A stretch of 64,000 nt of DNA from Oscillospiraceae bacterium (GTDB taxonomy: Bacteria; Bacillota; Clostridia; Oscillospirales; Acutalibacteraceae): assembly GCA_031288555.1 (NCBI GenBank), contig JAITRE010000001.1:1-64000 (forward strand), in the 5' to 3' direction. Positions 1-64,000 of this stretch are shown piece by piece; position 1 is the stretch's first letter, and every line of letters begins with the position of its first letter. Position numbers and translations under genes: made by a program. The notes below the pieces were generated by a model. The model worked only from the letters and a program-made list of their open reading frames with translations, had not been told where the DNA came from and did not search any database.

Positions 1-611
1 TTTACAGCTTCTTTAATAGCTTGATTTTTAGTATCATATACCATTTTTAAATCCTCCTCACTTTTTGCTTTTAAAAACTTAATCCACATTATTAAGTTAT
101 CGTTTTCTATATCTTTTGGTAACTTTAAAATTTCAAGTGTGTTTATCTCTATTTTGTTTGTAAAAGTAGAATTTGTTTTTTTATCAATAAGTAAGTATTT
201 ATTATGACAATTGTCATTTTCTTTTATTAATATATGTTCTGCAGCAATTAATATACTTACAACTTTTTGGATCTTATCATAATCTTCTCCTGGTCCCATC
301 TGATCTAAAATCATATTTGAAAGATAGTAAAGAACTCTTTCTCTTATATTTTCTTTATATGCTACTTGTATCTCAATATCTATTATTTTACCTGACTTAA
401 GTTTTAGCTTTATATCTAAAATTCCAATTTTATCTTTAGCATAGTTTTGAATTTTAATAAATGGATCAACTACACGAATATTTTCATATTCTTCCTTTTT
501 AATATCTAAAATTGAATCTAGAAAGTCTTTTATTATTATTTGATTTTTCTCATCACCAAAAACTTTTTTAAATACTAAATCATTTGTTGCACCAAATAGT
601 TTTCTTATCAT
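1..611 (-). CDS. Rpn-family PD-(D/E)XK nuclease / putative transposase, C-terminus cut by the window edge
   Basis: An open minus-strand frame of 203 codons runs from ATG at 611 off the left edge without a stop, so only the N-terminal part is visible. It begins MIRKLFGATNDLVFKKVFGD, the usual opening of the Rpn/PDDEXK_2 family of recombination-promoting nucleases and putative transposases. About 70 residues in, a segment ILDIKLKLKSGKIIDIEIQ carries the acidic residue and E-x-Q of the nuclease core. An AAGGAG ribosome site sits at 624-629. These genes are scattered in many bacterial genomes and are linked to DNA cleavage and RecA-independent recombination. No inverted repeats typical of an active transposon are seen on the visible side. 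Confidence 0.8.
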   Translation of the reverse strand, partial: MIRKLFGATNDLVFKKVFGDEKNQIIIKDFLDSILDIKKEEYENIRVVDPFIKIQNYAKDKIGILDIKLKLKSGKIIDIEIQVAYKENIRERVLYYLSNMILDQMGPGEDYDKIQKVVSILIAAEHILIKENDNCHNKYLLIDKKTNSTFTNKIEINTLEILKLPKDIENDNLIMWIKFLKAKSEEDLKMVYDTKNQAIKEAV

Positions 612-924
612 AAATTTATTTTTCTCCTTGTGTTTTAAGAAAGCACAATAGTTAAATTCTATAATAATATTGTATTGTGATTTAGCTTAAAAGACAAACT
701 TGAAAAAAGGGTGAGGGGTAAAATATTTTGTGTTAGAAATTTTTAAATTTAAACAAGAATTTAAACATAAATTTCTTAAAGTGTACGAAACTATATTCAA
801 AATTTAAAAATTTTGATATAATATAAATGTACCTTCTAAAGTTACTAAAAATATTAAAATTAAATAAAATTTTAATAAATTTGTAAGTGAAGTTACTAAA
901 ATTTCTGAAAAGGGGACAATAATT
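612..924. other. Divergent intergenic region with an inverted repeat and a direct repeat
   Basis: No gene is seen between the Rpn-type gene and rubrerythrin. The sequence holds CACAATA (644-650) and its complement TATTGTG (673-679), 22 nt apart, just upstream of the Rpn ribosome site. It also holds a 12-nt direct repeat, AAGTTACTAAAA, at 839-850 and 890-901 in the rubrerythrin leader. Confidence 0.5.
794..822 (+). promoter_or_regulatory. Probable sigma-A promoter of rubrerythrin
   Basis: A perfect TATAAT lies at 817-822. The -35 region at 794-799 (TATTCA) is poor. The call rests mainly on the -10 box and its place about 100 nt upstream of the rubrerythrin start. The leader between them carries the two AAGTTACTAAAA repeats. 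Confidence 0.45.
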
Positions 925-1554
925 ATGTCTATTGAATTTGAAAATAGTCAAACGAAGCACAATTTAATGAAAGCCTTTTCAGGTGAAAGTCAAGCTTTTA
1001 ATAGGTATGTTTTTTCTGCGTCTCAAGCAAAAAAAGAAAATTTGCAAGTAATAGAATCAATTTTTTTGTTCACAGCAAACCAAGAAAAAGAACATGCAAA
1101 AGTTTATTATAATTTATTAAAAGAATTTTCTGGACAAAAAATTTCGATAAGTGCCAATTATCCTGTTGATAATTACAATAGCACTTTAGAGCTTTTAAAA
1201 GCTGCTCAAAATAATGAGTATGAAGAATATAAACATGACTACTCAAACTTTGCTAGAATAGCAAAAGAAGAAGGGTTTAATAAAATATCATCGAAATTTA
1301 ATACGATTTCTAAAATAGAAAAAACACACAGTGATCGTTTTAAGTATTTTGCTGATCTTTTAAAAGAAAATAAACTATTTATTTCTAATATAGAAACCGA
1401 ATGGATGTGCTTAAATTGTGGCGAAGTTTACAAAGGGTTATCAGCTCCTAAGGTTTGTCCAAGTTGTGAACACAATCAGGGTTTTTTTATAAGTCTTGAG
1501 CTAGCTCCGTTTACTGCATCATCATTATTAAAACCAGCCTTATTTGTTTCTTAA
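925..1554 (+). CDS. rbr: Rubrerythrin
   Basis: A 209-residue protein with the two rubrerythrin modules in order. The first is an N-terminal ferritin-like four-helix di-iron domain, with E in FSGESQAF and the E-x-x-H of NQEKEHAK, and a second pair later in the KIEKTHSDRF segment. The second is a C-terminal rubredoxin-like domain from about residue 160 with two C-x-x-C knuckles (CLNC and CPSC). The family reduces hydrogen peroxide in anaerobes using reduced rubredoxin or NAD(P)H partners in the cytoplasm. It is monocistronic, with an AAAAGGGG ribosome site before ATG and a terminator straight after. A single oxygen-defence gene of this kind fits a strict anaerobe. Confidence 0.93.
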   Translation: MSIEFENSQTKHNLMKAFSGESQAFNRYVFSASQAKKENLQVIESIFLFTANQEKEHAKVYYNLLKEFSGQKISISANYPVDNYNSTLELLKAAQNNEYEEYKHDYSNFARIAKEEGFNKISSKFNTISKIEKTHSDRFKYFADLLKENKLFISNIETEWMCLNCGEVYKGLSAPKVCPSCEHNQGFFISLELAPFTASSLLKPALFVS

Positions 1555-1557
1555 AAT

Positions 1558-1600
1558 AAAAGCTCAATTTACTTAAATTTTTAAGAAATTGGGCTTTTGA
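1558..1600 (+). terminator. Rho-independent terminator of rubrerythrin
   Basis: AAGCTCAATTT (1560-1570) pairs with AAATTGGGCTT (1587-1597) through one G-U pair, followed by a short T-rich tail. It lies directly after the rubrerythrin stop codon. Confidence 0.75.
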
Positions 1601-1959
1601 GTTTTTATTAAATCTTATATTTTTCAGATAAACAAATAGCTGTTTTTTCCCATATAATTTTTAACAATGTTAGAAATATACTGAGTTAAATTTTTTTATT
1701 TAAGCTCGAAAATTTAAAATCCGATATTTTAAAACTAATAAGTTTTGTGCAAAATTTTAAAATAATTTACATAAAATTTTTCAATATTTTTAAATTTAAA
1801 ACCAAATTTATTTTATAAATAACGATAATTTTAAATATATTAAACTTTATTTTTTATTTTATATTATTAAGATTTTTTCATAAGTATTTTAATATAAATT
1901 TTGTACAATCTTTATTAAAAATAATTTATTCTACTTTAAAACTTAAAATATTTTTAGAA
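1601..1959. other. Gene-free AT-rich spacer between convergent genes
   Basis: This stretch separates the ends of rubrerythrin (+) and the M23 peptidase (-). It is almost pure A/T and I see no gene, RNA or clear terminator for the minus-strand gene. Confidence 0.5.
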
Positions 1960-3015
1960 TTAATTTTGTTCTTCGAAATATTTTTCTGAAAAATCATATT
2001 TTCTATAGTATTCTTTAGTTTTTTTATCTTTGTAAACTTCTGATTTATTTTTTTTTAAAAACTCAGTTATAGCATATAAGTCTATCCATATTTCATTGTC
2101 AGACTCCTTTTGTGACTCATCAAATATTAGTTGTATACCCAAGTGTAGGTGGCTAGTCTCTATATTATTTACATTTTCTTTTTCACTATAACCAGTTCTT
2201 CCCACATAGCCTATAACATCTCCTGCTTTTATTAATTCTCCTTCTTTTATTTTAGGATGATAAGGTTTGTTTTTTCTAAGATGAGCATAATAATAATATC
2301 TTTTTTTGTCAAAACTTCTGATTCCTATTCTCCAACCACCATATTTGTTCCATCCCACACATTCTACTTTTCCAGATTCTACAGCTATAACAGGTGTCCC
2401 AATTCCTGCTGTTATATCGTGTCCTAAATGGGGCCTTTGATATCCGAAACTTCTGGAAGCTCCAAAATCTCTATAATGTGAGCAAGAAAAAGTTTTTGCT
2501 ATAGGAAAAAATACTTTTAATCCATATTTTTCTTCAAATGCTACATCATTTTCAGATATTTTATTTTTAACTTGAACCTTATATTTTCCAATAAATTCAC
2601 CTAAAACGGCAGAATATACTTCTTTATAATATGGAAAAAACTTCATATTTTTAGTTAATTTTTCTATACTTTCACCTTCTTGTAATTTTTTAGCTAAATT
2701 TTCTAAATCTTTCGATTTGTAACTACCCTCAAATTTTCCACCGTACATAGCTCCAAGGTAAGCAAGCATATCTATAAAGTTTAATTTATTTTTTAAATTT
2801 TGAGAATTGATATCTAGTTGAAAAGCTTTGTTAAGCGCTTCATAATTAACACTAAATTTGGCATATTTTATAAAATTTCCTTTTTCATTTAATTCATTTA
2901 GCACTGCGGTGTTCCCCGCTTTTTTGAAAGAGTAAATAATTAAAAAAAATATAAATATAAGTGTAATTGCAAATAATGGTACTATTTTTAATCTTATTTT
3001 TATAATTTTCATCAT
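1960..3015 (-). CDS. M23 (LytM-type) zinc metallopeptidase, membrane-anchored
   Basis: About 350 residues. One N-terminal hydrophobic helix (residues about 10-30) acts as signal anchor. An alpha-helical linker follows, then a C-terminal LytM domain with both zinc motifs: H-x-x-x-D in PHLGHD (about residue 200) and H-x-H in HLHLG (about 290). Such enzymes cut peptide cross-links in peptidoglycan outside the membrane. The long tail after HLHLG resembles clostridial M23 proteins. In spore formers some of these take part in engulfment, as SpoIIQ does, but nothing here proves that role and SpoIIQ itself often has a degraded site. The start is one of GTG/ATG/ATG within 6 nt; the middle one is given. 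It is alone, with about 700 nt of empty DNA upstream. Confidence 0.85.
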   Translation of the reverse strand: MMKIIKIRLKIVPLFAITLIFIFFLIIYSFKKAGNTAVLNELNEKGNFIKYAKFSVNYEALNKAFQLDINSQNLKNKLNFIDMLAYLGAMYGGKFEGSYKSKDLENLAKKLQEGESIEKLTKNMKFFPYYKEVYSAVLGEFIGKYKVQVKNKISENDVAFEEKYGLKVFFPIAKTFSCSHYRDFGASRSFGYQRPHLGHDITAGIGTPVIAVESGKVECVGWNKYGGWRIGIRSFDKKRYYYYAHLRKNKPYHPKIKEGELIKAGDVIGYVGRTGYSEKENVNNIETSHLHLGIQLIFDESQKESDNEIWIDLYAITEFLKKNKSEVYKDKKTKEYYRKYDFSEKYFEEQN

Positions 3016-3380
3016 CACCCAATATAGTTTTTATTTTTTATTCAGTGATAAATTGTATGTTACTTTTATTTAAGCTTATTACATTTTATTATTATTTCAA
3101 TGTTAAAAATAAAAGTTTTTACTTTTTTATTTTCTAATAAATTACAATAAGAATTGAAATTTTAAACAAAAAATAAAGACAAAATAGCATAATTTTAAAA
3201 ATCTACAAAATAAACACAACGATTTTATAAAAACAATAGAAAAAAAATTAAGCTCGTAGTTAAAAATCAGTTTTAATAATATAAAAACACTAAATATATG
3301 TTAAATTAATGTTTTAAAAATACACAACAGATTCATCACCTAAAAATATAGAAAAGCTTAAATAAAAATATATAAAACTT

Positions 3381-3407
3381 AGCATCCAAAGTAGGATGCT
3401 TTTTCTT
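3381..3407 (+). terminator. Orphan intrinsic terminator upstream of pheST
   Basis: AGCATCC (3381-3387), a 6-nt loop and GGATGCT (3394-3400) are followed by TTTTCTT. No plus-strand gene ends nearby, and the pheS promoter lies downstream of it. The reverse strand also shows a T-rich tail, so orientation is not certain. Confidence 0.6.
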
Positions 3408-3564
3408 AATAAAAAATTAAGCTTTGATAAGCTCTTTTAAACTTAAATTTTTAAATCAAAAATTAAAATAGTTTTAAAAATCATTTAATCGAAATTTATT
3501 ATGTTTAAAAAACTTTAAATGTATAATATTTTATTGTTAAAAACACTATTAAAATAAATGTTTT

Positions 3565-3594
3565 TTGAAGTAAACTAGCTAAATATAGTATAAT
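3565..3594 (+). promoter_or_regulatory. Sigma-A promoter of pheST
   Basis: TTGAAG (3565-3570), an 18-nt spacer and TATAAT (3589-3594). It is placed about 135 nt before the pheS start codon, giving a leader of roughly 125 nt. Confidence 0.65.
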
Positions 3595-3688
3595 GGACTA
3601 GAAGCGAAAAAATTTTACTGTTTTAAACAAAAGCAATTATATTATTTAAAAATACGTTTTATTGTACTTGTATGAAAGAAAGGAACAC

Positions 3689-3710
3689 AAAATACTAAAA
3701 TTAGTGTTTT
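3689..3710 (+). promoter_or_regulatory. AT-rich hairpin with T-tail in the pheST leader (possible attenuator)
   Basis: AAAATACTA (3689-3697) can pair with TAGTGTTTT (3702-3710) through one G-U pair, and the run of T continues to 3711. It sits between the promoter and the pheS start. The stem is A/T-rich and would be weak. The upstream eight-codon ORF (ATG at 3672) has no phenylalanine codon, so classical leader-peptide attenuation is not supported. Confidence 0.3.
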
Positions 3711-3728
3711 TGTAGGGTATTTTAAACA

Positions 3729-4766
3729 ATGCAAGAAAAAATAAATAATATATTAAACGAAGGAACAAATAAAATCAAAAAAGCAAAAACCATAGAAGAA
3801 TTAAAAATCATAAAATCATCTTTGTTGGGAAAACAAGGAGTTATTAAAGATATTTTAAAAGAGATACCTAATCTTGAAATTTCAAAGCGATCTGAAGCGG
3901 GATGTGCTGCAAATAAACTTAAAAACTGTTTTAATAACTTGCTTAAATTACGAAAAGAAGAACTTTTTTTTAAAATGTTAGAAATACCTTTAGATTTTGA
4001 CGCTACTCTTCCGGGTATACCTCCACACACGGGAGGATTGCATCCTATTACTCAAATTTGTTATGACCTTAATGATACATTTCGCTCAATGGGATTTGAA
4101 ATATTTCAGGAACAAGAAATAACAAGTGAACTGTACGCTTTTGACAATTTAAATTTCCCTAAAAATCATCCTGCACGCGAAAGCATGGACACTTATTGGT
4201 TAACAGAACATAGTGCGCAAAAAAATAATAGTCGACTTTGTCTTCGTCCACATTTAACTGGTGCAAGCATTCGATATCTTCAAACGCACAAACCACCATT
4301 TCGTTTTGTTTACCCAGGAAAGGTGTATCGTAATGAATCAACTGATGCAAAGCACGAGAGAGCTTTTTTCCAATATGAAGCCTTGATTGTTGATCACGAC
4401 TTTACTTTTTCTTCTGGAAAAATAATTATAAAAAGTATTTTATCTAAAGTGTTTGGTTGCGATGTATCAATTAGAATGCGTGTTGGTTACTTTCCGTTTG
4501 TTGAACCAGGTTTTGAAATTGATATGGGCTGTCTTGTTTGCAATAAAAAGGGGTGTCGTGTTTGTAAATACGTTGGTTGGATAGAAATAATGCCTGGTGG
4601 CACACCACATCCAAATGTACTTCGCTCCGCAAAACTTAACCCAGAAAAATTTACGGGTTTTTATGTAAATATCGGATTAGATCGCCTTGTTATGATGCGA
4701 TATGGAATAGATGACATAAGATTATTTCACTCTGCTGATCTTAGATTTTTAAAACAATTTAACTAA
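3729..4766 (+). CDS. pheS: Phenylalanine--tRNA ligase alpha subunit
   Basis: A 345-residue class II aminoacyl-tRNA synthetase catalytic subunit. It has an N-terminal helical arm, then the catalytic core: motif 2 region VYRNESTDAKHERAFFQYE, a cysteine knuckle around residues 270-282 (CLVC..GCRVC) and motif 3 GLDRLVMMRYGIDDIR. It pairs with PheT as an alpha2beta2 enzyme charging tRNA-Phe. The segment LRPHLTGASIRYL differs from the RTHTSPVQ-type sequence I expect in Firmicute PheS. Fourteen of 18 arginine codons are CGN rather than AGA, unlike the native sporulation genes in this window. Both features suggest transfer from another lineage. It is co-transcribed with pheT. Confidence 0.95.
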   Translation: MQEKINNILNEGTNKIKKAKTIEELKIIKSSLLGKQGVIKDILKEIPNLEISKRSEAGCAANKLKNCFNNLLKLRKEELFFKMLEIPLDFDATLPGIPPHTGGLHPITQICYDLNDTFRSMGFEIFQEQEITSELYAFDNLNFPKNHPARESMDTYWLTEHSAQKNNSRLCLRPHLTGASIRYLQTHKPPFRFVYPGKVYRNESTDAKHERAFFQYEALIVDHDFTFSSGKIIIKSILSKVFGCDVSIRMRVGYFPFVEPGFEIDMGCLVCNKKGCRVCKYVGWIEIMPGGTPHPNVLRSAKLNPEKFTGFYVNIGLDRLVMMRYGIDDIRLFHSADLRFLKQFN

Positions 4767-4779
4767 TAAAGGAGCAAAT

Positions 4780-7230
4780 ATGAAGGTATCATTAAATTGG
4801 ATAAAAGATTATGTGAAAATACCAAAAATACTAAAATCATCTCAAATTGCCTATGATTTAACTATGTCAACAGTAGAAGTAGAAAATACGATGAAATTGA
4901 ATGAAAAATTTAATAATATAGTAATTGGTGTAATAATTGAAGTAATTTCTCATCCTAATGCAGACCGGCTAAAAATATGTAAAACCGATATTGGCAATGG
5001 CGAAATATGTGAAATAGTTTGTGGAGGAAGTAATTTAAAAAAAAATATGAAAGTTGCTGTAGCACGACCGGGAGCAATGGTTCGCTGGCACGGGGAAAAT
5101 AACTTTGTTGAAATAAAAAATACAAAAGTACGTGGTGTAAATAGTTTTGGAATGATTTGTGCATCATCTGAAATAGAGTTATTTGATTTATTTCCTTTTA
5201 CAAAAGAGGCAACAATAATTAATTTATCAAAATTTGATTCAAAAGCAGGAACACCGCTTTCGGAAGCTCTAGAACTTGATGATACAATATTAGAAATAGA
5301 TAATAAATCTTTAACTAATCGTCCCGATCTTTGGGGACATTATGGCATAGCACGAGAAATTGCAACTTTATACGATTTGCCTCTTGTAAACTTTAAAAAA
5401 TTTATGCCACCAAAATCCGCAACAAATTTAACAGTTACTGTAAAAAATTTATTGGAATGCCCTAGATACATTGGAGTGAAAATTGAAGGACTTTCAATAA
5501 AGCCTTCACCATTTGAAATACAAAGTCGCATTTGGCGAGTAGGTGTACGTCCTGTTAATGCAATAGTTGATATAACTAATTATGTAATGTTAGCGACGGG
5601 TCAGCCAACTCACGCTTTTGACTTTGACAATATAAAAGGGCATATAACAGTGCGCCACGCTTTCAAAAAAGAAAAACTTCTGCTTTTAAACGGCAGAGAA
5701 TTGTCACTCTCTGAAGATAATTTAATAATTGCAGATGATGAAAGTCCTATAGGATTAGCAGGTATAATGGGTTCTGAAAAAGATTCTGTACTTCCTAAAA
5801 CCAACAAAGTTATCCTTGAAATTGCCAATTTCAATGCTATAAGTATCAGACGCACTTCGACACAACACAAAATACATACAGAAGCAGCTACCAGATATGA
5901 AAAAGCAATCGATCCAGAAAGAGGCGATATTGCTCTTTCGCTTGCCATGCAATTATTTAAAAACTCATATAAAGACATAAAACTAACAAGTTTCTGTGAT
6001 AACTATCCAAAACATCTTAAAAAAAACAAAATTGATGTTTCACTTAATTGGCTTAAAAAACAGCTTGGAAAACATATCCCAAATAAAGATATGACTAATA
6101 AGCTTAAACGTCTTGGTTTTGAAGTTAATTTTAACAACGACAACATGCAAGTTGTTACACCAACCTGGCGTTCTACAGGAGATATTTCTATTCCTAGCGA
6201 TATTGTGGAAGAAATAGTAAGAATTCATGGTTTAGAGAATTTTGAAGCGACACCAATAACAACAACTTTTCAACATGCAACAAATCAAATTAACATCGAC
6301 ATAGAAAGAAAAATAAAAGAATATTTAGCATTTAGATGCAAAATGCGTGAAATATTCACTTATCCTTGGATGGACGACAATTATATAAAAGCAATTTTAC
6401 AGGAAAATAGCAAGAAAAATATGTTATCACTTTCATCGCCGCCTTCTCCAAGCGAATCTTATCTTTGTTCTTCACTTTTGCCTAATTTATGTAAAGCAAT
6501 CACAAATAATTTGCGATTTTTCAACGAATTTGCAATATTTGAATCCGCTCAAATTTTTTTAAATAAAGTCTTAAAATCATGTTATGATTCACAAGAAAAA
6601 TTACCCGTGCAACACAGAAATATTGCAGGGGCTTATGTTGGGGCCCCTGAAAAAATGAACCTACTTTTCAGAACATTAAAAGGTGTGATAGAAGCACTTC
6701 CTTATTACGTTCATGTAAAACAAATAATATTCAAAAAAAATAACAAACCAATATGGGCTGATAATGTAGCATGGCTAAATATATTTCATAATAAAGAACA
6801 AATAGGAAATTTAGCGCTTTTGTCAAAAAAAGCTTCTCTTGATTGTGCAATTAAAAAAAACACGGTGGCATTATTTGAATTAGATATTGATTTGCTAAAA
6901 CCATATTCATCTAGAACAAATAAATTTTCACATATTCTCGAATACCCAACAGTAGATTATGATTTATCATTATTATTCGACTTATCTGTCAAATGGGATG
7001 AAATATCTGCAGTTATAAAAGATGAAGCTTACTCAAATAAACTACTTCACAAAATATTGTTTATAGATGAATATAAAGGAAGTCAAGTTCCTATCAAAAA
7101 AAAATCGATCACTTTTAGATTAATAATTGGTTCACCCGAAAAAACTTTAACATCAAATGAAATAGAAAATTATGCAAATAGTGTTGTAAAACGTTTAAAT
7201 AAAACACTCGGAGCTAAACTACGAAATTAA
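4780..7230 (+). CDS. pheT: Phenylalanine--tRNA ligase beta subunit
   Basis: An 816-residue full-length beta subunit. The N-terminal OB-fold tRNA-binding domain holds the SHPNADRLKIC segment (about residues 40-150). It is followed by the B3/B4 editing domain, the B5 domain and a C-terminal ferredoxin-like anticodon-binding domain from about residue 720. It forms the alpha2beta2 synthetase with PheS and hydrolyses mischarged Tyr-tRNA-Phe. It starts 13 nt after pheS with AAGGAG as ribosome site, so the pair is an operon. Just over half of its arginine codons are CGN, as in pheS, which again sets it apart from its neighbours. No terminator is obvious downstream. Confidence 0.95.
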   Translation: MKVSLNWIKDYVKIPKILKSSQIAYDLTMSTVEVENTMKLNEKFNNIVIGVIIEVISHPNADRLKICKTDIGNGEICEIVCGGSNLKKNMKVAVARPGAMVRWHGENNFVEIKNTKVRGVNSFGMICASSEIELFDLFPFTKEATIINLSKFDSKAGTPLSEALELDDTILEIDNKSLTNRPDLWGHYGIAREIATLYDLPLVNFKKFMPPKSATNLTVTVKNLLECPRYIGVKIEGLSIKPSPFEIQSRIWRVGVRPVNAIVDITNYVMLATGQPTHAFDFDNIKGHITVRHAFKKEKLLLLNGRELSLSEDNLIIADDESPIGLAGIMGSEKDSVLPKTNKVILEIANFNAISIRRTSTQHKIHTEAATRYEKAIDPERGDIALSLAMQLFKNSYKDIKLTSFCDNYPKHLKKNKIDVSLNWLKKQLGKHIPNKDMTNKLKRLGFEVNFNNDNMQVVTPTWRSTGDISIPSDIVEEIVRIHGLENFEATPITTTFQHATNQINIDIERKIKEYLAFRCKMREIFTYPWMDDNYIKAILQENSKKNMLSLSSPPSPSESYLCSSLLPNLCKAITNNLRFFNEFAIFESAQIFLNKVLKSCYDSQEKLPVQHRNIAGAYVGAPEKMNLLFRTLKGVIEALPYYVHVKQIIFKKNNKPIWADNVAWLNIFHNKEQIGNLALLSKKASLDCAIKKNTVALFELDIDLLKPYSSRTNKFSHILEYPTVDYDLSLLFDLSVKWDEISAVIKDEAYSNKLLHKILFIDEYKGSQVPIKKKSITFRLIIGSPEKTLTSNEIENYANSVVKRLNKTLGAKLRN

Positions 7231-7337
7231 AACATTTTTTAAACCCGTAAATTTTTTCTACTTTTTAATAAACAAATTTTATGTTTCATATTGTGTAAAA
7301 AGCCTCTAAAATTTTTAAAAACTACTTTGCAGAAAAC

Positions 7338-8750
7338 TTAAACTATGTGAACTTTTATAAGATTAGTATACCCAGCTCCACCGAATACTCCCGCCGTTAT
7401 AACGATAATATCATTTTTTTTAATTACTTTCCTTTTCAAAGAAGTTTTAATAACATAGTCAAAAATTTCTTCATTACTAATTTTATCTTTTATAGCTAGA
7501 GGAATTACACCCCAAAATAAACTCATTTGTCTCAAAACTGTTTCATCGGAAGAACCCCCTATTATAATACAATCGGGTTTAAAACCCGAAATCATCTTAG
7601 CGGTTCTGCCGGTCTTTGTTATCGTTATTATTGCCTTAGCAGAAAGATCATGAGCCGTTGTACATGTTGCATGAGAAATTGCTGTAGCTATATCGAACTT
7701 TTGATATAAATCTATGTTTTTCAACCTTGACTTATAATTAATCTCTTTTTCTGCTCTTTCAGCTATTTTAGACATCATTTTTAAAGAACTTATCGGATAC
7801 TTTCCAGACGCAGTCTCACCAGAAAGCATTATAGCGCTAGTTCCGTCATAAATAGCGTTGGCAACATCTGTACATTCAGCTCTAGTGGGCCTCGGATTTT
7901 TAATCATCGATTCTAACATTTGAGTTGCAACTATAACTTGTTTTCCTGTAGAAATTACTTTTTTTATAATATATTTTTGAATAATAGGAATTTCTTCTAT
8001 TGGTATTTCAACGCCAAGATCTCCTCTACCAACCATTATTCCATCTGAAATATTTATTATATCGTCAACATTTTTAAGCCCCTCTAAATTTTCTATTTTT
8101 GCTATTATCTTAAGTCTAGAACAATTGTTCTTTTCTAACTCTAATTTAAGCATATTAAGATCTTTTTTACATCTGGTAAAAGATGCTGCAACAAAATCAA
8201 AATCTTGTTCAACCGCAAATTTAAGGTCAATTGTATCACTTGGTCCTATAAACGGTAAAGGCGTTTTAATTCCAGGAACATTAATTCCTTTGCAAGGAAG
8301 TAAATCCCCTCCATTTATCACTGTACAAAATATATTTTCAAAATCAATCTTATTCACTTTCAGCTCTATAAGGCCATCATCTATCAAAATTTTTGTTCCG
8401 GGCAAAACATATTGAGGCAAGTTTTTAAAAGTAATACTACAAATTTTATTGTCCCCCAGGCATTTTCTCGTTGTCAATACATAGCTTTGATCGTTTTCTA
8501 AAAAAACACTAGCATCTTTTAGTTTTCCCGTTCGTATTTCAGGCCCTTTCGTATCAAGTAAAAGCGCAACATAACAATTTAAAGCTTTACGAACTCTTTT
8601 TACCATATCAATTCTTTTTTTGTGATCATCCAATGTTCCATGTGAAACATTTATTCTAACGATGTTCATACCATTAAGTATTAATGATTTTATAATGTCT
8701 TCATTATCTGTTGACGGACCTAAGGTACAGATAATTTTAGTCTTTCTCAT
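7338..8750 (-). CDS. pyk: Pyruvate kinase
   Basis: A 470-residue glycolytic enzyme converting phosphoenolpyruvate and ADP to pyruvate and ATP. Visible motifs: the N-terminal TKIICTLGPS; LLDTKGPEIRTG; the catalytic lysine in IIAKIEN (about residue 218); the Mg-binding GRGDLGVE; and the signature ATQMLESMIKNPRPTRAE. A C-terminal allosteric domain follows. The usual NFSHG near residue 35 reads NVSHG. It lacks the extra C-terminal PEP-utiliser domain found in some Bacilli. RBS GAGGAG precedes ATG. It is the last gene of a loose minus-strand series after galU and prfA. Confidence 0.96.
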   Translation of the reverse strand: MRKTKIICTLGPSTDNEDIIKSLILNGMNIVRINVSHGTLDDHKKRIDMVKRVRKALNCYVALLLDTKGPEIRTGKLKDASVFLENDQSYVLTTRKCLGDNKICSITFKNLPQYVLPGTKILIDDGLIELKVNKIDFENIFCTVINGGDLLPCKGINVPGIKTPLPFIGPSDTIDLKFAVEQDFDFVAASFTRCKKDLNMLKLELEKNNCSRLKIIAKIENLEGLKNVDDIINISDGIMVGRGDLGVEIPIEEIPIIQKYIIKKVISTGKQVIVATQMLESMIKNPRPTRAECTDVANAIYDGTSAIMLSGETASGKYPISSLKMMSKIAERAEKEINYKSRLKNIDLYQKFDIATAISHATCTTAHDLSAKAIITITKTGRTAKMISGFKPDCIIIGGSSDETVLRQMSLFWGVIPLAIKDKISNEEIFDYVIKTSLKRKVIKKNDIIVITAGVFGGAGYTNLIKVHIV

Positions 8751-8876
8751 ATTTTCTCCTCTATTTAACTCTCAACAATTCTTTGCAAAACAACACTTTA
8801 AAAATTAAAATAAACATCACACTTTGCTTTAACATATAACAAAGTCATAAACAAAAAAATTGAAAAACTAGTTAAA

Positions 8877-9935
8877 TTATAAAGAAAGTTTTGAAGCCTC
8901 ATAGGCCGCTCTTAAATAATCAATTATCTCATCAAGATCGCCATTTAACACATTTTCTAATCTATACAAAGTAAGTCCAATTCTGTGATCGGTTACACGT
9001 CCTTGAGGATAATTGTAAGTTCTTATCCTTTCGGATCTATCCCCCGTACCTACTTGGCACCTTCTTTCTTTAGCCACTTCATTTTTTTGTTCTTCTTCTT
9101 TCACCTTTAAAAGTCTTGATCTCAAAACTTTTATGGCTTTACTTTTGTTCTTATGCTGACTTCTTTCATCCTGACATTCAACAACAATACCAGAAGGTAT
9201 ATGCGTTACTCTAATAGCAGATTCTGTTTTATTTATATGTTGACCGCCCGCTCCACTAGCCCTAAAAGTATCAATTTGCAAATCTGCTAAATTAATTTCG
9301 ACTTCCACATCTTCCGCTTCAGGCAAAACTGCCACAGTTGCAGTAGAAGTATGAACCCTTCCTTGAGTCTCTGTTTCTGGTACACGTTGAACCCTATGAA
9401 CACCACTTTCAAATTTAAATTTTGAAAAAACATCTTTCCCAAAAATCATAAAAACAACCTCTTTATACCCGCCTATCCCCGTTTCGTTTAAATTTAAAAT
9501 TTCAAACTTAAAACCTTTAGTTTCTGCATACATGCTATACATTCTATAAAGAACAGAAGAAAATAAAGCCGCTTCTTCACCACCCGCTCCTGCACGAATT
9601 TCAATAATTACATTTCTACCATCGTTAGGATCCTTTGGGGACAATAAATTTTTTAAATCAACAGAAATCCTTTCTATTTTTAACTTTAATTCCTTAATTT
9701 CATCTTCTGCCATTTTGCGGACATCTTCTTCGCTTGACTTTAAAAGCTCCATAACTTGTATTTTATCATCCATATTCTTTTTGAATTCTCTATATTTTTC
9801 TACAATTGGAGATAAAAACTTATATTCTTTTACAACTTTTTTATATTCTTCTTTATTTGAAATAAACTTTGAATCATATAACAATTTTTCTAATTTTTCG
9901 TATTTTTTCTCAAGATTTTCTAATTTTGAAAACAT
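8877..9935 (-). CDS. prfA: Peptide chain release factor 1
   Basis: A 352-residue class I release factor that reads UAA and UAG and triggers peptide release. It has an N-terminal coiled domain, then a codon-recognition loop with the RF1-type P-x-T (PET, about residue 185). The catalytic GGQ lies in SGAGGQHINK (about residue 228), and the RF1-specific TYNYPQGRVTDHRIG follows. RF2 would show SPF instead of P-x-T and usually a programmed frameshift, neither of which is present. An AGGAGATAT ribosome site precedes ATG. It is a normal-length family member. Confidence 0.96.
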   Translation of the reverse strand: MFSKLENLEKKYEKLEKLLYDSKFISNKEEYKKVVKEYKFLSPIVEKYREFKKNMDDKIQVMELLKSSEEDVRKMAEDEIKELKLKIERISVDLKNLLSPKDPNDGRNVIIEIRAGAGGEEAALFSSVLYRMYSMYAETKGFKFEILNLNETGIGGYKEVVFMIFGKDVFSKFKFESGVHRVQRVPETETQGRVHTSTATVAVLPEAEDVEVEINLADLQIDTFRASGAGGQHINKTESAIRVTHIPSGIVVECQDERSQHKNKSKAIKVLRSRLLKVKEEEQKNEVAKERRCQVGTGDRSERIRTYNYPQGRVTDHRIGLTLYRLENVLNGDLDEIIDYLRAAYEASKLSL

Positions 9936-10042
9936 ATATATCTCCTGTTTAAATACTTTAAAATATAAATAAAAACAACATATAAATATAAAAATTTATA
10001 AATACTAAAATGTTTCATAAAAATATTTTTTTACTAAAAACA

Positions 10043-10915
10043 TTATAATTTTCTGCAAAGTTGTTTTAAATAATTTTTAAAATCTTCTTTTACTTCCGAA
10101 TGTGAAAGAGCCGCTTCCACAGAAGCTTGCATTATACCAAGTTTGCTACCCATGTCATATCGTTTTCCAACAAAATCAACCGCAATCATTCCTTTGTCTC
10201 TTGCAAGAATTTTCATAGCATCAGTCAACTGAATTTCTTCTCCCACACCAGGCTTTGTTCTTTCCAATATATCAAAAACATCAGAATTGAGAACGCAACG
10301 ACCAAGAACGGAATAAAGCGATAAAATTTGACTTTCGGTAGGTTTTTCAATCATATCACTACAACTATAAATATTATCCCGAATCAAGTCAACTTTTAAT
10401 GAACTATATTTTGAAATAGAGCTTTTACTAACTTTATTCACGCCCAAAACTCCCAAACCAAACTCATTGTAAACATCAATTAACTGTTTACAAGCCGGTT
10501 TTTCACTTAAAATTATATCGTCAGCGTACAAAACAGCAAAAGGCTCCTCTCCGACAAACGAACGCGCACATAAAATTGCATGCCCCAAACCAAGCGCTTC
10601 TTTCTGCCTAACAAAATATATATTAGAAAGATTTGAAATACCAAGAATTTCTTTTAGAGCATCCTGCTTGTTCGTTCTATTTAGTCGAATTTCCAGCTCT
10701 GGGTTTTTATCAAAATGATTTTCAATAAGTTCTTTGCCTCTACCAGTTATAATAAGGATATCTTTTATTCCGGAAGACACAGCTTCTTCTACAATATACT
10801 GTATTGCGGGTTTATCAACAATTGGCAACATTTCTTTCGGTAAAGATTTAGTAATCGGCAAAACTCTCGTGCCAAGACCAGCAGCTGGTATTACCGCTTT
10901 TTTAACTCTCATCAT
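10043..10915 (-). CDS. galU: UTP--glucose-1-phosphate uridylyltransferase
   Basis: About 290 residues. It makes UDP-glucose from UTP and glucose 1-phosphate for envelope glycans. The N-terminal nucleotide-binding loop is AAGLGTRVLPITKSLPKEMLPI, with the lysine-rich signature, followed by KPAIQYIVEEA. The Mg-binding aspartates lie in YADDII (about residue 132), and EKPTESQI follows. The start is one of TTG/ATG/ATG within 6 nt; the ATG at 10915 has the best spacing to a weak AAGA ribosome site. About 200 nt of empty DNA separates it from the IspH-S1 gene upstream. Confidence 0.94.
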   Translation of the reverse strand: MMRVKKAVIPAAGLGTRVLPITKSLPKEMLPIVDKPAIQYIVEEAVSSGIKDILIITGRGKELIENHFDKNPELEIRLNRTNKQDALKEILGISNLSNIYFVRQKEALGLGHAILCARSFVGEEPFAVLYADDIILSEKPACKQLIDVYNEFGLGVLGVNKVSKSSISKYSSLKVDLIRDNIYSCSDMIEKPTESQILSLYSVLGRCVLNSDVFDILERTKPGVGEEIQLTDAMKILARDKGMIAVDFVGKRYDMGSKLGIMQASVEAALSHSEVKEDFKNYLKQLCRKL

Positions 10916-11123
10916 CAATTATCTTCATATCTTTCGCTTATTTGCATTAATGCCCAAATAAAATTAAATAAATCATTTTAAACCCGCAGAAAATCTAATA
11001 AAAACTTTTTTCGAAAATTAATCTTATTTAAAATCATAAATGCATTTATCAACATTGTAATATAAAACTAAAAAACTTAAAACTATTCTATTTTTTAAGA
11101 CAATTTTTAATTTTTAAAAACAA

Positions 11124-13088
11124 CTAAATTTCATCTAAAGCATTTATAGATAAACTAAGCCTTCTTCTCTGAGCATCTATTTCACGTATAACAACTTTAA
11201 CAATTTGTCCTAATTTTAAAACATCTTGCGGAGAATTAATTCTAGATTTAGAAATTTGCGAAATATGAATAAGGCCATCAACTCCATCTATTACTTTCGC
11301 AAAAGCACCAAAATCAGTAAATCCAACTATTTCAACATCAACAACGTCACCGGGTTTGTATTTATTTTTAACAATTTCCCAAGGATTATTTTCTGCTTTT
11401 TTATATCCAAGAGCTATTTTATTTGCTTTTTGATCTAAACTTTTTATATAAACCTCTATTTCATCGTTAACTTTTAAAACTTCTGAAGGATGTCCAACTC
11501 TATTCCATGAAAGCTCCGAGACGTGTAGCATCCCGTCTATATTACCTATATCTACAAAAGCACCGTACTCTTTTATAGTTTTCACTTTGCCTTTGTATTT
11601 TTTACCAACTTGAGCTGTTTTCCAAAACTCTTCTTGAAGTTTTCTTCTTTCATCTCTAATAACCGATTTAATTGAACCAACAATTTTCCTTTTTGACCGA
11701 TCAACCTCAGTAATTTTAAAAAAAACTTCTTTTTGAAGCAAATTTTCTAATACATCATCTCTTGAAGCTGTTGCTTGAGACCCAGGAATAAAGACTCTTG
11801 TGCCGTCTGAATCTGCAATAATTCCACCTTTTACAACTTCAATAACCGTTCCACTTAAAATTTTATTTTCTTCTTTTGCATTTAACATTTTTGACCAAGA
11901 CTCATCATAATCTGCACGTTTCTTAGAAAGAATAATCGTCCCCTCTTGATCATTTACTTTAATAATTTTAAGATTCAATTTGTCACCAACACTCACAACA
12001 TCCTTCGCTTCCTTGCTTAAATCAGATGTTAACTCTGAAATAGGAATTACTCCAGTTTGCTTCCTTCCCAAATTAACGTAAACTTCCTGAGGAGTAATTT
12101 TTTCAACCACCCCAGATATATTTTTTTTACTACTTAAATCAAAATCCTTGAAAGATTCCTCTAACATTTCTCTAAAATCTTGCTCTTCTCCTATTTGGTC
12201 TTCATTTTGGGAACCCTCATCGTTCAAAACTCTTGACATCGTACGCAATACCTCCTTGACTATCTCTTTTGGTGTAGATGCACCAGCTACAACTCCTATT
12301 TTTTGCCATTTTTTTAATTTTATAGAATTTATTTGATCTTTGGATTCCAAAAGATAAGTTTTGCAATGTCTTTGACTAATTTTTTTTAATTTAATCGTAT
12401 TTGAACTACTAGGATCCCCTATTATTAACATTATATCCGATAAACTCGAAATTTTCACAGTTTCTAGTTGTCTTTTTTTTGTTTCAACACAAATAGTATT
12501 AAAAATTTTAACTTTTTTAAGCTCTTTTTTAAAAATAATCAAACATTTTTCCCACTCTTCTAATGAAAAAGTAGTTTGTGCTACAACAAAAATCTCTAAA
12601 TCTTCTTCTTCAAAATTTAACTTACTAAGCAAAAGCTTTAATTCTTCACCATTTTTAAAAGTAAAATTTTTACAATTACAGTAACTTATAATCCCCTCAA
12701 CTTCAGGGTGAGTTTTATCACCAGCAATTAATATAATCCCATTTTCATTAATATCAGCAACAATGCTGTGAATCTTTTTAACAAAAGGACAAGTCGCATC
12801 TTTATATTCTATATTTTTTTTGACAATTTTATTAATAAAATCTTTCTTTGCACCGTGTGCTCTTATAACAATCACTGTATTATTTTTTAATTCTGAAAAA
12901 GAAGATACCACCAAAACACCTTTGTTCAAAAGTTTTTCGTTAAGAAAAGAATTATGAACGATACGCCCGAAAGTGGCCACTTTCTTACCTTCATCTAGCA
13001 ACTTATAAACAATATCAATAGCACGTTCAACACCAAAGCAATAACCAATTCTCTTTGAAACATTTATTGTCGAAAAAACTTTGTTCAA
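11124..13088 (-). CDS. ispH: IspH (HMBPP reductase) fused to ribosomal protein S1 domains
   Basis: A 654-residue fusion. Residues 1 to about 283 form IspH, the last enzyme of the MEP isoprenoid pathway. Its [4Fe-4S] cysteines are in GYCFGVERA, DATCPFV and ICVETKKRQ, and HPEVEG also fits the family. Residues about 320-650 contain four S1 RNA-binding repeats, for example KTIKEYGAFVDIGNIDGMLH and FTDFGAFAKVIDGVDGLIH, as in S1-like proteins that bind mRNA on the ribosome. The fusion is known from Clostridia and helps place the organism. ATG overlaps the plsC stop by 4 nt, so translation is coupled. The usual clostridial upstream partner cmk is not found here. Confidence 0.95.
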   Translation of the reverse strand: MNKVFSTINVSKRIGYCFGVERAIDIVYKLLDEGKKVATFGRIVHNSFLNEKLLNKGVLVVSSFSELKNNTVIVIRAHGAKKDFINKIVKKNIEYKDATCPFVKKIHSIVADINENGIILIAGDKTHPEVEGIISYCNCKNFTFKNGEELKLLLSKLNFEEEDLEIFVVAQTTFSLEEWEKCLIIFKKELKKVKIFNTICVETKKRQLETVKISSLSDIMLIIGDPSSSNTIKLKKISQRHCKTYLLESKDQINSIKLKKWQKIGVVAGASTPKEIVKEVLRTMSRVLNDEGSQNEDQIGEEQDFREMLEESFKDFDLSSKKNISGVVEKITPQEVYVNLGRKQTGVIPISELTSDLSKEAKDVVSVGDKLNLKIIKVNDQEGTIILSKKRADYDESWSKMLNAKEENKILSGTVIEVVKGGIIADSDGTRVFIPGSQATASRDDVLENLLQKEVFFKITEVDRSKRKIVGSIKSVIRDERRKLQEEFWKTAQVGKKYKGKVKTIKEYGAFVDIGNIDGMLHVSELSWNRVGHPSEVLKVNDEIEVYIKSLDQKANKIALGYKKAENNPWEIVKNKYKPGDVVDVEIVGFTDFGAFAKVIDGVDGLIHISQISKSRINSPQDVLKLGQIVKVVIREIDAQRRRLSLSINALDEI

Positions 13089-13747
13089 ATTTTCGCCTTT
13101 AAAAATGCAATTTGTGCCATAATTTCTTCGTTTATTAATTTCAAATCTAATTTCGAAATCCCTCCCAAAAATACACTCTCTTCTTTTTTATTATTCAAAA
13201 TATCGTCTTTTTTACTAAATAAAATTTCATCAGGAAAAATAACATCGCCAAATTCAACTTTAGTCTTCGTAAAAATTTTAACCTTACCATCATTTTTTGT
13301 GGAAGAAATACAAACTGGTAATATAGGAGTACCAGTCTTTAAGGATATCATGGACGCACCAGATTTAGGTCTTAAAAGTTTTCCAGTTTTAGATCTAGTA
13401 CCTTCAATGAATATTCCTAGAACTTCTTCATCTTCTAATATTTTAAAACAAACAGAGATTGCATCGCCGCTACTCCCTTTTCTGTTTACAGGAAAAGCCC
13501 CTACTTTCTTTAAAAACATTGCAAAAATTTTATTTTTAAAAAGCTCAGATTTCGACATAAAACGAATAGGTCTCTTACTTGCTAAAGCTAACAAAATAGG
13601 ATCCGCATTAGAAGTATGATTTGAGCAAATTATTAATCTTCCAGATTTTGGTATCTTTTCACTTCCGATTATTGAAAGTTTATACGTAAAATTTAAAAAA
13701 GGATGAAGAATATTGCATATAATTATGTAGAAAAGATTTTTTTTCAC
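13085..13747 (-). CDS. plsC: 1-acyl-sn-glycerol-3-phosphate acyltransferase
   Basis: A 220-residue membrane-associated acyltransferase that adds the second fatty acid to lysophosphatidic acid in phospholipid synthesis. The catalytic H-x4-D motif is in SNHTSNADP (about residue 45). The acceptor-binding block is FIEGTRSKTGKLLRPKSG (about 120), followed by PVCIS. Start is GTG at 13747 with GAGGT upstream. It overlaps the IspH-S1 start by 4 nt in the usual clostridial order plsC-ispH/rpsA, which links membrane lipid and isoprenoid synthesis in one transcript. Confidence 0.93.
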   Translation of the reverse strand: MKKNLFYIIICNILHPFLNFTYKLSIIGSEKIPKSGRLIICSNHTSNADPILLALASKRPIRFMSKSELFKNKIFAMFLKKVGAFPVNRKGSSGDAISVCFKILEDEEVLGIFIEGTRSKTGKLLRPKSGASMISLKTGTPILPVCISSTKNDGKVKIFTKTKVEFGDVIFPDEILFSKKDDILNNKKEESVFLGGISKLDLKLINEEIMAQIAFLKAKI

Positions 13748-14107
13748 TTAATAAAACCTCAATTTTACCATATATAATTATTTTAAAACTTCAATAAAAT
13801 TTTTTAAAAGTAAAATACTTACAACAAAACATTGCAAAAATCTTTTGAAAAGATAAAATTTACCACCTTTCTAAATACAGTTTTAATTAAATCACAACTT
13901 TAACAACCCTCCTTAAAAACTTTTAACAACAAAATCACTTATCAATACTTATGTTATCAAACTTATAAAATAGATGCAATGAAAAACTAAAACAAATTTC
14001 AAACAATTTAAAAAGTAAACATTCGTAAAAAACTTATTCTTCTTTAAATAAAAAAATCATTTCTAAAATTAACAAAAAAACACAAAAAACTTAACCATTA
14101 ATGTTTT
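13748..14107. other. Gene-free spacer before plsC
   Basis: AT-rich. Two purine-rich sites on the minus strand (near 13909-13915 and 13864-13870) look like ribosome sites but lead to no open frame longer than a few codons. Relatives often carry cmk here; no remnant of it is recognisable. Confidence 0.4.
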
Positions 14108-14488
14108 TTAATCTTCATTATAAATATCTTTCAATTTTTCAATATCTTTTTCAACTTCATCTTTCGAAAAACCATGTTTTTTAAGTTCTTCATCACTTAA
14201 TTTCAAAACTTTATCGTAAAAGGTCAAAGCTAAAATAAGATTTATTTTGGAACTATTCTTATTTACTGCGTCAAAAATTAATTCTCTAGCTTCTTTATAA
14301 TTCCCAGTTTTAAAATTGTGCTCTAAAACAGTTTTTAAAATATCACTATCAAAATCTGAGCCCATTCCTTCTTTTTCTTCATCTTCGTTTTCCATAATTC
14401 TTGAAAGCTTTTTTTTACCAAAAATAGCCACAGAAAGCGCATCTGCAATTGCATTTATTTGTCGTTTAATAAAATCTTGTTCAAACAA
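14108..14488 (-). CDS. Small helical protein of unknown function
   Basis: A 126-residue hydrophilic, probably all-helical protein. It opens FEQDFIKRQINAIADALSVAIFGKK, has an acidic middle (EDEEKEG) and a C-terminal half resembling a TPR-like pair of helices. It reminds me of a small clostridial family annotated as a domain of unknown function (DUF6483), but I cannot confirm this from the sequence alone. There is no signal peptide or membrane segment. Start is TTG at 14488 with AAAGGAG 8 nt upstream, which supports real translation. It is isolated, with empty DNA on both sides, so context gives no function. Confidence 0.7.
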   Translation of the reverse strand: MFEQDFIKRQINAIADALSVAIFGKKKLSRIMENEDEEKEGMGSDFDSDILKTVLEHNFKTGNYKEARELIFDAVNKNSSKINLILALTFYDKVLKLSDEELKKHGFSKDEVEKDIEKLKDIYNED

Positions 14489-14838
14489 AAAACCACTCCT
14501 TTTATCAAATAGACTATTTGCAACAGTTAATCAACTGTTAAAAAACAAAAAATATTTTTTAAAAACTTAAAACTTATAAAAAGCACAAATTTATATATTG
14601 AAAACTGCTTTGCAACAAAATGAATAACTCAAATTCTGAAAGCAAACTTAAATTTATTATAACTCACCCACAATTAAAATTCTACTTAAACATTTTTTAA
14701 AAAACAAATTGATTAATTCAAAAGCTATACAAAAAATAATAAATTAGAACTTAGCTAAACTTTAACATTTAAAACTCAACAAATTTCATGCTATCAAAAC
14801 TATAAATCATAGAAATTAAAATAAATTTAAACATATTG
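14489..14838. other. Gene-free AT-rich spacer
   Basis: Lies between the small unknown gene and pth. No coding, RNA or regulatory structure is evident. Confidence 0.4.
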
Positions 14839-15411
14839 TCAAAATGAATTAAATATAGACTTTATACGTAGAAAAGATTCTTCATAAACAAAATTTAGAA
14901 TTTTACTCTCTTCTTCCGTAAATTTAGAAAGTACCCAATCTTTAAGATCTTCAAAAAACTCTGGCTTTCTACCAACACCGATTTTTATTCTAATAAAATC
15001 TTCACTTTCGCAGGTATTTATTATGCTTTTCATGCCATTATGGCCACCGGAGCTTCCTTTCATTTTTACTTTAAATTTTCCAACTTCAAAATTAATATCA
15101 TCAAGTAGAATAATAGTTTTCTGTGGAATAACATTAAAAAACTTCATAAATTTTCTAACACTTTCTCCGCTTAAATTAATAAAAGTTTGAGGTTTTATGA
15201 ATTTAACCTTTTTACTATTTAAAAAAAAGGTTTTACTACAAAAAGAACTAAATTTATTAACATTAATTTCTAAACTCATTTTTTCCGCCATATAATCTAT
15301 AGCATTAAACCCGGCATTATGCCTTGTATTTTTGTATTTTTCACCAGGATTACCGAGCCCCACAATTATAAAATCTAAATTTCCTTCTTTATTTCTAAAA
15401 AAATTAAACAT
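14839..15411 (-). CDS. pth: Peptidyl-tRNA hydrolase
   Basis: A 190-residue enzyme that recycles peptidyl-tRNA released prematurely from ribosomes. It has the signature FIIVGLGNPGEKYKNTRHNAG with the catalytic histidine (about residue 33), then INLSGESVRKFM, the Asp-containing LLDDINFEVGK and GSSGGHNGMKSI. Its length is normal. GGAGAAG precedes ATG. It ends a three-gene minus-strand run with the pseudouridine synthase (36-nt gap) and the carboxypeptidase, which suggests one transcript. Confidence 0.96.
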   Translation of the reverse strand: MFNFFRNKEGNLDFIIVGLGNPGEKYKNTRHNAGFNAIDYMAEKMSLEINVNKFSSFCSKTFFLNSKKVKFIKPQTFINLSGESVRKFMKFFNVIPQKTIILLDDINFEVGKFKVKMKGSSGGHNGMKSIINTCESEDFIRIKIGVGRKPEFFEDLKDWVLSKFTEEESKILNFVYEESFLRIKSIFNSF

Positions 15412-15447
15412 TTCTTCTCCAATATTCTCTTTTAAAAAGTAGATAAA

Positions 15448-16392
15448 TTAATTTTTAAAAAATTTTTGAACAAAACTTTCAGATTCTACCTTAAATTCTT
15501 TAAAATTAAGATAATCAACACAAGATGGATTTTTAAATAAAAACTTTATCTTATAAGAACATAATGCAAAACCATATTGACATTTAGCACTCTTTTTCGC
15601 ACCATATTTATAATCTAAACATATGGGATGCTTTATATTCGAAAACTGAGCTCTTATCTGATGAGACCTTCCTGTTTCTAACTCTACTTCAACAAGAGTT
15701 TTATTATACTTTCTATCTAAAACTTTATATTTTAAAAGCGCAAATTTAGAATTTTCACTAGATTTTTGTAATATTTCAGATTTATTTTTATTTTCATTTT
15801 TTAAAATGAATCCAACGAGTCTTCCTTTTTCACAATTTAAATACCCTTCTACAACACAAATATAAAATTTTTTCACTTCTTTATTTTTTATTTTTTCGCA
15901 CAAAACTCTTAAAGTCTGCGCATTTTTTGCAGCCATCACTAAACCACTTGTGTTTCTGTCAAGCCTGTTAACTAACGCTGGTGAAAAAGAATTTTCTTTT
16001 AAAAAATCGTATTCTTTCTTTTTATAAAGATAAGAAGAAATTTTGTCAATTAAAGAGTTGTTTGTCGTGTTCTTGTCCGGATGACAAAGAACTCCAGATT
16101 CTTTATTAACTAAAATAATATTTTTATCTTCAAAAACTATATCAATTCTGTCGCAAGAATCTAAAAAATTAAACTTATTTCTACAAAACAAAAACTCATC
16201 TTTTAAATATATATCCAACGTTTGCCCTAATAAAAGCTTAGTGAAGGGTTTACAAGCCTTTCCGTCTAATTTTATATTTTTTCTTCTTATACTTTTGTAC
16301 ACTAAATTTTTGGGAATATTTTTAAAAGTTTTAAATAAAAATTTATCTAAACGTTGATCACAATCATTTTTATTAATAACTATTGTTTTCAC
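15448..16392 (-). CDS. RluA-family 23S rRNA pseudouridine synthase
   Basis: A 314-residue protein with an N-terminal S4 RNA-binding domain (DQRLDKFLFKTFKNIP, then RRKNIKLDGK). The RluA catalytic domain follows, with the active-site aspartate in VNRLDRNTSGLVMAAK (about residue 145) and the late motif ETGRSHQIRAQFSNIKHPICLDYKYG. It converts specific uridines in large-subunit rRNA to pseudouridine; the exact site (RluC- or RluD-like) cannot be read from sequence. Start is GTG at 16392 with GAGGA upstream, 25 nt after the carboxypeptidase gene. Confidence 0.92.
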   Translation of the reverse strand: MKTIVINKNDCDQRLDKFLFKTFKNIPKNLVYKSIRRKNIKLDGKACKPFTKLLLGQTLDIYLKDEFLFCRNKFNFLDSCDRIDIVFEDKNIILVNKESGVLCHPDKNTTNNSLIDKISSYLYKKKEYDFLKENSFSPALVNRLDRNTSGLVMAAKNAQTLRVLCEKIKNKEVKKFYICVVEGYLNCEKGRLVGFILKNENKNKSEILQKSSENSKFALLKYKVLDRKYNKTLVEVELETGRSHQIRAQFSNIKHPICLDYKYGAKKSAKCQYGFALCSYKIKFLFKNPSCVDYLNFKEFKVESESFVQKFFKN

Positions 16393-16417
16393 AAATAGTC
16401 CTCTTTTCCTTTAAACT

Positions 16418-17737
16418 TTAATATTTCTTGTATCTTCGATATCGGCTACGTTTACTTCTTCTATTTTTCTTATTATAAAAAACAACCAAGCATATATATG
16501 CTGCCAAAACTATAGAAAAAATAGAAAACGTAATCAAAAATACTGGAGAGCTAAAAAATTTTTTCAAATTTGTAATGATATATATAAATTTATTTTGCTC
16601 AATTGTTTCCATCGCAACAATATCTACTTTATTTATATGTTGATTTGCATAACTAAAAAATGCTTCACCAATTTTTGTACCAGCTGCAACTGGCGCTTCA
16701 ACATATTCGGAAACTTTGAAGTCAATTTGCACGCTAGACGGATCTACATTTTTTGGCAGCACACATTCTAAATCTTCGGCCGCTACAAAATGAATATGAT
16801 CTGTAGTAGCATATTTTAAATTTGTTTCACCCATCGGACTTTTTTTATCTACTATAAGTTTTACAGACAAATTGTTAAATGCCCACTCAAAAAGGTTTTT
16901 AGTATCAGTTATTACCAATTTCCCACCTTCTGAAAAATCGCCTAATGCAGCGCACATATACTTTTGATTATTTTTTTCAGAAATCGTAACAAGACATCTT
17001 CCGGCTTCAAAAGTATACCCAGATTTACCTCCAACTGCATGCGAATAACTTGATAATCCTCCCCGAACTTTATCTATAAAAATATTTGTAGTAGCTATAG
17101 GCATTCTATCAGTATCCCGCACGTATACCTCAGTTTTTGAAATTATCTCGGAAAAAAAAGGCACATTTAAAGCAAACTGAGTTATTTTTAGAACATCATT
17201 TGCTGTTGTATAATGATCGTCGTCATGCAAGCCGTGAGGATTGCAAAAATTAGTATTTTCGCACCCCAAGACTTTAGCTTTTTCATTCATTTTTTCAACA
17301 AACGTAGAAACACTACTTCCACCAAAATAATCTGCCAAAACAACAGCAGCATCATTGCCAGAAGCAATCATTAAACATTCAAGAAGTTTTTTTACTGTAA
17401 AAACTTCTCCTGCTTTAATTTTAGCGGTAGAACTATCTGTTCCTTGCAAAGATTTAAGCAAATTTCCAGATACTGTTATTAATGTATTTTCGAAATCTTT
17501 TGCATTTTCAGCAACAATTATATATGTCATTATTTTTGTTATAGAAGCTGGGTACATTTTTTTATCTATGTTTTTTTGAAAAACAGTCGTATTTGTATTT
17601 AAATTTTTAAGAGCTATTGCTTCTGTAGATGTGTCAAAATTTGTATTAAAATTCATTGAATTCACTATTGGTGAAAAAGAACAGCAAATAAATATCAACG
17701 ACATCATCAAGGCATAAAAAATGATTTTTTTCTTCAC
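16418..17737 (-). CDS. D-alanyl-D-alanine carboxypeptidase (PBP5/DacF type)
   Basis: A 439-residue exported penicillin-binding protein that trims the terminal D-Ala of peptidoglycan stem peptides. It has an N-terminal signal peptide. The S-x-x-K nucleophile is in YPASITKIMT (about residue 65), S-x-N is in MIASGNDAAV, and the third box reads KSG instead of the common KTG (GGKSGYTFEAG). A beta-rich PBP5 C domain follows, then a C-terminal transmembrane helix (FLITFSIFSIVLAAYICLVV) with a very basic tail, which replaces the usual amphipathic anchor. Start is GTG with AAGGAGAAG. In spore formers a homologue, DacF, acts in cortex formation. Confidence 0.92.
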   Translation of the reverse strand: MKKKIIFYALMMSLIFICCSFSPIVNSMNFNTNFDTSTEAIALKNLNTNTTVFQKNIDKKMYPASITKIMTYIIVAENAKDFENTLITVSGNLLKSLQGTDSSTAKIKAGEVFTVKKLLECLMIASGNDAAVVLADYFGGSSVSTFVEKMNEKAKVLGCENTNFCNPHGLHDDDHYTTANDVLKITQFALNVPFFSEIISKTEVYVRDTDRMPIATTNIFIDKVRGGLSSYSHAVGGKSGYTFEAGRCLVTISEKNNQKYMCAALGDFSEGGKLVITDTKNLFEWAFNNLSVKLIVDKKSPMGETNLKYATTDHIHFVAAEDLECVLPKNVDPSSVQIDFKVSEYVEAPVAAGTKIGEAFFSYANQHINKVDIVAMETIEQNKFIYIITNLKKFFSSPVFLITFSIFSIVLAAYICLVVFYNKKNRRSKRSRYRRYKKY

Positions 17738-18320
17738 AATCTTCTCCTTGTTTATAACTGATTAATTTTAAAAATAAACTGTACTTTTAAAAAATTTTAA
17801 AGTTTGTAAATTTTTGTTAAAATTTTTTTAAAATAAATTCTAGACCCGATATTAATTATTTTTAAACTCAACCCAAAATAAAATACAACAAATATAAAAG
17901 TTGTTAATAAAGAAAAAATTTAATATAAATTTTAAACTAAATCAACAAACATTGTTTATTATCAATAAAAATATCAAAACAGATTTCTAAAAGTTTAAAA
18001 CTTAATAAATTGCTTAAAAAATTAAATGTAAAATTTCATATAAGCATTAATAGAAAATTAAAATTTTTAAATTGCAAATTTTTTAAATTAAGTTGATATT
18101 TTATATTAAACATTTTAATATATATATTATCATTTTTTAAAAGAAAATAAAATTTAATTTTTGTTATTTATAATTTAAAACTTTTGTTAAGCTTTATAAA
18201 TTGGTTATAAAATACACACTTTTAAATACATTCAAAATGCTGATCGTCGATGTCTTTGCATTGCTTTGCTATTAAACTGAATTGATTAAAATATAAAGAT
18301 GACTATTAGGGGGAAAAAAT
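17738..18320. other. Gene-free divergent spacer
   Basis: About 580 nt of A/T-rich DNA between the carboxypeptidase (-) and metallophosphoesterase (+) genes. A slightly less AT-rich patch lies around 18238-18275. I see no complete promoter or structured RNA. Confidence 0.4.
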
Positions 18321-19031
18321 TTGGTCTATATAACAGGCGATATGCACGGGGATTATAGTCGTTTTGAAGAAGTAAATATAAAGAAAAAACTTAAAAAAAA
18401 AGATACATTGATAGTTTGTGGAGATTTTGGATTTATATGGGATGGGAGCAAAGAAGAAGAAAAAATTTTAAAAAAAATTGGAGAATTTAATTTTGATGTT
18501 TTGTTTATAGACGGAAAACATGAAAACTTTGATTTAATTAAAAAATTTGAAAAAGTATCTTTAAACGACGGAACTGCACGCAATATTTTTGGTAATTTAT
18601 ACTATTTGATTCGTGGAGAAATTTATAAAATAGAAAACAATAATTTTTTTGTTCTCGGTGGAGGCGAAAGTCAAGATCATGATAGAGAAGTTCGGATGGA
18701 GCTTGGTAAATGGTGGAAAGAGGAAATGCCGAGCTTTGAAGAAATTTCAAATGCAACGGAAAAATTAAATTTGGTTAATAGAGAAGTGGATTACATAATA
18801 ACCCATGAACCTCCGGGATACATCAAAAACCTTTCATATAAATTTTCTCAAATAAATTTTTTAAATACATTTTTTGACAGTGTATCAAAAGAAGTCGCGT
18901 TTAAAAAATGGTTCTTTGGATCTTTACACCTAGACAAAGCAATAACCTCCAAACATATTGCTGTTTTTAATAATGTTGTTCCTGTAGAAAATATTGCTAA
19001 AAAACATCTATTTAGAAGAAAAAAAAAATAA
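18321..19031 (+). CDS. Calcineurin-like metallophosphoesterase
   Basis: A 236-residue protein with the dinuclear-metal phosphoesterase motifs in order: D-x-H in GDMHGD (residue about 8), GDFGF (about 37), the GKHEN block supplying the next metal ligands (about 70), and a later THEPPG histidine. The fold serves phosphodiesterases and phosphatases; the substrate cannot be told. Start is TTG at 18321 because AGGGGG lies just upstream and the next in-frame ATG would remove the first metal motif. The C-terminus is unusually lysine-rich (FRRKKK). It converges with spoIID, whose stop is 2 nt away. Confidence 0.88.
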   Translation: MVYITGDMHGDYSRFEEVNIKKKLKKKDTLIVCGDFGFIWDGSKEEEKILKKIGEFNFDVLFIDGKHENFDLIKKFEKVSLNDGTARNIFGNLYYLIRGEIYKIENNNFFVLGGGESQDHDREVRMELGKWWKEEMPSFEEISNATEKLNLVNREVDYIITHEPPGYIKNLSYKFSQINFLNTFFDSVSKEVAFKKWFFGSLHLDKAITSKHIAVFNNVVPVENIAKKHLFRRKKK

Positions 19032-19033
19032 AC

Positions 19034-20065
19034 TTACTTTCTTTTAATAACGGTTCCTGGATAATACCAGGCTAGTATTTGTTCATAATCTAATCCTTGT
19101 TTTGCCATACTTTGAGCGCCAACTTGGCTCATTCCGACGCCGTGACCATATCCTCTAACAATAAAAATAAACCTACCGTTAGAAGATTCAATATCAAAAT
19201 TTGAAGATCTTAAAGAAAACAGCGCCCTTATTTCTTTGCCAGAACATTCAGCATTTCCTATTTGTATTTTTTTCGCTGTTCCAGAAGGAGTTTTATCGAC
19301 AATTTGAAACCAATCTTCTTTGTTTTTGGGAAAAGAAATATCTTGAAATTTTTCTTCAAGTTTTGAACGAACCTCTTCGACGGAAATTTCTTTTTTTGTT
19401 TGATAATTAGGGTCAAGAATATCTCCAGGGCTAGGAACGGATTTTAAATATGAAAGCGAATCACCACCAAAAATATCAGATGATTTTTCTGTTTTGCCAC
19501 TCGATATTGCGTGATAAGTTGCAACTATTGGCTTTCCTTCATTTTCTATAATCACATTAAAAACAGAATCAACCACTTCTTCTAATTTTCTGTAATATTT
19601 TTCAAAAGACTCCGCCCATTTTTTTTGCATCTCTTTCTTTGGGACCCAGTACAACCATTCCTTAGTATTAACTTCGAAATCAGCACCTTTTAGTTCTTCT
19701 CGCTTTTTTAATCTCTCATCTATCTTTGCTTTAGTGTAGTATGTAAAAGCTGCGACCGCCTGAGCCTTAAGAGCTTCTATTTCAAATGTTATGGGCATTT
19801 CAGTTGCGATTGCTCCGCGCATAAAATCTCTTCCAGAAACTCTTATCACTTCATCGTTTGACTTATCAAGCAGCAAAAATTTATCATTTTCATTGTAATC
19901 TTCATCTTGCACTTTTTCATTTTCTTCTTCTTTAATTTCTTCATCAACGTTTTCGTTGTTTTTTTCAAAAAAGGTCATCCTCGATTGTTGCGGCATAGAT
20001 ATAACTAAAGGAATTATAAGCATAATAACAAGCATAAAAATAGAAATAAGAATACGTCGTTTCAT
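19034..20065 (-). CDS. spoIID: Stage II sporulation protein D
   Basis: A 343-residue membrane-anchored lytic transglycosylase of the engulfment DMP machine, active in the mother cell. An N-terminal transmembrane helix (residues about 6-24) is followed by an acidic linker. The SpoIID catalytic domain has the glutamate-containing MRGAIATEMPITFEIEALKAQAVAAFTYY block and the terminal GYGHGVGMSQVGAQSMAKQG and WYYPGT motifs. The start is set at 20065 because GGAGATAAA precedes that ATG; an upstream in-frame start adds only 12 residues and lacks a good ribosome site. The partners spoIIM and spoIIP are not in this window. Confidence 0.95.
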   Translation of the reverse strand: MKRRILISIFMLVIMLIIPLVISMPQQSRMTFFEKNNENVDEEIKEEENEKVQDEDYNENDKFLLLDKSNDEVIRVSGRDFMRGAIATEMPITFEIEALKAQAVAAFTYYTKAKIDERLKKREELKGADFEVNTKEWLYWVPKKEMQKKWAESFEKYYRKLEEVVDSVFNVIIENEGKPIVATYHAISSGKTEKSSDIFGGDSLSYLKSVPSPGDILDPNYQTKKEISVEEVRSKLEEKFQDISFPKNKEDWFQIVDKTPSGTAKKIQIGNAECSGKEIRALFSLRSSNFDIESSNGRFIFIVRGYGHGVGMSQVGAQSMAKQGLDYEQILAWYYPGTVIKRK

Positions 20066-20395
20066 TTTTATCTCCACATATTCGTTTTGTAAAACAATCA
20101 ATTGTTAAATTAAATAAATCAATTTTTATATATTATTTATTATGTTAAAAATATAAAATTTATGTAAAATTAATAAATTTAAAAGCTGAAACTATTGTTA
20201 AAATGCAAAATAAAACTTTAAGCCTGTATAAATTTTAAAACACAAAAAATAAACTAAACTTATTGGCTGTCCTTACAAAAAACAAACAAGAAAGCTATGT
20301 AAAAAAACAAAAAGTAAACTATTTATAAAAATTACTAAAATTTAAAATAAATTAAAATCTATCGTTTAAAAGTTTAATAAAATAAAATAGCAATA
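20066..20395. other. Gene-free spacer between spoIID and ysxC
   Basis: About 330 nt, almost wholly A/T. Nothing recognisable. Confidence 0.4.
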
Positions 20396-20980
20396 TCAGT
20401 GTTTAAATTGACTGGCTATAATTTTTTTTATATTTAATATATTATGCCCCGTCAATGATGAAAAAGGAATTTTTTCTATTTCATTAATATAAGTTTCTTT
20501 ACAAATATTTTGCACCTTTTCTTTATATTGACTTTTACTCAATTTGTCACTTTTTGACATAATAATTAAAAAATGCAAATTACTTACCTTTAAAAAATTA
20601 ATCATCTGTAAATCACTTTGAGTCGGAGGAAATCTTATATCTATTATTTGTAGAATTAAAGAAAATTTTCTTCGACTTTTAAAATAAAAATCTACAAGTT
20701 CAGACAATCTTCTTTTTTCTGCATAAGATATTTTGGCATATCCGTATCCTGGAAGATCAACAAAAAATATTTTATTATTCACTTTATAAAAATTTATTCC
20801 AATAGTTTTACCGGGTGTAGAGCTTGTGCGAGCTAAAAGTTTTTTATTTAATAATTTATTTATAAGTGAAGACTTTCCCACATTCGACCTACCAGAGAAC
20901 ACTACTTCAGGTAACAAAGATGGGAAAAGATCTTTTTTTGTATATATAGAACACTCAAATTTAGATTCTAAAAACTTCAC
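20396..20980 (-). CDS. ysxC: Ribosome-biogenesis GTPase YsxC/EngB
   Basis: A 194-residue TrmE-Era-type GTPase needed for large ribosomal subunit assembly. The G1 loop is GRSNVGKSSLI (about residue 30), the G2 threonine is in STPGKTIGIN, G3 is DLPGYGYAK (about 75), and the MSKSDKLS segment holds the G4-like S/T-K-x-D (about 143). It is a normal-length single-domain protein without extensions. Start is GTG at 20980 with a GGTGG ribosome site. In many Firmicutes it follows lon; here it stands alone. Confidence 0.94.
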   Translation of the reverse strand: MKFLESKFECSIYTKKDLFPSLLPEVVFSGRSNVGKSSLINKLLNKKLLARTSSTPGKTIGINFYKVNNKIFFVDLPGYGYAKISYAEKRRLSELVDFYFKSRRKFSLILQIIDIRFPPTQSDLQMINFLKVSNLHFLIIMSKSDKLSKSQYKEKVQNICKETYINEIEKIPFSSLTGHNILNIKKIIASQFKH

Positions 20981-21233
20981 TTAATAACCACCATTAAATT
21001 CACTTTATAACTCGCACAAATAAAATATTGTTTTTTAAATTTAATCAACTTATTTTACAACTTTGCAAACTCTAAAAATCTTTATAAAAACAAAATTTAC
21101 AATGTATAACATATTCAGTCTTTTAAACCATATTTAAAATAAAAATTTAATATAACATAAAACTTAATAAATAGCATTTTAACTGTTAAATTCTTAAAAC
21201 ATTTAAAAACACATTAACATAAATTTCATCAAA

Positions 21234-21500
21234 TTACTTAGGTTCTATAACCAGCCTAATAGCGGTTCTATCACTGCCATCTATAGTAACAGAAGTAAAG
21301 GAAGGTATACACACAAGATCCATGCCTGCGGGCGCAAGATAACCGCGCGCAACAGCGATGGCTTTTATAGCTTGATTTAAAGCTCCAGCTCCTACTGATT
21401 GAACCTCAACAGAATTTTTTTCCCTAATAACTCCAGCAATTGCACCTGCTACAGAATTTGGAATAGACTTCGACGACACTTTCAAAATTTCCATACTCAT
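21234..21500 (-). CDS. spoVS: Stage V sporulation protein S
   Basis: An 88-residue protein of the Alba-related SpoVS family, nearly colinear with the 86-residue Bacillus protein: MEILKVSSKSIPNSVAGAIA near the start, then VEVQSVGAGALNQAIKA and an IRLVIEP ending. It is a regulator of sporulation and septation genes, thought to bind nucleic acid. The start at 21500 is chosen because GGAGGAA lies 6 nt upstream; the open frame continues further but outside the family's range. Its leader carries a sigma-A promoter and two adjacent dyads, listed separately. tRNA-Cys lies just upstream on the same strand. Confidence 0.96.
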   Translation of the reverse strand: MSMEILKVSSKSIPNSVAGAIAGVIREKNSVEVQSVGAGALNQAIKAIAVARGYLAPAGMDLVCIPSFTSVTIDGSDRTAIRLVIEPK

Positions 21501-21550
21501 AAATGCTTCCTCCATTTTTAAAATTAAAAGTTTATCTATGCAGACTATTT

Positions 21551-21602
21551 TGGTAATGGTTGTGTTGATACAATTACCACAAATGGTATAAATACTACCA
21601 TT
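21551..21602 (-). promoter_or_regulatory. Two tandem dyads in the spoVS leader
   Basis: On the plus strand TGGTAAT (21551-21557) matches ATTACCA (21573-21579), and AATGGTA (21582-21588) matches TACCATT (21596-21602). Both share TGGTA and begin at the predicted transcription start. They could be paired operators or two RNA hairpins. Confidence 0.5.
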
Positions 21603-21609
21603 CATAATT

Positions 21610-21639
21610 ATTATAACAATTTAAACTATTATTTGTAAA
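21610..21639 (-). promoter_or_regulatory. Sigma-A promoter of spoVS
   Basis: On the minus strand TTTACA (21634-21639), an 18-nt spacer and TATAAT (21610-21615). Transcription would start near 21603, giving a leader of about 100 nt. In Bacillus spoVS uses SigH; I do not see a clear SigH site here. Confidence 0.65.
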
Positions 21640-21671
21640 GAGCGTAAAAATATTATTAATTAAAAGCTCGT

Positions 21672-21746
21672 TGGAGGCGCCACCCAGATTTGAACTGGGG
21701 AATCGAGGTTTTGCAGACCTCTGCCTTACCGCTTGGCTATGGCGCC
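21672..21746 (-). tRNA. tRNA-Cys (GCA)
   Basis: A complete cloverleaf on the minus strand. The acceptor stem is GGCGCCA with TGGCGCC, the D arm GCC/GGC, the anticodon stem GAGGT/ACCTC with loop CTGCAAA, and the T arm CCCAG/CTGGG with loop TTCAAAT. The anticodon GCA is at 21712-21714. Discriminator T and CCA are encoded (21672-21675). The spoVS promoter lies just downstream on the same strand. Confidence 0.97.
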
Positions 21747-21825
21747 CAATCACAAGTTTAATACTGTTTAATGTTAACATAAAACTAACATTTTGTACAG
21801 CAATTTTAACAATAAAAGACAGTTT

Positions 21826-22725
21826 TTAAAGTATAGTAAATAATACCATACTTTTAAATAAATCTTTGTAAATTTTTGGCAAATCAAAAATCGGCAAAGG
21901 ATTTTTTCCCCAACCAATTTCTATTGTAAACCCTGGTTTTTTAAATTTATCTATAAACCAATCTTTTAAACCTCCACCAACCGCAAGACCTTCCGGCTTT
22001 GAAATTTGATAGCCGCTGTACAAATGAAACATATTCGCCATATATTTTGATCTTTTAGGTGTATTTTCTCCATAATCCCAAAATATTTCTTCTCCTTGAC
22101 TGTGAAAAGAAACAACATGTCTAAAATTTGTATTTAAACAAATATTTTTTATAACTTTGCTCTCTGGTTCACTAAACGGAAATTCACCGCCGTATCTTGT
22201 TGAAGACGGGCCTGTTATTTTTTCTTGTTGCTCTAATTTGTGAAGATTTTTCCAATTAACATCAAAATTGTGATTTATATCAACACCTCTGGCATTTGAT
22301 TGCCAAATATTTGTATTTTCGACCAAACTAGAAATAAGACTTGAATATTTTCCCGCACTTTCAAAACCATTAATTTGTATTTCAACTCCATCTGGATTAA
22401 GACACGGTATGACGTAAATACAATTTTTAGTAAAAAAACTATTTAAAGTAACTCCCATTATTCTTTCTTTATCTTCTATAATTCTGCAAATATCCTCCAA
22501 GAAATGAAATAACAAAGAAGAGGTTATCCACTCCATACCATGGGTAGCTCCAACAAACAAAACACAGTTGTTAAGTCCTTTCCCGATTTTTACACAATCT
22601 ATACTTCTTCCACAAAGACTCTTAGATAAAATCTTGTGTTCTACAAAACTATGTTTTTTTAGCAAATTTAAAAAACCACTTCTATTATCTTCGTCCATTT
22701 TTTCTAAATTAAAAATTTTTGTCAA
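21826..22725 (-). CDS. M14-family zinc carboxypeptidase
   Basis: A 299-residue metallocarboxypeptidase. Zinc ligands are in the H-x-x-E of THGMEW (about residue 60) and a later histidine in SFHSQGEE (about 205). NPDGVEIQ and VDINHNFDVNW are family landmarks, and the catalytic glutamate is in FTIEIGWG near the C-terminus. M14 enzymes of this size in spore formers often cut gamma-D-Glu-diaminopimelate bonds of peptidoglycan peptides, but substrate is inferred. There is no signal peptide, so it probably acts in the cytoplasm, perhaps in wall-peptide recycling. Start is TTG at 22725 with a strong AAAGGAG site at correct spacing. Confidence 0.88.
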   Translation of the reverse strand: MTKIFNLEKMDEDNRSGFLNLLKKHSFVEHKILSKSLCGRSIDCVKIGKGLNNCVLFVGATHGMEWITSSLLFHFLEDICRIIEDKERIMGVTLNSFFTKNCIYVIPCLNPDGVEIQINGFESAGKYSSLISSLVENTNIWQSNARGVDINHNFDVNWKNLHKLEQQEKITGPSSTRYGGEFPFSEPESKVIKNICLNTNFRHVVSFHSQGEEIFWDYGENTPKRSKYMANMFHLYSGYQISKPEGLAVGGGLKDWFIDKFKKPGFTIEIGWGKNPLPIFDLPKIYKDLFKSMVLFTIL

Positions 22726-23066
22726 GTAAATTACTCCTTTAAAAACTATAAAAATTCTAGATTGTTAAAATATATTCTTAAGTTTGAATAAAAATTTACA
22801 TTATTAAAAAACAAAGCACTTCTCAACAAAAATCAACAACCAACATTAGCGTTATTTCAACGTTTACTTGTAGAAAATAAAACAAAACTACTTTTTTATT
22901 TTTTAATTAAAATTTAAGAAAGTTCTTATTGATAAAGCTTTATCATAAGCTTTTTATGTATCTTCAATTCTTTATTTTTAAGTTTTTAAAAAATTCATTC
23001 AAACTTTTGGGCTAAGGAACTTTAAATACTTTTGTTTAACTTTAAATTTACTGAAGGAGGGGTGTA
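22726..23066. other. Divergent spacer before the ammonium transporter
   Basis: Contains the 16-nt palindrome listed at 22930-22945 and otherwise A/T-rich DNA. No clear -35/-10 pair for amt stands out. Confidence 0.4.
22930..22945. promoter_or_regulatory. 16-nt perfect palindrome upstream of amt
   Basis: TGATAAAGCTTTATCA is identical on both strands and lies about 120 nt before the amt start. It looks like a dimeric repressor site. It does not match the GlnR/TnrA consensus that controls nitrogen genes in Bacilli. Confidence 0.45.
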
Positions 23067-24293
23067 ATGATTAACGGAGGGGACACCGCATTTGTTCTTT
23101 TAAGTGCGGCGCTTGTGTTTTTAATGATACCCGGTGTTGCGTTTTTTTATGCGGGTCTTGGAAGTAGAAAAAATCTTGTTAACAATATGACGTCTTCAAT
23201 AAGCGTAGTTGGATTGTCTACCATAATGTGGGTGCTTTTAGGATATTCGCTAACTTTCGGCGAAAGTATCCTTGGGTTTATAGGCAAATTAGACTTTAGC
23301 TCTCTTTCAAAAAACTTTACTTTTGCGCCATCTCCATATGCAAATGGAATACCGTCGTCTGCTTTCATAATTTTTCAAATGATGTTTGCTCTTTTAACGC
23401 CCGCATTAATTGTTGGTGCTATTGAAGGGCGCATGAGATTTAAAGCTTTGTTTTTATTTTTACCTTTATGGAGCCTTTTTGTTTATTATCCAGTGACACA
23501 TATGAATTGGGCTAAAGGAGGCTTGTTGGGTGCAGAACATATGGGTGCGGTTGATTTTGCAGGCGGGAATGTTGTACACATAAGTTCAGGTGTTACGGGA
23601 TTAGTTCTTGCAATGTTGCTTGGAAAACGAAAAGAATATAGAGAAACAACTTATCATAATGTACCGTTTGTTTTACTTGGAACTATATTGTTGTGGTTTG
23701 GATGGTTGGGATTTAATTCAGGAAGCGCACTATCAGCAAACTCAATTGCTGCACATGCGTTTTTAACAACAATGGTTTCTGCATCCTCCGCATTTTTAGT
23801 TTGGATATTTTTAAGTGTTATTAGAAAAAGAAGGGCAAAACTTACAAGTGCGTGTGTTGGCGCAATTGTTGGCTTAGTATCGATAACTCCCGGAGCTGGT
23901 TACGTTCCTGTTTGGGCTTCAATAATTATAGGAGCGTTTGGTGCTATTTTTTCTTATATTGCAGTTCGTTTGGTGAGAAGAAAATTTAAAATTGACGATG
24001 TGTCAGATGTTTTTGCTTGTCACGGAGTAGGAGGTATTTGGGGAGGAATAGCCACAGGAATTTTTTCAAATCCAAATATAAATAGCGCTGTAAAACAAGG
24101 TTTAATTTTTGGAAAATTCTCACAATTTTTGGCTCAATTTGCCTCTATAATCGTAACAATAATTGTTGTTTTTGTAGGAACTTTGATATGTAGCTACATT
24201 ACAAGTGCATTCACAAAATTAAGAGCAAGCGAAAAAGAAGAGGAAAGCGGAATGGATATTTCACAACACGAAGAAGAAGCATATTACGCTTAA
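23067..24293 (+). CDS. amt: Ammonium transporter (Amt/Rh family)
   Basis: A 408-residue integral membrane protein with about 11 transmembrane helices. Family landmarks: FFYAGLGSRKN near the N-terminus, the signature region DFAGGNVVHISSGVTGLVLAM with the first pore histidine, and FACHGVGGIWGGIATGIF with the second. It imports ammonium and methylammonium as a trimer. GAAGGAGG precedes ATG. No PII gene (glnK) adjoins it, which is unusual because amt-glnK pairs are common. The C-terminal tail is short and acidic. An upstream palindrome may control it. Confidence 0.95.
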   Translation: MINGGDTAFVLLSAALVFLMIPGVAFFYAGLGSRKNLVNNMTSSISVVGLSTIMWVLLGYSLTFGESILGFIGKLDFSSLSKNFTFAPSPYANGIPSSAFIIFQMMFALLTPALIVGAIEGRMRFKALFLFLPLWSLFVYYPVTHMNWAKGGLLGAEHMGAVDFAGGNVVHISSGVTGLVLAMLLGKRKEYRETTYHNVPFVLLGTILLWFGWLGFNSGSALSANSIAAHAFLTTMVSASSAFLVWIFLSVIRKRRAKLTSACVGAIVGLVSITPGAGYVPVWASIIIGAFGAIFSYIAVRLVRRKFKIDDVSDVFACHGVGGIWGGIATGIFSNPNINSAVKQGLIFGKFSQFLAQFASIIVTIIVVFVGTLICSYITSAFTKLRASEKEEESGMDISQHEEEAYYA

Positions 24294-24443
24294 TAAACTT
24301 TAAATAATTTATTTTTTGAATGAATTAAATTTTTATTAACCACAAAATGATAAAATACATCTATAAATAAAAAAGTTAACAAAGCCCAACTGAAACCTAA
24401 AAAAATAAACCCTTAAATTTATCGGATAAAAAAATGGAAGTAC

Positions 24444-24472
24444 TTGACATTTTTTCGTATTTACTTTATACT
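24444..24472 (+). promoter_or_regulatory. Near-consensus sigma-A promoter
   Basis: TTGACA (24444-24449), a 17-nt spacer and TATACT (24467-24472). This is the best promoter seen in the window. It should start RNA near 24479, so that the tRNA-like element and the zinc-ribbon gene are on one transcript. Confidence 0.85.
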
Positions 24473-24527
24473 ATAAAAATAAAGTTTAATCTTTTAAAGT
24501 GCTTTTTAAATTTTATTTTATAGTTAA

Positions 24528-24594
24528 GCCCGTGTAGCTTATCTGAGTAGAGCGTTGGTAAACAAAGGCGTCGGTGCAACTCCGTCCAGGGGCA
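24528..24594 (+). ncRNA. tRNA-like element lacking a usable anticodon arm
   Basis: 67 nt that fold as a cloverleaf. The acceptor stem GCCCGTG pairs with CAGGGGC (6 of 7 pairs, one G-G). The D stem is GCTT/GAGC, with T and A at positions 8-9 as in tRNAs. The T arm GTCGG/CCGTC has one T-T mismatch and a 7-nt loop TGCAACT. The central arm is only TTG-GTAAA-CAA, 11 nt instead of 17, so no normal anticodon loop exists. No CCA is encoded, and the D-loop GG and T-loop TTC are altered. It is either a tRNA pseudogene or a tRNA-shaped leader RNA. It lies 30 nt before the zinc-ribbon gene, downstream of the strong promoter. Confidence 0.6.
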
Positions 24595-24624
24595 AATTTT
24601 ATATCCAAAAAGTGAGGTAATCCC

Positions 24625-24900
24625 ATGTACGAGGACAAAACTCTTACCTGTAGAGACTGTAATTGTGAGTTTGTTTTTACTGCGGGAGAACAGGAATTTT
24701 ATGCATCAAAAGGTTTTGTTAATGAACCACAAAGGTGCAGGAATTGCCGTTATATCCGTAAAAACGAAAATAAGGCTCGCGAAACTCATGTGACAGACTG
24801 TGCTAATTGCGGAAAAGAAGCTAGGGTTCCATTTAAACCCAATGAAGAACGTCCGGTTTATTGTAGCAGTTGCTTTGCAGAAATGAGAGAAACAAATTAA
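24625..24900 (+). CDS. Small double zinc-ribbon protein (zf-trcl type)
   Basis: A 91-residue soluble protein with eight cysteines in two sets of paired C-x-x-C knuckles. CRDC with CRNC form the first ribbon (residues about 9-45), and CANC with CSSC form the second (about 59-85). The order and spacing match small clostridial proteins annotated as probable zinc-ribbon (zf-trcl). Function is not known; such ribbons usually bind nucleic acid or protein partners. A GTGAGGT ribosome site precedes ATG. It forms a one-gene unit with its own strong promoter, a tRNA-like leader and a perfect terminator, which suggests high expression. Confidence 0.88.
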   Translation: MYEDKTLTCRDCNCEFVFTAGEQEFYASKGFVNEPQRCRNCRYIRKNENKARETHVTDCANCGKEARVPFKPNEERPVYCSSCFAEMRETN

Positions 24901-24915
24901 TTTTTGTTTAAAGTT

Positions 24916-24962
24916 AACTGTTTTAGATTTAGTTGTGGAACTTTATCTAAAACAGTTTTTTG
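24916..24962 (+). terminator. Rho-independent terminator of the zinc-ribbon gene
   Basis: AACTGTTTTAGAT (24916-24928) and ATCTAAAACAGTT (24945-24957) form a perfect 13-bp stem, with T continuing to 24961. One of the clearest terminators in the window. Confidence 0.9.
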
Positions 24963-25980
24963 TTGCATATTTTTATAGTTAATTTTAATTTAATCTTTTT
25001 TATATTTAAAAATCAACTTTATATACAAAAAATTCAAATATTAAATTTTTTTAAAACTAAACTAGAATAAACCTAAAATTAAAGAAAGATTTAAGACAAA
25101 ATATTTTTTACAATTTCTGTTTATCAATTAAAATTTAAATTATTTATCAAAAGTTTAATAGTATTTTTAAGTTCAATTTTTAATTTAAAGCTTTCATTTC
25201 CTTTTTTTATAAACAGCAACAGCTCTTTTAATTTGCTTTAAAACATTCAAGACAAAAGTTAAACTTAAAAATATTAGAAAATCATAAAACATTTTTAAAT
25301 TCTGCAAAATACATAAAAATTTTTAAATTAAAAACTATTAAAAACTTAATTTTAATAAAAATTTTAATTTTTATTATATTTACTTTGTTCTCTAATTTAT
25401 TAAACAATATATCGGTTTTAATGTTAAATTTCATCAACATAATGTTGATTACTACTTTGACATTCTTAATTTAATCATTTTAAAAACGTTATAAATATTT
25501 TTTTGTATTTTTACAATTAATTCAAAAATTATTACACCTTTATTTTCAGTGTAACAAAGAATCTTTATATTTAAATTTACTAAAAACGCCATGTACGCTA
25601 TGTATGTTTAAAAACTCTGACAAATCGGTATTTATAAAAAAGTTTTTCATTGCAGACCACTCGTTTCTTTAAAACTTCTTTTATTAAAAGTTTTAACTTA
25701 AATAAAACTTAACTCATTTTTTAACTTTAAGGTTACTAAATTATTTTAGAGCATAATTTATAATTTCTTTGTTTAAAAATAAGTCTTTTTAAAAAACACT
25801 ACTTTTTGACGCAAAGCTAAACTTTATAAATTTTCATATATTCAAAAATATTAGATTTTCAAATAAAATATATACTTTTTTAAAAGCTAAATATATTTTA
25901 TTTTAAGTTCTACTTTTAAGAAGTTGTCCATATTTATAAATCAAAGCTTGCAAATTAATAAAAAAAAGGAGGGACAAGGT
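24963..25980. other. Gene-free 1-kb stretch before spoIIIAA
   Basis: A/T-rich without a supportable gene. It holds one 8-bp-arm palindrome (25433-25449). A sigma-E promoter for spoIIIA is expected near the right end. CATATTT at 25929-25935 resembles the -10, but I see no convincing -35. Confidence 0.4.
25433..25449. promoter_or_regulatory. Operator-like palindrome in an empty region
   Basis: ATCAACAT and ATGTTGAT flank a single central A. It is 530 nt from the nearest gene, and no T-tail follows to make it a terminator. Confidence 0.3.
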
Positions 25981-27015
25981 ATGACTTTCAGAAAATCATC
26001 TGAATCGGAAGCGTTTTGTCAGGCAAGTAGAATTTTAAGCGAAGATTTATATAATCTGCTTAATAACATTTCAGAAAACATAAAATCAAAAGTCCAAGAA
26101 ATTAGACTTAGGGTTAATTGTCCTTTAATGATATGCTGCAGACAAAACTCTTATTTTTTAGATTCAAAGGGAAATTTAGAAGAAAACATAATGTCTAGTT
26201 GCAAACTCTTAACTAAAGAAGATATAAATGAAAATTTTAAAAGAATTTGCGACTACTCCGTTTATAGTCATCAAGAAGAAATTTCTCTTTGTTACGTCAC
26301 TATTAAAGGAGGACATCGTGTTGGAATTTCAGGAACAGCCACAGTTTTAGGGTCAAAAATTATCGGAATACGAGATATTTCATCACTTAATATTCGCATA
26401 GCCAGACAATCTTTGGGATGCGCAAACAAAATTTTAGAAAGCTTGATAAATTTAGGATCGGGTAAAATTCAAGGAACATTAATTGCTGGCGAACCATCAT
26501 GTGGCAAAACTACAATTTTAAGAGATCTTGCAAGACAACTTTCGATTGGAACAAAAATACCAAGAAAAAAAGTTACAATAATAGACGAAAGACTTGAAAT
26601 TGCTGGAACTCTGGAAGAAACTTGGCAGAACGATGTTGGACTTTGCGATGTTTTAGCAAATATAACAAAAGGATGCGCAATGTTATGTGCGTTAAGGTCG
26701 TTATCTCCAGAAATATTGGTATGTGATGAAGTGGGAGATAAAAGCGATATACAAAGTATAAGACAAGTATTAAACTCAGGGGTTCAAACAATATCGACAA
26801 TTCATGCCGGTAGTGTTGAAGAACTTTTAAGAAAAGATCAAGGACGAGAGTTATTGAAAACAGGAGCATTTCAAAACATAGTCATAATGAAAGGAAGAGC
26901 TACTCCTTTAGAAATAAAAAAAATTTATAAGGTAAGTGATGAAGATGCTAAGATTTTTAGGGATGGCAATGCTAACTTTTTGCACCTCTTTGATAGGATA
27001 TCAAGCATCTCATAA
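25981..27015 (+). CDS. spoIIIAA: Stage III sporulation protein AA (ATPase)
   Basis: A 344-residue secretion-type ATPase that powers the SpoIIIA-SpoIIQ channel between mother cell and forespore. The Walker A loop is AGEPSCGKTTILRD (about residue 180). Walker B and neighbouring blocks lie in TIIDERLEIAG and PEILVCDEVGD, followed by STIHAGS. The start is at 25981 because AAGGAGGGAC lies just upstream; an in-frame start 57 nt earlier has no ribosome site. It is the first gene of an eight-gene operon that SigmaE controls in known spore formers. Its end overlaps spoIIIAB by about 77 nt. Confidence 0.97.
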   Translation: MTFRKSSESEAFCQASRILSEDLYNLLNNISENIKSKVQEIRLRVNCPLMICCRQNSYFLDSKGNLEENIMSSCKLLTKEDINENFKRICDYSVYSHQEEISLCYVTIKGGHRVGISGTATVLGSKIIGIRDISSLNIRIARQSLGCANKILESLINLGSGKIQGTLIAGEPSCGKTTILRDLARQLSIGTKIPRKKVTIIDERLEIAGTLEETWQNDVGLCDVLANITKGCAMLCALRSLSPEILVCDEVGDKSDIQSIRQVLNSGVQTISTIHAGSVEELLRKDQGRELLKTGAFQNIVIMKGRATPLEIKKIYKVSDEDAKIFRDGNANFLHLFDRISSIS

Positions 27016-27451
27016 ATTATTTGTAAGAAAAATTTTTTTAGAAGAATACCTAAGTTTTTTAAACTTTGTTCAAACACAAATAAGATATACTGCAATTGCT
27101 CCTCATAAAATTATAGAAAAATCTTTAGGCAAGAACGAAATCAATATCTTTTTAAATATTTTAAAACAAAATTTAAAAACTGATAAAACTTTTTTTGCAT
27201 CGTGGTCAAATGCTATTTTTAAAATAAAAGAAAGCTTTGGACTTAGTAAAGATGACGTTTTTACAATGATGGATTTTGGTGAAAAACTTGGAACAAGCGA
27301 TGTAAGAAGCCAATTAAAACTTTGCGATTTACATATAAAATTTATAAACGATCATATAAAAGAAGCAGAACAATCAAAAAATCAAATGTCAAAATTATAC
27401 CTCACTCTTGGAGTCGCAGCGGGAATGGGGATTTCACTATTGTTTCTGTGA
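26939..27451 (+). CDS. spoIIIAB: Stage III sporulation protein AB
   Basis: A 170-residue protein with an N-terminal hydrophobic segment, a helical hairpin resembling type II secretion GspF, and a C-terminal hydrophobic segment ending the protein (GVAAGMGISLLFL). Known motifs include SFGLSKDDVFTMMDFGEKLGTSD-like residues and the late RSQLKLCDLHIKF. It is thought to be the membrane platform for the SpoIIIAA ATPase. The start is at 26939 because AAGG lies 6 nt upstream; GTG at 26936 and ATG at 26945 are alternatives. It overlaps spoIIIAA, so it is translated by coupling. Confidence 0.93.
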   Translation: MKMLRFLGMAMLTFCTSLIGYQASHKLFVRKIFLEEYLSFLNFVQTQIRYTAIAPHKIIEKSLGKNEINIFLNILKQNLKTDKTFFASWSNAIFKIKESFGLSKDDVFTMMDFGEKLGTSDVRSQLKLCDLHIKFINDHIKEAEQSKNQMSKLYLTLGVAAGMGISLLFL

Positions 27452-27473
27452 GGGGAGTTTGAGGGAAAGATAA

Positions 27474-27668
27474 ATGAACGTAGATTTAATTTTTAAAATT
27501 GCAGCTATAGGTATAATAGTGGCTATATTAAATCAAGTTCTGATACGTGCCGGAAGAGAAGATCAGGCTATGATGACCACTCTTGCTGGTCTAATAGTTG
27601 TACTTATGATGATAGTTAAAGAAGTGGACAATTTATTTAGAACTATAAAAACAATATTTGAGTTGTGA
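27474..27668 (+). CDS. spoIIIAC: Stage III sporulation protein AC
   Basis: A 64-residue membrane protein with two helices joined by the conserved GREDQA turn, a near-perfect family match in length and sequence. It forms part of the membrane base of the SpoIIIA channel together with SpoIIIAD and SpoIIIAE. GAGGG lies before ATG. It is followed 4 nt later by spoIIIAD. Confidence 0.96.
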   Translation: MNVDLIFKIAAIGIIVAILNQVLIRAGREDQAMMTTLAGLIVVLMMIVKEVDNLFRTIKTIFEL

Positions 27669-27672
27669 TATT

Positions 27673-28062
27673 ATGGAAAGTTTAGCTTTATTTTTACTTG
27701 CAATAATTTGCTCTATGATATGTGTTATGTTAAAAGAACACAATCCTGAGTACTCGTTCATTTTAAGTTTAGCAGCAGGCACATTTATGATTTTATCAGT
27801 ATTTTCTAAGGCTTCATCAATATTTGTTCATCTTAAAAATTTATTATTTGCTGCAAATTTATCATCAGATTACGGAAGTGTGTTGTTTAAATGTTTGGGA
27901 ATTTGTTTTATTTCACAATTTTCTTCTGATTCTTGCAAAGATGCAGGACAAACATCGCTAGCTTCTAAAGTAGAACTTGTGGGAAAAATACTAGTTGTAG
28001 TAACATCTTTGCCAATATTTGAAAAAGTTGTAGAAACCGCAGAAAAGCTTTTAAGAATATAA
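27673..28062 (+). CDS. spoIIIAD: Stage III sporulation protein AD
   Basis: A 129-residue protein with about four transmembrane helices, matching the family in length. ATG at 27673 is chosen over an in-frame TTG at 27658 because it gives the usual length and directly follows the spoIIIAC stop. The ribosome site is weak, so coupling to spoIIIAC is likely. It builds the channel base with SpoIIIAC. Confidence 0.93.
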   Translation: MESLALFLLAIICSMICVMLKEHNPEYSFILSLAAGTFMILSVFSKASSIFVHLKNLLFAANLSSDYGSVLFKCLGICFISQFSSDSCKDAGQTSLASKVELVGKILVVVTSLPIFEKVVETAEKLLRI

Positions 28063-28161
28063 TTAAAATTTTAAAAAATTAATTTTAGATAGATTCAAAA
28101 ATTGCTTAAGTTTTGCAAATCTTTATTTAAGATTGGTAGAGCTTTTCTTGTGAGGAAAGAA

Positions 28162-29346
28162 ATGAAATTTAAAAAAAAGAAATTTCAAGCTGCAATGAGT
28201 TTTTTTGTATTTTTTATATTTTTCTTTTGCTTTCAAAACTTTTCTTCTGCATTTGATAATAACAAAAAAGAAAACAATACTGAAGAAATCTACAAAAATC
28301 AACTAGAAAATAGTGGAGCAAACAAATTAAAAGAAAGTCTACCTGAAGAAACTGCAGAAACCTTGGAAAAAATAGGTGTTGACAGAGTAGATTGGAGACA
28401 ATTAATGGCTCTAACACCGGATAGAATTTTTTTTCAAATATTTAAAATGATAAAAAAAATAGCTCCCGCTCCAATTAAATCTATATTTTATATACTTTCA
28501 ATTGTGTTAATATGCTCTTTACTTGATAATTTAAAAACACCTCTGGAAAAACATTCTTTTAGGAGCATATTATCTGCTGTCAGTTGCTTGTGTATATCTG
28601 TTGCAATAGTTATGCCTATGGTTGGCTTTATTGAAAAAGCGTCCATCGTCATAAAAAGTAGTTCGGGCTTTATGCTATCATACATACCAATAATGGGGGC
28701 AATTTTGTTGAGTGAAGGTAAAGGGGTTTCGGCGAGTTCATATCAAGTTTTAATGATGGGCATAACTCAAGTTATTTCGCAAATTGCTTCGAACGTACTT
28801 GTGCCTATGCTCAATTCTCTTTTGGCAATTTCTCTTGTATCATCTATATCCAGAAGAATTAGTGTTGAGGGGGTTTGTCGTTTTTTTTACAAAATTATAA
28901 AGTGGGTTCTATCTTTATCTATGACAACATTTGCAAGTTTGCTAACTTTACAAAGCATAGTTGGGGCATCTGTTGATAACATTGGATCTAAAGCTGCCAA
29001 ATTTATAATTAGCAGTTTTGTTCCGGTTGTTGGAGGAGCATTAAGTGACGCATTTACAACCGTAAGAAGCTGCGTAAAACTTTTAAAATCTTCTGTTGGT
29101 GCCTTTGGAATTATTGCGGGAGAATTTATATTTTTACCTATCATAATAGAAGCAATGCTTTGGTTGTTTTCAATTTATTTATGCAGCGCTATTAGTGATA
29201 TTTTTAATCTCGGCAAGATTTCAAATTTACTCGCAAACTCGGCGCGAGTTATATCCATGGTCTTATCGGTTGTAATGTCGTGCGTAATTCTTTTAATAAT
29301 TTCCAGTGTGATTGTTTTAACAATTAGCGATAATATTTCTACTTAA
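28162..29346 (+). CDS. spoIIIAE: Stage III sporulation protein AE
   Basis: A 394-residue polytopic membrane protein with a signal peptide-like N-terminus (residues about 10-30), a hydrophilic segment and then about seven helices. Family landmarks include SYIPIMGAILLSEGK and SSFVPVVGGALSDAFTT. It is the large membrane component of the mother-cell complex. The start is at 28162 because GAGG lies 6 nt upstream; the open frame extends 60 nt further without a better site. The 99-nt gap from spoIIIAD is the widest inside the first part of the operon. Confidence 0.95.
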   Translation: MKFKKKKFQAAMSFFVFFIFFFCFQNFSSAFDNNKKENNTEEIYKNQLENSGANKLKESLPEETAETLEKIGVDRVDWRQLMALTPDRIFFQIFKMIKKIAPAPIKSIFYILSIVLICSLLDNLKTPLEKHSFRSILSAVSCLCISVAIVMPMVGFIEKASIVIKSSSGFMLSYIPIMGAILLSEGKGVSASSYQVLMMGITQVISQIASNVLVPMLNSLLAISLVSSISRRISVEGVCRFFYKIIKWVLSLSMTTFASLLTLQSIVGASVDNIGSKAAKFIISSFVPVVGGALSDAFTTVRSCVKLLKSSVGAFGIIAGEFIFLPIIIEAMLWLFSIYLCSAISDIFNLGKISNLLANSARVISMVLSVVMSCVILLIISSVIVLTISDNIST

Positions 29347-29361
29347 AGCGAGGGGTTTTTG

Positions 29362-29847
29362 ATGGGTCAAATACACAAATGGACTTTTGTTTTGTGTTTA
29401 GCTGTTTTAATATGTTCTATTTTTGAAATGACTTCTCCTAACGGCAAAATGCAAAATGTACTACGATTTGTTTTGGGAATTTTCTTACTTTGCGCAATAA
29501 TCGTGCCAATTTCTGATGTTAATTTTAAAAATACTTACTTTAAAAAAATAAATTTACAAAAAACCAATCAACAAGAAACAGAGTTAAAGCAAGAAGTGGA
29601 AAATCAAACTTTAAATTTGGCAAAAAAACGATTAAAAGATCTAGCGGCAAACACTTTATTGCAAGAAAACATAGAGGCAGAAGAAATTGAAATTTTTATG
29701 GATATTAAAGAAGAGGGTAGCATATCAATTAAGAAGATACGTGTTATTTTAGAAAAAAGATCGGAAGAAAAAATAAACAAAGCTAAGGGGGTTTTAAAAA
29801 AAGAACTGGGTATAGAAGACATTGAAGTGAGCTTGAAACTTGACTAA
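29362..29847 (+). CDS. spoIIIAF: Stage III sporulation protein AF
   Basis: A 161-residue protein with two N-terminal transmembrane helices and a soluble C-terminal domain in the intermembrane space. That domain has the ring-building fold related to SpoIIIAG/AH (EIEIFMDIKEEGSISIKKIRVIL). ATG at 29362 follows GAGGGG by 6 nt. Sequence conservation in this subunit is low, so the call relies on position, topology and length. Confidence 0.9.
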   Translation: MGQIHKWTFVLCLAVLICSIFEMTSPNGKMQNVLRFVLGIFLLCAIIVPISDVNFKNTYFKKINLQKTNQQETELKQEVENQTLNLAKKRLKDLAANTLLQENIEAEEIEIFMDIKEEGSISIKKIRVILEKRSEEKINKAKGVLKKELGIEDIEVSLKLD

Positions 29848-29931
29848 TTTTTAAGTTTTCATTTTTAAAATATGCACTCTTTGTGGAAAATAACCATAAA
29901 ATTTTATAGAACGTTGAATAAGGGGGAAAAA

Positions 29932-30525
29932 ATGAATAAAGACTCTAAGACTTTAAGAAAATCAAAAAATCAAACTTTTCTTTTTAAAAATATTTTAGAT
30001 AAATTTGCAAGAAAAGAAGGATTTAAAAAAATTGTTGTAGCAGTTGGCATTTTAGGTATTATATTAGTATTTGTTTCCAGTTTTTTAAAACCCGGTACAA
30101 CGTTAAAATCTGAAAGAAATAAAACATCAGCTCAAACTTACATAGAACAAATGCAGAAAAATCTTGAGTATTTAATAAGTAATATAGAAGGTGCTGGTAA
30201 ATCTGAAGTTTTAATAACACTCGAAAATGGTTCTGAAATAATTTACGCAAGGGAAGAAAAAAAGAACCAAGAATCAAGCGAAGACAAAGCAAAAGGAGAA
30301 CTGGGAAAAATAAAACAAAGTGATGATTTTGAAATTAAATATATAACGGTTAGAGAATCTGATGGAAACGAAAGAGCCTTGCAAATTAAAGAAGTAGAAC
30401 CAAAAGTTAAGGGGGTGGTTGTAGTTTGCGAAGGAGGAAACAACAAAAATGTAAAAGAAAAGATAATAAATGCTATAAAAACAATTTTTAGTATACTAAA
30501 ATCGCAGGTTTTTGTAACACGTTAA
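29932..30525 (+). CDS. spoIIIAG: Stage III sporulation protein AG
   Basis: A 197-residue protein with one N-terminal transmembrane helix (residues about 37-55) and a ring-building domain. The domain includes the conserved stretch MQKNLEYLISNIEGAGKSEV, and the end reads KGVVVVCEGG...VKEKIINAIKTIF. It oligomerises into a large ring in the space between the two sporangial membranes. The start at 29932 has AAGGGGGAAA just upstream; 60 nt of upstream open frame lack a ribosome site. Confidence 0.96.
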   Translation: MNKDSKTLRKSKNQTFLFKNILDKFARKEGFKKIVVAVGILGIILVFVSSFLKPGTTLKSERNKTSAQTYIEQMQKNLEYLISNIEGAGKSEVLITLENGSEIIYAREEKKNQESSEDKAKGELGKIKQSDDFEIKYITVRESDGNERALQIKEVEPKVKGVVVVCEGGNNKNVKEKIINAIKTIFSILKSQVFVTR

Positions 30526-30627
30526 TTGACATAAAAAACTTTAAAAAATCAATTTTTGTTTTAAAAACCACCGCGTTTAAATAAATTTATTTTAACAAAA
30601 GACAAAAAATTAAAGGGGGAGATTTTG

Positions 30628-31239
30628 ATGGCTTATTTTGGAAAACGTCAACTAGTGCTGGCGGCTTTGGTTGTTGCTTTAGGAACGGCGGTATATTTAA
30701 ATTGGCAATTTTCTGCTAATAAGGATCTTGTTATAACAGATATTGAAAGCGATTCAAAAGAATTGGGAGAAGCTCAATTTGTAAACAATAATGTTGAGGG
30801 GCAAAATGCTGAAATAGAAGATGCCGATTCAGAAAGTGACGACGTTCAAAATCAAGAAGTTTCTACTAAACCTCAAGAAGAAGGTGAAGGAAAAAATTAT
30901 TTTGAACAGACAAAACTAAAACGAAAAAAAACTCACGAAGAAGCTACTAATGCAATAAAAAAAATTCTTGATAGTGTAACGTCAAGCGAAAGTGCAAAAA
31001 CAGAAGCTATAAAACAAGGCGGAGAAATAACAAAAACTATACAACAAGAAAGTAATGTGGAAAGCCTTCTTGCTGCAAAAGGATTCGAAGAAAGTATCGC
31101 TTTCATACACAACGATGAATGTACTGTCGTTGTTGAAAAAGGTTTACTTAACAAAAACAGCTTACTTGATATAAAAGATATCGTTGTGGGTCAAGGTGGA
31201 ATTGCAATTGAAAAAATAAAGATAATTGAAGCAAAATAA
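30628..31239 (+). CDS. spoIIIAH: Stage III sporulation protein AH
   Basis: A 203-residue protein with the highly conserved N-terminus MAYFGKRQLVLAALVVALGT, a membrane helix ending in NWQF. An acidic linker follows, then a C-terminal ring-forming domain with the FIHNDECTVVVEKG region. It binds forespore SpoIIQ to join the two membranes into one channel. GGGGGAG precedes ATG at correct spacing. It is last in the operon; 100 nt separate it from spoIIIAG. No terminator is visible directly after it, and an array of DnaA-box-like sequences begins about 60 nt downstream. Confidence 0.96.
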   Translation: MAYFGKRQLVLAALVVALGTAVYLNWQFSANKDLVITDIESDSKELGEAQFVNNNVEGQNAEIEDADSESDDVQNQEVSTKPQEEGEGKNYFEQTKLKRKKTHEEATNAIKKILDSVTSSESAKTEAIKQGGEITKTIQQESNVESLLAAKGFEESIAFIHNDECTVVVEKGLLNKNSLLDIKDIVVGQGGIAIEKIKIIEAK

Positions 31240-31298
31240 AAAATAAATGTTGACACGTTTATATATACACATTGTTGTTGAATTTTTTTCTAAATAAT

Positions 31299-31424
31299 TT
31301 ATCAACAATTGTAGTTTAAAATATTTGCAACTAAATTTAGGCTTTATATTTTGATTTTATCAACATTTTCAACAGAGTTTTAAACAGTTTCAACCGAGTT
31401 TTCAACAAAAACGTTTAATCAACA
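31299..31424 (+). repeat. Cluster of seven DnaA-box-like 9-mers with a 21-nt period
   Basis: All are in the same orientation: TTATCAACA at 31299 and 31357, TTTTCAACA at 31366, TTTTAAACA at 31378, GTTTCAACC at 31387, TTTTCAACA at 31399 and TAATCAACA at 31416. Spacing in the core alternates 9 and 12 nt, so a 21-nt unit (two helical turns) is repeated. TTATCAACA differs from the consensus DnaA box TTATCCACA at one base. Confidence 0.6.
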
Positions 31425-31689
31425 GTAATTACAAAATGTATTTGGATACTCAGTAATTTAGACAAAACACAAATTTTTTGAAAAACTAAATAGTTTTTTT
31501 AAAAAAATAATTTGGTTTTGTCTTTTAATAAAAGATTAACTTGAAAAAAATAATATAATTAAATTGTTAATTTTTGCTAAAAATTTTAATAATATATTAA
31601 GAAAAATAAAATATTAACTAAAAATTGATAAAAATATAGAAGTTGTTCAAAAAACTTATTTTGGTTTCGGCTTAATAATTTATGGTGGC

Positions 31690-32709
31690 TTAATCACTTT
31701 TAAACCAAAGTAAATGAGCTATAGACGGTATACTTTCTCCTTGCTGAGAAGAAGTTGGCGACATTAAAGCTCCTGTTGCCATAAATAAAACATTTTTCAT
31801 CTCTTTTCTTCTCATACTTTTAAATACATAAGAACAAAGAATTAACCCGGAACACCCACATCCAGAGCCTCCAGAATGAACATCTTGTTCCTCTCTGTGA
31901 AAAACCATCAAACCACAATCATTGTGTCTGTCTCCGAGAATAATTTTTTCTTTAAGCAAAAGCTCTTTTAAAATTTTGCTACCAACCACACCTAAATCTC
32001 CTGTTAAAATTAAATCAAAATCTTGCGGATGAGTTTTTGTGTCTTCAAAAAAATTTTTAAGAGTATCTGCAGCAGCGGGCGCCATAGCAGCCCCCATATT
32101 TGTGGTATCTTTTACTCCTAAATCAACCATTTTTCCAAAAGTTACAGCTTGAATAAAAGGCCCTTGGCCACTTGTTGCAACTACTGCGGCACCAGAACCA
32201 GTTACTGTCCATTGAGCCGTTTGAAATCTTTGGCAACCATACTCTAAGGGAAATCTATATTGCCTTTCTGCAGCACAAAAATGCGAAGAAGTAACTCCAA
32301 CACATCGATTTGCCGCTTTGGACGCAACCATTATAGAGGCCATCGACAAAACTTGCGCCATTGTAGAGCAAGCCCCAAATTGCCCTACGAAAGGTATGTT
32401 AAAATCTTTAATCCCAAATGTTGAGGAAAGACACTGATTAAGAAGGTCTCCAGAAAAAATTATATTTATATCTTCTGGTTTAATTTTTGACTTTTTAATA
32501 GCAAGACTTACAGCTTCTGTTTGAAGACGACTTTCGCCTTTTTCAAAAGAATCTTCGCCCAACTTACTGTCTTCAAAAATTTTATCAAAATATTTAGCAA
32601 ACGGACCTTGACCCTCTTTTTTACCACAAACCGCCGCAAAACCTTCTATGTTAGGCATATTTTTAAACTTTATTGTATATTTTCCAACTCTTTCAATCGT
32701 GAGAATCAC
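31690..32709 (-). CDS. spoVAD: Stage V sporulation protein AD
   Basis: About 335 residues with a thiolase-like fold. The SpoVAD sequence features CGKKEGQGPFAKYFD, SGDLLNQCLSSTFG, GQFGACSTMAQ and SHFCAAERQYRFPLEYG are plain. It binds dipicolinic acid and helps load it into the forespore. The frame opens with GTG at 32709, but the only good ribosome site (AGAGGTGA, 32706-32713) overlaps that codon. The family N-terminus aligns best from an in-frame ATT at 32695-32697, so a rare ATT start is possible. spoVAC and spoVAE, its usual neighbours, are absent on both sides. Confidence 0.95.
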   Translation of the reverse strand: MILTIERVGKYTIKFKNMPNIEGFAAVCGKKEGQGPFAKYFDKIFEDSKLGEDSFEKGESRLQTEAVSLAIKKSKIKPEDINIIFSGDLLNQCLSSTFGIKDFNIPFVGQFGACSTMAQVLSMASIMVASKAANRCVGVTSSHFCAAERQYRFPLEYGCQRFQTAQWTVTGSGAAVVATSGQGPFIQAVTFGKMVDLGVKDTTNMGAAMAPAAADTLKNFFEDTKTHPQDFDLILTGDLGVVGSKILKELLLKEKIILGDRHNDCGLMVFHREEQDVHSGGSGCGCSGLILCSYVFKSMRRKEMKNVLFMATGALMSPTSSQQGESIPSIAHLLWFKSD

Positions 32710-32813
32710 CTCTGTTTATTAATAACTATATAATAATTTTGAGTATCTCGACAAAATATTAAAACTTAAAATTTAAAACAAACGCCATAAAAACGTTATT
32801 TTTTATTAATTAT

Positions 32814-32966
32814 CTAAAAAATACTTTTTATTAATACTTTTCTAATAGAAAAGCCCAATAACATACCTAAAAATCCAACTAAAATAAAAATTTTCATCGT
32901 TGCTAAAGTCCTTCTGCCCAATATAAAATAGCTAAATAATAAAAACAAAAATTTTATTACTTTCAT
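32814..32966 (-). CDS. 50-residue membrane protein upstream of spoVAD
   Basis: A short frame starting MKVIKFLFLLFSYFILGRRT and continuing to a second hydrophobic segment (MKIFILVGFLGMLLGFSIRK), so two membrane helices joined by a basic turn. A strong GGAGG lies 7 nt before ATG. It ends 104 nt before the spoVAD start region on the same strand and is likely co-transcribed. It is not SpoVAC, which is about three times longer. No family is recognised. Its size and place suggest a small sporulation membrane protein, but this is inference. Confidence 0.6.
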   Translation of the reverse strand: MKVIKFLFLLFSYFILGRRTLATMKIFILVGFLGMLLGFSIRKVLIKSIF

Positions 32967-33622
32967 TTTTCCTCCATTTAGAAAAACTTTTTAAACTTAA
33001 AATCAATATAAATAAAAAATTAAACATTCAAAACTTTTCATTATAAATTATTGACAAAACTTTAAAATTTAAACCCAGTAACTTTTTGTCAACAAAATAA
33101 TTTTTTTAAAAACTTAATAGTTATAAAAATACTTTTAAACTATATTTCTAAAAAATTAGACTTACTTATTTAAATTATAAATATTAAAATTTGAACTTAA
33201 TTTTTAATCCGTAAATATAAAAACACCTTAAGCTTTTATCTTTAGCTAAGCTTAGGGTGTTATAATTTTAATTTAGTATTTTCAAAAATTAAAAAATTGC
33301 TACAAATTCCTGTGATAATTTTCAAATCTTAACAAAAAATTTTATTATTTTTAAGAAGACAGCAATTTAAAATTTTATTAAAAAGCAAATTTTTAAACTC
33401 AAATTATAGGTAAAATTCTTTACAAGAACTTACAAACGTTGAACTATATAAATTTTATAAGACCAAATTTAACTTTTTTTACGTCAGAGTTTTAAATTTA
33501 CGTTCACACTTAATGTTTTAAATCAATCGTTAATTGGTTTAAAACACTGAAAAATTTAATAACATTCTTAAAAAACTTGCGAATTTTACGTGTTATCATA
33601 TTATGTAGAAAAAATTAATAAA
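32967..33622. other. Spacer downstream of rny
   Basis: Holds only the long hairpin at 33222-33261. The 360 nt between the rny stop and that hairpin show no gene or known RNA motif. Confidence 0.4.
33222..33261 (-). terminator. Long-stem terminator downstream of rny
   Basis: AACACCTTAAGCTT (33222-33235) and AAGCTTAGGGTGTT (33248-33261) form a 14-bp stem with one G-U or A-C pair, depending on strand. On the minus strand the stem is followed by TTTTTATATTT, so it most likely ends the rny transcript, 360 nt past its stop. Confidence 0.75.
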
Positions 33623-35179
33623 CTATCTAGCGTAATCCATAAAACGACTTTCTCTTATAATGTTAACTTTAATTTGACCAGGGAATTTAAGATCATCTTG
33701 AACTTTTTTGCAAATGTTTCTTGCAAGCAAAGCCATTGCCTCATCTTTAATTGTATCTGGGTTTACTATAATCCTAATTTCCCTTCCGGCTTGAATAGCA
33801 AAACAATGCTCTACACCATCAAAAGAAGAAGCTAATTCTTCCAATTTTTCAAGGCGTTTTATATGATTTTCAAGGTTTTCTCTTCTGGCTCCGGGTCTAG
33901 CAGCAGAAATTGCATCTGCAGCCTGAACAATACAAGCAACCAAACTATTGGGTTCTACATCTCCGTGATGAGCTTCTATCGCGTGAATAATGGCTGGATC
34001 CTCTTTATATTTCCTAGCTACATCAGCACCAATCTCAACGTGAGAACCTTCGATAGTATGGCTTAAAGCCTTTCCTATATCATGTAAAAGACCAGCTCTT
34101 CTAGCAAAAATGGGATCAATTCCGATTTCAAAACATATCATCGCACAAATTTGAGAAACTTCTAATGAATGTTCAAGAACATTTTGACCGTAACTCATCC
34201 TGTAGTGCAGTCTACCTAAGAGCTCAACAAGATCTGGGTGAAGTGGAGCAATTTTTGCCTCAATTACAGCTCTTTCTCCTTCTGACTTTATGGTGTTGTT
34301 AACCTCTTGTTTTGCTTTTTCAATCATTTCTTCAATTTTGGTAGGATGAATTCTTCCATCAAGAATAAGCTTCTCAAGAGCCACTCTAGCAATTTCTCTA
34401 CGAACTGGATCAAAAGTGGAAAGAGTTATAGCTTCTGGCGTATCGTCAATTATAAGATCGACGCCCGTTAACATTTCAATTGTCCTAATATTTCGTCCTT
34501 CGCGGCCTATAATTCTTCCCTTCATATCGTCGCTTGGAAGCATAACTACAGAAATAGTTGTTTCAGCAACATGATCAGCAGCTATACGTTGCATTACCGT
34601 AGACAATATTTCTCTTGATTTTTTGTCTGACTCATTTTTTAGTCGTTGTTCAAAATCTTTAATTTTTAAACTTTTTTCACGATCTAATTCTAAATCTATT
34701 TTTTTAAGCAATTTTTCTTTTGCTTGTTCTTGAGAAAGCTCAGATATTTCTTCTAATAAAGAAAGCTGTTTATTTTTAAAAATTTCAGCTTCATTTAATT
34801 TTTCTTGAGCAAGCTTCAATTTATTGTTAATATTTTCATGCCTAGAATCTAGTTGATTTGACCTTTTTTCTAAAAACTCTTCTTTTTCTTGAAGTTTCCT
34901 TTCTTGTTTAGCAATATTTCTACGTTGATCCGACAACTCTCTATCAGCATCTGTCCTGGATTTTATAATCTCATCTTTCGCTTGCAACAATGCATCCTTT
35001 TTTTTTACTTCCGCTTCTCGTTTAGCATCTTCAATTATATGTTTAGCTTCTTCTTCGACGGAATTCAGTGTAATTCTGTCTATTTTTTTCTTGCGAGACA
35101 TCCCAAAGGTAAACCCACCATAAGCTCCGGCAAAAACGCAAAATATAATCAACAAAATAATACTCCAAAAATTAAACAA
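33623..35179 (-). CDS. rny: Ribonuclease Y
   Basis: A 518-residue membrane-anchored endoribonuclease that starts mRNA decay. An N-terminal transmembrane helix (residues 4-25) is followed by a long charged coiled coil (about 30-200). A KH domain follows with [19 protein letters not shown], then an HD domain with metal ligands in HSLEVS and LLHDIGKA, and a C-terminal region. RicT, encoded at 54.3 kb, belongs to a complex that modulates this enzyme in Bacillus. Start is TTG at 35179 with a strong AGGAGG site 9 nt upstream. Confidence 0.97.
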
Positions 35180-35440
35180 CTCAGTAGCACCTCCTATTTT
35201 TTGTCAAAGATCGAATCGTAAACATTAATTTCCTACATTAATCATGCATCAAATACTCGATAATGACTAAAACAAACAAATATGCTAATATTGTTAATGG
35301 AGTGGGTGAGGTCTGTTTAACAATAAAATTAACATATTAAAACTTACATTAATATTTTACTTTAAATTGCATAATAAAACAACTTAAATAGTGATAAAAT
35401 TAAAGAGCTTTTTTGAATTTTTTAACAGGAGGTTTATTTT

Positions 35441-36148
35441 ATGAATTCTCGTTTTATAAGTTTAAAAGGTACTAAAAACACCCGAGATCTAGGAGGATAC
35501 AAAACTTTAGACGGCAAAACAACAAAATACAAGGTTTTTCTCCGTTCAGATAATACAGATAAATTAACAAGCGATGATATAAAAATCCTTAAAAATAAAT
35601 ACAACGTCTCAACAGTTATTGATTTAAGAAACGAATTTGAAATTAAAAGTTGTAAAGATAAACTTTCTGAAGCTGAAGGAATAAAATACTTTAGCTTTCC
35701 TATAACAATTTCAATTCAAAACATGAAAAACTTAATAGAAAACAAAACTACTTTATCAGATGCTTACTTTGACCTTATAAACAAAAAAAGCATAATAAAA
35801 AAACTTTTTAAAATAATTGAAAATTCAAAAGATGGTGCTATTTTATTTCATTGCGTTCACGGCAAAGATAGAACTGGAGCTTTGTCTATGATTCTTTTAG
35901 GACTTGCAAATGTTAGCAAAGAAGATATTGTAAAAGATTATGAAAAAACGTTTGAGCTTATAAAAAATGAAAAATATGTAAAAAACGGAATAGAAAAAAA
36001 CGGCTTGTCTTTATACCAATCGCTTAGAGAATATATAGAGCCAGTTATTGATTATATTGAGCAAACCTTTAAAACTTTTGAAAAATATTTAATATGGTGC
36101 GGCGTCAACAACGAAACAATATCGCTTGTTAAAAGTAAATTTGTTTAA
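35441..36148 (+). CDS. Tyrosine/serine protein phosphatase (DSP-like, Y_phosphatase3)
   Basis: A 235-residue cytoplasmic protein. It begins with the family block NTRDLGGYKT and the RSDNTDKLT segment, followed by STVIDLRNEFEIK. The catalytic P-loop C-x5-R is in HCVHGKDRTGALS (about residue 143). Such enzymes remove phosphate from tyrosine or phosphoinositides; substrate unknown. AGGAGG precedes ATG at correct spacing. It stands alone on the plus strand between minus-strand genes. Confidence 0.9.
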   Translation: MNSRFISLKGTKNTRDLGGYKTLDGKTTKYKVFLRSDNTDKLTSDDIKILKNKYNVSTVIDLRNEFEIKSCKDKLSEAEGIKYFSFPITISIQNMKNLIENKTTLSDAYFDLINKKSIIKKLFKIIENSKDGAILFHCVHGKDRTGALSMILLGLANVSKEDIVKDYEKTFELIKNEKYVKNGIEKNGLSLYQSLREYIEPVIDYIEQTFKTFEKYLIWCGVNNETISLVKSKFV

Positions 36149-36473
36149 AATTTATTTTTATCTAAAACACGTTTTAAAACTATCGCCAAAGTAAAAATCA
36201 ATCAAGCAACTTTAAAAACTTAATTACAAATTACTTATTTAAGTTTAATAAAATTCTTAATAAATCTTAAAACGCACCAAAACTTCTTTTATTAAAAAAT
36301 TCAATATTTTCGAAAACCCATTAAAACCAAATTCTTTTGAAATTGCAATCCTTGCAAAACTTAAAAATCAGCTTAAAAAATCAAAACCACCTAAGATACG
36401 CAATCAAACACAGTTAATAATTTAAGAACTAAAGATATATCTCTTAAAAATAATCTGTAATAACAATGCTGTT
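36149..36473. other. Gene-free spacer between convergent genes
   Basis: 325 nt between the phosphatase and dCMP deaminase ends. A/T-rich, without a clear terminator for either gene. Confidence 0.4.
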
Positions 36474-36968
36474 TCAGTTCCCCAGAGTTTTAATTTTATT
36501 TAAAGAATCATCAAAATCTATGAAACTGTCAACATCAGTTAATACAAAATCTCTGCTATTGCTTCTAATCACTAGATATTTAATACCTGCATTTATTATC
36601 AATCTTCTGCACATAGAACAGGGCGAAGCATTTTTTACATATTCTGAGGTTTTATAGTCTCTTCCCACCAAATACATCGTGCTACCGATCATATCGTTTC
36701 TTGAAGCATGAATGATCGCGTTAGCCTCCGCGTGGACAGAGCGACACAGCTCGTAACGCTCTCCCCTAGGAACACCTAAAGATTCGCGGATACAAGCCAA
36801 ACCATCTATACAATTTTTCCTGCCTCTTGGTGCGCCTGTATAGCCAGAAGAAATCATTTGATCTTTATTAACTATAATCGCTCCAAAATTTCTCCTCAAA
36901 CAAGTTCCTCTAATTAAAACAGTCTGTGCTATATCTAAATAATAGTTTTCTTTGTCTCTTCTAGTCAT
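36474..36968 (-). CDS. comEB: dCMP deaminase
   Basis: A 164-residue zinc deaminase converting dCMP to dUMP for thymidylate synthesis. The zinc/catalytic motifs are HAEANAI (about residue 80) and PCSMCRRLIINAGI (about 110), and RGTCLRRNFGAIIV near the start is typical. It corresponds to ComEB of Bacillus but lies outside any competence operon here. AAAGGA lies about 10 nt before ATG. Confidence 0.93.
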   Translation of the reverse strand: MTRRDKENYYLDIAQTVLIRGTCLRRNFGAIIVNKDQMISSGYTGAPRGRKNCIDGLACIRESLGVPRGERYELCRSVHAEANAIIHASRNDMIGSTMYLVGRDYKTSEYVKNASPCSMCRRLIINAGIKYLVIRSNSRDFVLTDVDSFIDFDDSLNKIKTLGN

Positions 36969-37347
36969 AATAAAAAATCCTTTTTACAGTTTCGCAGTTT
37001 TCATTCAACAATTTCATTTTAAAGCTTTAACTAAATAAAAGCAATATTAAATTTATCTACTTAATTTAAAATAAATTACAATTCAAAATATAAAAATTTA
37101 TTAATCAAGCAAAAACAAGAATGCTTTCTTACTTTTATGTAATACGTAGCATCTGCAAAAAAAATATAGCAACGGTAATAAATATTTTTAACTTGTAAAA
37201 ATTTTCACACAAAAAATTAAAAAACACTTAATTTTTTATCTTTTAAAATTTAACAAAAAATCAATTTAGAAAATAATTGTTTTTAAGTAAATTATTTTGT
37301 TTTTAAATTAAACAAGTCAACTATTTTAGTGTAGAAAAGGATGCAAT
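36969..37347. other. Gene-free spacer between comEB and yqeK
   Basis: About 380 nt of A/T-rich DNA without a recognisable element. Confidence 0.4.
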
Positions 37348-37935
37348 TTAGTTGTTATCAAACGTCTTTACTTTGTTTTCAAGAAGAATGGTGTTATAGG
37401 CTTCTATGCCTTTGGGGTCAAGGACAGATCTTTTTTTGAAGAGAGATGTCACGGTGTATTCAATTCCATTAATAACAGCTTCATCTAAAGAAATATAGGC
37501 TATACTTCTCATTTTTTTTACCGATTTATATTTCCGATCCCTCGAAATAAAATCAGCGACAAAAACCGCCTTTTCAAGCAAAGACATTTTGGCCCTACCA
37601 CTTGTGTGATATCTAATGGCGTTAAGTATGTCCTTGTCTTTAATTCCTAATTCTAAAATAGCATATGCATAACCCGAAACAGAATGTAGAAGCTTAAAGC
37701 TGTTAATTTCAGCATCCGACAATTTTATATTAAGTTTATTTATAAATTCCATCTGTTCTTCTTGTGGAGTTTCTTTAGTAGCATCGTGTAACAAACCAGC
37801 TATTTCTGCTTTTTTAGGATCAGCTCCATACTTTTCCGCCAAATTCCTTGCTTCTTTTGAAACATTCAGGCAATGAATAAATCTTTCTTCACTTAAGCGG
37901 GTTTTTATAATTTTTTTATATTTTTCTAAATTCAT
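37348..37935 (-). CDS. yqeK: HD-domain hydrolase YqeK (Ap4A hydrolase)
   Basis: A 195-residue HD-fold protein. Metal ligands are in RFIHCLNVSKEA, the HD pair is in GLLHDATKE (about residue 50), a third is in LLHSVSGYAYAI, and AIRYHTSGRAKMS and ADFISRDRKY follow. YqeK proteins split diadenosine tetraphosphate symmetrically into two ADP. The start at 37935 is supported by GTGAGGTGG just upstream; 69 nt of further open frame lack a site. It usually sits between nadD and rsfS, but both are missing here. Confidence 0.9.
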   Translation of the reverse strand: MNLEKYKKIIKTRLSEERFIHCLNVSKEARNLAEKYGADPKKAEIAGLLHDATKETPQEEQMEFINKLNIKLSDAEINSFKLLHSVSGYAYAILELGIKDKDILNAIRYHTSGRAKMSLLEKAVFVADFISRDRKYKSVKKMRSIAYISLDEAVINGIEYTVTSLFKKRSVLDPKGIEAYNTILLENKVKTFDNN

Positions 37936-38122
37936 TTTCCACCTCACGCATTTTAAAACTTCAGTCTGATGTCCTATTAATCTTGTACAACATTTAATAA
38001 ACAATTTTTTATTTCAATAATCTTTAACAATAGTTTTGCCCATTTACAGATAATTTATCCTTTTTTACTTGTGTAATCTGCGATAAAATACCGTTTTCTT
38101 AATAATAAAACTTAATTAATTT

Positions 38123-39034
38123 TTATTCTTCTAAAAATATTGCATCTACAAATTGTTTAGCTGAAAAAGCTTGTAAATCATCAATTTGTTCACCCAAGCC
38201 TATATATTCTACTGGTATATTTAATTCTCTTTTTATTGCAAAAACTATTCCTCCTTTTGCAGTTCCATCTAACTTTGTCAAAATAATGCCTGTTATATTT
38301 GCAACATTTGCAAATTCTCTAGCTTGATTTACAGCATTTTGACCAATTGTTGCGTCTAAAACAAGCAAAATTTCCTTATCGGCTTCGGGTAATTCTCTGT
38401 TTATTATTCTTGAAATTTTTTCAAGTTCTCGCATAAGATCTTTTTTGTTGTGCAATCTCCCGGCTGTATCACAAATAATTACATCCTTATCTCTTTTCTT
38501 GGCGGCGGAAATAGTGTCAAATACAACAGCCGCTGGGTCAGATCCTTGTTGCTGCTTAACAATTTCTGCATCAGCACGTTCAGCCCAAACTTGAAGCTGT
38601 TCAATAGCGGCAGCTCTAAATGTATCTGCAGCAGCTATAATCACACTTTTACCTTGCAATTTAATATTATGAGCAAGTTTCCCAACAGAAGTAGTTTTAC
38701 CAACACCGTTAACTCCGACTGTCAAAATTACAGAAGGCTTTGTGTTTAGACGCGCCACTTTGTCTTCTCCTAAAATTTCTAAAAGAATTTTCTTTAATGC
38801 CGAACGAATTTCATTTTGATTTTTTATTTTTTCTTTTTTGGATATTTCTTCTACATTCTTGCAAACGTCACGAGCTGTTTTAGCCCCAACATCGGAAAGA
38901 ATAAGCAATTCTTCAAGTTCTTCTAAAAATTCCTTATCAACAGAAGAAAAATTTTTCAAAATATTTGAAATATGATTTTTAATTCCTTCACGAGTTCTTG
39001 AAAGTCCTTTTTTTATTTTAGAAAAAAAACCCAA
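38123..39034 (-). CDS. ftsY: Signal recognition particle receptor FtsY
   Basis: A 303-residue SRP-family GTPase that docks ribosome-nascent chain complexes to the membrane translocase. The N domain is the first 90 residues. The G domain has GVNGVGKTTSVGKLA (G1, about 108), the DTFRAAAIEQL insertion box, DTAGRLHNK (G3, about 190) and TKLDGTAKGG (G4, about 248). The acidic A domain of Gram-negative proteins is absent, as usual in Firmicutes. Start is TTG at 39034 with AGAGGCG upstream at long spacing. Confidence 0.96.
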   Translation of the reverse strand: MGFFSKIKKGLSRTREGIKNHISNILKNFSSVDKEFLEELEELLILSDVGAKTARDVCKNVEEISKKEKIKNQNEIRSALKKILLEILGEDKVARLNTKPSVILTVGVNGVGKTTSVGKLAHNIKLQGKSVIIAAADTFRAAAIEQLQVWAERADAEIVKQQQGSDPAAVVFDTISAAKKRDKDVIICDTAGRLHNKKDLMRELEKISRIINRELPEADKEILLVLDATIGQNAVNQAREFANVANITGIILTKLDGTAKGGIVFAIKRELNIPVEYIGLGEQIDDLQAFSAKQFVDAIFLEE

Positions 39035-39644
39035 TTTAACGGTCGCCTCTAATCATCTTAAAATTTCACAGTAAACTGTTTTACACTTAATATACTTCTG
39101 GACTTTTATATAAATAAACTTATTGATTAACTTCTATTAATTTTATAAAATCAATATAAAATCTTTTAAAACAAAACACAAATTATAAACATCACTAAAA
39201 CTAATTAAAAATAAAACTTCTTTCATAAATTTTGCATGAACTTTAAATAAAAAACAAGATTAAAATAAAAATTTAAAAAACTGGGTAAAACAACATTTTT
39301 AAACCTACCTTTTAAAAACTCATAAAAATCAACTTATTAAAATAAATATTAAGTCTTTTTTAACAATAAATTATAAATATCAAAAAATTTAAAATTTATT
39401 AATTAAAACTTCCAAACACTATTAAAAAATTAAAACAATATTTTAAAATTTAACTTTTAAGACTTTAATTGATAAGCACAAAAATTATAGCTGCAATTTT
39501 AATAAATTCGTTCTTTCTTAAAGAGAAAATTTATTATTTTTAGGTTTTAAAAAATTTAATACCGCATAGAAAACACTTAAAATCAATTACAAAACTTTTT
39601 TGATTATAAATTTTAAAAATCCAAAACATCAAAACTTTATATAC
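39035..39644. other. Gene-free 610-nt stretch
   Basis: Almost pure A/T between ftsY and the hydrolase gene. No gene, RNA or dyad with a T-tail is evident. Confidence 0.4.
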
Positions 39645-40589
39645 TTAAATAAAAGGTCTTATAAACTTTTTTATAGAGCCCCAATACAAATCTTCGTTAG
39701 TAATTAACCCCTCCACATGTCTTGCATCTTTAATAACTATCTTTTCTTTTATTGTTTTTGTTGCATCGTAAACTTTGTGGATCATATCTGTTGGAACAAA
39801 CGTATCTTTGTCTCCGTGAATAAATAATATTGGTACTTTAGACTTTGAAACTTGTTTAACCATGTCTACTTCTTTAAATGAATAATTTGCTTTTATTTTT
39901 GTAACAAAAGACGCAAGATTTAAAAACGGAAATGTGGGCATCTTGTATATTAATCTAAACTGATACAAAAACTCTTCCCACAAAGAAGAATAACCGCTGT
40001 CTTCTATAGCGAATTTAACATTAGGGGGCAAATCTTCCCCTGAGGCGGCCATAACTGCGGCAGCTCCCATGGATATTCCATAAAATCCAATATTCGCATT
40101 ACAATTCATGCTTAATATTATTTTAATCCACGAAAACATATCAATTCGATCATGCCAACCCCAACCTATATAATTGCAATCGCTCTCTCCAAAACCTCTT
40201 AAATCTGGTATTAAAACATTAAAATCCATCTCTAAAAACTTTAAAATAACTTTGTGAACAACAACACCAACGCCTCCATAACCATGGCAAACAATAACCC
40301 AATTGTTGCTTTTTGACTTAGAATAAATTATTTTTGCATGTAAACTAAAATTATCAAATGACTTCGCATACATATCTTTTTTAATTATTTTTTCATATCT
40401 AGAGCCTACATCCAATTTAAATACTTTCTTGTCAACAAAATTATGTGGTGCGTTAAATATACCAGCTTTATCGCTTTTTGGATCTATGGCTAGATTATAA
40501 AATTTATTGCCAATTAAATAAGCAATCGCAAGCGTTACAGTAGAAACCGTAACCAAAGAAGCAAAAGTTTTTTTCGATTTTTTAAACAT
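39645..40589 (-). CDS. Alpha/beta hydrolase with N-terminal membrane anchor
   Basis: 314 residues. One N-terminal hydrophobic helix (residues about 9-27) is followed by an alpha/beta-hydrolase domain. The oxyanion region is CHGYGG, then the D-x-R-G-F-G-E-S block. The nucleophile elbow is G-I-S-M-G (about residue 170), the acid is in HGDKDTFVP and the catalytic histidine in ARHVEGL. It resembles BAAT/BEM46-type serine hydrolases found in many Firmicutes; the substrate is unknown. AAAGGTGG precedes ATG. It is not clearly tied to its neighbours. Confidence 0.88.
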   Translation of the reverse strand: MFKKSKKTFASLVTVSTVTLAIAYLIGNKFYNLAIDPKSDKAGIFNAPHNFVDKKVFKLDVGSRYEKIIKKDMYAKSFDNFSLHAKIIYSKSKSNNWVIVCHGYGGVGVVVHKVILKFLEMDFNVLIPDLRGFGESDCNYIGWGWHDRIDMFSWIKIILSMNCNANIGFYGISMGAAAVMAASGEDLPPNVKFAIEDSGYSSLWEEFLYQFRLIYKMPTFPFLNLASFVTKIKANYSFKEVDMVKQVSKSKVPILFIHGDKDTFVPTDMIHKVYDATKTIKEKIVIKDARHVEGLITNEDLYWGSIKKFIRPFI

Positions 40590-40730
40590 TTATAAAACCA
40601 CCTTTAAAATATACTTTAGATAGTTCTAAAACAAAACTAAGTAAGCCGTTGTTAGCGCGCATATAACCATAGATCTAGTCTTACACAAGATAGTTAAGTT
40701 TTCAAATAAGTACTCTTAAAATATAAAATG

Positions 40731-41570
40731 CTATAAACCAAAATATTGTACCAACTCAGAAAGATCTTCTTGGTCTTTAAAATTTATTTGCAGGGCTCCT
40801 CCGCTGCTAAAAATCAAAATCTTTACTCTTCGCTTGAGAGATTTGTATAACATCGTCTCAATTTCATCAATAAAAGAAGGTTTTTTTGTTTTTAACATTT
40901 TATTCTTATTATCATTTTTGCAAAACTTTTCTAAATCACGAGTAGAAAGTCCTTTTTCTAAAGTTATTTTTGTTGCATTTAAAATTTTTTCTTTATCTTT
41001 AAGCGATAAAAGAACTTTAGCGTGACCAACACTCAATTTACCTTTTCTTGTAGCCTCTACAACTTTCTCTGGAAGACTTAAAATCCTAATCGCATTTGAT
41101 ATTGCAGAACGAGACCTACCAACTTCTTTTGAAACTTCTTCTTGTGTAAGATTATACTTTTTCAACAATATTTGAAATCCTTCAGCTTCTTCTATCGGGT
41201 TTAAATTTTCTCTTTGAAGGTTTTCTATTAAAGCTAATAAAGTTGTCTTTGCGTCGTTGGCTTTAATAATTGTTGCAGAAATTTCTTTAATGCCAGCCAT
41301 TTTACATGCTTTAAATCTTCTTTCACCAGCTACTATTTGATATTTATTTGAACCGAAAGATCTAACTATTATTGGTTGTAACAAACCATTTTTTAAAATT
41401 GACTCAGACAAATCTTTAAGAGTTGTGTCATTAAAATCTTTTCGTGGTTGAAATTTATTTGTTACTATATCAGATAAACTTAGTGTTACTGTTTGATCTT
41501 CTTTATATAAACCATTTTCTACAAATATTGTTCCAAGAGTTTTTCCTAACCCGCTTTTTTTAGCAATCAA
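40731..41570 (-). CDS. parB: Chromosome partitioning protein ParB (Spo0J)
   Basis: A 279-residue CTP-dependent DNA clamp that loads at parS near the origin. The N-terminal ParB/Srx domain has the GERRFKACK and ENLQRENLNPIEEAEGF motifs. A helix-turn-helix follows (LTQEEVSKEVGRSRSAISNAIRIL), then a short C-terminal dimer domain. Start is TTG at 41570 with AAGGAGGT 9 nt upstream. It follows parA by about 110 nt in the order soj-spo0J. A degenerate parS-like site lies about 240 nt upstream of parA. Confidence 0.96.
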   Translation of the reverse strand: MIAKKSGLGKTLGTIFVENGLYKEDQTVTLSLSDIVTNKFQPRKDFNDTTLKDLSESILKNGLLQPIIVRSFGSNKYQIVAGERRFKACKMAGIKEISATIIKANDAKTTLLALIENLQRENLNPIEEAEGFQILLKKYNLTQEEVSKEVGRSRSAISNAIRILSLPEKVVEATRKGKLSVGHAKVLLSLKDKEKILNATKITLEKGLSTRDLEKFCKNDNKNKMLKTKKPSFIDEIETMLYKSLKRRVKILIFSSGGALQINFKDQEDLSELVQYFGL

Positions 41571-41683
41571 CTTCGCAAACCTCCTTGGTGATATAAAATT
41601 TCTTTTTTTAATTAAAATAAAAATGCAGCTAGTGATTTAAACTTAAACTCATAGTAATCTTTAAAAACAAGTTTCCTATAAAA

Positions 41684-42460
41684 CTAATTAATCATTACAC
41701 GAGTTCTATCAACAACTTCCGTAACAAGATCTAAATAAGCTTTTGCTCCTTTACAAGTTTTGTCAAAATACATTATAGGCAGACCAAAACTCGGGGCTTC
41801 GGATATGCGAACAGTTCTGGGAATAACTGTAGAAAACACTTTTTGAGAAAAATATTTTTTTATTTCCATCGCCACTTGTTGTGTTAAATTCAAGCGACCA
41901 TCATACATAGTCAGCAATACACCTTCTATCTCAAGATCGTTGTTGTAACATCTTTTTATCGTTCTAACCGCATTCATTAATTGAGACAATCCCTCTAAGG
42001 CATAATACTCACACTGAATGGGAATCAACAAAGCATTACAAAAACAAAGAGCATTTATGGTTGTTAAACCAAGAGATGGTGAACAATCTAAAATTATATA
42101 ATCATATTTAATATGTTCAGAAATCATAGCTCTTTTTAAACACATCTCTTTGTTTTCTAAAATAGTCATTTCCATTTCGGCGGTAATAAGCTTAGCGTCA
42201 GAAGGCAATAACCAAAGATTGTTAAATTCGGTTTTTATTATTGATCTCGAAGCTTCTTCGTTGCCTTTTAATACATCATAAATTGAAAACTTTACGTTAC
42301 TTCTGTTTATGCCTAAGCCACTTGTTGCGCTTCCTTGCGGATCAATATCAATCAATAAAGTTTTAAAATTAGCCTTACCCAAACCAGCGGCCAAGTTAAC
42401 GGCGGTTGTAGTTTTGCCAACCCCACCCTTTTGATTACTTATTGAAATAACTCTTCCCAA
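41684..42460 (-). CDS. parA: Chromosome partitioning ATPase ParA (Soj)
   Basis: A 258-residue deviant Walker ATPase. The P-loop is NQKGGVGKTTTAVNLA with the signature lysine (about residue 10), the second block is DIDPQGSATSGLG and the third is DCSPSLGLTTINAL. It binds DNA without sequence specificity and works with ParB in origin segregation and sporulation control. Start is TTG at 42460, which gives the canonical MGRVISISNQKGG beginning and has GGGAGG at correct spacing; 39 nt of extra open frame upstream are not needed. Confidence 0.96.
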   Translation of the reverse strand: MGRVISISNQKGGVGKTTTAVNLAAGLGKANFKTLLIDIDPQGSATSGLGINRSNVKFSIYDVLKGNEEASRSIIKTEFNNLWLLPSDAKLITAEMEMTILENKEMCLKRAMISEHIKYDYIILDCSPSLGLTTINALCFCNALLIPIQCEYYALEGLSQLMNAVRTIKRCYNNDLEIEGVLLTMYDGRLNLTQQVAMEIKKYFSQKVFSTVIPRTVRISEAPSFGLPIMYFDKTCKGAKAYLDLVTEVVDRTRVMIN

Positions 42461-44820
42461 AGTTATACCTCCCTTTTGAAAAGTTTTAATTTTAAACAAA
42501 ATATTTGCACAACCAACTCATTTTTTGAAAAATGATTTGTTAAACAATTATCAAATAACTAGCTTTTTAAACTTTAGATCAAAAACATATGTTGTAATAA
42601 TTGCGACAAAGAAAATTCTGCTTCTGTGCATGCTTATGTAGAAAAACATTATTCTGTGTTTTAAAATTTGTTTATTGCGAGATAAAAACTATTAAAATTA
42701 ATGTTCCACGCAGAACATTCGGTTAAATATAGGACTAAATAATAACACAACTAAAATCAAACAGTAATAATTATTAAAATATGTACAAACTTCTACATTT
42801 GTTAATCTTAATTGTACCACATTTTATTAAAATTAAGCAATTTTAAAAATTTTTGAGTTTAATCTATATTGTTTGTAATAAACATCTTTGAGAATGTAGA
42901 AATTTGTTATAAAAAAAGAAACAAAAAACTAATTCTAAACTAAAAAAATATTTTAAAAGTATAATTTTATACAAAATTAAATTTACCAATATTAAAGTTA
43001 TCTTCTTTTATAAAAAACCTAAATTGTTTTAAACGATTGTGTAAAACATTTAAAAAAATAATAGAAGGCGCGAAATCACTTTAATCTATCATATTACTCA
43101 AAAATAGTTTAATCTAAAAAAATAAAGAGTGCATATTATAAGTGATCGTTAAAAAATGTTGTGCTAAAATTACTTGTAATTCTTACATAAATTGTTTTAA
43201 AAGATTTTATTTAACTTTTCGACAAGATTAAAACCTAATATTATTTGGTCCTTTTTCATTAATATAATTTTTGAAGCACTAATAAGTGCTGTTTTATAAA
43301 AACTTACTATTGTTGTTCGTAAGCTATTTTTATTTTAAAAATATTATCTAAAAACATAATAACAAATTTTTAAAATCTTTGTTTGTGTAATACGTAGAAA
43401 TTAAAAGAGGATCTCATTCAAAAAATTATTAAATCGTCAAGAGAACTTAAAAAAATTGCTGTCATTTTTTTGTAGGTAAGCTCTTAAAATTAAAAAACTT
43501 TTTTATAAAATAACAGTTTTGGTATTTTAAGGTTGACACATATTAAAAACTTTATAATCTATGTAATTTAATACTAAACAAAAACAACTAGATTTTTATA
43601 AGGCGGTGGTAAAACACATTAGAAATATCAAATATTTTTGTCTTATTTGTTGTGTAATCATCAGGTTCGTGGTATTTTGTTTTTATCGAAATCTAATTTA
43701 TTTATTGAAAATCGTCGTTTTATAAGGTTAAATATCTTGTCGCTATTAATTTAGTTTAAAACCAATCGTTGTTAGAATTTTCAAACTTTTAAAATAAACT
43801 AATAAAAAAGAATTTTATTTTTTAAAATTTATTACTTTAAACACTTTATCTGTTTTTATTCAATAAAAAACTTTTTTAAAAAATGTTTTAATAAATAAAC
43901 TGAAAGCCTTAAGTCTAATTTTTGAAAAAATAAAAATTTATTGGCCATCACTAAACAAATTACGTAAAAATAGTACCTATGGGGTGAATTCTTAATTTTA
44001 TGGGTATGTTGCATCTAAAATTAAAATAATGCAAACTTTAATTTTAATTTTAAAATTCTCTTTCTGGGCGGCTTTTAGTTTGTTTTTAATCCACATTTTG
44101 CTTTAGGTAAGATTAAACTTATTATTTAAAATAATTTATTTAAATTAATTTTAAAAACTTTTTAAAACAAAACTCACATATAAAAAATAGATTATTTGTA
44201 CACCACAGCATATATAACGATTGAAACTAATCTTCTTAATAAAAATCTTAAAATTTTGTGTAATAACTACTTTTTCTTAAACGTATGTTAAAAATATACT
44301 TGTTTAGACTCAACACAAAACCTCATTTAAATAAATTAACTAGCAAATATTTTTTTAAAAAATAAAAACAATTTATATAAAAAAAATCAAACATATGTTA
44401 AAATTTAATAAAGTTCATTAAATTTTTAAGCTTCTTTTAAAAGTTTGTTTAAAAATTAGCTTTTGTTTAAAAGTACTTTAAAAAAACAACGAGAGATAAA
44501 AATATCAAAAAATTTCATTTTAATAAAGCTGCAAATTACAAAAACAAATGTGCAAAACACCAACAAAATAATTTTTTAAAAAAATTGCTGCTTTTTTATA
44601 AGATTAAAATAAACTTTAAAACTAAATTTTCAAACAAACGAATTTGTTTTTTAAAGAATTATACAATGAATTTATCGTTCTGTTTTAACGGTGTTTTAAT
44701 GTTTGTTATATCTCGTCAAATTCACAAAAAAAATAATTAAAATTTTTATAAACATAATAGCGTTTAAGTCTTTATCTTAAAGGACAAGTTTCTTCAATAA
44801 CTTTTAAAGGAGGAAGATTT
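42461..44820. other. 2.36-kb gene-free region between parA and ecfT
   Basis: The largest empty stretch. It holds the parS-like site (42700-42719) and a short hairpin, AGCACT-AATA-AGTGCT (43275-43290), followed by GTTTTATAA. I found no open frame with ribosome site, tRNA or known RNA. Origin-proximal genes such as rsmG, mnmG and mnmE that often adjoin parA are not here. Confidence 0.5.
42700..42719. promoter_or_regulatory. Degenerate parS-like site
   Basis: A 7-bp perfect inverted repeat, AATGTTC...GAACATT, encloses CACGCA. Canonical parS (TGTTNCACGTGNAACA) has CACGTG in the middle, so two central bases differ. The position about 240 nt upstream of parA suits a ParB site. Confidence 0.45.
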
Positions 44821-45621
44821 TTGATTAGCGACATAACGTTTGGTCAATATTTCCCGGGGCAATCTTTTTTACACAAAGTTGATCCAAGAATTAAAATTTT
44901 GTTGACTATAGCACAAATTATTTTAACTTTTGTAGCAAGCACTTATATGTCTTTAATAACTGTGGTGTTGCAAACACTACTAGTTATTTTATTGTCTGGA
45001 ATAAATATTGGGCTTTACATAAAAAATCTCAAAATAATCATGTTTGTCGTTATATTTACAGCACTGCTAAATTTATTTTATGGAGTGGGAGAACCCATTT
45101 TTTCTTTTTTAATTTTTAAAATAACAGAAGATTCAATTAAAAACAGCATTTTTGTTTCAACAAGAATCATATGTCTAATATTTATAAGCTCTTCCTTGAC
45201 TTTTACAACTTTGCCAAGCGATTTAGCAAATGCGATAGAACTACTTATGAGACCACTTAAATTGCTAAAAGTTCCCGTTCACGAAATAGCAATGATGATG
45301 ACAATTGCTCTTAGATTTATTCCCACTTTATTAGAAGAAACAAACAAAATAATTATGGCACAAAAAGCAAGAGGAGCAGATTTTGATTCTTCTGGAAAAC
45401 TTATAAAAAAAATAAAGGCATTTGCGCCTATACTTATTTTGCTCTTTATATCGTCGTTTCGAAGGGCTTATGATCTTGCGGTTGCTATGGAGTGCCGCTG
45501 CTACAGAGGTGCAAAAGGAAGAACTCGAATGCGCAAATTAAAAGTAGGTTCAATCGATATTGTTGCGATATTGTTCATATTTTTTTATTCATCGCTTTTG
45601 ATAGTATTCAACAATACCTAA
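44821..45621 (+). CDS. ecfT: ECF transporter transmembrane subunit EcfT
   Basis: A 266-residue polytopic membrane protein opening ISDITFGQYFPGQSFLHKVD, the usual EcfT start. It has about five helices and the two coupling motifs with A-R-G: QKARGADFD (about residue 184) and CRCYRGAKGRTR (about 225), which contact the ATPase subunits. It couples EcfA1A2 to vitamin-binding S components. Start is TTG at 44821 with AAGGAGG. Normally it follows ecfA1-ecfA2; here both are missing and 2.3 kb of empty DNA lies upstream. Its last 4 nt overlap the end of pcrA. Confidence 0.94.
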   Translation: MISDITFGQYFPGQSFLHKVDPRIKILLTIAQIILTFVASTYMSLITVVLQTLLVILLSGINIGLYIKNLKIIMFVVIFTALLNLFYGVGEPIFSFLIFKITEDSIKNSIFVSTRIICLIFISSSLTFTTLPSDLANAIELLMRPLKLLKVPVHEIAMMMTIALRFIPTLLEETNKIIMAQKARGADFDSSGKLIKKIKAFAPILILLFISSFRRAYDLAVAMECRCYRGAKGRTRMRKLKVGSIDIVAILFIFFYSSLLIVFNNT

Positions 45622-48014
45622 GAGCTTACTTTTTCTATAGAAGAAAACTTGCACATAAGCCTTTTCGTTCCAACCTCATCAAAGCTTATCTCGAGCAAGG
45701 TGTCGTTTGGCATAGATTTTGAAGACAACACGCGTCCCACTCCAAATATTTTGTGGCGAATTACATCTCCTTCTTGAAAATCTTCCAATAAACAGTTTTT
45801 AATATCCCATGTGCGATTAAATTTTTTAGCAGATTCAAGTAACCTTATGTTTGTTTTATTTTGCAGCTGATGCGATCTAGTTTTTTTGTCAAATCCAGAC
45901 AAAATTTCTGAACGAGAAATATCTTTTAACTCTTCTGGAATCTCGGATATAAACCTTGAGGGTTTGTTTCGAGAAACGTTGCCAAACATCATTCTAGCAT
46001 CAGTATTTATAAGGAAAAGTTTTTCTTTTGCTCTTGTTACCCCAACATAAAAAAGGCGTCGTTCCTCTTCAACATCTCTCTCTTCAAAATTGGAAGAAAT
46101 AGCTTGAATTCTCGGAAAAATCCCCTCCTCCATTCCGGGCAAAAACACAAATGGAAACTCAAGACCTTTGGCAGAATGTATGGTCATCACCGAAACACTA
46201 TCAACACTTTCATTGTAAGAATCTGAATCCATTACCAAGGAAACCTCTTCTAAAAAATTTGACAAAGAAGCATTTTTTCCGCACTCTTCTTCATATCTTT
46301 TTATGTTTGTACCTAATTCTTCGATGTTTTCGATTCTAATTTTGCTGTTATTTTTTTCTAAAAGAATAGAGTTCAAAAAATTTGTTTTATTCAAAATCAT
46401 TTCATAAAGTTCATATATACTCGCATTTTCTTCGTTGTGCTTCTTAGAAAGTGAGTCAATAAGGTTGTAAAACGAAATAAGTTTTGCAGAAAATCTAAAA
46501 AGCTCTGGAAATTCTGCTGAATTTTTTATCACATCTAAAATGCCGAGCTTCGTCTTCTCTGCCACCTCTAAAACCAAAGAAATCGTTTTATTTCCAATTA
46601 ATCTTTTTGGAACATTTATAATTCTTTTTAATCTAACTTCATCACTCGGATTATTAATAATATTAAGGTAGGATATTATGTCTTTAATTTCTTTTCTGTC
46701 ATAAAAACGCAAACCTCCTATAATCTTGTAAGGAATAGCGTTTCTTACAAAAGCTCTTTCAATAGCACTTGTCTCTGCATTTATACGACACAAAACAGAG
46801 CTGTTTTTAAGCGGCACTCCATTTGATGACAATTCGAGAATTTTATTTGATATATATTTTGCTTCATCGTTTTCATCAATTGCTGTATAAATTTTTATTT
46901 TTTCTCCCAATTTATTATCCGTCCAAAGAACCTTCCCTTTTCTGGATGTATTGTTTTTTATAACAGAATTCGCTGCATCCAAAATACTTTTTGTAGACCT
47001 ATAATTTTGCTCAAGCCGTAAAACTTCGGCATTTTTATATCTTTTTTCAAATCCTAATATATTCTTTATGGTTGCTCCTCTAAAGGAATAAATGCCCTGA
47101 TCATCATCGCCAACAACGCAAAGATTCGCGCGCGCGCAACACATATCTATCAATTCAAATTGACCTTTATTTGTATCTTGATACTCATCGATAAATATGT
47201 ATTTATATCTAGCGCGTACTTTTTCCAAAACATCGTCGTTTTTCCTTAAAAGCAGAACGGTATTAAAAATAAGGTCGTCAAAATCCATTGCGTCTGCTAG
47301 TTTAAGCCGATTTTGGTATAACTTATATATTTTTGCTATTTCTCGCTTTTTCTGATCATTTTTAGCAAAGTTTTCATATTCTTCACAAGTAACTATTCTG
47401 TCTTTAGCTAAAGAAATTTCTTTCAATACATCTTTGTGGTTTAAAATTTTATCATCAATTTCAAAGTGTTTAAAACAATCCTTTATTAAACGACATGAAT
47501 CGTCGGTATCATAAACAGAAAAATGAAGAGAAAATCCTATTTTGTCTGCAAACTCTCTTAAAATTCTCACGCAAAACGAATGAAAAGTCAACGATGTTAC
47601 AAAAAACGCCTCTTCTGAAAGAATATCGCACAATCTGCTTTTAAGCTCCTTGGAAGCTTTGTTTGTAAAAGTGATAGCTAAAATTTTTGAAGGGTCTATT
47701 TTATCTACCGCTAAGCCTTTTTTTGCCTCTTGAGTTAAAGTGTTGTCCTCAAAATGCTTTTTTAAACTGTTTACATATTCTTGTGTTACAAAAGAAGGAA
47801 CAGCCTGAGAATAATAGGCATTTCCGTACGTTATTAAGTTGGCCATCTTGTTAACAAGAGTCGTTGTTTTTCCGCTGCCGGCGCCAGCCAAAATAAGAAT
47901 AAAGGGGTCTAACTTTACAACCGCCTCAAATTGTGCGGAGTTAAGATGTTTAAAGTCTTCTTCTATAATTTTTTTTCTTAAATTTAAAAATTCCTCTTTA
48001 AAAGAGTCAACCAT
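45618..48014 (-). CDS. pcrA: ATP-dependent DNA helicase PcrA/UvrD
   Basis: A 798-residue superfamily 1A helicase. The Q motif and Walker A are LNSAQFEAV and LAGAGSGKTTTLV. Motif Ia is AITFTNKAS, II is FIDEYQDTN, III is VVGDDDQGIYSFRGA, IV is LEQNYRS, and V/VI include VMTIHSAKGLEFPFVF and RRLFYVGVTRAKEKL. There is an insertion of about 40 residues after motif I. The C-terminal tail ends in the Tudor-like GDVIRHKIFGVGRVL domain of PcrA that binds RNA polymerase. It acts in repair and in clearing replication conflicts. AGGTGG lies before ATG. Confidence 0.96.
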   Translation of the reverse strand: MVDSFKEEFLNLRKKIIEEDFKHLNSAQFEAVVKLDPFILILAGAGSGKTTTLVNKMANLITYGNAYYSQAVPSFVTQEYVNSLKKHFEDNTLTQEAKKGLAVDKIDPSKILAITFTNKASKELKSRLCDILSEEAFFVTSLTFHSFCVRILREFADKIGFSLHFSVYDTDDSCRLIKDCFKHFEIDDKILNHKDVLKEISLAKDRIVTCEEYENFAKNDQKKREIAKIYKLYQNRLKLADAMDFDDLIFNTVLLLRKNDDVLEKVRARYKYIFIDEYQDTNKGQFELIDMCCARANLCVVGDDDQGIYSFRGATIKNILGFEKRYKNAEVLRLEQNYRSTKSILDAANSVIKNNTSRKGKVLWTDNKLGEKIKIYTAIDENDEAKYISNKILELSSNGVPLKNSSVLCRINAETSAIERAFVRNAIPYKIIGGLRFYDRKEIKDIISYLNIINNPSDEVRLKRIINVPKRLIGNKTISLVLEVAEKTKLGILDVIKNSAEFPELFRFSAKLISFYNLIDSLSKKHNEENASIYELYEMILNKTNFLNSILLEKNNSKIRIENIEELGTNIKRYEEECGKNASLSNFLEEVSLVMDSDSYNESVDSVSVMTIHSAKGLEFPFVFLPGMEEGIFPRIQAISSNFEERDVEEERRLFYVGVTRAKEKLFLINTDARMMFGNVSRNKPSRFISEIPEELKDISRSEILSGFDKKTRSHQLQNKTNIRLLESAKKFNRTWDIKNCLLEDFQEGDVIRHKIFGVGRVLSSKSMPNDTLLEISFDEVGTKRLMCKFSSIEKVSS

Positions 48015-49000
48015 ATAATTTCACCACCTATCATAAAAATTTTGAAAAATAATTTTCGCAAAAATTATCATTTTACAGAATATTTTATTATAAAAAATAA
48101 AACTAACTGTTTTTTATTATAACACATTATACAAATATTTTAAAGTCGCGCTTAATAAAACCAATAACTAAATTTTTAAAAAACTACTTAATATTAAGAT
48201 GTTTTGCGGGTTTTAAAAAATTATAAAACAAAAAACTGTGTAATTTAAAATTTCTCTCTTTAAATCAAACAATTAAGCAAAGATCATAAATAAAAGAAAT
48301 TTAAAATAAATTAATAAATATAATTTTAAATTTTAAATCGCAGTAATTTGCTTCTTTTGTTGCAAAAACAGATGCTAAATATTTGAAAAAAACTTTAGCA
48401 CAGCAGCAAATACAAAAAACTAATATACTAAACAAAACTTAAATAATAAATTTTATTTGTTTTTTATTTTAGTCGCCAAATTTAATTATTTTTTAAACAA
48501 AAGGCAACTTATTTTAAAAATAAAAACAATAAAATTTCTAAAAAGTGTAAAATACATTAGTTAAAGATGTTAAAATAAATCTTTACAAAAAATTAAAAAA
48601 GATCTAATACGAATAGATTTCAAAAATCTTAAAACTAAAAAACATCGCCCAATCTTAAAAAAGGACGTTTGGAAAATAAAATTAGTTAGTTCATAAAACA
48701 TAATAATTTTACTGTTAAAAATTATGTAAATTAAAATAATTTTTTATTTGACAAAAATTCAGTGCCAAAAAAGTAGATTAACGGGCAATAACGCAGGCAC
48801 CAATTTAAAAATTTTTACCTATAAAATAATTCATTTAACTTAAACTGAAAAAACCAGTAACAACAATTACCTAGGTGTTAATAAAGGGTTTTTAAAATTT
48901 AAAACAAAATATTAGGTTAAAAACAAATTTAAATTCCTACTTTAAAGTACAAAACTAAAATTTTACAAATTAAATGTTCAAAAAATTTAGTCAAAAATCT
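48015..49000. other. Gene-free 1-kb stretch between pcrA and the helicase-loader gene
   Basis: A/T-rich. The only less AT-rich patch is 48770-48801, where GTGCC (48772-48776) and GGCAC (48796-48800) could close a hairpin. On the minus strand it is followed by GAATTTTTG and might end the dnaD-dnaI transcript. No gene is seen. Confidence 0.4.
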
Positions 49001-50014
49001 CTATAGCTCTTGCTTGTTCATTGTGTCTTCTTTAATTCTTTTTTGTTGTCGTATGTCGTTTCCACAAAATCCAACATTAATGTAGTCTCCCATAACTCGA
49101 GAAACTAAGCGTTCAGAATACATTTGTTCTAATTCTTCAAAAGAAAGATTTGTGCTAATAATTGTTGGTTTTGACAACATTATTCTAGAATCTATCGTAT
49201 TATAAATAACAAAGTTTGAAAACGAATTTGAAAACTCAACGCCAAGATCATCAAGTATCAAAAGGTCGCATTCTGATATGTGTTTTTGACTGTCAAATAA
49301 ATCTTGATCTTTTTTTGGTGAAAATTTTTCCTTACTAAGGCTCGAAACTATGCTTTGAACAGAGCTATACACAACACCAAAGCCTTTGTTTATAACTTCT
49401 TTTGCTATAGCCAAAGAAAGATGAGTTTTTCCAAGACCGGTTGCTCCTTGAAATAACAAGTTTTTTGAAGATACAGAAAACTCTTTGGCATAATTTTTGC
49501 AAAAAGTAAAAATTTTCTCCATTCGTCTTCTTGGGGATGGCTCCCCTTTTGTTTGCGGTTCCCAAGGATAAAAATCAAGCCGCAACGTGTCAAACGAGCA
49601 CAGAGAAATGGGAGAAAGACGGTTTAATCTTTCGTAAGTCTCTTGCTTTAAAAGTTTTTTCATGCAAAAGCACATTTTACCATTTATATATCCCGTATCT
49701 TCACACGTTCTGCAATAGTGTTGAATTTCTAAAAAATTAGAAAAAGAAGAAACTTTCTGCTGTAGGTCTTCTAATTCACTTTGTAGTTTTTGATTTTTTT
49801 CTTTTAATTTCTTCAATTCATTTTTGCAAGATCCACTTAAAACAGCTTTGGCTAGCAAAACGGCGGTTTTTGATAACTCAATTTCTATTTGCTTAGCTCT
49901 TGGAAATTTTTTGTAAAAAAGATTTCTTCTTTTTTCTACCTTAAGCTCTTCTTTTCTTCTTTTAATTTCAAGATCCCTTTTAACTGTTTCGTAAATTTCA
50001 GGATGATAAACCAT
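49001..50014 (-). CDS. DnaC/DnaI-type helicase-loader ATPase
   Basis: A 337-residue AAA+ protein. The N-terminal half is helical and probably coiled coil. A cysteine cluster C-x-x-C...C-x-C near residues 100-115 may bind zinc, as in DnaI. Walker A is QGATGLGKTHLSLA (about residue 190) and Walker B is LLILDDLGVEFSN (about 252). It should load the replicative helicase at origins. It lies 19 nt after a DnaD-domain gene, the functional pairing known from Firmicutes. IstB transposition helpers have a similar core, but no transposase adjoins and the zinc cluster argues for a loader. Confidence 0.9.
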   Translation of the reverse strand: MVYHPEIYETVKRDLEIKRRKEELKVEKRRNLFYKKFPRAKQIEIELSKTAVLLAKAVLSGSCKNELKKLKEKNQKLQSELEDLQQKVSSFSNFLEIQHYCRTCEDTGYINGKMCFCMKKLLKQETYERLNRLSPISLCSFDTLRLDFYPWEPQTKGEPSPRRRMEKIFTFCKNYAKEFSVSSKNLLFQGATGLGKTHLSLAIAKEVINKGFGVVYSSVQSIVSSLSKEKFSPKKDQDLFDSQKHISECDLLILDDLGVEFSNSFSNFVIYNTIDSRIMLSKPTIISTNLSFEELEQMYSERLVSRVMGDYINVGFCGNDIRQQKRIKEDTMNKQEL

Positions 50015-50032
50015 CAGAAACTCCCTTCTTTC

Positions 50033-50989
50033 TTAATCAAAAATACTAAAACTTCTATACTTGTCTATATTGTAAGAAGTCTGTCTGGGTTTTTTATAAG
50101 ATTTGTTCATATCAAGCTTCGATTTGTCAATTTGACTCACAGAATCTATACCCTCGTTTTTAAAGCGTTCTAAAATAGTGTTCATATACCCAAGTATATA
50201 CCTACCCTTAGCATCAACGCAACGATTATATGCTTCTTGTAAAAGCTCTTCTTTTAGCTTCCATTTGTTTATCCAGCGATCCGCCGCCTCTTCTTCTTTG
50301 GGAGTTGGCGAACGACGGTCTACTCCTATAACTCTTTGCAAAACCTTCCAAGCGTTTTGTAGTTTATAAAGCTGTCTTATTTTGTTGTCGGCTTTATCAA
50401 CGGTGTCAATGCCATCTACGCTCCAAGAAATAGCTGTTTTTTCAATGTATTTCATATTGCTTTTACCAACATCTACGGCATACTGCAAAAGCATGGCAAT
50501 AACGTCAACCGGTAAACCATCGTTTTCGTTTAGCATTAATAACAAAGCCGAGTCTGAATTAGATATTGTTCTGCCAAGTATAATTTGGGCTTCTTGCATT
50601 AAAAAAGCTATCTTTTCATCTTCTTTAATTCTTTTTGCAACATAGGTACTATCGGGTTTCTGAGTACGAGACATAGGTCTTTTTTTAGAAATTTTTTTTA
50701 ATTCTTTGGATAATTTAAGATTGTCGCTCTTAATTTCTTTGTTATAAGCGTCTTTCTCTAGCAAAACCCCTGTTTCAATCCAATATAGCATCGCATCTTT
50801 AATTTCGGTTATATGCATAGATAACGCTTTTGCTATTTCTTCTTGAGATAGTTTTTCTTGAGAGTGTCTTAAAATCCAAAGCAACACTTTAAGTTGAACT
50901 GACCCCGCAAGCTTTATGTGTTCATCAACAACACACGTTGGCACAGCAAATACAGAATTAAAAACACCAAGATCAATAAAAAATTCCAT
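50033..50989 (-). CDS. DnaD-domain replication initiation protein
   Basis: About 318 residues. The N-terminal winged-helix-like part (VLLWILRHSQEKLSQEEIAKAL) recalls DnaD/DnaB initiators. Two DnaD (DDBH2) domains follow; the second ends near WINKWKLKEELLQEAYNRCVDAKGR and YMNTILERFKNEG. It would remodel origin DNA and recruit the DnaI-type loader encoded downstream. The start at 50989 has GGAAG upstream; an in-frame ATG 60 nt earlier gives a poor match to the family start. Confidence 0.9.
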   Translation of the reverse strand: MEFFIDLGVFNSVFAVPTCVVDEHIKLAGSVQLKVLLWILRHSQEKLSQEEIAKALSMHITEIKDAMLYWIETGVLLEKDAYNKEIKSDNLKLSKELKKISKKRPMSRTQKPDSTYVAKRIKEDEKIAFLMQEAQIILGRTISNSDSALLLMLNENDGLPVDVIAMLLQYAVDVGKSNMKYIEKTAISWSVDGIDTVDKADNKIRQLYKLQNAWKVLQRVIGVDRRSPTPKEEEAADRWINKWKLKEELLQEAYNRCVDAKGRYILGYMNTILERFKNEGIDSVSQIDKSKLDMNKSYKKPRQTSYNIDKYRSFSIFD

Positions 50990-51086
50990 TTTAACATCTT
51001 CCTTTAAAAAGTAATCATTTTGTTTGCTAACAAAGCAATCGTTTGGCACAATTTTAAAAACACAATTATCATTTATAAAAAAGTAA

Positions 51087-52724
51087 CTATATTTTTATAA
51101 TGGATCTTATTTTTTTAAAAACATTTTTCCCAAAAATACGATATATAGATTTTGTTTTGTAAGTAACAACGAAATACACAAGCGCACCCAACAAAAAATA
51201 AAAAAGAACAATAAGCATAGAAAAAACTTTATTTTCGTTTTTGATTGGAAGAACTTTGTTAAAAACAAGTATCAAGGAAGTCATTAAAGATGTTGCAATT
51301 AAGCTGATAAAAATTTCTTTAATTGTTTTTTTATAACTAATGTTATAAGATTTTTTTAAAGAAATAAGACTTGTGCTGGCAGATATTGTCAAACCAAGAA
51401 TTGTAGAAAATGAAGCTCCGTTGTACGCGCCAAGGCCCAACTTCCCAAACAAAATCATCAGCGGAATATTTAACGTAGCATTTATTGCAAAACCCAAAAA
51501 ACAAGCAAAATAAACAGCTTTAAATTTTCCAAGAGAATGCATAATAACATTAACATTTAGTTCAACGCTTGAAAAAATCGAAACAAAAACGCTAAAAGAA
51601 AATACAGATGGGCCAAATTCACTTTTGTTGCCATAAAAAATATTCCAAACGGGATCTGCGAGCAAAGAAAGTCCTGTTGCCATTGGAATTGTCATAAACA
51701 ATACTATTTGCAGGGTTTTATTTATTTTTTCTCGAATTTGATGTAAGTTTTCAAGAACAAGATACTTCGTTAAATTAGGAAGCACATTCACAACAACACC
51801 GCCGGCCACAGAAGACACTATTGAGTTAAGTTTAAAACCCCAATTGGATATTATGGCCAAAATACTTTCCGACTGAACACCCGAAAAACCGCACTTTGAG
51901 CTCAGTGTTTTCACAACGGTTAAAGAGTTAACAAAAGAGTAACACGAGGAAATAATATTTAGAACAACAAAAGGAATAGTTGTTAAAATAAGTTTTTTTA
52001 CAATTATTTTGTTGGTGATATTTTTTTCTTCTTTTGTCAGTTTATAATCGGCAAATTTTAAATCTTTCTCTTTTAAAATTCTGCATCTTAAATAAAAATA
52101 TGAAACAATAGCACCAACGGTAGCACCAAATACCGCAACTCCAACCGCATAAGTTGAACTAAGTTTTAAAACATTAATAGAAATATAACTGCCAAAAATA
52201 ATGAAACTAACTCTTACCAGCTGCTCCAAAATCTGACTGCTCGAAGACACGGAAATATAGTGATTCCCTTGCAAATATCCTCTTGTGCTTCCCAAAACAG
52301 CAACAAATAAAAGCGCAGTTGAAACAACTCTAATAACAAATGTCACATCAGGCGGCTGTGTAACACCACTCACATCGCCAACTATGTGTTTTGATATAAT
52401 TGGTGCGCAAAAAAACAAAACTAATGTGCTGATAAACGCGGTTGTGGTTGTAATAATTTTTGCAATGCGAAAAACCGTATTCTGAGCCTTGTAAAAACCA
52501 CGAGTATTATATTCGCTAACAATTTTGCTCACCGCAAGTGGTACACCCACCGTTGATAAAGTCAAAAACAACTCATAGGTGGAATACGCGTAGCTGTAAA
52601 GGGCGCCACCCCTCTCTCCAATAATGGTATAAAAAGGAATAACATATAAAACTCCCATGACTTTACCAGCAATTATATACAGTGTTGCTACAAACGCGCC
52701 TCTTAAAAAACTATCTTTGCGCAC
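51087..52724 (-). CDS. Polysaccharide/lipid II flippase of the MOP superfamily (SpoVB/MurJ-like)
   Basis: A 545-residue membrane protein with about 14 transmembrane helices, opening FLRGAFVATLYIIAGKVMGV and followed by IPFYTIIGERGGALYSYAY, typical of SpoVB/YtgP proteins. These flip undecaprenyl-linked sugars; SpoVB serves the spore cortex and YtgP vegetative wall synthesis. I cannot separate the two by eye. Start is GTG at 52724 with AAGGG rather far upstream. It is a lone gene between dnaD and glyA on the same strand. Confidence 0.9.
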   Translation of the reverse strand: MRKDSFLRGAFVATLYIIAGKVMGVLYVIPFYTIIGERGGALYSYAYSTYELFLTLSTVGVPLAVSKIVSEYNTRGFYKAQNTVFRIAKIITTTTAFISTLVLFFCAPIISKHIVGDVSGVTQPPDVTFVIRVVSTALLFVAVLGSTRGYLQGNHYISVSSSSQILEQLVRVSFIIFGSYISINVLKLSSTYAVGVAVFGATVGAIVSYFYLRCRILKEKDLKFADYKLTKEEKNITNKIIVKKLILTTIPFVVLNIISSCYSFVNSLTVVKTLSSKCGFSGVQSESILAIISNWGFKLNSIVSSVAGGVVVNVLPNLTKYLVLENLHQIREKINKTLQIVLFMTIPMATGLSLLADPVWNIFYGNKSEFGPSVFSFSVFVSIFSSVELNVNVIMHSLGKFKAVYFACFLGFAINATLNIPLMILFGKLGLGAYNGASFSTILGLTISASTSLISLKKSYNISYKKTIKEIFISLIATSLMTSLILVFNKVLPIKNENKVFSMLIVLFYFLLGALVYFVVTYKTKSIYRIFGKNVFKKIRSIIKI

Positions 52725-52892
52725 AAGCGTAAATCTACCCTTCTGTTGATAATAAAAACGACATATTTTCTAAATTTCGTTTGTTGAGTGTTAATTTGAT
52801 TAAAATAAAACTTCACTTGCAATTTGCTTTTTTAAAATCAAAAAATACATGTTTGTTGGTGACAAAAGTCAAGTTAAAATATAGTAAAAAAT

Positions 52893-54161
52893 TTAATTCA
52901 TCGTTTTTATTTTATAAAGTGGATACTTTTTGCAAATTTTACAAACTTCTTTTTTTATCCAATTTTTATTTTTATCAAAATCTTTGATTGCCATAAATAT
53001 AAACTCAGAAATTTCTTCCATTTCTCTAAAACCAAAACCTCTTGTTGTAACAAAAGGCGTTCCAATTCTAAGTCCGCTTGTTATAAATGGACTTAATTTT
53101 TCGCCGGGTATTGTGTTTTTATTTGTAGTAATATTCACACTTTCAAGAAAATTTTGAAGCTCTTTTCCCGTAACACCAGTGTTTCTTAAATCTAAAAGTA
53201 TCAAATGGTTGTCGGTTCCGCCGGAAATTAAGTTTATTCCTTTTCTTAATAGTTGATTAGAAAGAGTAAGGGCATTTTCGACAACTCTCTTTGAATATTT
53301 TTTAAACTCTTCCGTTTGAGCCTCTTTAAAGCATATTGCCTTTGCAGCAACAACGTGCATTAAGGGCCCTCCTTGAGTCCCGGGAAAAACAGCGCTATCT
53401 ATTAATTTTGCGAATTTTTTTTTGCATAAAATCAAACCAGATCTGGGCCCACGAAGAGTTTTGTGAGTTGTTGTTGTAACAAAATCCGCAAAAGGAAATG
53501 GGTTTGGATGCAGTCTGGCAACAATCAAGCCCGCTATATGTGCTATATCCGCCATAAGATAAGCTCCGCATGCGCTTGCAATTTCTTTAAATTTTTTAAA
53601 ATTAATAGTTCTTGGATAAGCGCTCGCACCACAAACTATAAGTTTTGGTTTTATTTTTAACGCTTTTTCATATAACAACTCATAGTCTATTTGATGAGTA
53701 ATGGGGTCAACATCATAATGGTGAAAATTAAAATATCTTCCCGAAACATTTACAAAAGATCCGTGAGTAAGGTGCCCTCCAGACGATAAGTTCATCCCAA
53801 GAACTTTATCTCCGGGTTTTAAAATAGCAAAATATACCGCAAAATTTGCAGAAGCTCCCGAATGAGGTTGTACGTTAGCGTGTTCTGCGCAAAAAATTTT
53901 ACAAGCTCTTTGAGTTGCAATATTTTCTATATTATCAACAAACTCACAACCACCATAATATCTTTTTTTCGGGTATCCTTCTGCATACTTATTTGTAAGA
54001 ACCGACCCCATAGCGGCCATAACCGCTAAAGAAGTAAGATTTTCTGAGGCTATAAGTTCTAAATTGTTTTCTTGTCTTGCAAGTTCACAAGATATATTTT
54101 TCCCTATCTCTTCGTCAAATTGGAAAACAAAACTTCCGATATTTTTTGAAAATTGATGCAT
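52893..54161 (-). CDS. glyA: Serine hydroxymethyltransferase
   Basis: A 422-residue PLP enzyme of fold type I that interconverts serine and glycine with tetrahydrofolate. Landmarks: IASENLTS near the start, [15 protein letters not shown], the PLP lysine in [14 protein letters not shown] (about residue 228), and [21 protein letters not shown] at 54161 is preferred to ATG at 54167 because AGGGGG then lies at a workable distance. It is isolated, with no clear riboswitch upstream; I looked for glycine or purine motifs and saw none. Confidence 0.97.
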
Positions 54162-54337
54162 TTTCATCCCCCTGTTTAAAGTCTACTTTAAAACAAGATG
54201 TCTTTTAAAACTTTGATAATCTAAAGCTTTAACTTGCATTTTAAATTTTTTTGTATAAAAATAAAAATTAATTTGTTTTTTGTCAACAGTAAAATACTGT
54301 TTTTAAAACATTACAATGGCTTTTAATTTAGCTTTTA

Positions 54338-55231
54338 TTAAGTGGTGAGGTTTGTAAAGTTTTCTTCTTGTTTACTTTCTTTTTTTTTATTTTCAACAAT
54401 CGGCATCTGTTCTATATCCAGCTCTTTTAAAACCATAACTTCTTTTCTGTTAAAGTCGTTAGCGATGGCACATGGTGGGGAATCTCTTATTTTAACTTTA
54501 AGCATACCTGTTAAAAGATTTGCTTCACAAACAACTCCTTCCCCAGCGGGCGTCATAACAGTGGCGCCAACAGCAGGAGTTATTTTTGAAAGTTCCAAGT
54601 AAGTTTGCTCTTCGTATTTTAAACAGCATAATAAGCGCCCGCAATTTCCTGAAATTTTAGAAGGGCTTAAAAATATACCTTGATCTTTAGCAGTCTTTAT
54701 AAGCACGGGTTTAAAATCCTCCAAAAACATCGAACAACAAAATGGTTTGCCGCAAATTCCAACCCCACCCATCATTTTTGTTTCGTCTCGTATGCCTATC
54801 TGACGAAGCTCAATTCTAATGTGGAAAAAACTCGCAAGATCTCGAACAAGCCCCCTAAAGTCTATTCTGTCATCCGCCGAAAAATAAAATATAACTTTAC
54901 GGGTGTCAAGTGTATATTCAGCGTCCACGGGCTTCATTTTTAGCTTGTGTTCTTTTATTTTTTCTGAAAAAATTTGATATGCTTGCTTTGCTTTTTTTTG
55001 ATTATCTTTAAGCTTTTTTAAATCATCTTTTGTTGCGGCTCTGAGAATTTTGTTTTCAGAGCTTAGGGTTTCCCGACTATTGTTTGTAAAATCAGCCATA
55101 ACCTCACCACACTCAAGGCCTCTAAAGGTTTCTACCACAACAACTTGTCCGGGCTTATATTTTTTTGAATCACATTTAAAATAATAAATTTTTTCTCTTG
55201 GTTTTAGTTTTATTCTTACAACCTCTAACAT
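54338..55231 (-). CDS. ricT: RicT/YaaT PSP1-domain protein
   Basis: A 297-residue cytoplasmic protein with the PSP1 C-terminal domain. Cysteine-rich blocks CGKPFCCSMF and GNCGRLLCCLKYEE supply iron-sulfur ligands of the RicA-RicF-RicT complex. The N-terminus GQVVVVETFRGLECGEV is typical. In Bacillus the complex stimulates RNase Y processing and sporulation phosphorelay, which links it to the rny gene at 33.6 kb. It directly follows holB (47-nt gap), as in most Firmicutes. GGGGAG precedes ATG. Confidence 0.95.
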   Translation of the reverse strand: MLEVVRIKLKPREKIYYFKCDSKKYKPGQVVVVETFRGLECGEVMADFTNNSRETLSSENKILRAATKDDLKKLKDNQKKAKQAYQIFSEKIKEHKLKMKPVDAEYTLDTRKVIFYFSADDRIDFRGLVRDLASFFHIRIELRQIGIRDETKMMGGVGICGKPFCCSMFLEDFKPVLIKTAKDQGIFLSPSKISGNCGRLLCCLKYEEQTYLELSKITPAVGATVMTPAGEGVVCEANLLTGMLKVKIRDSPPCAIANDFNRKEVMVLKELDIEQMPIVENKKKESKQEENFTNLTT

Positions 55232-55278
55232 ATTTCACTCCCCGCCTTTGAAATTAAAATCCAAAGCTAATCGCAAAT

Positions 55279-56262
55279 TTAAAAAACACAAGAAGATATT
55301 TTGGTACATACGTAGGTCGTTAAAAGATCTGTTTTTACGTTTTGCTTCTTAAGTTCCCGGGCAAATTTTACAATATTTAAAAGATTTTTCACTTTTAAAA
55401 AATCAAAGCCTTCAAGTAGTTGAAACGTTTTGCTGTTTTGAGCCTCAAAATAAACCCCAAAAACTTCACAAAAAATAAGTTTCTTTTTAAGCAAAAAAGC
55501 GATAGCGTCTAAGGTTTTTTCAAATAAATTTAAATTCTTAGAAACTTCATTTAACAAAGTCATCAATTCCCACTCGTTCTTTTCAACAATACTTTTTATT
55601 GTGTTAAAAACAAAAAAATCAAGCTTATGTAAGATAGAATCTTTTTCAAAACTATCATTTTTTTTTGCAGCGCTGTAAAAATTATCAGTAATTTTTAAAA
55701 TATTTGATGTAGAATCTGGCTTGTGTTCTTTTAAAAATTTAAATGATAAATTTTCGTTAACAGGAGAAACAAAATAAACCTGACATCGCGAAACAAAGGT
55801 GGCAAGCAAAGATTTAATAGAAATGCAAATAAATATAAAAACAACAAACTCAGGGGGTTCTTCCAGGGTTTTTAAAATTGCGCTTTGCGCTTGCTTTGTT
55901 AATTTATCGGCATTTTCAAAAATATACACCTTGTGCCGAGCTTCATTTGGCAAAATACAGACTTCTTTTTTTATTTTACGAATCTCATCAACGCCAACAG
56001 ATTCTGTATGGTTTTTGTTTTCAACACAAGTTATATCTGGATGACTCCCCAAAGAAGCTTTTTTGCAAGAGCCGCACACTCCGCAAGGTCTTTCAAAGCA
56101 AGACTCACAAACAACAGCGCTTGCTACTATTTGTGCAAACGTACTTTTGCCAGCACCCTCTTCGCCGTAAAATACAATCGAGTGTGGAAAATTACCTGTA
56201 CTAAAAATTTTCAAAAACTCATTTTTCAAGAATTTATTACCCAAAAAATCTTTAAATTTCAT
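55279..56262 (-). CDS. holB: DNA polymerase III delta-prime subunit
   Basis: A 327-residue clamp-loader subunit. The P-loop region is YGEEGAGKSTFAQ (about residue 35), followed by a zinc-binding four-cysteine module (CESC...CGVCGSC). The sensor block is AQSAILKTLEEPPEFVVFI with the usual EEPP. The SRC arginine-finger motif is VSRCQVYF. The clamp loader places DnaN on DNA. It lies between the PLP decarboxylase and ricT, but tmk and yaaQ, commonly present here, are missing. GAGAGG lies before ATG. Confidence 0.94.
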   Translation of the reverse strand: MKFKDFLGNKFLKNEFLKIFSTGNFPHSIVFYGEEGAGKSTFAQIVASAVVCESCFERPCGVCGSCKKASLGSHPDITCVENKNHTESVGVDEIRKIKKEVCILPNEARHKVYIFENADKLTKQAQSAILKTLEEPPEFVVFIFICISIKSLLATFVSRCQVYFVSPVNENLSFKFLKEHKPDSTSNILKITDNFYSAAKKNDSFEKDSILHKLDFFVFNTIKSIVEKNEWELMTLLNEVSKNLNLFEKTLDAIAFLLKKKLIFCEVFGVYFEAQNSKTFQLLEGFDFLKVKNLLNIVKFARELKKQNVKTDLLTTYVCTKISSCVF

Positions 56263-56291
56263 AAAGCCTCTCTTTTAAAATTAGAATATTT

Positions 56292-57638
56292 TCATTTTAA
56301 CACCAAAATCTCTAAAACACCATAGCTTTGTAACAAATTTATTGTGGTTTCATTTATTTTTTCTCCAGGAATAACAAGCGGAACACCAGGTGGGCAGGGG
56401 CAAACACATTGCGCTACTATCATGTTCAAAGATTGTTTTATTGGCACTCTCTTTGAGCTTGAAAAAAAAGCTTCTCGCGGCAAAACATCCTGTCTGTACT
56501 GCACAATCTTTGGAATTTTAATTTTCAGCGGCTGTTTGATTTTTAAGTTTAATATTGCTCTTTCTAAACGACAAAAATCTTCGTTTGTATTAAACGCAGA
56601 TGCTATTAGCACTAAAAAAAAATCAGATTCAAACTCGGGTTCAACGCCATACCTTCTAAAAAAAACGGCACTTTCTTTGGGCGTATATCCAATGTTTGGG
56701 GTACCTAAAGAAATTCTTGTTGGGTCAACTAATCCATCTTGTACAAATATACCGTGGTTTTTTGATATTGATTTTATAAGCTCTACTTTTTTAATTAAAT
56801 CAAAAAATGCTTCCTTGCCTTTTTTCTGCATCCAGTCGCGACATAAGTCAAGAGAAGCTAAAATCGGAAATGACGGACTAGTAGAGCCAAAAACACTCAT
56901 GGCTTCTAACGGAGACACACTGCAAAAAGAAAGGTTGTTTACGTGCAAAAAGGCTCCTCCGGTAAGAGTCGGAGTTGTTTTGTGAGCTGAATCGGCGCAA
57001 AAATCAGCACCCAAATTAATCGGGTGAATATTGGGATTTAAACATCTTAAATGAGTACCGTGAGCATTGTCTACCAACAAAGGGATGTTTAAAAGCTTGC
57101 ACTCTTTTGAAATAGCTCTTATATCGCACATGTTTCCGTAATAATCAGGAGATGTTACATAAACGGCTTTTGCGTCTTTATTTTTTTCTAGAGATTTTTT
57201 TATATCTTGCGCCGTAATTTGGTTAATAAAAATTCTGTTTAAGTTGTCGCCCTTTGGAAAAACCCAAATGGGTTTAAGACCCAAAAGAATAATAGCGTAC
57301 AACGCGCTTTTGTGAAGATTTCTTGAACAAATAATTTTATCATTAACTTTTGTTGATAATTTTAGCATAGCCTGTATACAAAGGGTGTTCCCACCCGCAG
57401 AAAAAACAGTAGCTTGCGTTTTAAAATATCTCTTTGCCAAATCCTGAGCTAAAAAAATACACCCACGAGGGTTATATAAATCGTCTGTATCCTTTATTTC
57501 TGTGAAATCAAGCTCAAACAAGTCTTCAAACTTGCTAAAAAAATTGTTTTTGTGCCCCGGAGTGTGAAAAGAACTTCTGAATTTTTTTTTGTAATCAACA
57601 AGTGAATTATATATCGGGAGATTTTTATTTTCCTTCAA
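56292..57638 (-). CDS. Orn/Lys/Arg decarboxylase-family PLP enzyme (YaaO-like)
   Basis: About 448 residues, fold type I. Early HTPGHK-type motif in [24 protein letters not shown]; the PLP aspartate region VDNAHGTHL; the PLP lysine in [17 protein letters not shown] (about residue 225); and the C-terminal [13 protein letters not shown]. It decarboxylates a basic amino acid, perhaps arginine or lysine, to a polyamine precursor. The frame runs back into gyrA; the TTG at 57638, overlapping the gyrA end by 14 nt, is the likeliest start, coupled to gyrA, but the ribosome site is weak. The neighbourhood with holB and ricT is normal for Firmicutes. Confidence 0.88.
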
Positions 57639-60075
57639 TTTCTTTAACCGGCACAGAAGCAAAGGTAACAACTTTATCGCCGTTGTTCACCTTCATAACT
57701 CGAACTCCCTTAGATGGTCTTGCAAACACGCTTATACTTTTTATTGGTATGCGAATTATGGTGCCCCCCAAAGATATTATAATTACATCGTCTTGCGAAT
57801 TAACCATCTTAACAGCAACAACATCACCAAAGCGTTTTGTGTTGTAGTTTATAACACCGCTTCCACCGCGCGATTGAAGCCTATAGTCGCCTGGCTTTGA
57901 AAGTCTACCAAACCCCGTTTCACAAACAGTCAAAACAAGCATACTCTCGTTAGCGTCAGACATGCCAACCACGCAATCGTCTTCCTTTTTGAGCCGAAGA
58001 GCTCTCACACCTCTTGCGGCTCTACCCATAACGCGTACGTCTGCTTCTGAAAATTTTATGGCCATTCCTTTCTTTGTGGCAATAATCATTTCTTTGGTTC
58101 CGTCAGTCATCCTAACCCAAGACAATTCGTCTTCTTTGTCTAGGGTCAGTGCTATTTTCCCGACTTTTCTTATACTCTCAAAATCGTTTAAAACAGTTCT
58201 TTTTATAAAACCTTTTTTTGTTACCATAACTAGGAACCTGTCGTTTCGAAACTTTTCAACCCTAATGATTGATGTTATTTTTTCTTCGCTAGAAACGGGT
58301 AGAAAATTTGCTATATTTGCCCCCTTGGAAGTTCTTGAGCCCTCCGGAATTTCATAGCATTTTAATTTGTAAACTCTTCCTGCGTTTGTAAAAAATAAAA
58401 CAAAATCATGACTGTTTATCACAAACATATCACAAGCAAAATCAGCTTCTCTTGTCGTCATCCCCGAAACGCCTCTTCCGCCTCGTTTTTGAGTTTTGTA
58501 GGTATCAACATTAAGCCTTTTTACGTAACCAAAGCGCGTAAGAGTTAAAACACAGTTTTCGTTGGGTATTAGCTCTTCTATATTAACTTCACCGGAAACA
58601 GCTACTATTTTTGTTCTTCGTTTGTCTGAAAATTTAGTTTTTATGTCAAGAAGCTCTGACTTTAATATTGCAAATTTCTTTGTTTCGTCTTTTAATATTT
58701 CTTCTAGCTCTTCAATTTTTTTAATCAGCATTTTAAGGTCTTCCTCAATTTTGCTTCGCTCTAAATTTGTTAGTTGTCCAAGTCTCATAGACACTATTGC
58801 TTGAGCTTGAATCTCATCTAAATCAAAGCGATTAATTAGTTTTTTCTTTCCTTCTGGTATCGACTTTGAAGATCTAAGCATAGCTATAACTTCGTCTAAA
58901 AAATCAAGAGCAATTTTAAGTCCTTCTAAAATATGCGCTCTTTCCTTTACTTTTTTTAAACTGTGCTGTGTTCTTTTTGTTATTATTTGAATTTGAAATT
59001 TAATATAAAACCCAAGAATATCTTTTAAGTTTAAAACTTTGGGTTCTCCATCAACAATCGCAAGCAATATAACACCAAAAGTAGTTTGCAATTGAGTGTA
59101 TGAGTAAAGTTGGTTTAGCACAAGTTTTGCGCTAGCATCTCTTGAAACGGTTATTTCTATGTGCATTCCGTTGCGGTCTGAGTGATCTTCTATATTTGAA
59201 ATTCCAACAACTTTTTTGTCGCGTATAAGATGTGCTATGTTTTCGCACAGCTTTGCTTTGTTAACTTGATAAGGTAGCTCGGTTACAACAATTCTCGATC
59301 TTTTGTCTTTACCCTCAACTATTTCGGTGCGCGCTCTAACGGTAATTTTCCCTCTTCCCGTTGAATATGCTTCGTAAATACCATTTTTGCCCATAATCAT
59401 AGCACCGGTGGGAAAATCTGGCCCACTAATGTGTTCCATAATGTTTTCAAGTTCCGCCTCGGGATTTTCTAAAAAATAACACACGGCGCTAATTACTTCT
59501 CCAAGGTTGTGTGGCGGTATATTTGTTGCCATACCAACAGCTATTCCGCTAGACCCGTTGACCAAAAGATTTGGAAACCTAGAGGGAAGAACTTTTGGTT
59601 CCTTTAACCTGTCGTCATAGTTCGGGGCAAAATCAACAGTATCTTTGTCGATATCTCTTAACATTTCCATGGAAATCTTGCTCATTTTAGATTCGGTGTA
59701 ACGATAAGCAGCGGCCGGATCACCATCAATCGAGCCAAAATTTCCGTGTCCGTCAACCAAAATATATCGCATTGAAAAACTTTGAGCCAAACGAACCATA
59801 GCGTCATAAGCAGCAGCATCCCCGTGAGGGTGATACCTCGCAAGAACAGCGCCAACGGTGTCAGCACATTTGCGGTACGGTCTTTCGGGGGTCAAGCTGT
59901 TTTCAAACATCGTGTAAAGAATACGCCTGTGAACCGGCTTTAAGCCATCTCTAACATCCGGCAAAGCCCGAGAAACAATAACAGACATCGAATAATCTAA
60001 AAACGATTTTTGCATTTCTTTTTCAATTTCAACATCAATGAGTTTAGAGTTGGTTGTGTTAATTTCTTCGCTCAA
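57625..60075 (-). CDS. gyrA: DNA gyrase subunit A
   Basis: An 816-residue type II topoisomerase subunit. The breakage-reunion domain has the catalytic tyrosine in [11 protein letters not shown] (about residue 125). The quinolone-resistance region is [17 protein letters not shown], with Ala where Ser83 of E. coli lies and Asp at position 87. The C-terminal beta-pinwheel starts near residue 500 and includes the GyrA box [10 protein letters not shown]. Start is TTG at 60075 with AGAGGTG. It lies 172 nt after gyrB, in the usual order. Confidence 0.97.
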
Positions 60076-60247
60076 AAAAACACCTCTTTTGGTTTTTAAA
60101 TTTAATTTTAATCTGCAACTTTTAAAACATAAAACTAACTTTTTAAAAAACGAGCAATTAGTTTTTAATTTAAAAAATTGTTTGAGACTTTAAGGTTTTG
60201 AATTTGCATAAAATTTGTGATGCTTTTTTGCTCATACTTCTAAAATC

Positions 60248-62263
<2,016 letters not shown>

Positions 62264-62280
62264 CTATTGTAAAAACGTTT

Positions 62281-62583
62281 TTAAAACATCTTGCATTTCT
62301 TAAATTCTATAAAAAACGGAATAAGCGTATAAAAAACAAAAAAAGGCATCGCCGTAAGTACAGCCGGTAGAAGAGCGTTTGAATTTGCTGTCAAAAAACA
62401 AAAAACAAAAGCAGAAAATCCCGCCCCCGCTAAAAAACCCGCAAGAGTTTTGCCTTGTTTTTTTATAACCACAAGCAAAGCCTCGTTGCATTTGCTACAC
62501 TTATGTCTGTCTTTTTTTTTAATCCAAAAAACCTCAAAATACTTAAAGCGCTCTTCGCAACAAGGACACTTTGGCAGTTTCAT
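62281..62583 (-). CDS. Small membrane protein with N-terminal zinc ribbon (cxxc_20_cxxc type)
   Basis: 100 residues. Two C-x-x-C pairs 19 residues apart (CPCC at 6-9 and CSKC at 29-32) look like a zinc ribbon. Two transmembrane helices follow (about 48-66 and 70-90), and the tail is basic. The layout resembles the small Firmicute family described as cxxc_20_cxxc; its function is unknown. GAGGT lies before ATG. It occupies the dnaN-gyrB interval where recF and yaaA are usually found. Confidence 0.75.
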   Translation of the reverse strand: MKLPKCPCCEERFKYFEVFWIKKKDRHKCSKCNEALLVVIKKQGKTLAGFLAGAGFSAFVFCFLTANSNALLPAVLTAMPFFVFYTLIPFFIEFKKCKMF

Positions 62584-62707
62584 GCAAACCTCATTTTTGA
62601 AAGTTTTGTGTGTTTTATTTTAATAGTCTACGTTAATTTTATTTTAAAAGCGTAATTTTTTCAAGTTAAAACACATAAGAAGCGTTTTTTTATTTTATTT
62701 TTTTAAT

Positions 62708-63826
62708 TTAATTTTCTTGAGCTTCGGGTTTTATCATCACCGGCAAAACCAAAAACATGAAATTCTCGCCATCTTGTGGAAGTATTTTTATGGGCGCAAG
62801 CGCTCCTGAAAAGAGCATTTGAATTACATCTCCTTTTGTGTTTCTGAGCGCATCTATTAAATATTTACTGTTTAAACCTATTTCAAGATTGTCTCCGTCT
62901 TTTTTTACTAAAATCTCATCGTTTGCCCTACCGCAACTTGTGTTGCAAGAAACTTTTAATTTGCTGTTTTGTAAAATAAGTCTAATCGGATTTTTTGAGT
63001 TGTCGGTCGCCACCAAAGAAACCCTTTCGATTGCACCTATCAATTTATTTGTAGACACGAAAACCTTGGTTAAATGGCTTTTGGGAACGCTTGATTTATA
63101 ATCAAGAAAACTTCCTTCTATAAGCCTTGAAACCAAATTATACTTTAAAAAACTAAACAGCGCGTGGTTTCTACCAACAGACAACAAAACCTCTTCTTTT
63201 TCTGGCAAAAGCTTTGATATTTCTGCCAAAACTTTTCCCGGAACAATAAAAGAAAGTTTTTTATCGTTTTTTATTGTTTCTTCTCTTGTCGCCATTCTAT
63301 ACCCGTCAACCGAAACAAGTTTTAAGCTATTTTTTTCTACGTCAAACAGCGTTCCTGTGTAAACCGGGTTTGAATTTGTGTTGCTTGGAGCCACAGCAAA
63401 CAAAGTTTGTTCTATCATGCTTTTTAATTCTTGACCTTCAATTGTTATCTTTTGCGGATTTTCAACTTGGGGTAATTTTGGGTATAAATCAGCACTCATT
63501 CCTGTTATTGAAAATTTACTTTGGCAGCTCGTTATGTTCGCAAGAAGATTTTCGTTAACCTGCACGTTTATTTGTTCGCCAGAAGCTTTTTTGGTTATAT
63601 CTGAAAAAATTTTTGCGCCCAATATAATTTCTCCTTCTTTTTTAACTAAGGCCGGTATTTGTGTTGTTATCCCAAACTCTAGGTTGTACCCCCTTAAAAA
63701 AAGTTTGTCGTTTTCTGCTTTTAGAAAAATACCTTCAGGTACATTTGAAAGTGGCTTTATGGGCGCTGCTTTTCCAACCGTTAAAACCGCATGTTCTAAG
63801 CTTTGTTTCTTGCATTTAAACTCCAT
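62708..63826 (-). CDS. dnaN: DNA polymerase III beta sliding clamp
   Basis: A 372-residue clamp with the expected three repeats: start MEFKCKKQSLEHAVLTVGKA, GTLFDVEKNSLKLVSVDGYRMA in the second domain, and the C-terminal segment that ends in LVLPVM. It tethers polymerases to DNA as a dimer ring. AGGAG precedes ATG. Its upstream region (63827-64000) carries DnaA-box-like sequences and TAG repeats, and dnaA should lie just beyond the window edge. Downstream, recF is absent. Confidence 0.97.
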   Translation of the reverse strand: MEFKCKKQSLEHAVLTVGKAAPIKPLSNVPEGIFLKAENDKLFLRGYNLEFGITTQIPALVKKEGEIILGAKIFSDITKKASGEQINVQVNENLLANITSCQSKFSITGMSADLYPKLPQVENPQKITIEGQELKSMIEQTLFAVAPSNTNSNPVYTGTLFDVEKNSLKLVSVDGYRMATREETIKNDKKLSFIVPGKVLAEISKLLPEKEEVLLSVGRNHALFSFLKYNLVSRLIEGSFLDYKSSVPKSHLTKVFVSTNKLIGAIERVSLVATDNSKNPIRLILQNSKLKVSCNTSCGRANDEILVKKDGDNLEIGLNSKYLIDALRNTKGDVIQMLFSGALAPIKILPQDGENFMFLVLPVMIKPEAQEN

Positions 63827-63861
63827 TTTAAAAACTCCTTGTAAACTTTTGGTTTGTTATT

Positions 63862-63882
63862 TTGTTGAAAAGTTTTCAACAA
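63862..63882. promoter_or_regulatory. Palindrome of two inverted DnaA-box-like sequences upstream of dnaN
   Basis: TTGTTGAAAA and TTTTCAACAA flank one G. Each arm contains the 9-mer TTTTCAACA, two mismatches from TTATCCACA. A close copy of the left arm recurs at 63967-63986. The site lies between dnaN and the expected dnaA. Confidence 0.55.
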
Positions 63883-63941
63883 TCTGGTCTTTGGTGTGTT
63901 TTTTAAAAAATTTTTTATATATTTAGAATAGGTTAGATATT

Positions 63942-63977
63942 TAGTAGTAGTAGTAGGGGTTGTTAATTTGTTGAAAA
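63942..63977. other. Probable origin unwinding element (TAG repeats, G-run, DnaA-box-like 9-mer)
   Basis: Five TAG trinucleotides (63942-63956), a G run to 63959 and the 9-mer TGTTGAAAA (63969-63977, the complement of TTTTCAACA). Read from the minus strand the order is box, C-rich spacer, then CTA repeats. This is the arrangement described for bacterial DnaA-trio origin elements. Confidence 0.55.
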
Positions 63978-64000
63978 GTTCTCAAACGCCACATAAATTC

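Follow-up and report, generated by a model that had tools for sequence, protein, structure and literature searches.

Here we describe a phased array of seven DnaA-box-like 9-mers, all on the + strand within 126 nt (positions 31299-31424), in the interval between spoIIIAH and spoVAD of an Oscillospiraceae bacterium (G000, the genome under study). From its sequence and from that of its relatives, we consider it likely that the array is a DnaA-box cluster outside oriC, one that would once have stood at a DnaA-controlled promoter and would now serve at most as a site for titrating DnaA or damping initiation. Put in terms of function, its role is very probably to control replication by binding DnaA, and not to switch sporulation. 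DnaA-box clusters outside the origin have been studied in depth in Escherichia coli and Bacillus subtilis; we found no account of how such clusters spread and evolved in this part of the Clostridia, and literature searches on a DnaA regulon in Firmicutes and on DnaA boxes at mraZ yielded nothing relevant. All positions are those of the window, the whole 64-kb stretch of DNA that was analysed (C9:1-64000); the assembly to which it belongs amounts to 1.03 Mb in 32 contigs and is 96% complete.

A phased array with a conserved core

The sequence-only reading of this DNA had reported seven 9-mers in one orientation at 31299-31424, their cores alternately 9 and 12 nt apart so that a 21-nt unit repeats, and these coordinates proved exact. 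All seven boxes are present. Conservation in the two congeners compared (G002 and G003) does not extend to the outermost two, at 31299 and 31416; the conserved core is confined to 31357-31407, where five boxes occupy 51 bp in the order TTATCAACA-TTTTCAACA-GAG-TTTTAAACA-GTTTCAACC-GAG-TTTTCAACA. The starts of these core boxes are 9, 12, 9 and 12 nt apart, which makes the 21-nt unit equal to two helical turns, and Tandem Repeats Finder reports the same period of 21 for 31362-31407. The first core box, TTATCAACA (31357-31365), is identical in G003 and reads CTTTCAACA in G002, while the second and the fifth, both TTTTCAACA (31366-31374 and 31399-31407), are invariant in the three species. The third box, a degenerate TTTTAAACA (31378-31386), is degraded in G000 alone, both congeners having TTTTCAACA at this place, and the fourth, a weak GTTTCAACC (31387-31395), reads GTTTCAACG in G003. 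As for the outer boxes, TTATCAACA at 31299-31307 corresponds to TTACTAACA in G002 and G003 and lies within the right arm of a small inverted repeat (31271-31288 / 31292-31309), and the weak TAATCAACA at 31416-31424 likewise has no conserved counterpart in the alignment of these congeners.

The array follows spoIIIAH in both congeners, and its conservation there is uneven. Across the three species the core is 78% identical, and the phased triplet within it is identical in 28 of 30 columns (93%), against 41% and 24% in the flanks. A genome-wide count of TTWTCAACA, which the earlier reading had proposed as a check, showed the single word to be common: the window has 24 copies, where 5.45 are expected, and the genome 167, where the reversed word has 101. 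Four exact copies fall within the 126 nt of the array, where the maximum in 300 Markov-3 simulations of the 64-kb window was two. The array is thus set apart by its clustering only, not by the presence of single TTWTCAACA. A search of the genome for three phased TCAACA returned, besides the array, the dnaA-dnaN spacer and one repeat in two copies near 88 kb of contig C16, and a search with the triplet pattern described below found no second copy in G000 besides the array. The repeat on C16 (C16:87932-88393; TCAACAGCTTCAACAAAGTT..) has its two copies 414 nt apart and possibly lies within a repetitive gene.

The same boxes at the replication origin

The 9-mer TTTTCAACA had also been noticed three times in the presumed dnaA-dnaN spacer, and these copies are found in the part of the spacer that falls within the window (63827-64000), at 63863 (-), 63873 (+) and 63969 (-). 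The whole spacer (C9:63827-64173) holds seven TTWTCAACA, so that the box used at the oriC of this organism is not clearly different from that of the array. Both flanking genes are confirmed by NCBIfam, dnaN at 62708-63826 and dnaA just past the end of the window; domain IV of dnaA lies at C9:64252-64455, the array at 31.3-31.4 kb is about 33 kb from dnaA, and dnaA, dnaN, gyrB and gyrA span 57.6-65.6 kb. Read on the - strand, the spacer presents TTTTCAACA, a C-rich stretch and then the trio TACTACTACTA (TACTACTACTACTA), the DnaA-trio being a run of five TAG at 63942-63956 beside the TTTTCAACA box, and this is the layout of box, GC cluster and DnaA-trio described for Firmicute origins (PMC7561715). 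The TAG run together with its box (63940-63980) is a clean oriC landmark in a little-known lineage, and TTATCCACA occurs only three times in the whole genome. Near the origin there is also a 1470-aa ORF on the - strand (L004:4348-8760, which is C9:67348-71760) that begins with a Nif11-type-leader-like start (..LSDDKLAEITGGGF) and runs on into a long proline-rich coiled protein, an odd fusion.

Whether the letters of the array are those of a DnaA box can be judged from the family as a whole. In an unbiased enrichment of 9-mers across 90 dnaA-dnaN spacers of the family, made without reference to the array, the words at the top were TTTTCAACA, present in 39 spacers against 2.95 expected, TTTTCCACA, in 34 against 1.55, and the DnaA-trio CTACTACTA, in 27 against 0.05. 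At position 6 of TTWTCNACA the same spacers have A 87 times, C 68 times, G three times and T twice. From this enrichment and this usage it follows that the array is written in the family's own origin letters. TTWTCAACA differs from the classical TTATNCACA. The arrangement recurs as well, since a phased triplet with starts at 0/9/21 lies within 13 of the 90 spacers and in none of the shuffles; same-strand boxes in these spacers are most often 21 or 9 nt apart. The choice of letter could not be traced to the protein: the recognition residues of DnaA had no significant association with the box letter (p = 0.21), and the residues at the position of E. coli D433 vary among the DnaAs without tracking it. 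Compared genome by genome, the use of A or C at the origin and in the array is modestly correlated (rho 0.49, or 0.45 allowing for GC; n = 23).

Phased triplets in the family, order and class

The triplet takes the form TCMACA-YTTTCMACA-GRG-TTWTCMACA. A search with the pattern TCMACAYTTTCMACAGRGTTWTCMACA, allowing up to two mismatches, found it in 85 of 120 genomes of the family, 128 of 197 of the order and 27 of 196 of the class, and the reversed pattern had no match in any genome listed at these three levels. Because the search pattern was derived from the array, the family and order searches are not independent evidence; only the 9-mer test at the origins and a test anchored on a protein, given below, are independent of it. 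The relatives are mostly incomplete assemblies whose gene contexts come from automatic ORF calls, and the main neighbour names were checked by NCBIfam or Pfam, with ogg and the U32 peptidase below curated cut-offs and zapA weak.

We inspected 95 loci, five of which lie in the dnaA-dnaN spacer. At 28 of the 95, the array is followed on its own strand by a small conserved ORF that starts with MIKGVN and is called so here, the gene on the opposite side often being ogg or DUF6062, and further loci lie at dut, at the U32-peptidase gene, at zapA and mreB, at mraZ-rsmH, and at thrS, dus or fba. A DnaA-trio occurs within 250 nt on the 3' side of all five oriC arrays and of two of the 90 others (a count made with a loosened pattern; the strict one missed four of the five oriC trios), and therefore the dispersed copies are not origins. 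When loci were chosen by the MIKGVN protein only, at least three near-boxes on the same strand were found in the 400 nt upstream at 21 of 29, where shuffling gave 0.88, and spacings of 12, 21 and 9 dominated among the near-boxes of these 29 loci. In many relatives a gene starts some 100-370 nt downstream of the array, in a fixed orientation, and such arrays probably regulate the adjacent promoter.

The MIKGVN protein itself (L231-L260 and other loci of the family) is about 90-110 aa long, is encoded in 86 of 120 family genomes and matched no Pfam family; its gene often stands between ogg or DUF6062 and rlmB or DUF6512, usually with the DnaA-box triplet upstream. By eye, we also noticed a TTTACATAA / GTTTACATAA-like sequence to the left and TTATGTMAAC to the right of several family arrays (L068, L069, L070, L075 and others), and the inverted pair GTTTACATAA / TTATGTMAAC around the boxes may perhaps mark the sites of a second regulator.

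Relation to known DnaA clusters

A DnaA-box cluster is taken to be at least three boxes at a mean distance below 100 bp, in the definition cited in PMC7561715; the array has its five core boxes outside the dnaA region, in the letters used at oriC. What links arrays of this type to clusters at which binding has been demonstrated is their position in other Clostridia. Outside the order, 15 of the 20 class-level loci lie directly 3' of tsaD (gcp) and one lies at jag-trmE; for each of TsaD, MnmE and Jag, the identity of a single example was confirmed. Strong binding of DnaA at the gcp-ydiF and jag-trmE clusters is established in B. subtilis (PMC4447404), and this co-location is, by analogy, the strongest outside evidence that such arrays would bind DnaA. 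It is the array type that shares these sites with DnaA-bound clusters, not the spoIIIAH locus. With the B. subtilis gcp-ydiF cluster matched by its place to the clostridial tsaD loci (L263-L266, L268-L273, L278-L282, L284-L287 and L298), a DnaA site 3' of tsaD is apparently common to Bacilli and Clostridia. A reading of the single class-level matches as copies of oriC was rejected, the sites being tsaD and jag-trmE. Together, the oriC 9-mers of the family, the triplets in its origin spacers and the tsaD and jag-trmE sites lend strong support to the proposal of the sequence-only reading that the array is a putative Bacillus-like DnaA-box cluster away from oriC.

The likeness has its limits. The clusters at gcp-ydiF and jag-trmE likewise have several boxes packed into a small intergenic interval away from oriC, and gcp-ydiF lies, as does the array in G000, between the 3' ends of two genes. 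However, the array in G000 is built of TTWTCAACA and not of TTATNCACA, has spoIIIAH and spoVAD as its neighbours, is predicted to be bound, and has a rigid 9/12 phasing. A parallel of function only is offered by datA and DARS of E. coli, non-coding DnaA-box clusters that adjust DnaA activity; their partner sites are those of IHF and Fis. Compared with the dnaA-dnaN spacers of oriC2 type in the Clostridia and the family (PMC7561715), the array has the same 9-mers and, in the relatives with a phased origin triplet, the same 0/9/21 arrangement, but it has no adjoining DnaA-trio and is not beside dnaA. Relatives with the array upstream of a gene resemble DnaA-controlled promoters such as that of B. 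subtilis sda (PMC4447404), whereas in G000 there is neither a gene downstream on the + strand nor the start of a sporulation gene.

The locus in the genus, and alternative readings

Profile matches confirm that the array lies between spoIIIAH (PF12685; 30625-31239, +) and spoVAD (TIGR02845; 31690-32709, -), each of which has its 3' end towards it. An inverted repeat at 31460-31523, with arms at 31460-31479 and 31504-31523 that fold into a stem, is likely a two-way terminator between these convergent genes. Upstream of the array, alignment with the congeners picks out a promoter-like TTGACA - 17 nt - TGTTGT (31250-31278, +), which reads TTGACA - 17 nt - TGTTAT in G002 and G003 and may be the relic of the promoter of a lost downstream gene; a sigma-70 consensus and terminator scan returned nothing clearly above chance and did not pick up this element. 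Between 31240 and 31690 the + strand has no ORF of at least 40 aa, so no gene starts downstream of the array in G000. This strongly reduced genome keeps the sporulation genes spoIIIA, spoIID, spoVAD, spoVB and spoVS. Elsewhere in the window, 24528-24594 has a tRNA-like Rfam match (36.6 bits) without an ARAGORN call and may be a tRNA that has diverged or is decaying.

In G002 and G003, the array is followed by a DUF6512 gene, and in five more distant relatives (G114, G042, G022, G122 and G102) the order is array - MIKGVN - DUF6512, which makes the array of the genus most simply the same cluster minus MIKGVN. A search of G000, within the completeness of its assembly, found neither MIKGVN nor DUF6512; without them the array stands alone where two genes end, and it probably descends from a promoter under DnaA control. 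The neighbourhood of spoVAD is not conserved in relatives, and the array was traced through its motif and spoIIIAH instead. It is possible, if somewhat doubtful, that the array is a mere relic, the former DnaA operator of the MIKGVN/DUF6512 promoter that still can bind DnaA but is useless and decaying. Such a fading operator agrees with the gene orders just given and with the promoter-like element ahead of DUF6512 in the congeners, and since box 3 of G000 is already changed it fits almost as well as a titration site; against it are the conservation of the core far above its flanks in the three species, in an otherwise reduced genome, and the failure to find a second copy of the pattern in G000.

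The sequence-only reading had further suggested that the array might couple replication to sporulation gene expression. This is unsupported, because the array lies past the 3' ends of both spo genes, because its place beside spoIIIAH is seen in the genus of G000 only, with unrelated neighbours elsewhere, and because arrays also occur in genomes without a detected SpoVAD (G008, G010, G014 and G018). A related idea, that the sporulation regulator Spo0A binds the array and controls spoIIIA or spoVAD, draws on the sporulation genes at both sides and on the resemblance of Spo0A boxes (TGTCGAA) to DnaA boxes (PMC5295017), but it is very improbable: TGTCGAA is absent from 31299-31424, the 3' position and the arrays without SpoVAD count against it too, and elsewhere the arrays stand beside dnaN, tsaD, mraZ, dut and ogg. 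It is also very improbable that the array is a tandem repeat without meaning or encodes a structured RNA, for which one could cite the promoter-like element upstream, the hairpin downstream and the AT-rich, low-complexity DNA; there is no Rfam match, the fold z-score is -0.48, and both sequence and spacing are conserved across the order with zero matches to the reversed control. Least credible of all is an origin of replication, whether a second or a former one: the array has the box triplet of its relatives' oriC but no DnaA-trio around it and no switch in GC skew (negative on both sides except at the + strand spoIIIA operon and other + genes), and dnaA, dnaN, gyrB and gyrA lie at 57.6-65.6 kb.

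Mechanism and significance

If the array is, as we favour, a DnaA-box cluster outside oriC, its head-to-tail boxes would be occupied by neighbouring DnaA molecules, most likely ATP-bound, lined up along a single helical face, and the same binding would be expected where related genomes have a triplet of identical spacing between dnaA and dnaN. Ancestral genomes would have had the cluster within the promoter region of MIKGVN, with DUF6512 as the next gene, and there DnaA could tie transcription to the state of replication. In G000, with both genes gone and the cluster left between the ends of spoIIIAH and spoVAD, it may titrate or buffer free DnaA after the origin region has been replicated, as has been proposed for the B. 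subtilis clusters. No gene is left downstream of it, so titration or buffering is the most that the array can do; this role is reached by elimination and is much less certain than the binding of DnaA. The joint deletion of six extra-oriC clusters in B. subtilis leads to early initiation (Okumura et al. 2012, as cited in PMC5295017), and in that account the effect is strong only with all six removed; a lone array of some five boxes may therefore have no measurable influence on the level of free DnaA.

A single observation has thus been extended to a fixed arrangement of boxes that roughly two in three of the order's sampled genomes have, and to recurring loci near cell-cycle genes. Tentatively, and with somewhat less than even confidence, we suggest a network of DnaA clusters throughout the order: a rigid, head-to-tail 0/9/21 triplet kept in oriC and at about one to five further sites per genome, beside genes of DNA repair, nucleotide sanitation and cell division and beside MIKGVN, with one cluster, 3' of tsaD, common to Bacilli and Clostridia, and with the cluster outliving its gene in tiny genomes. 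With its gene-less copy, this 1-Mb genome provides a natural test of the reason for which such clusters are retained, transcription or the control of DnaA. If it is true that the cluster outlives its gene in tiny genomes, this would point to a role in setting the level of free DnaA, and not in transcription.
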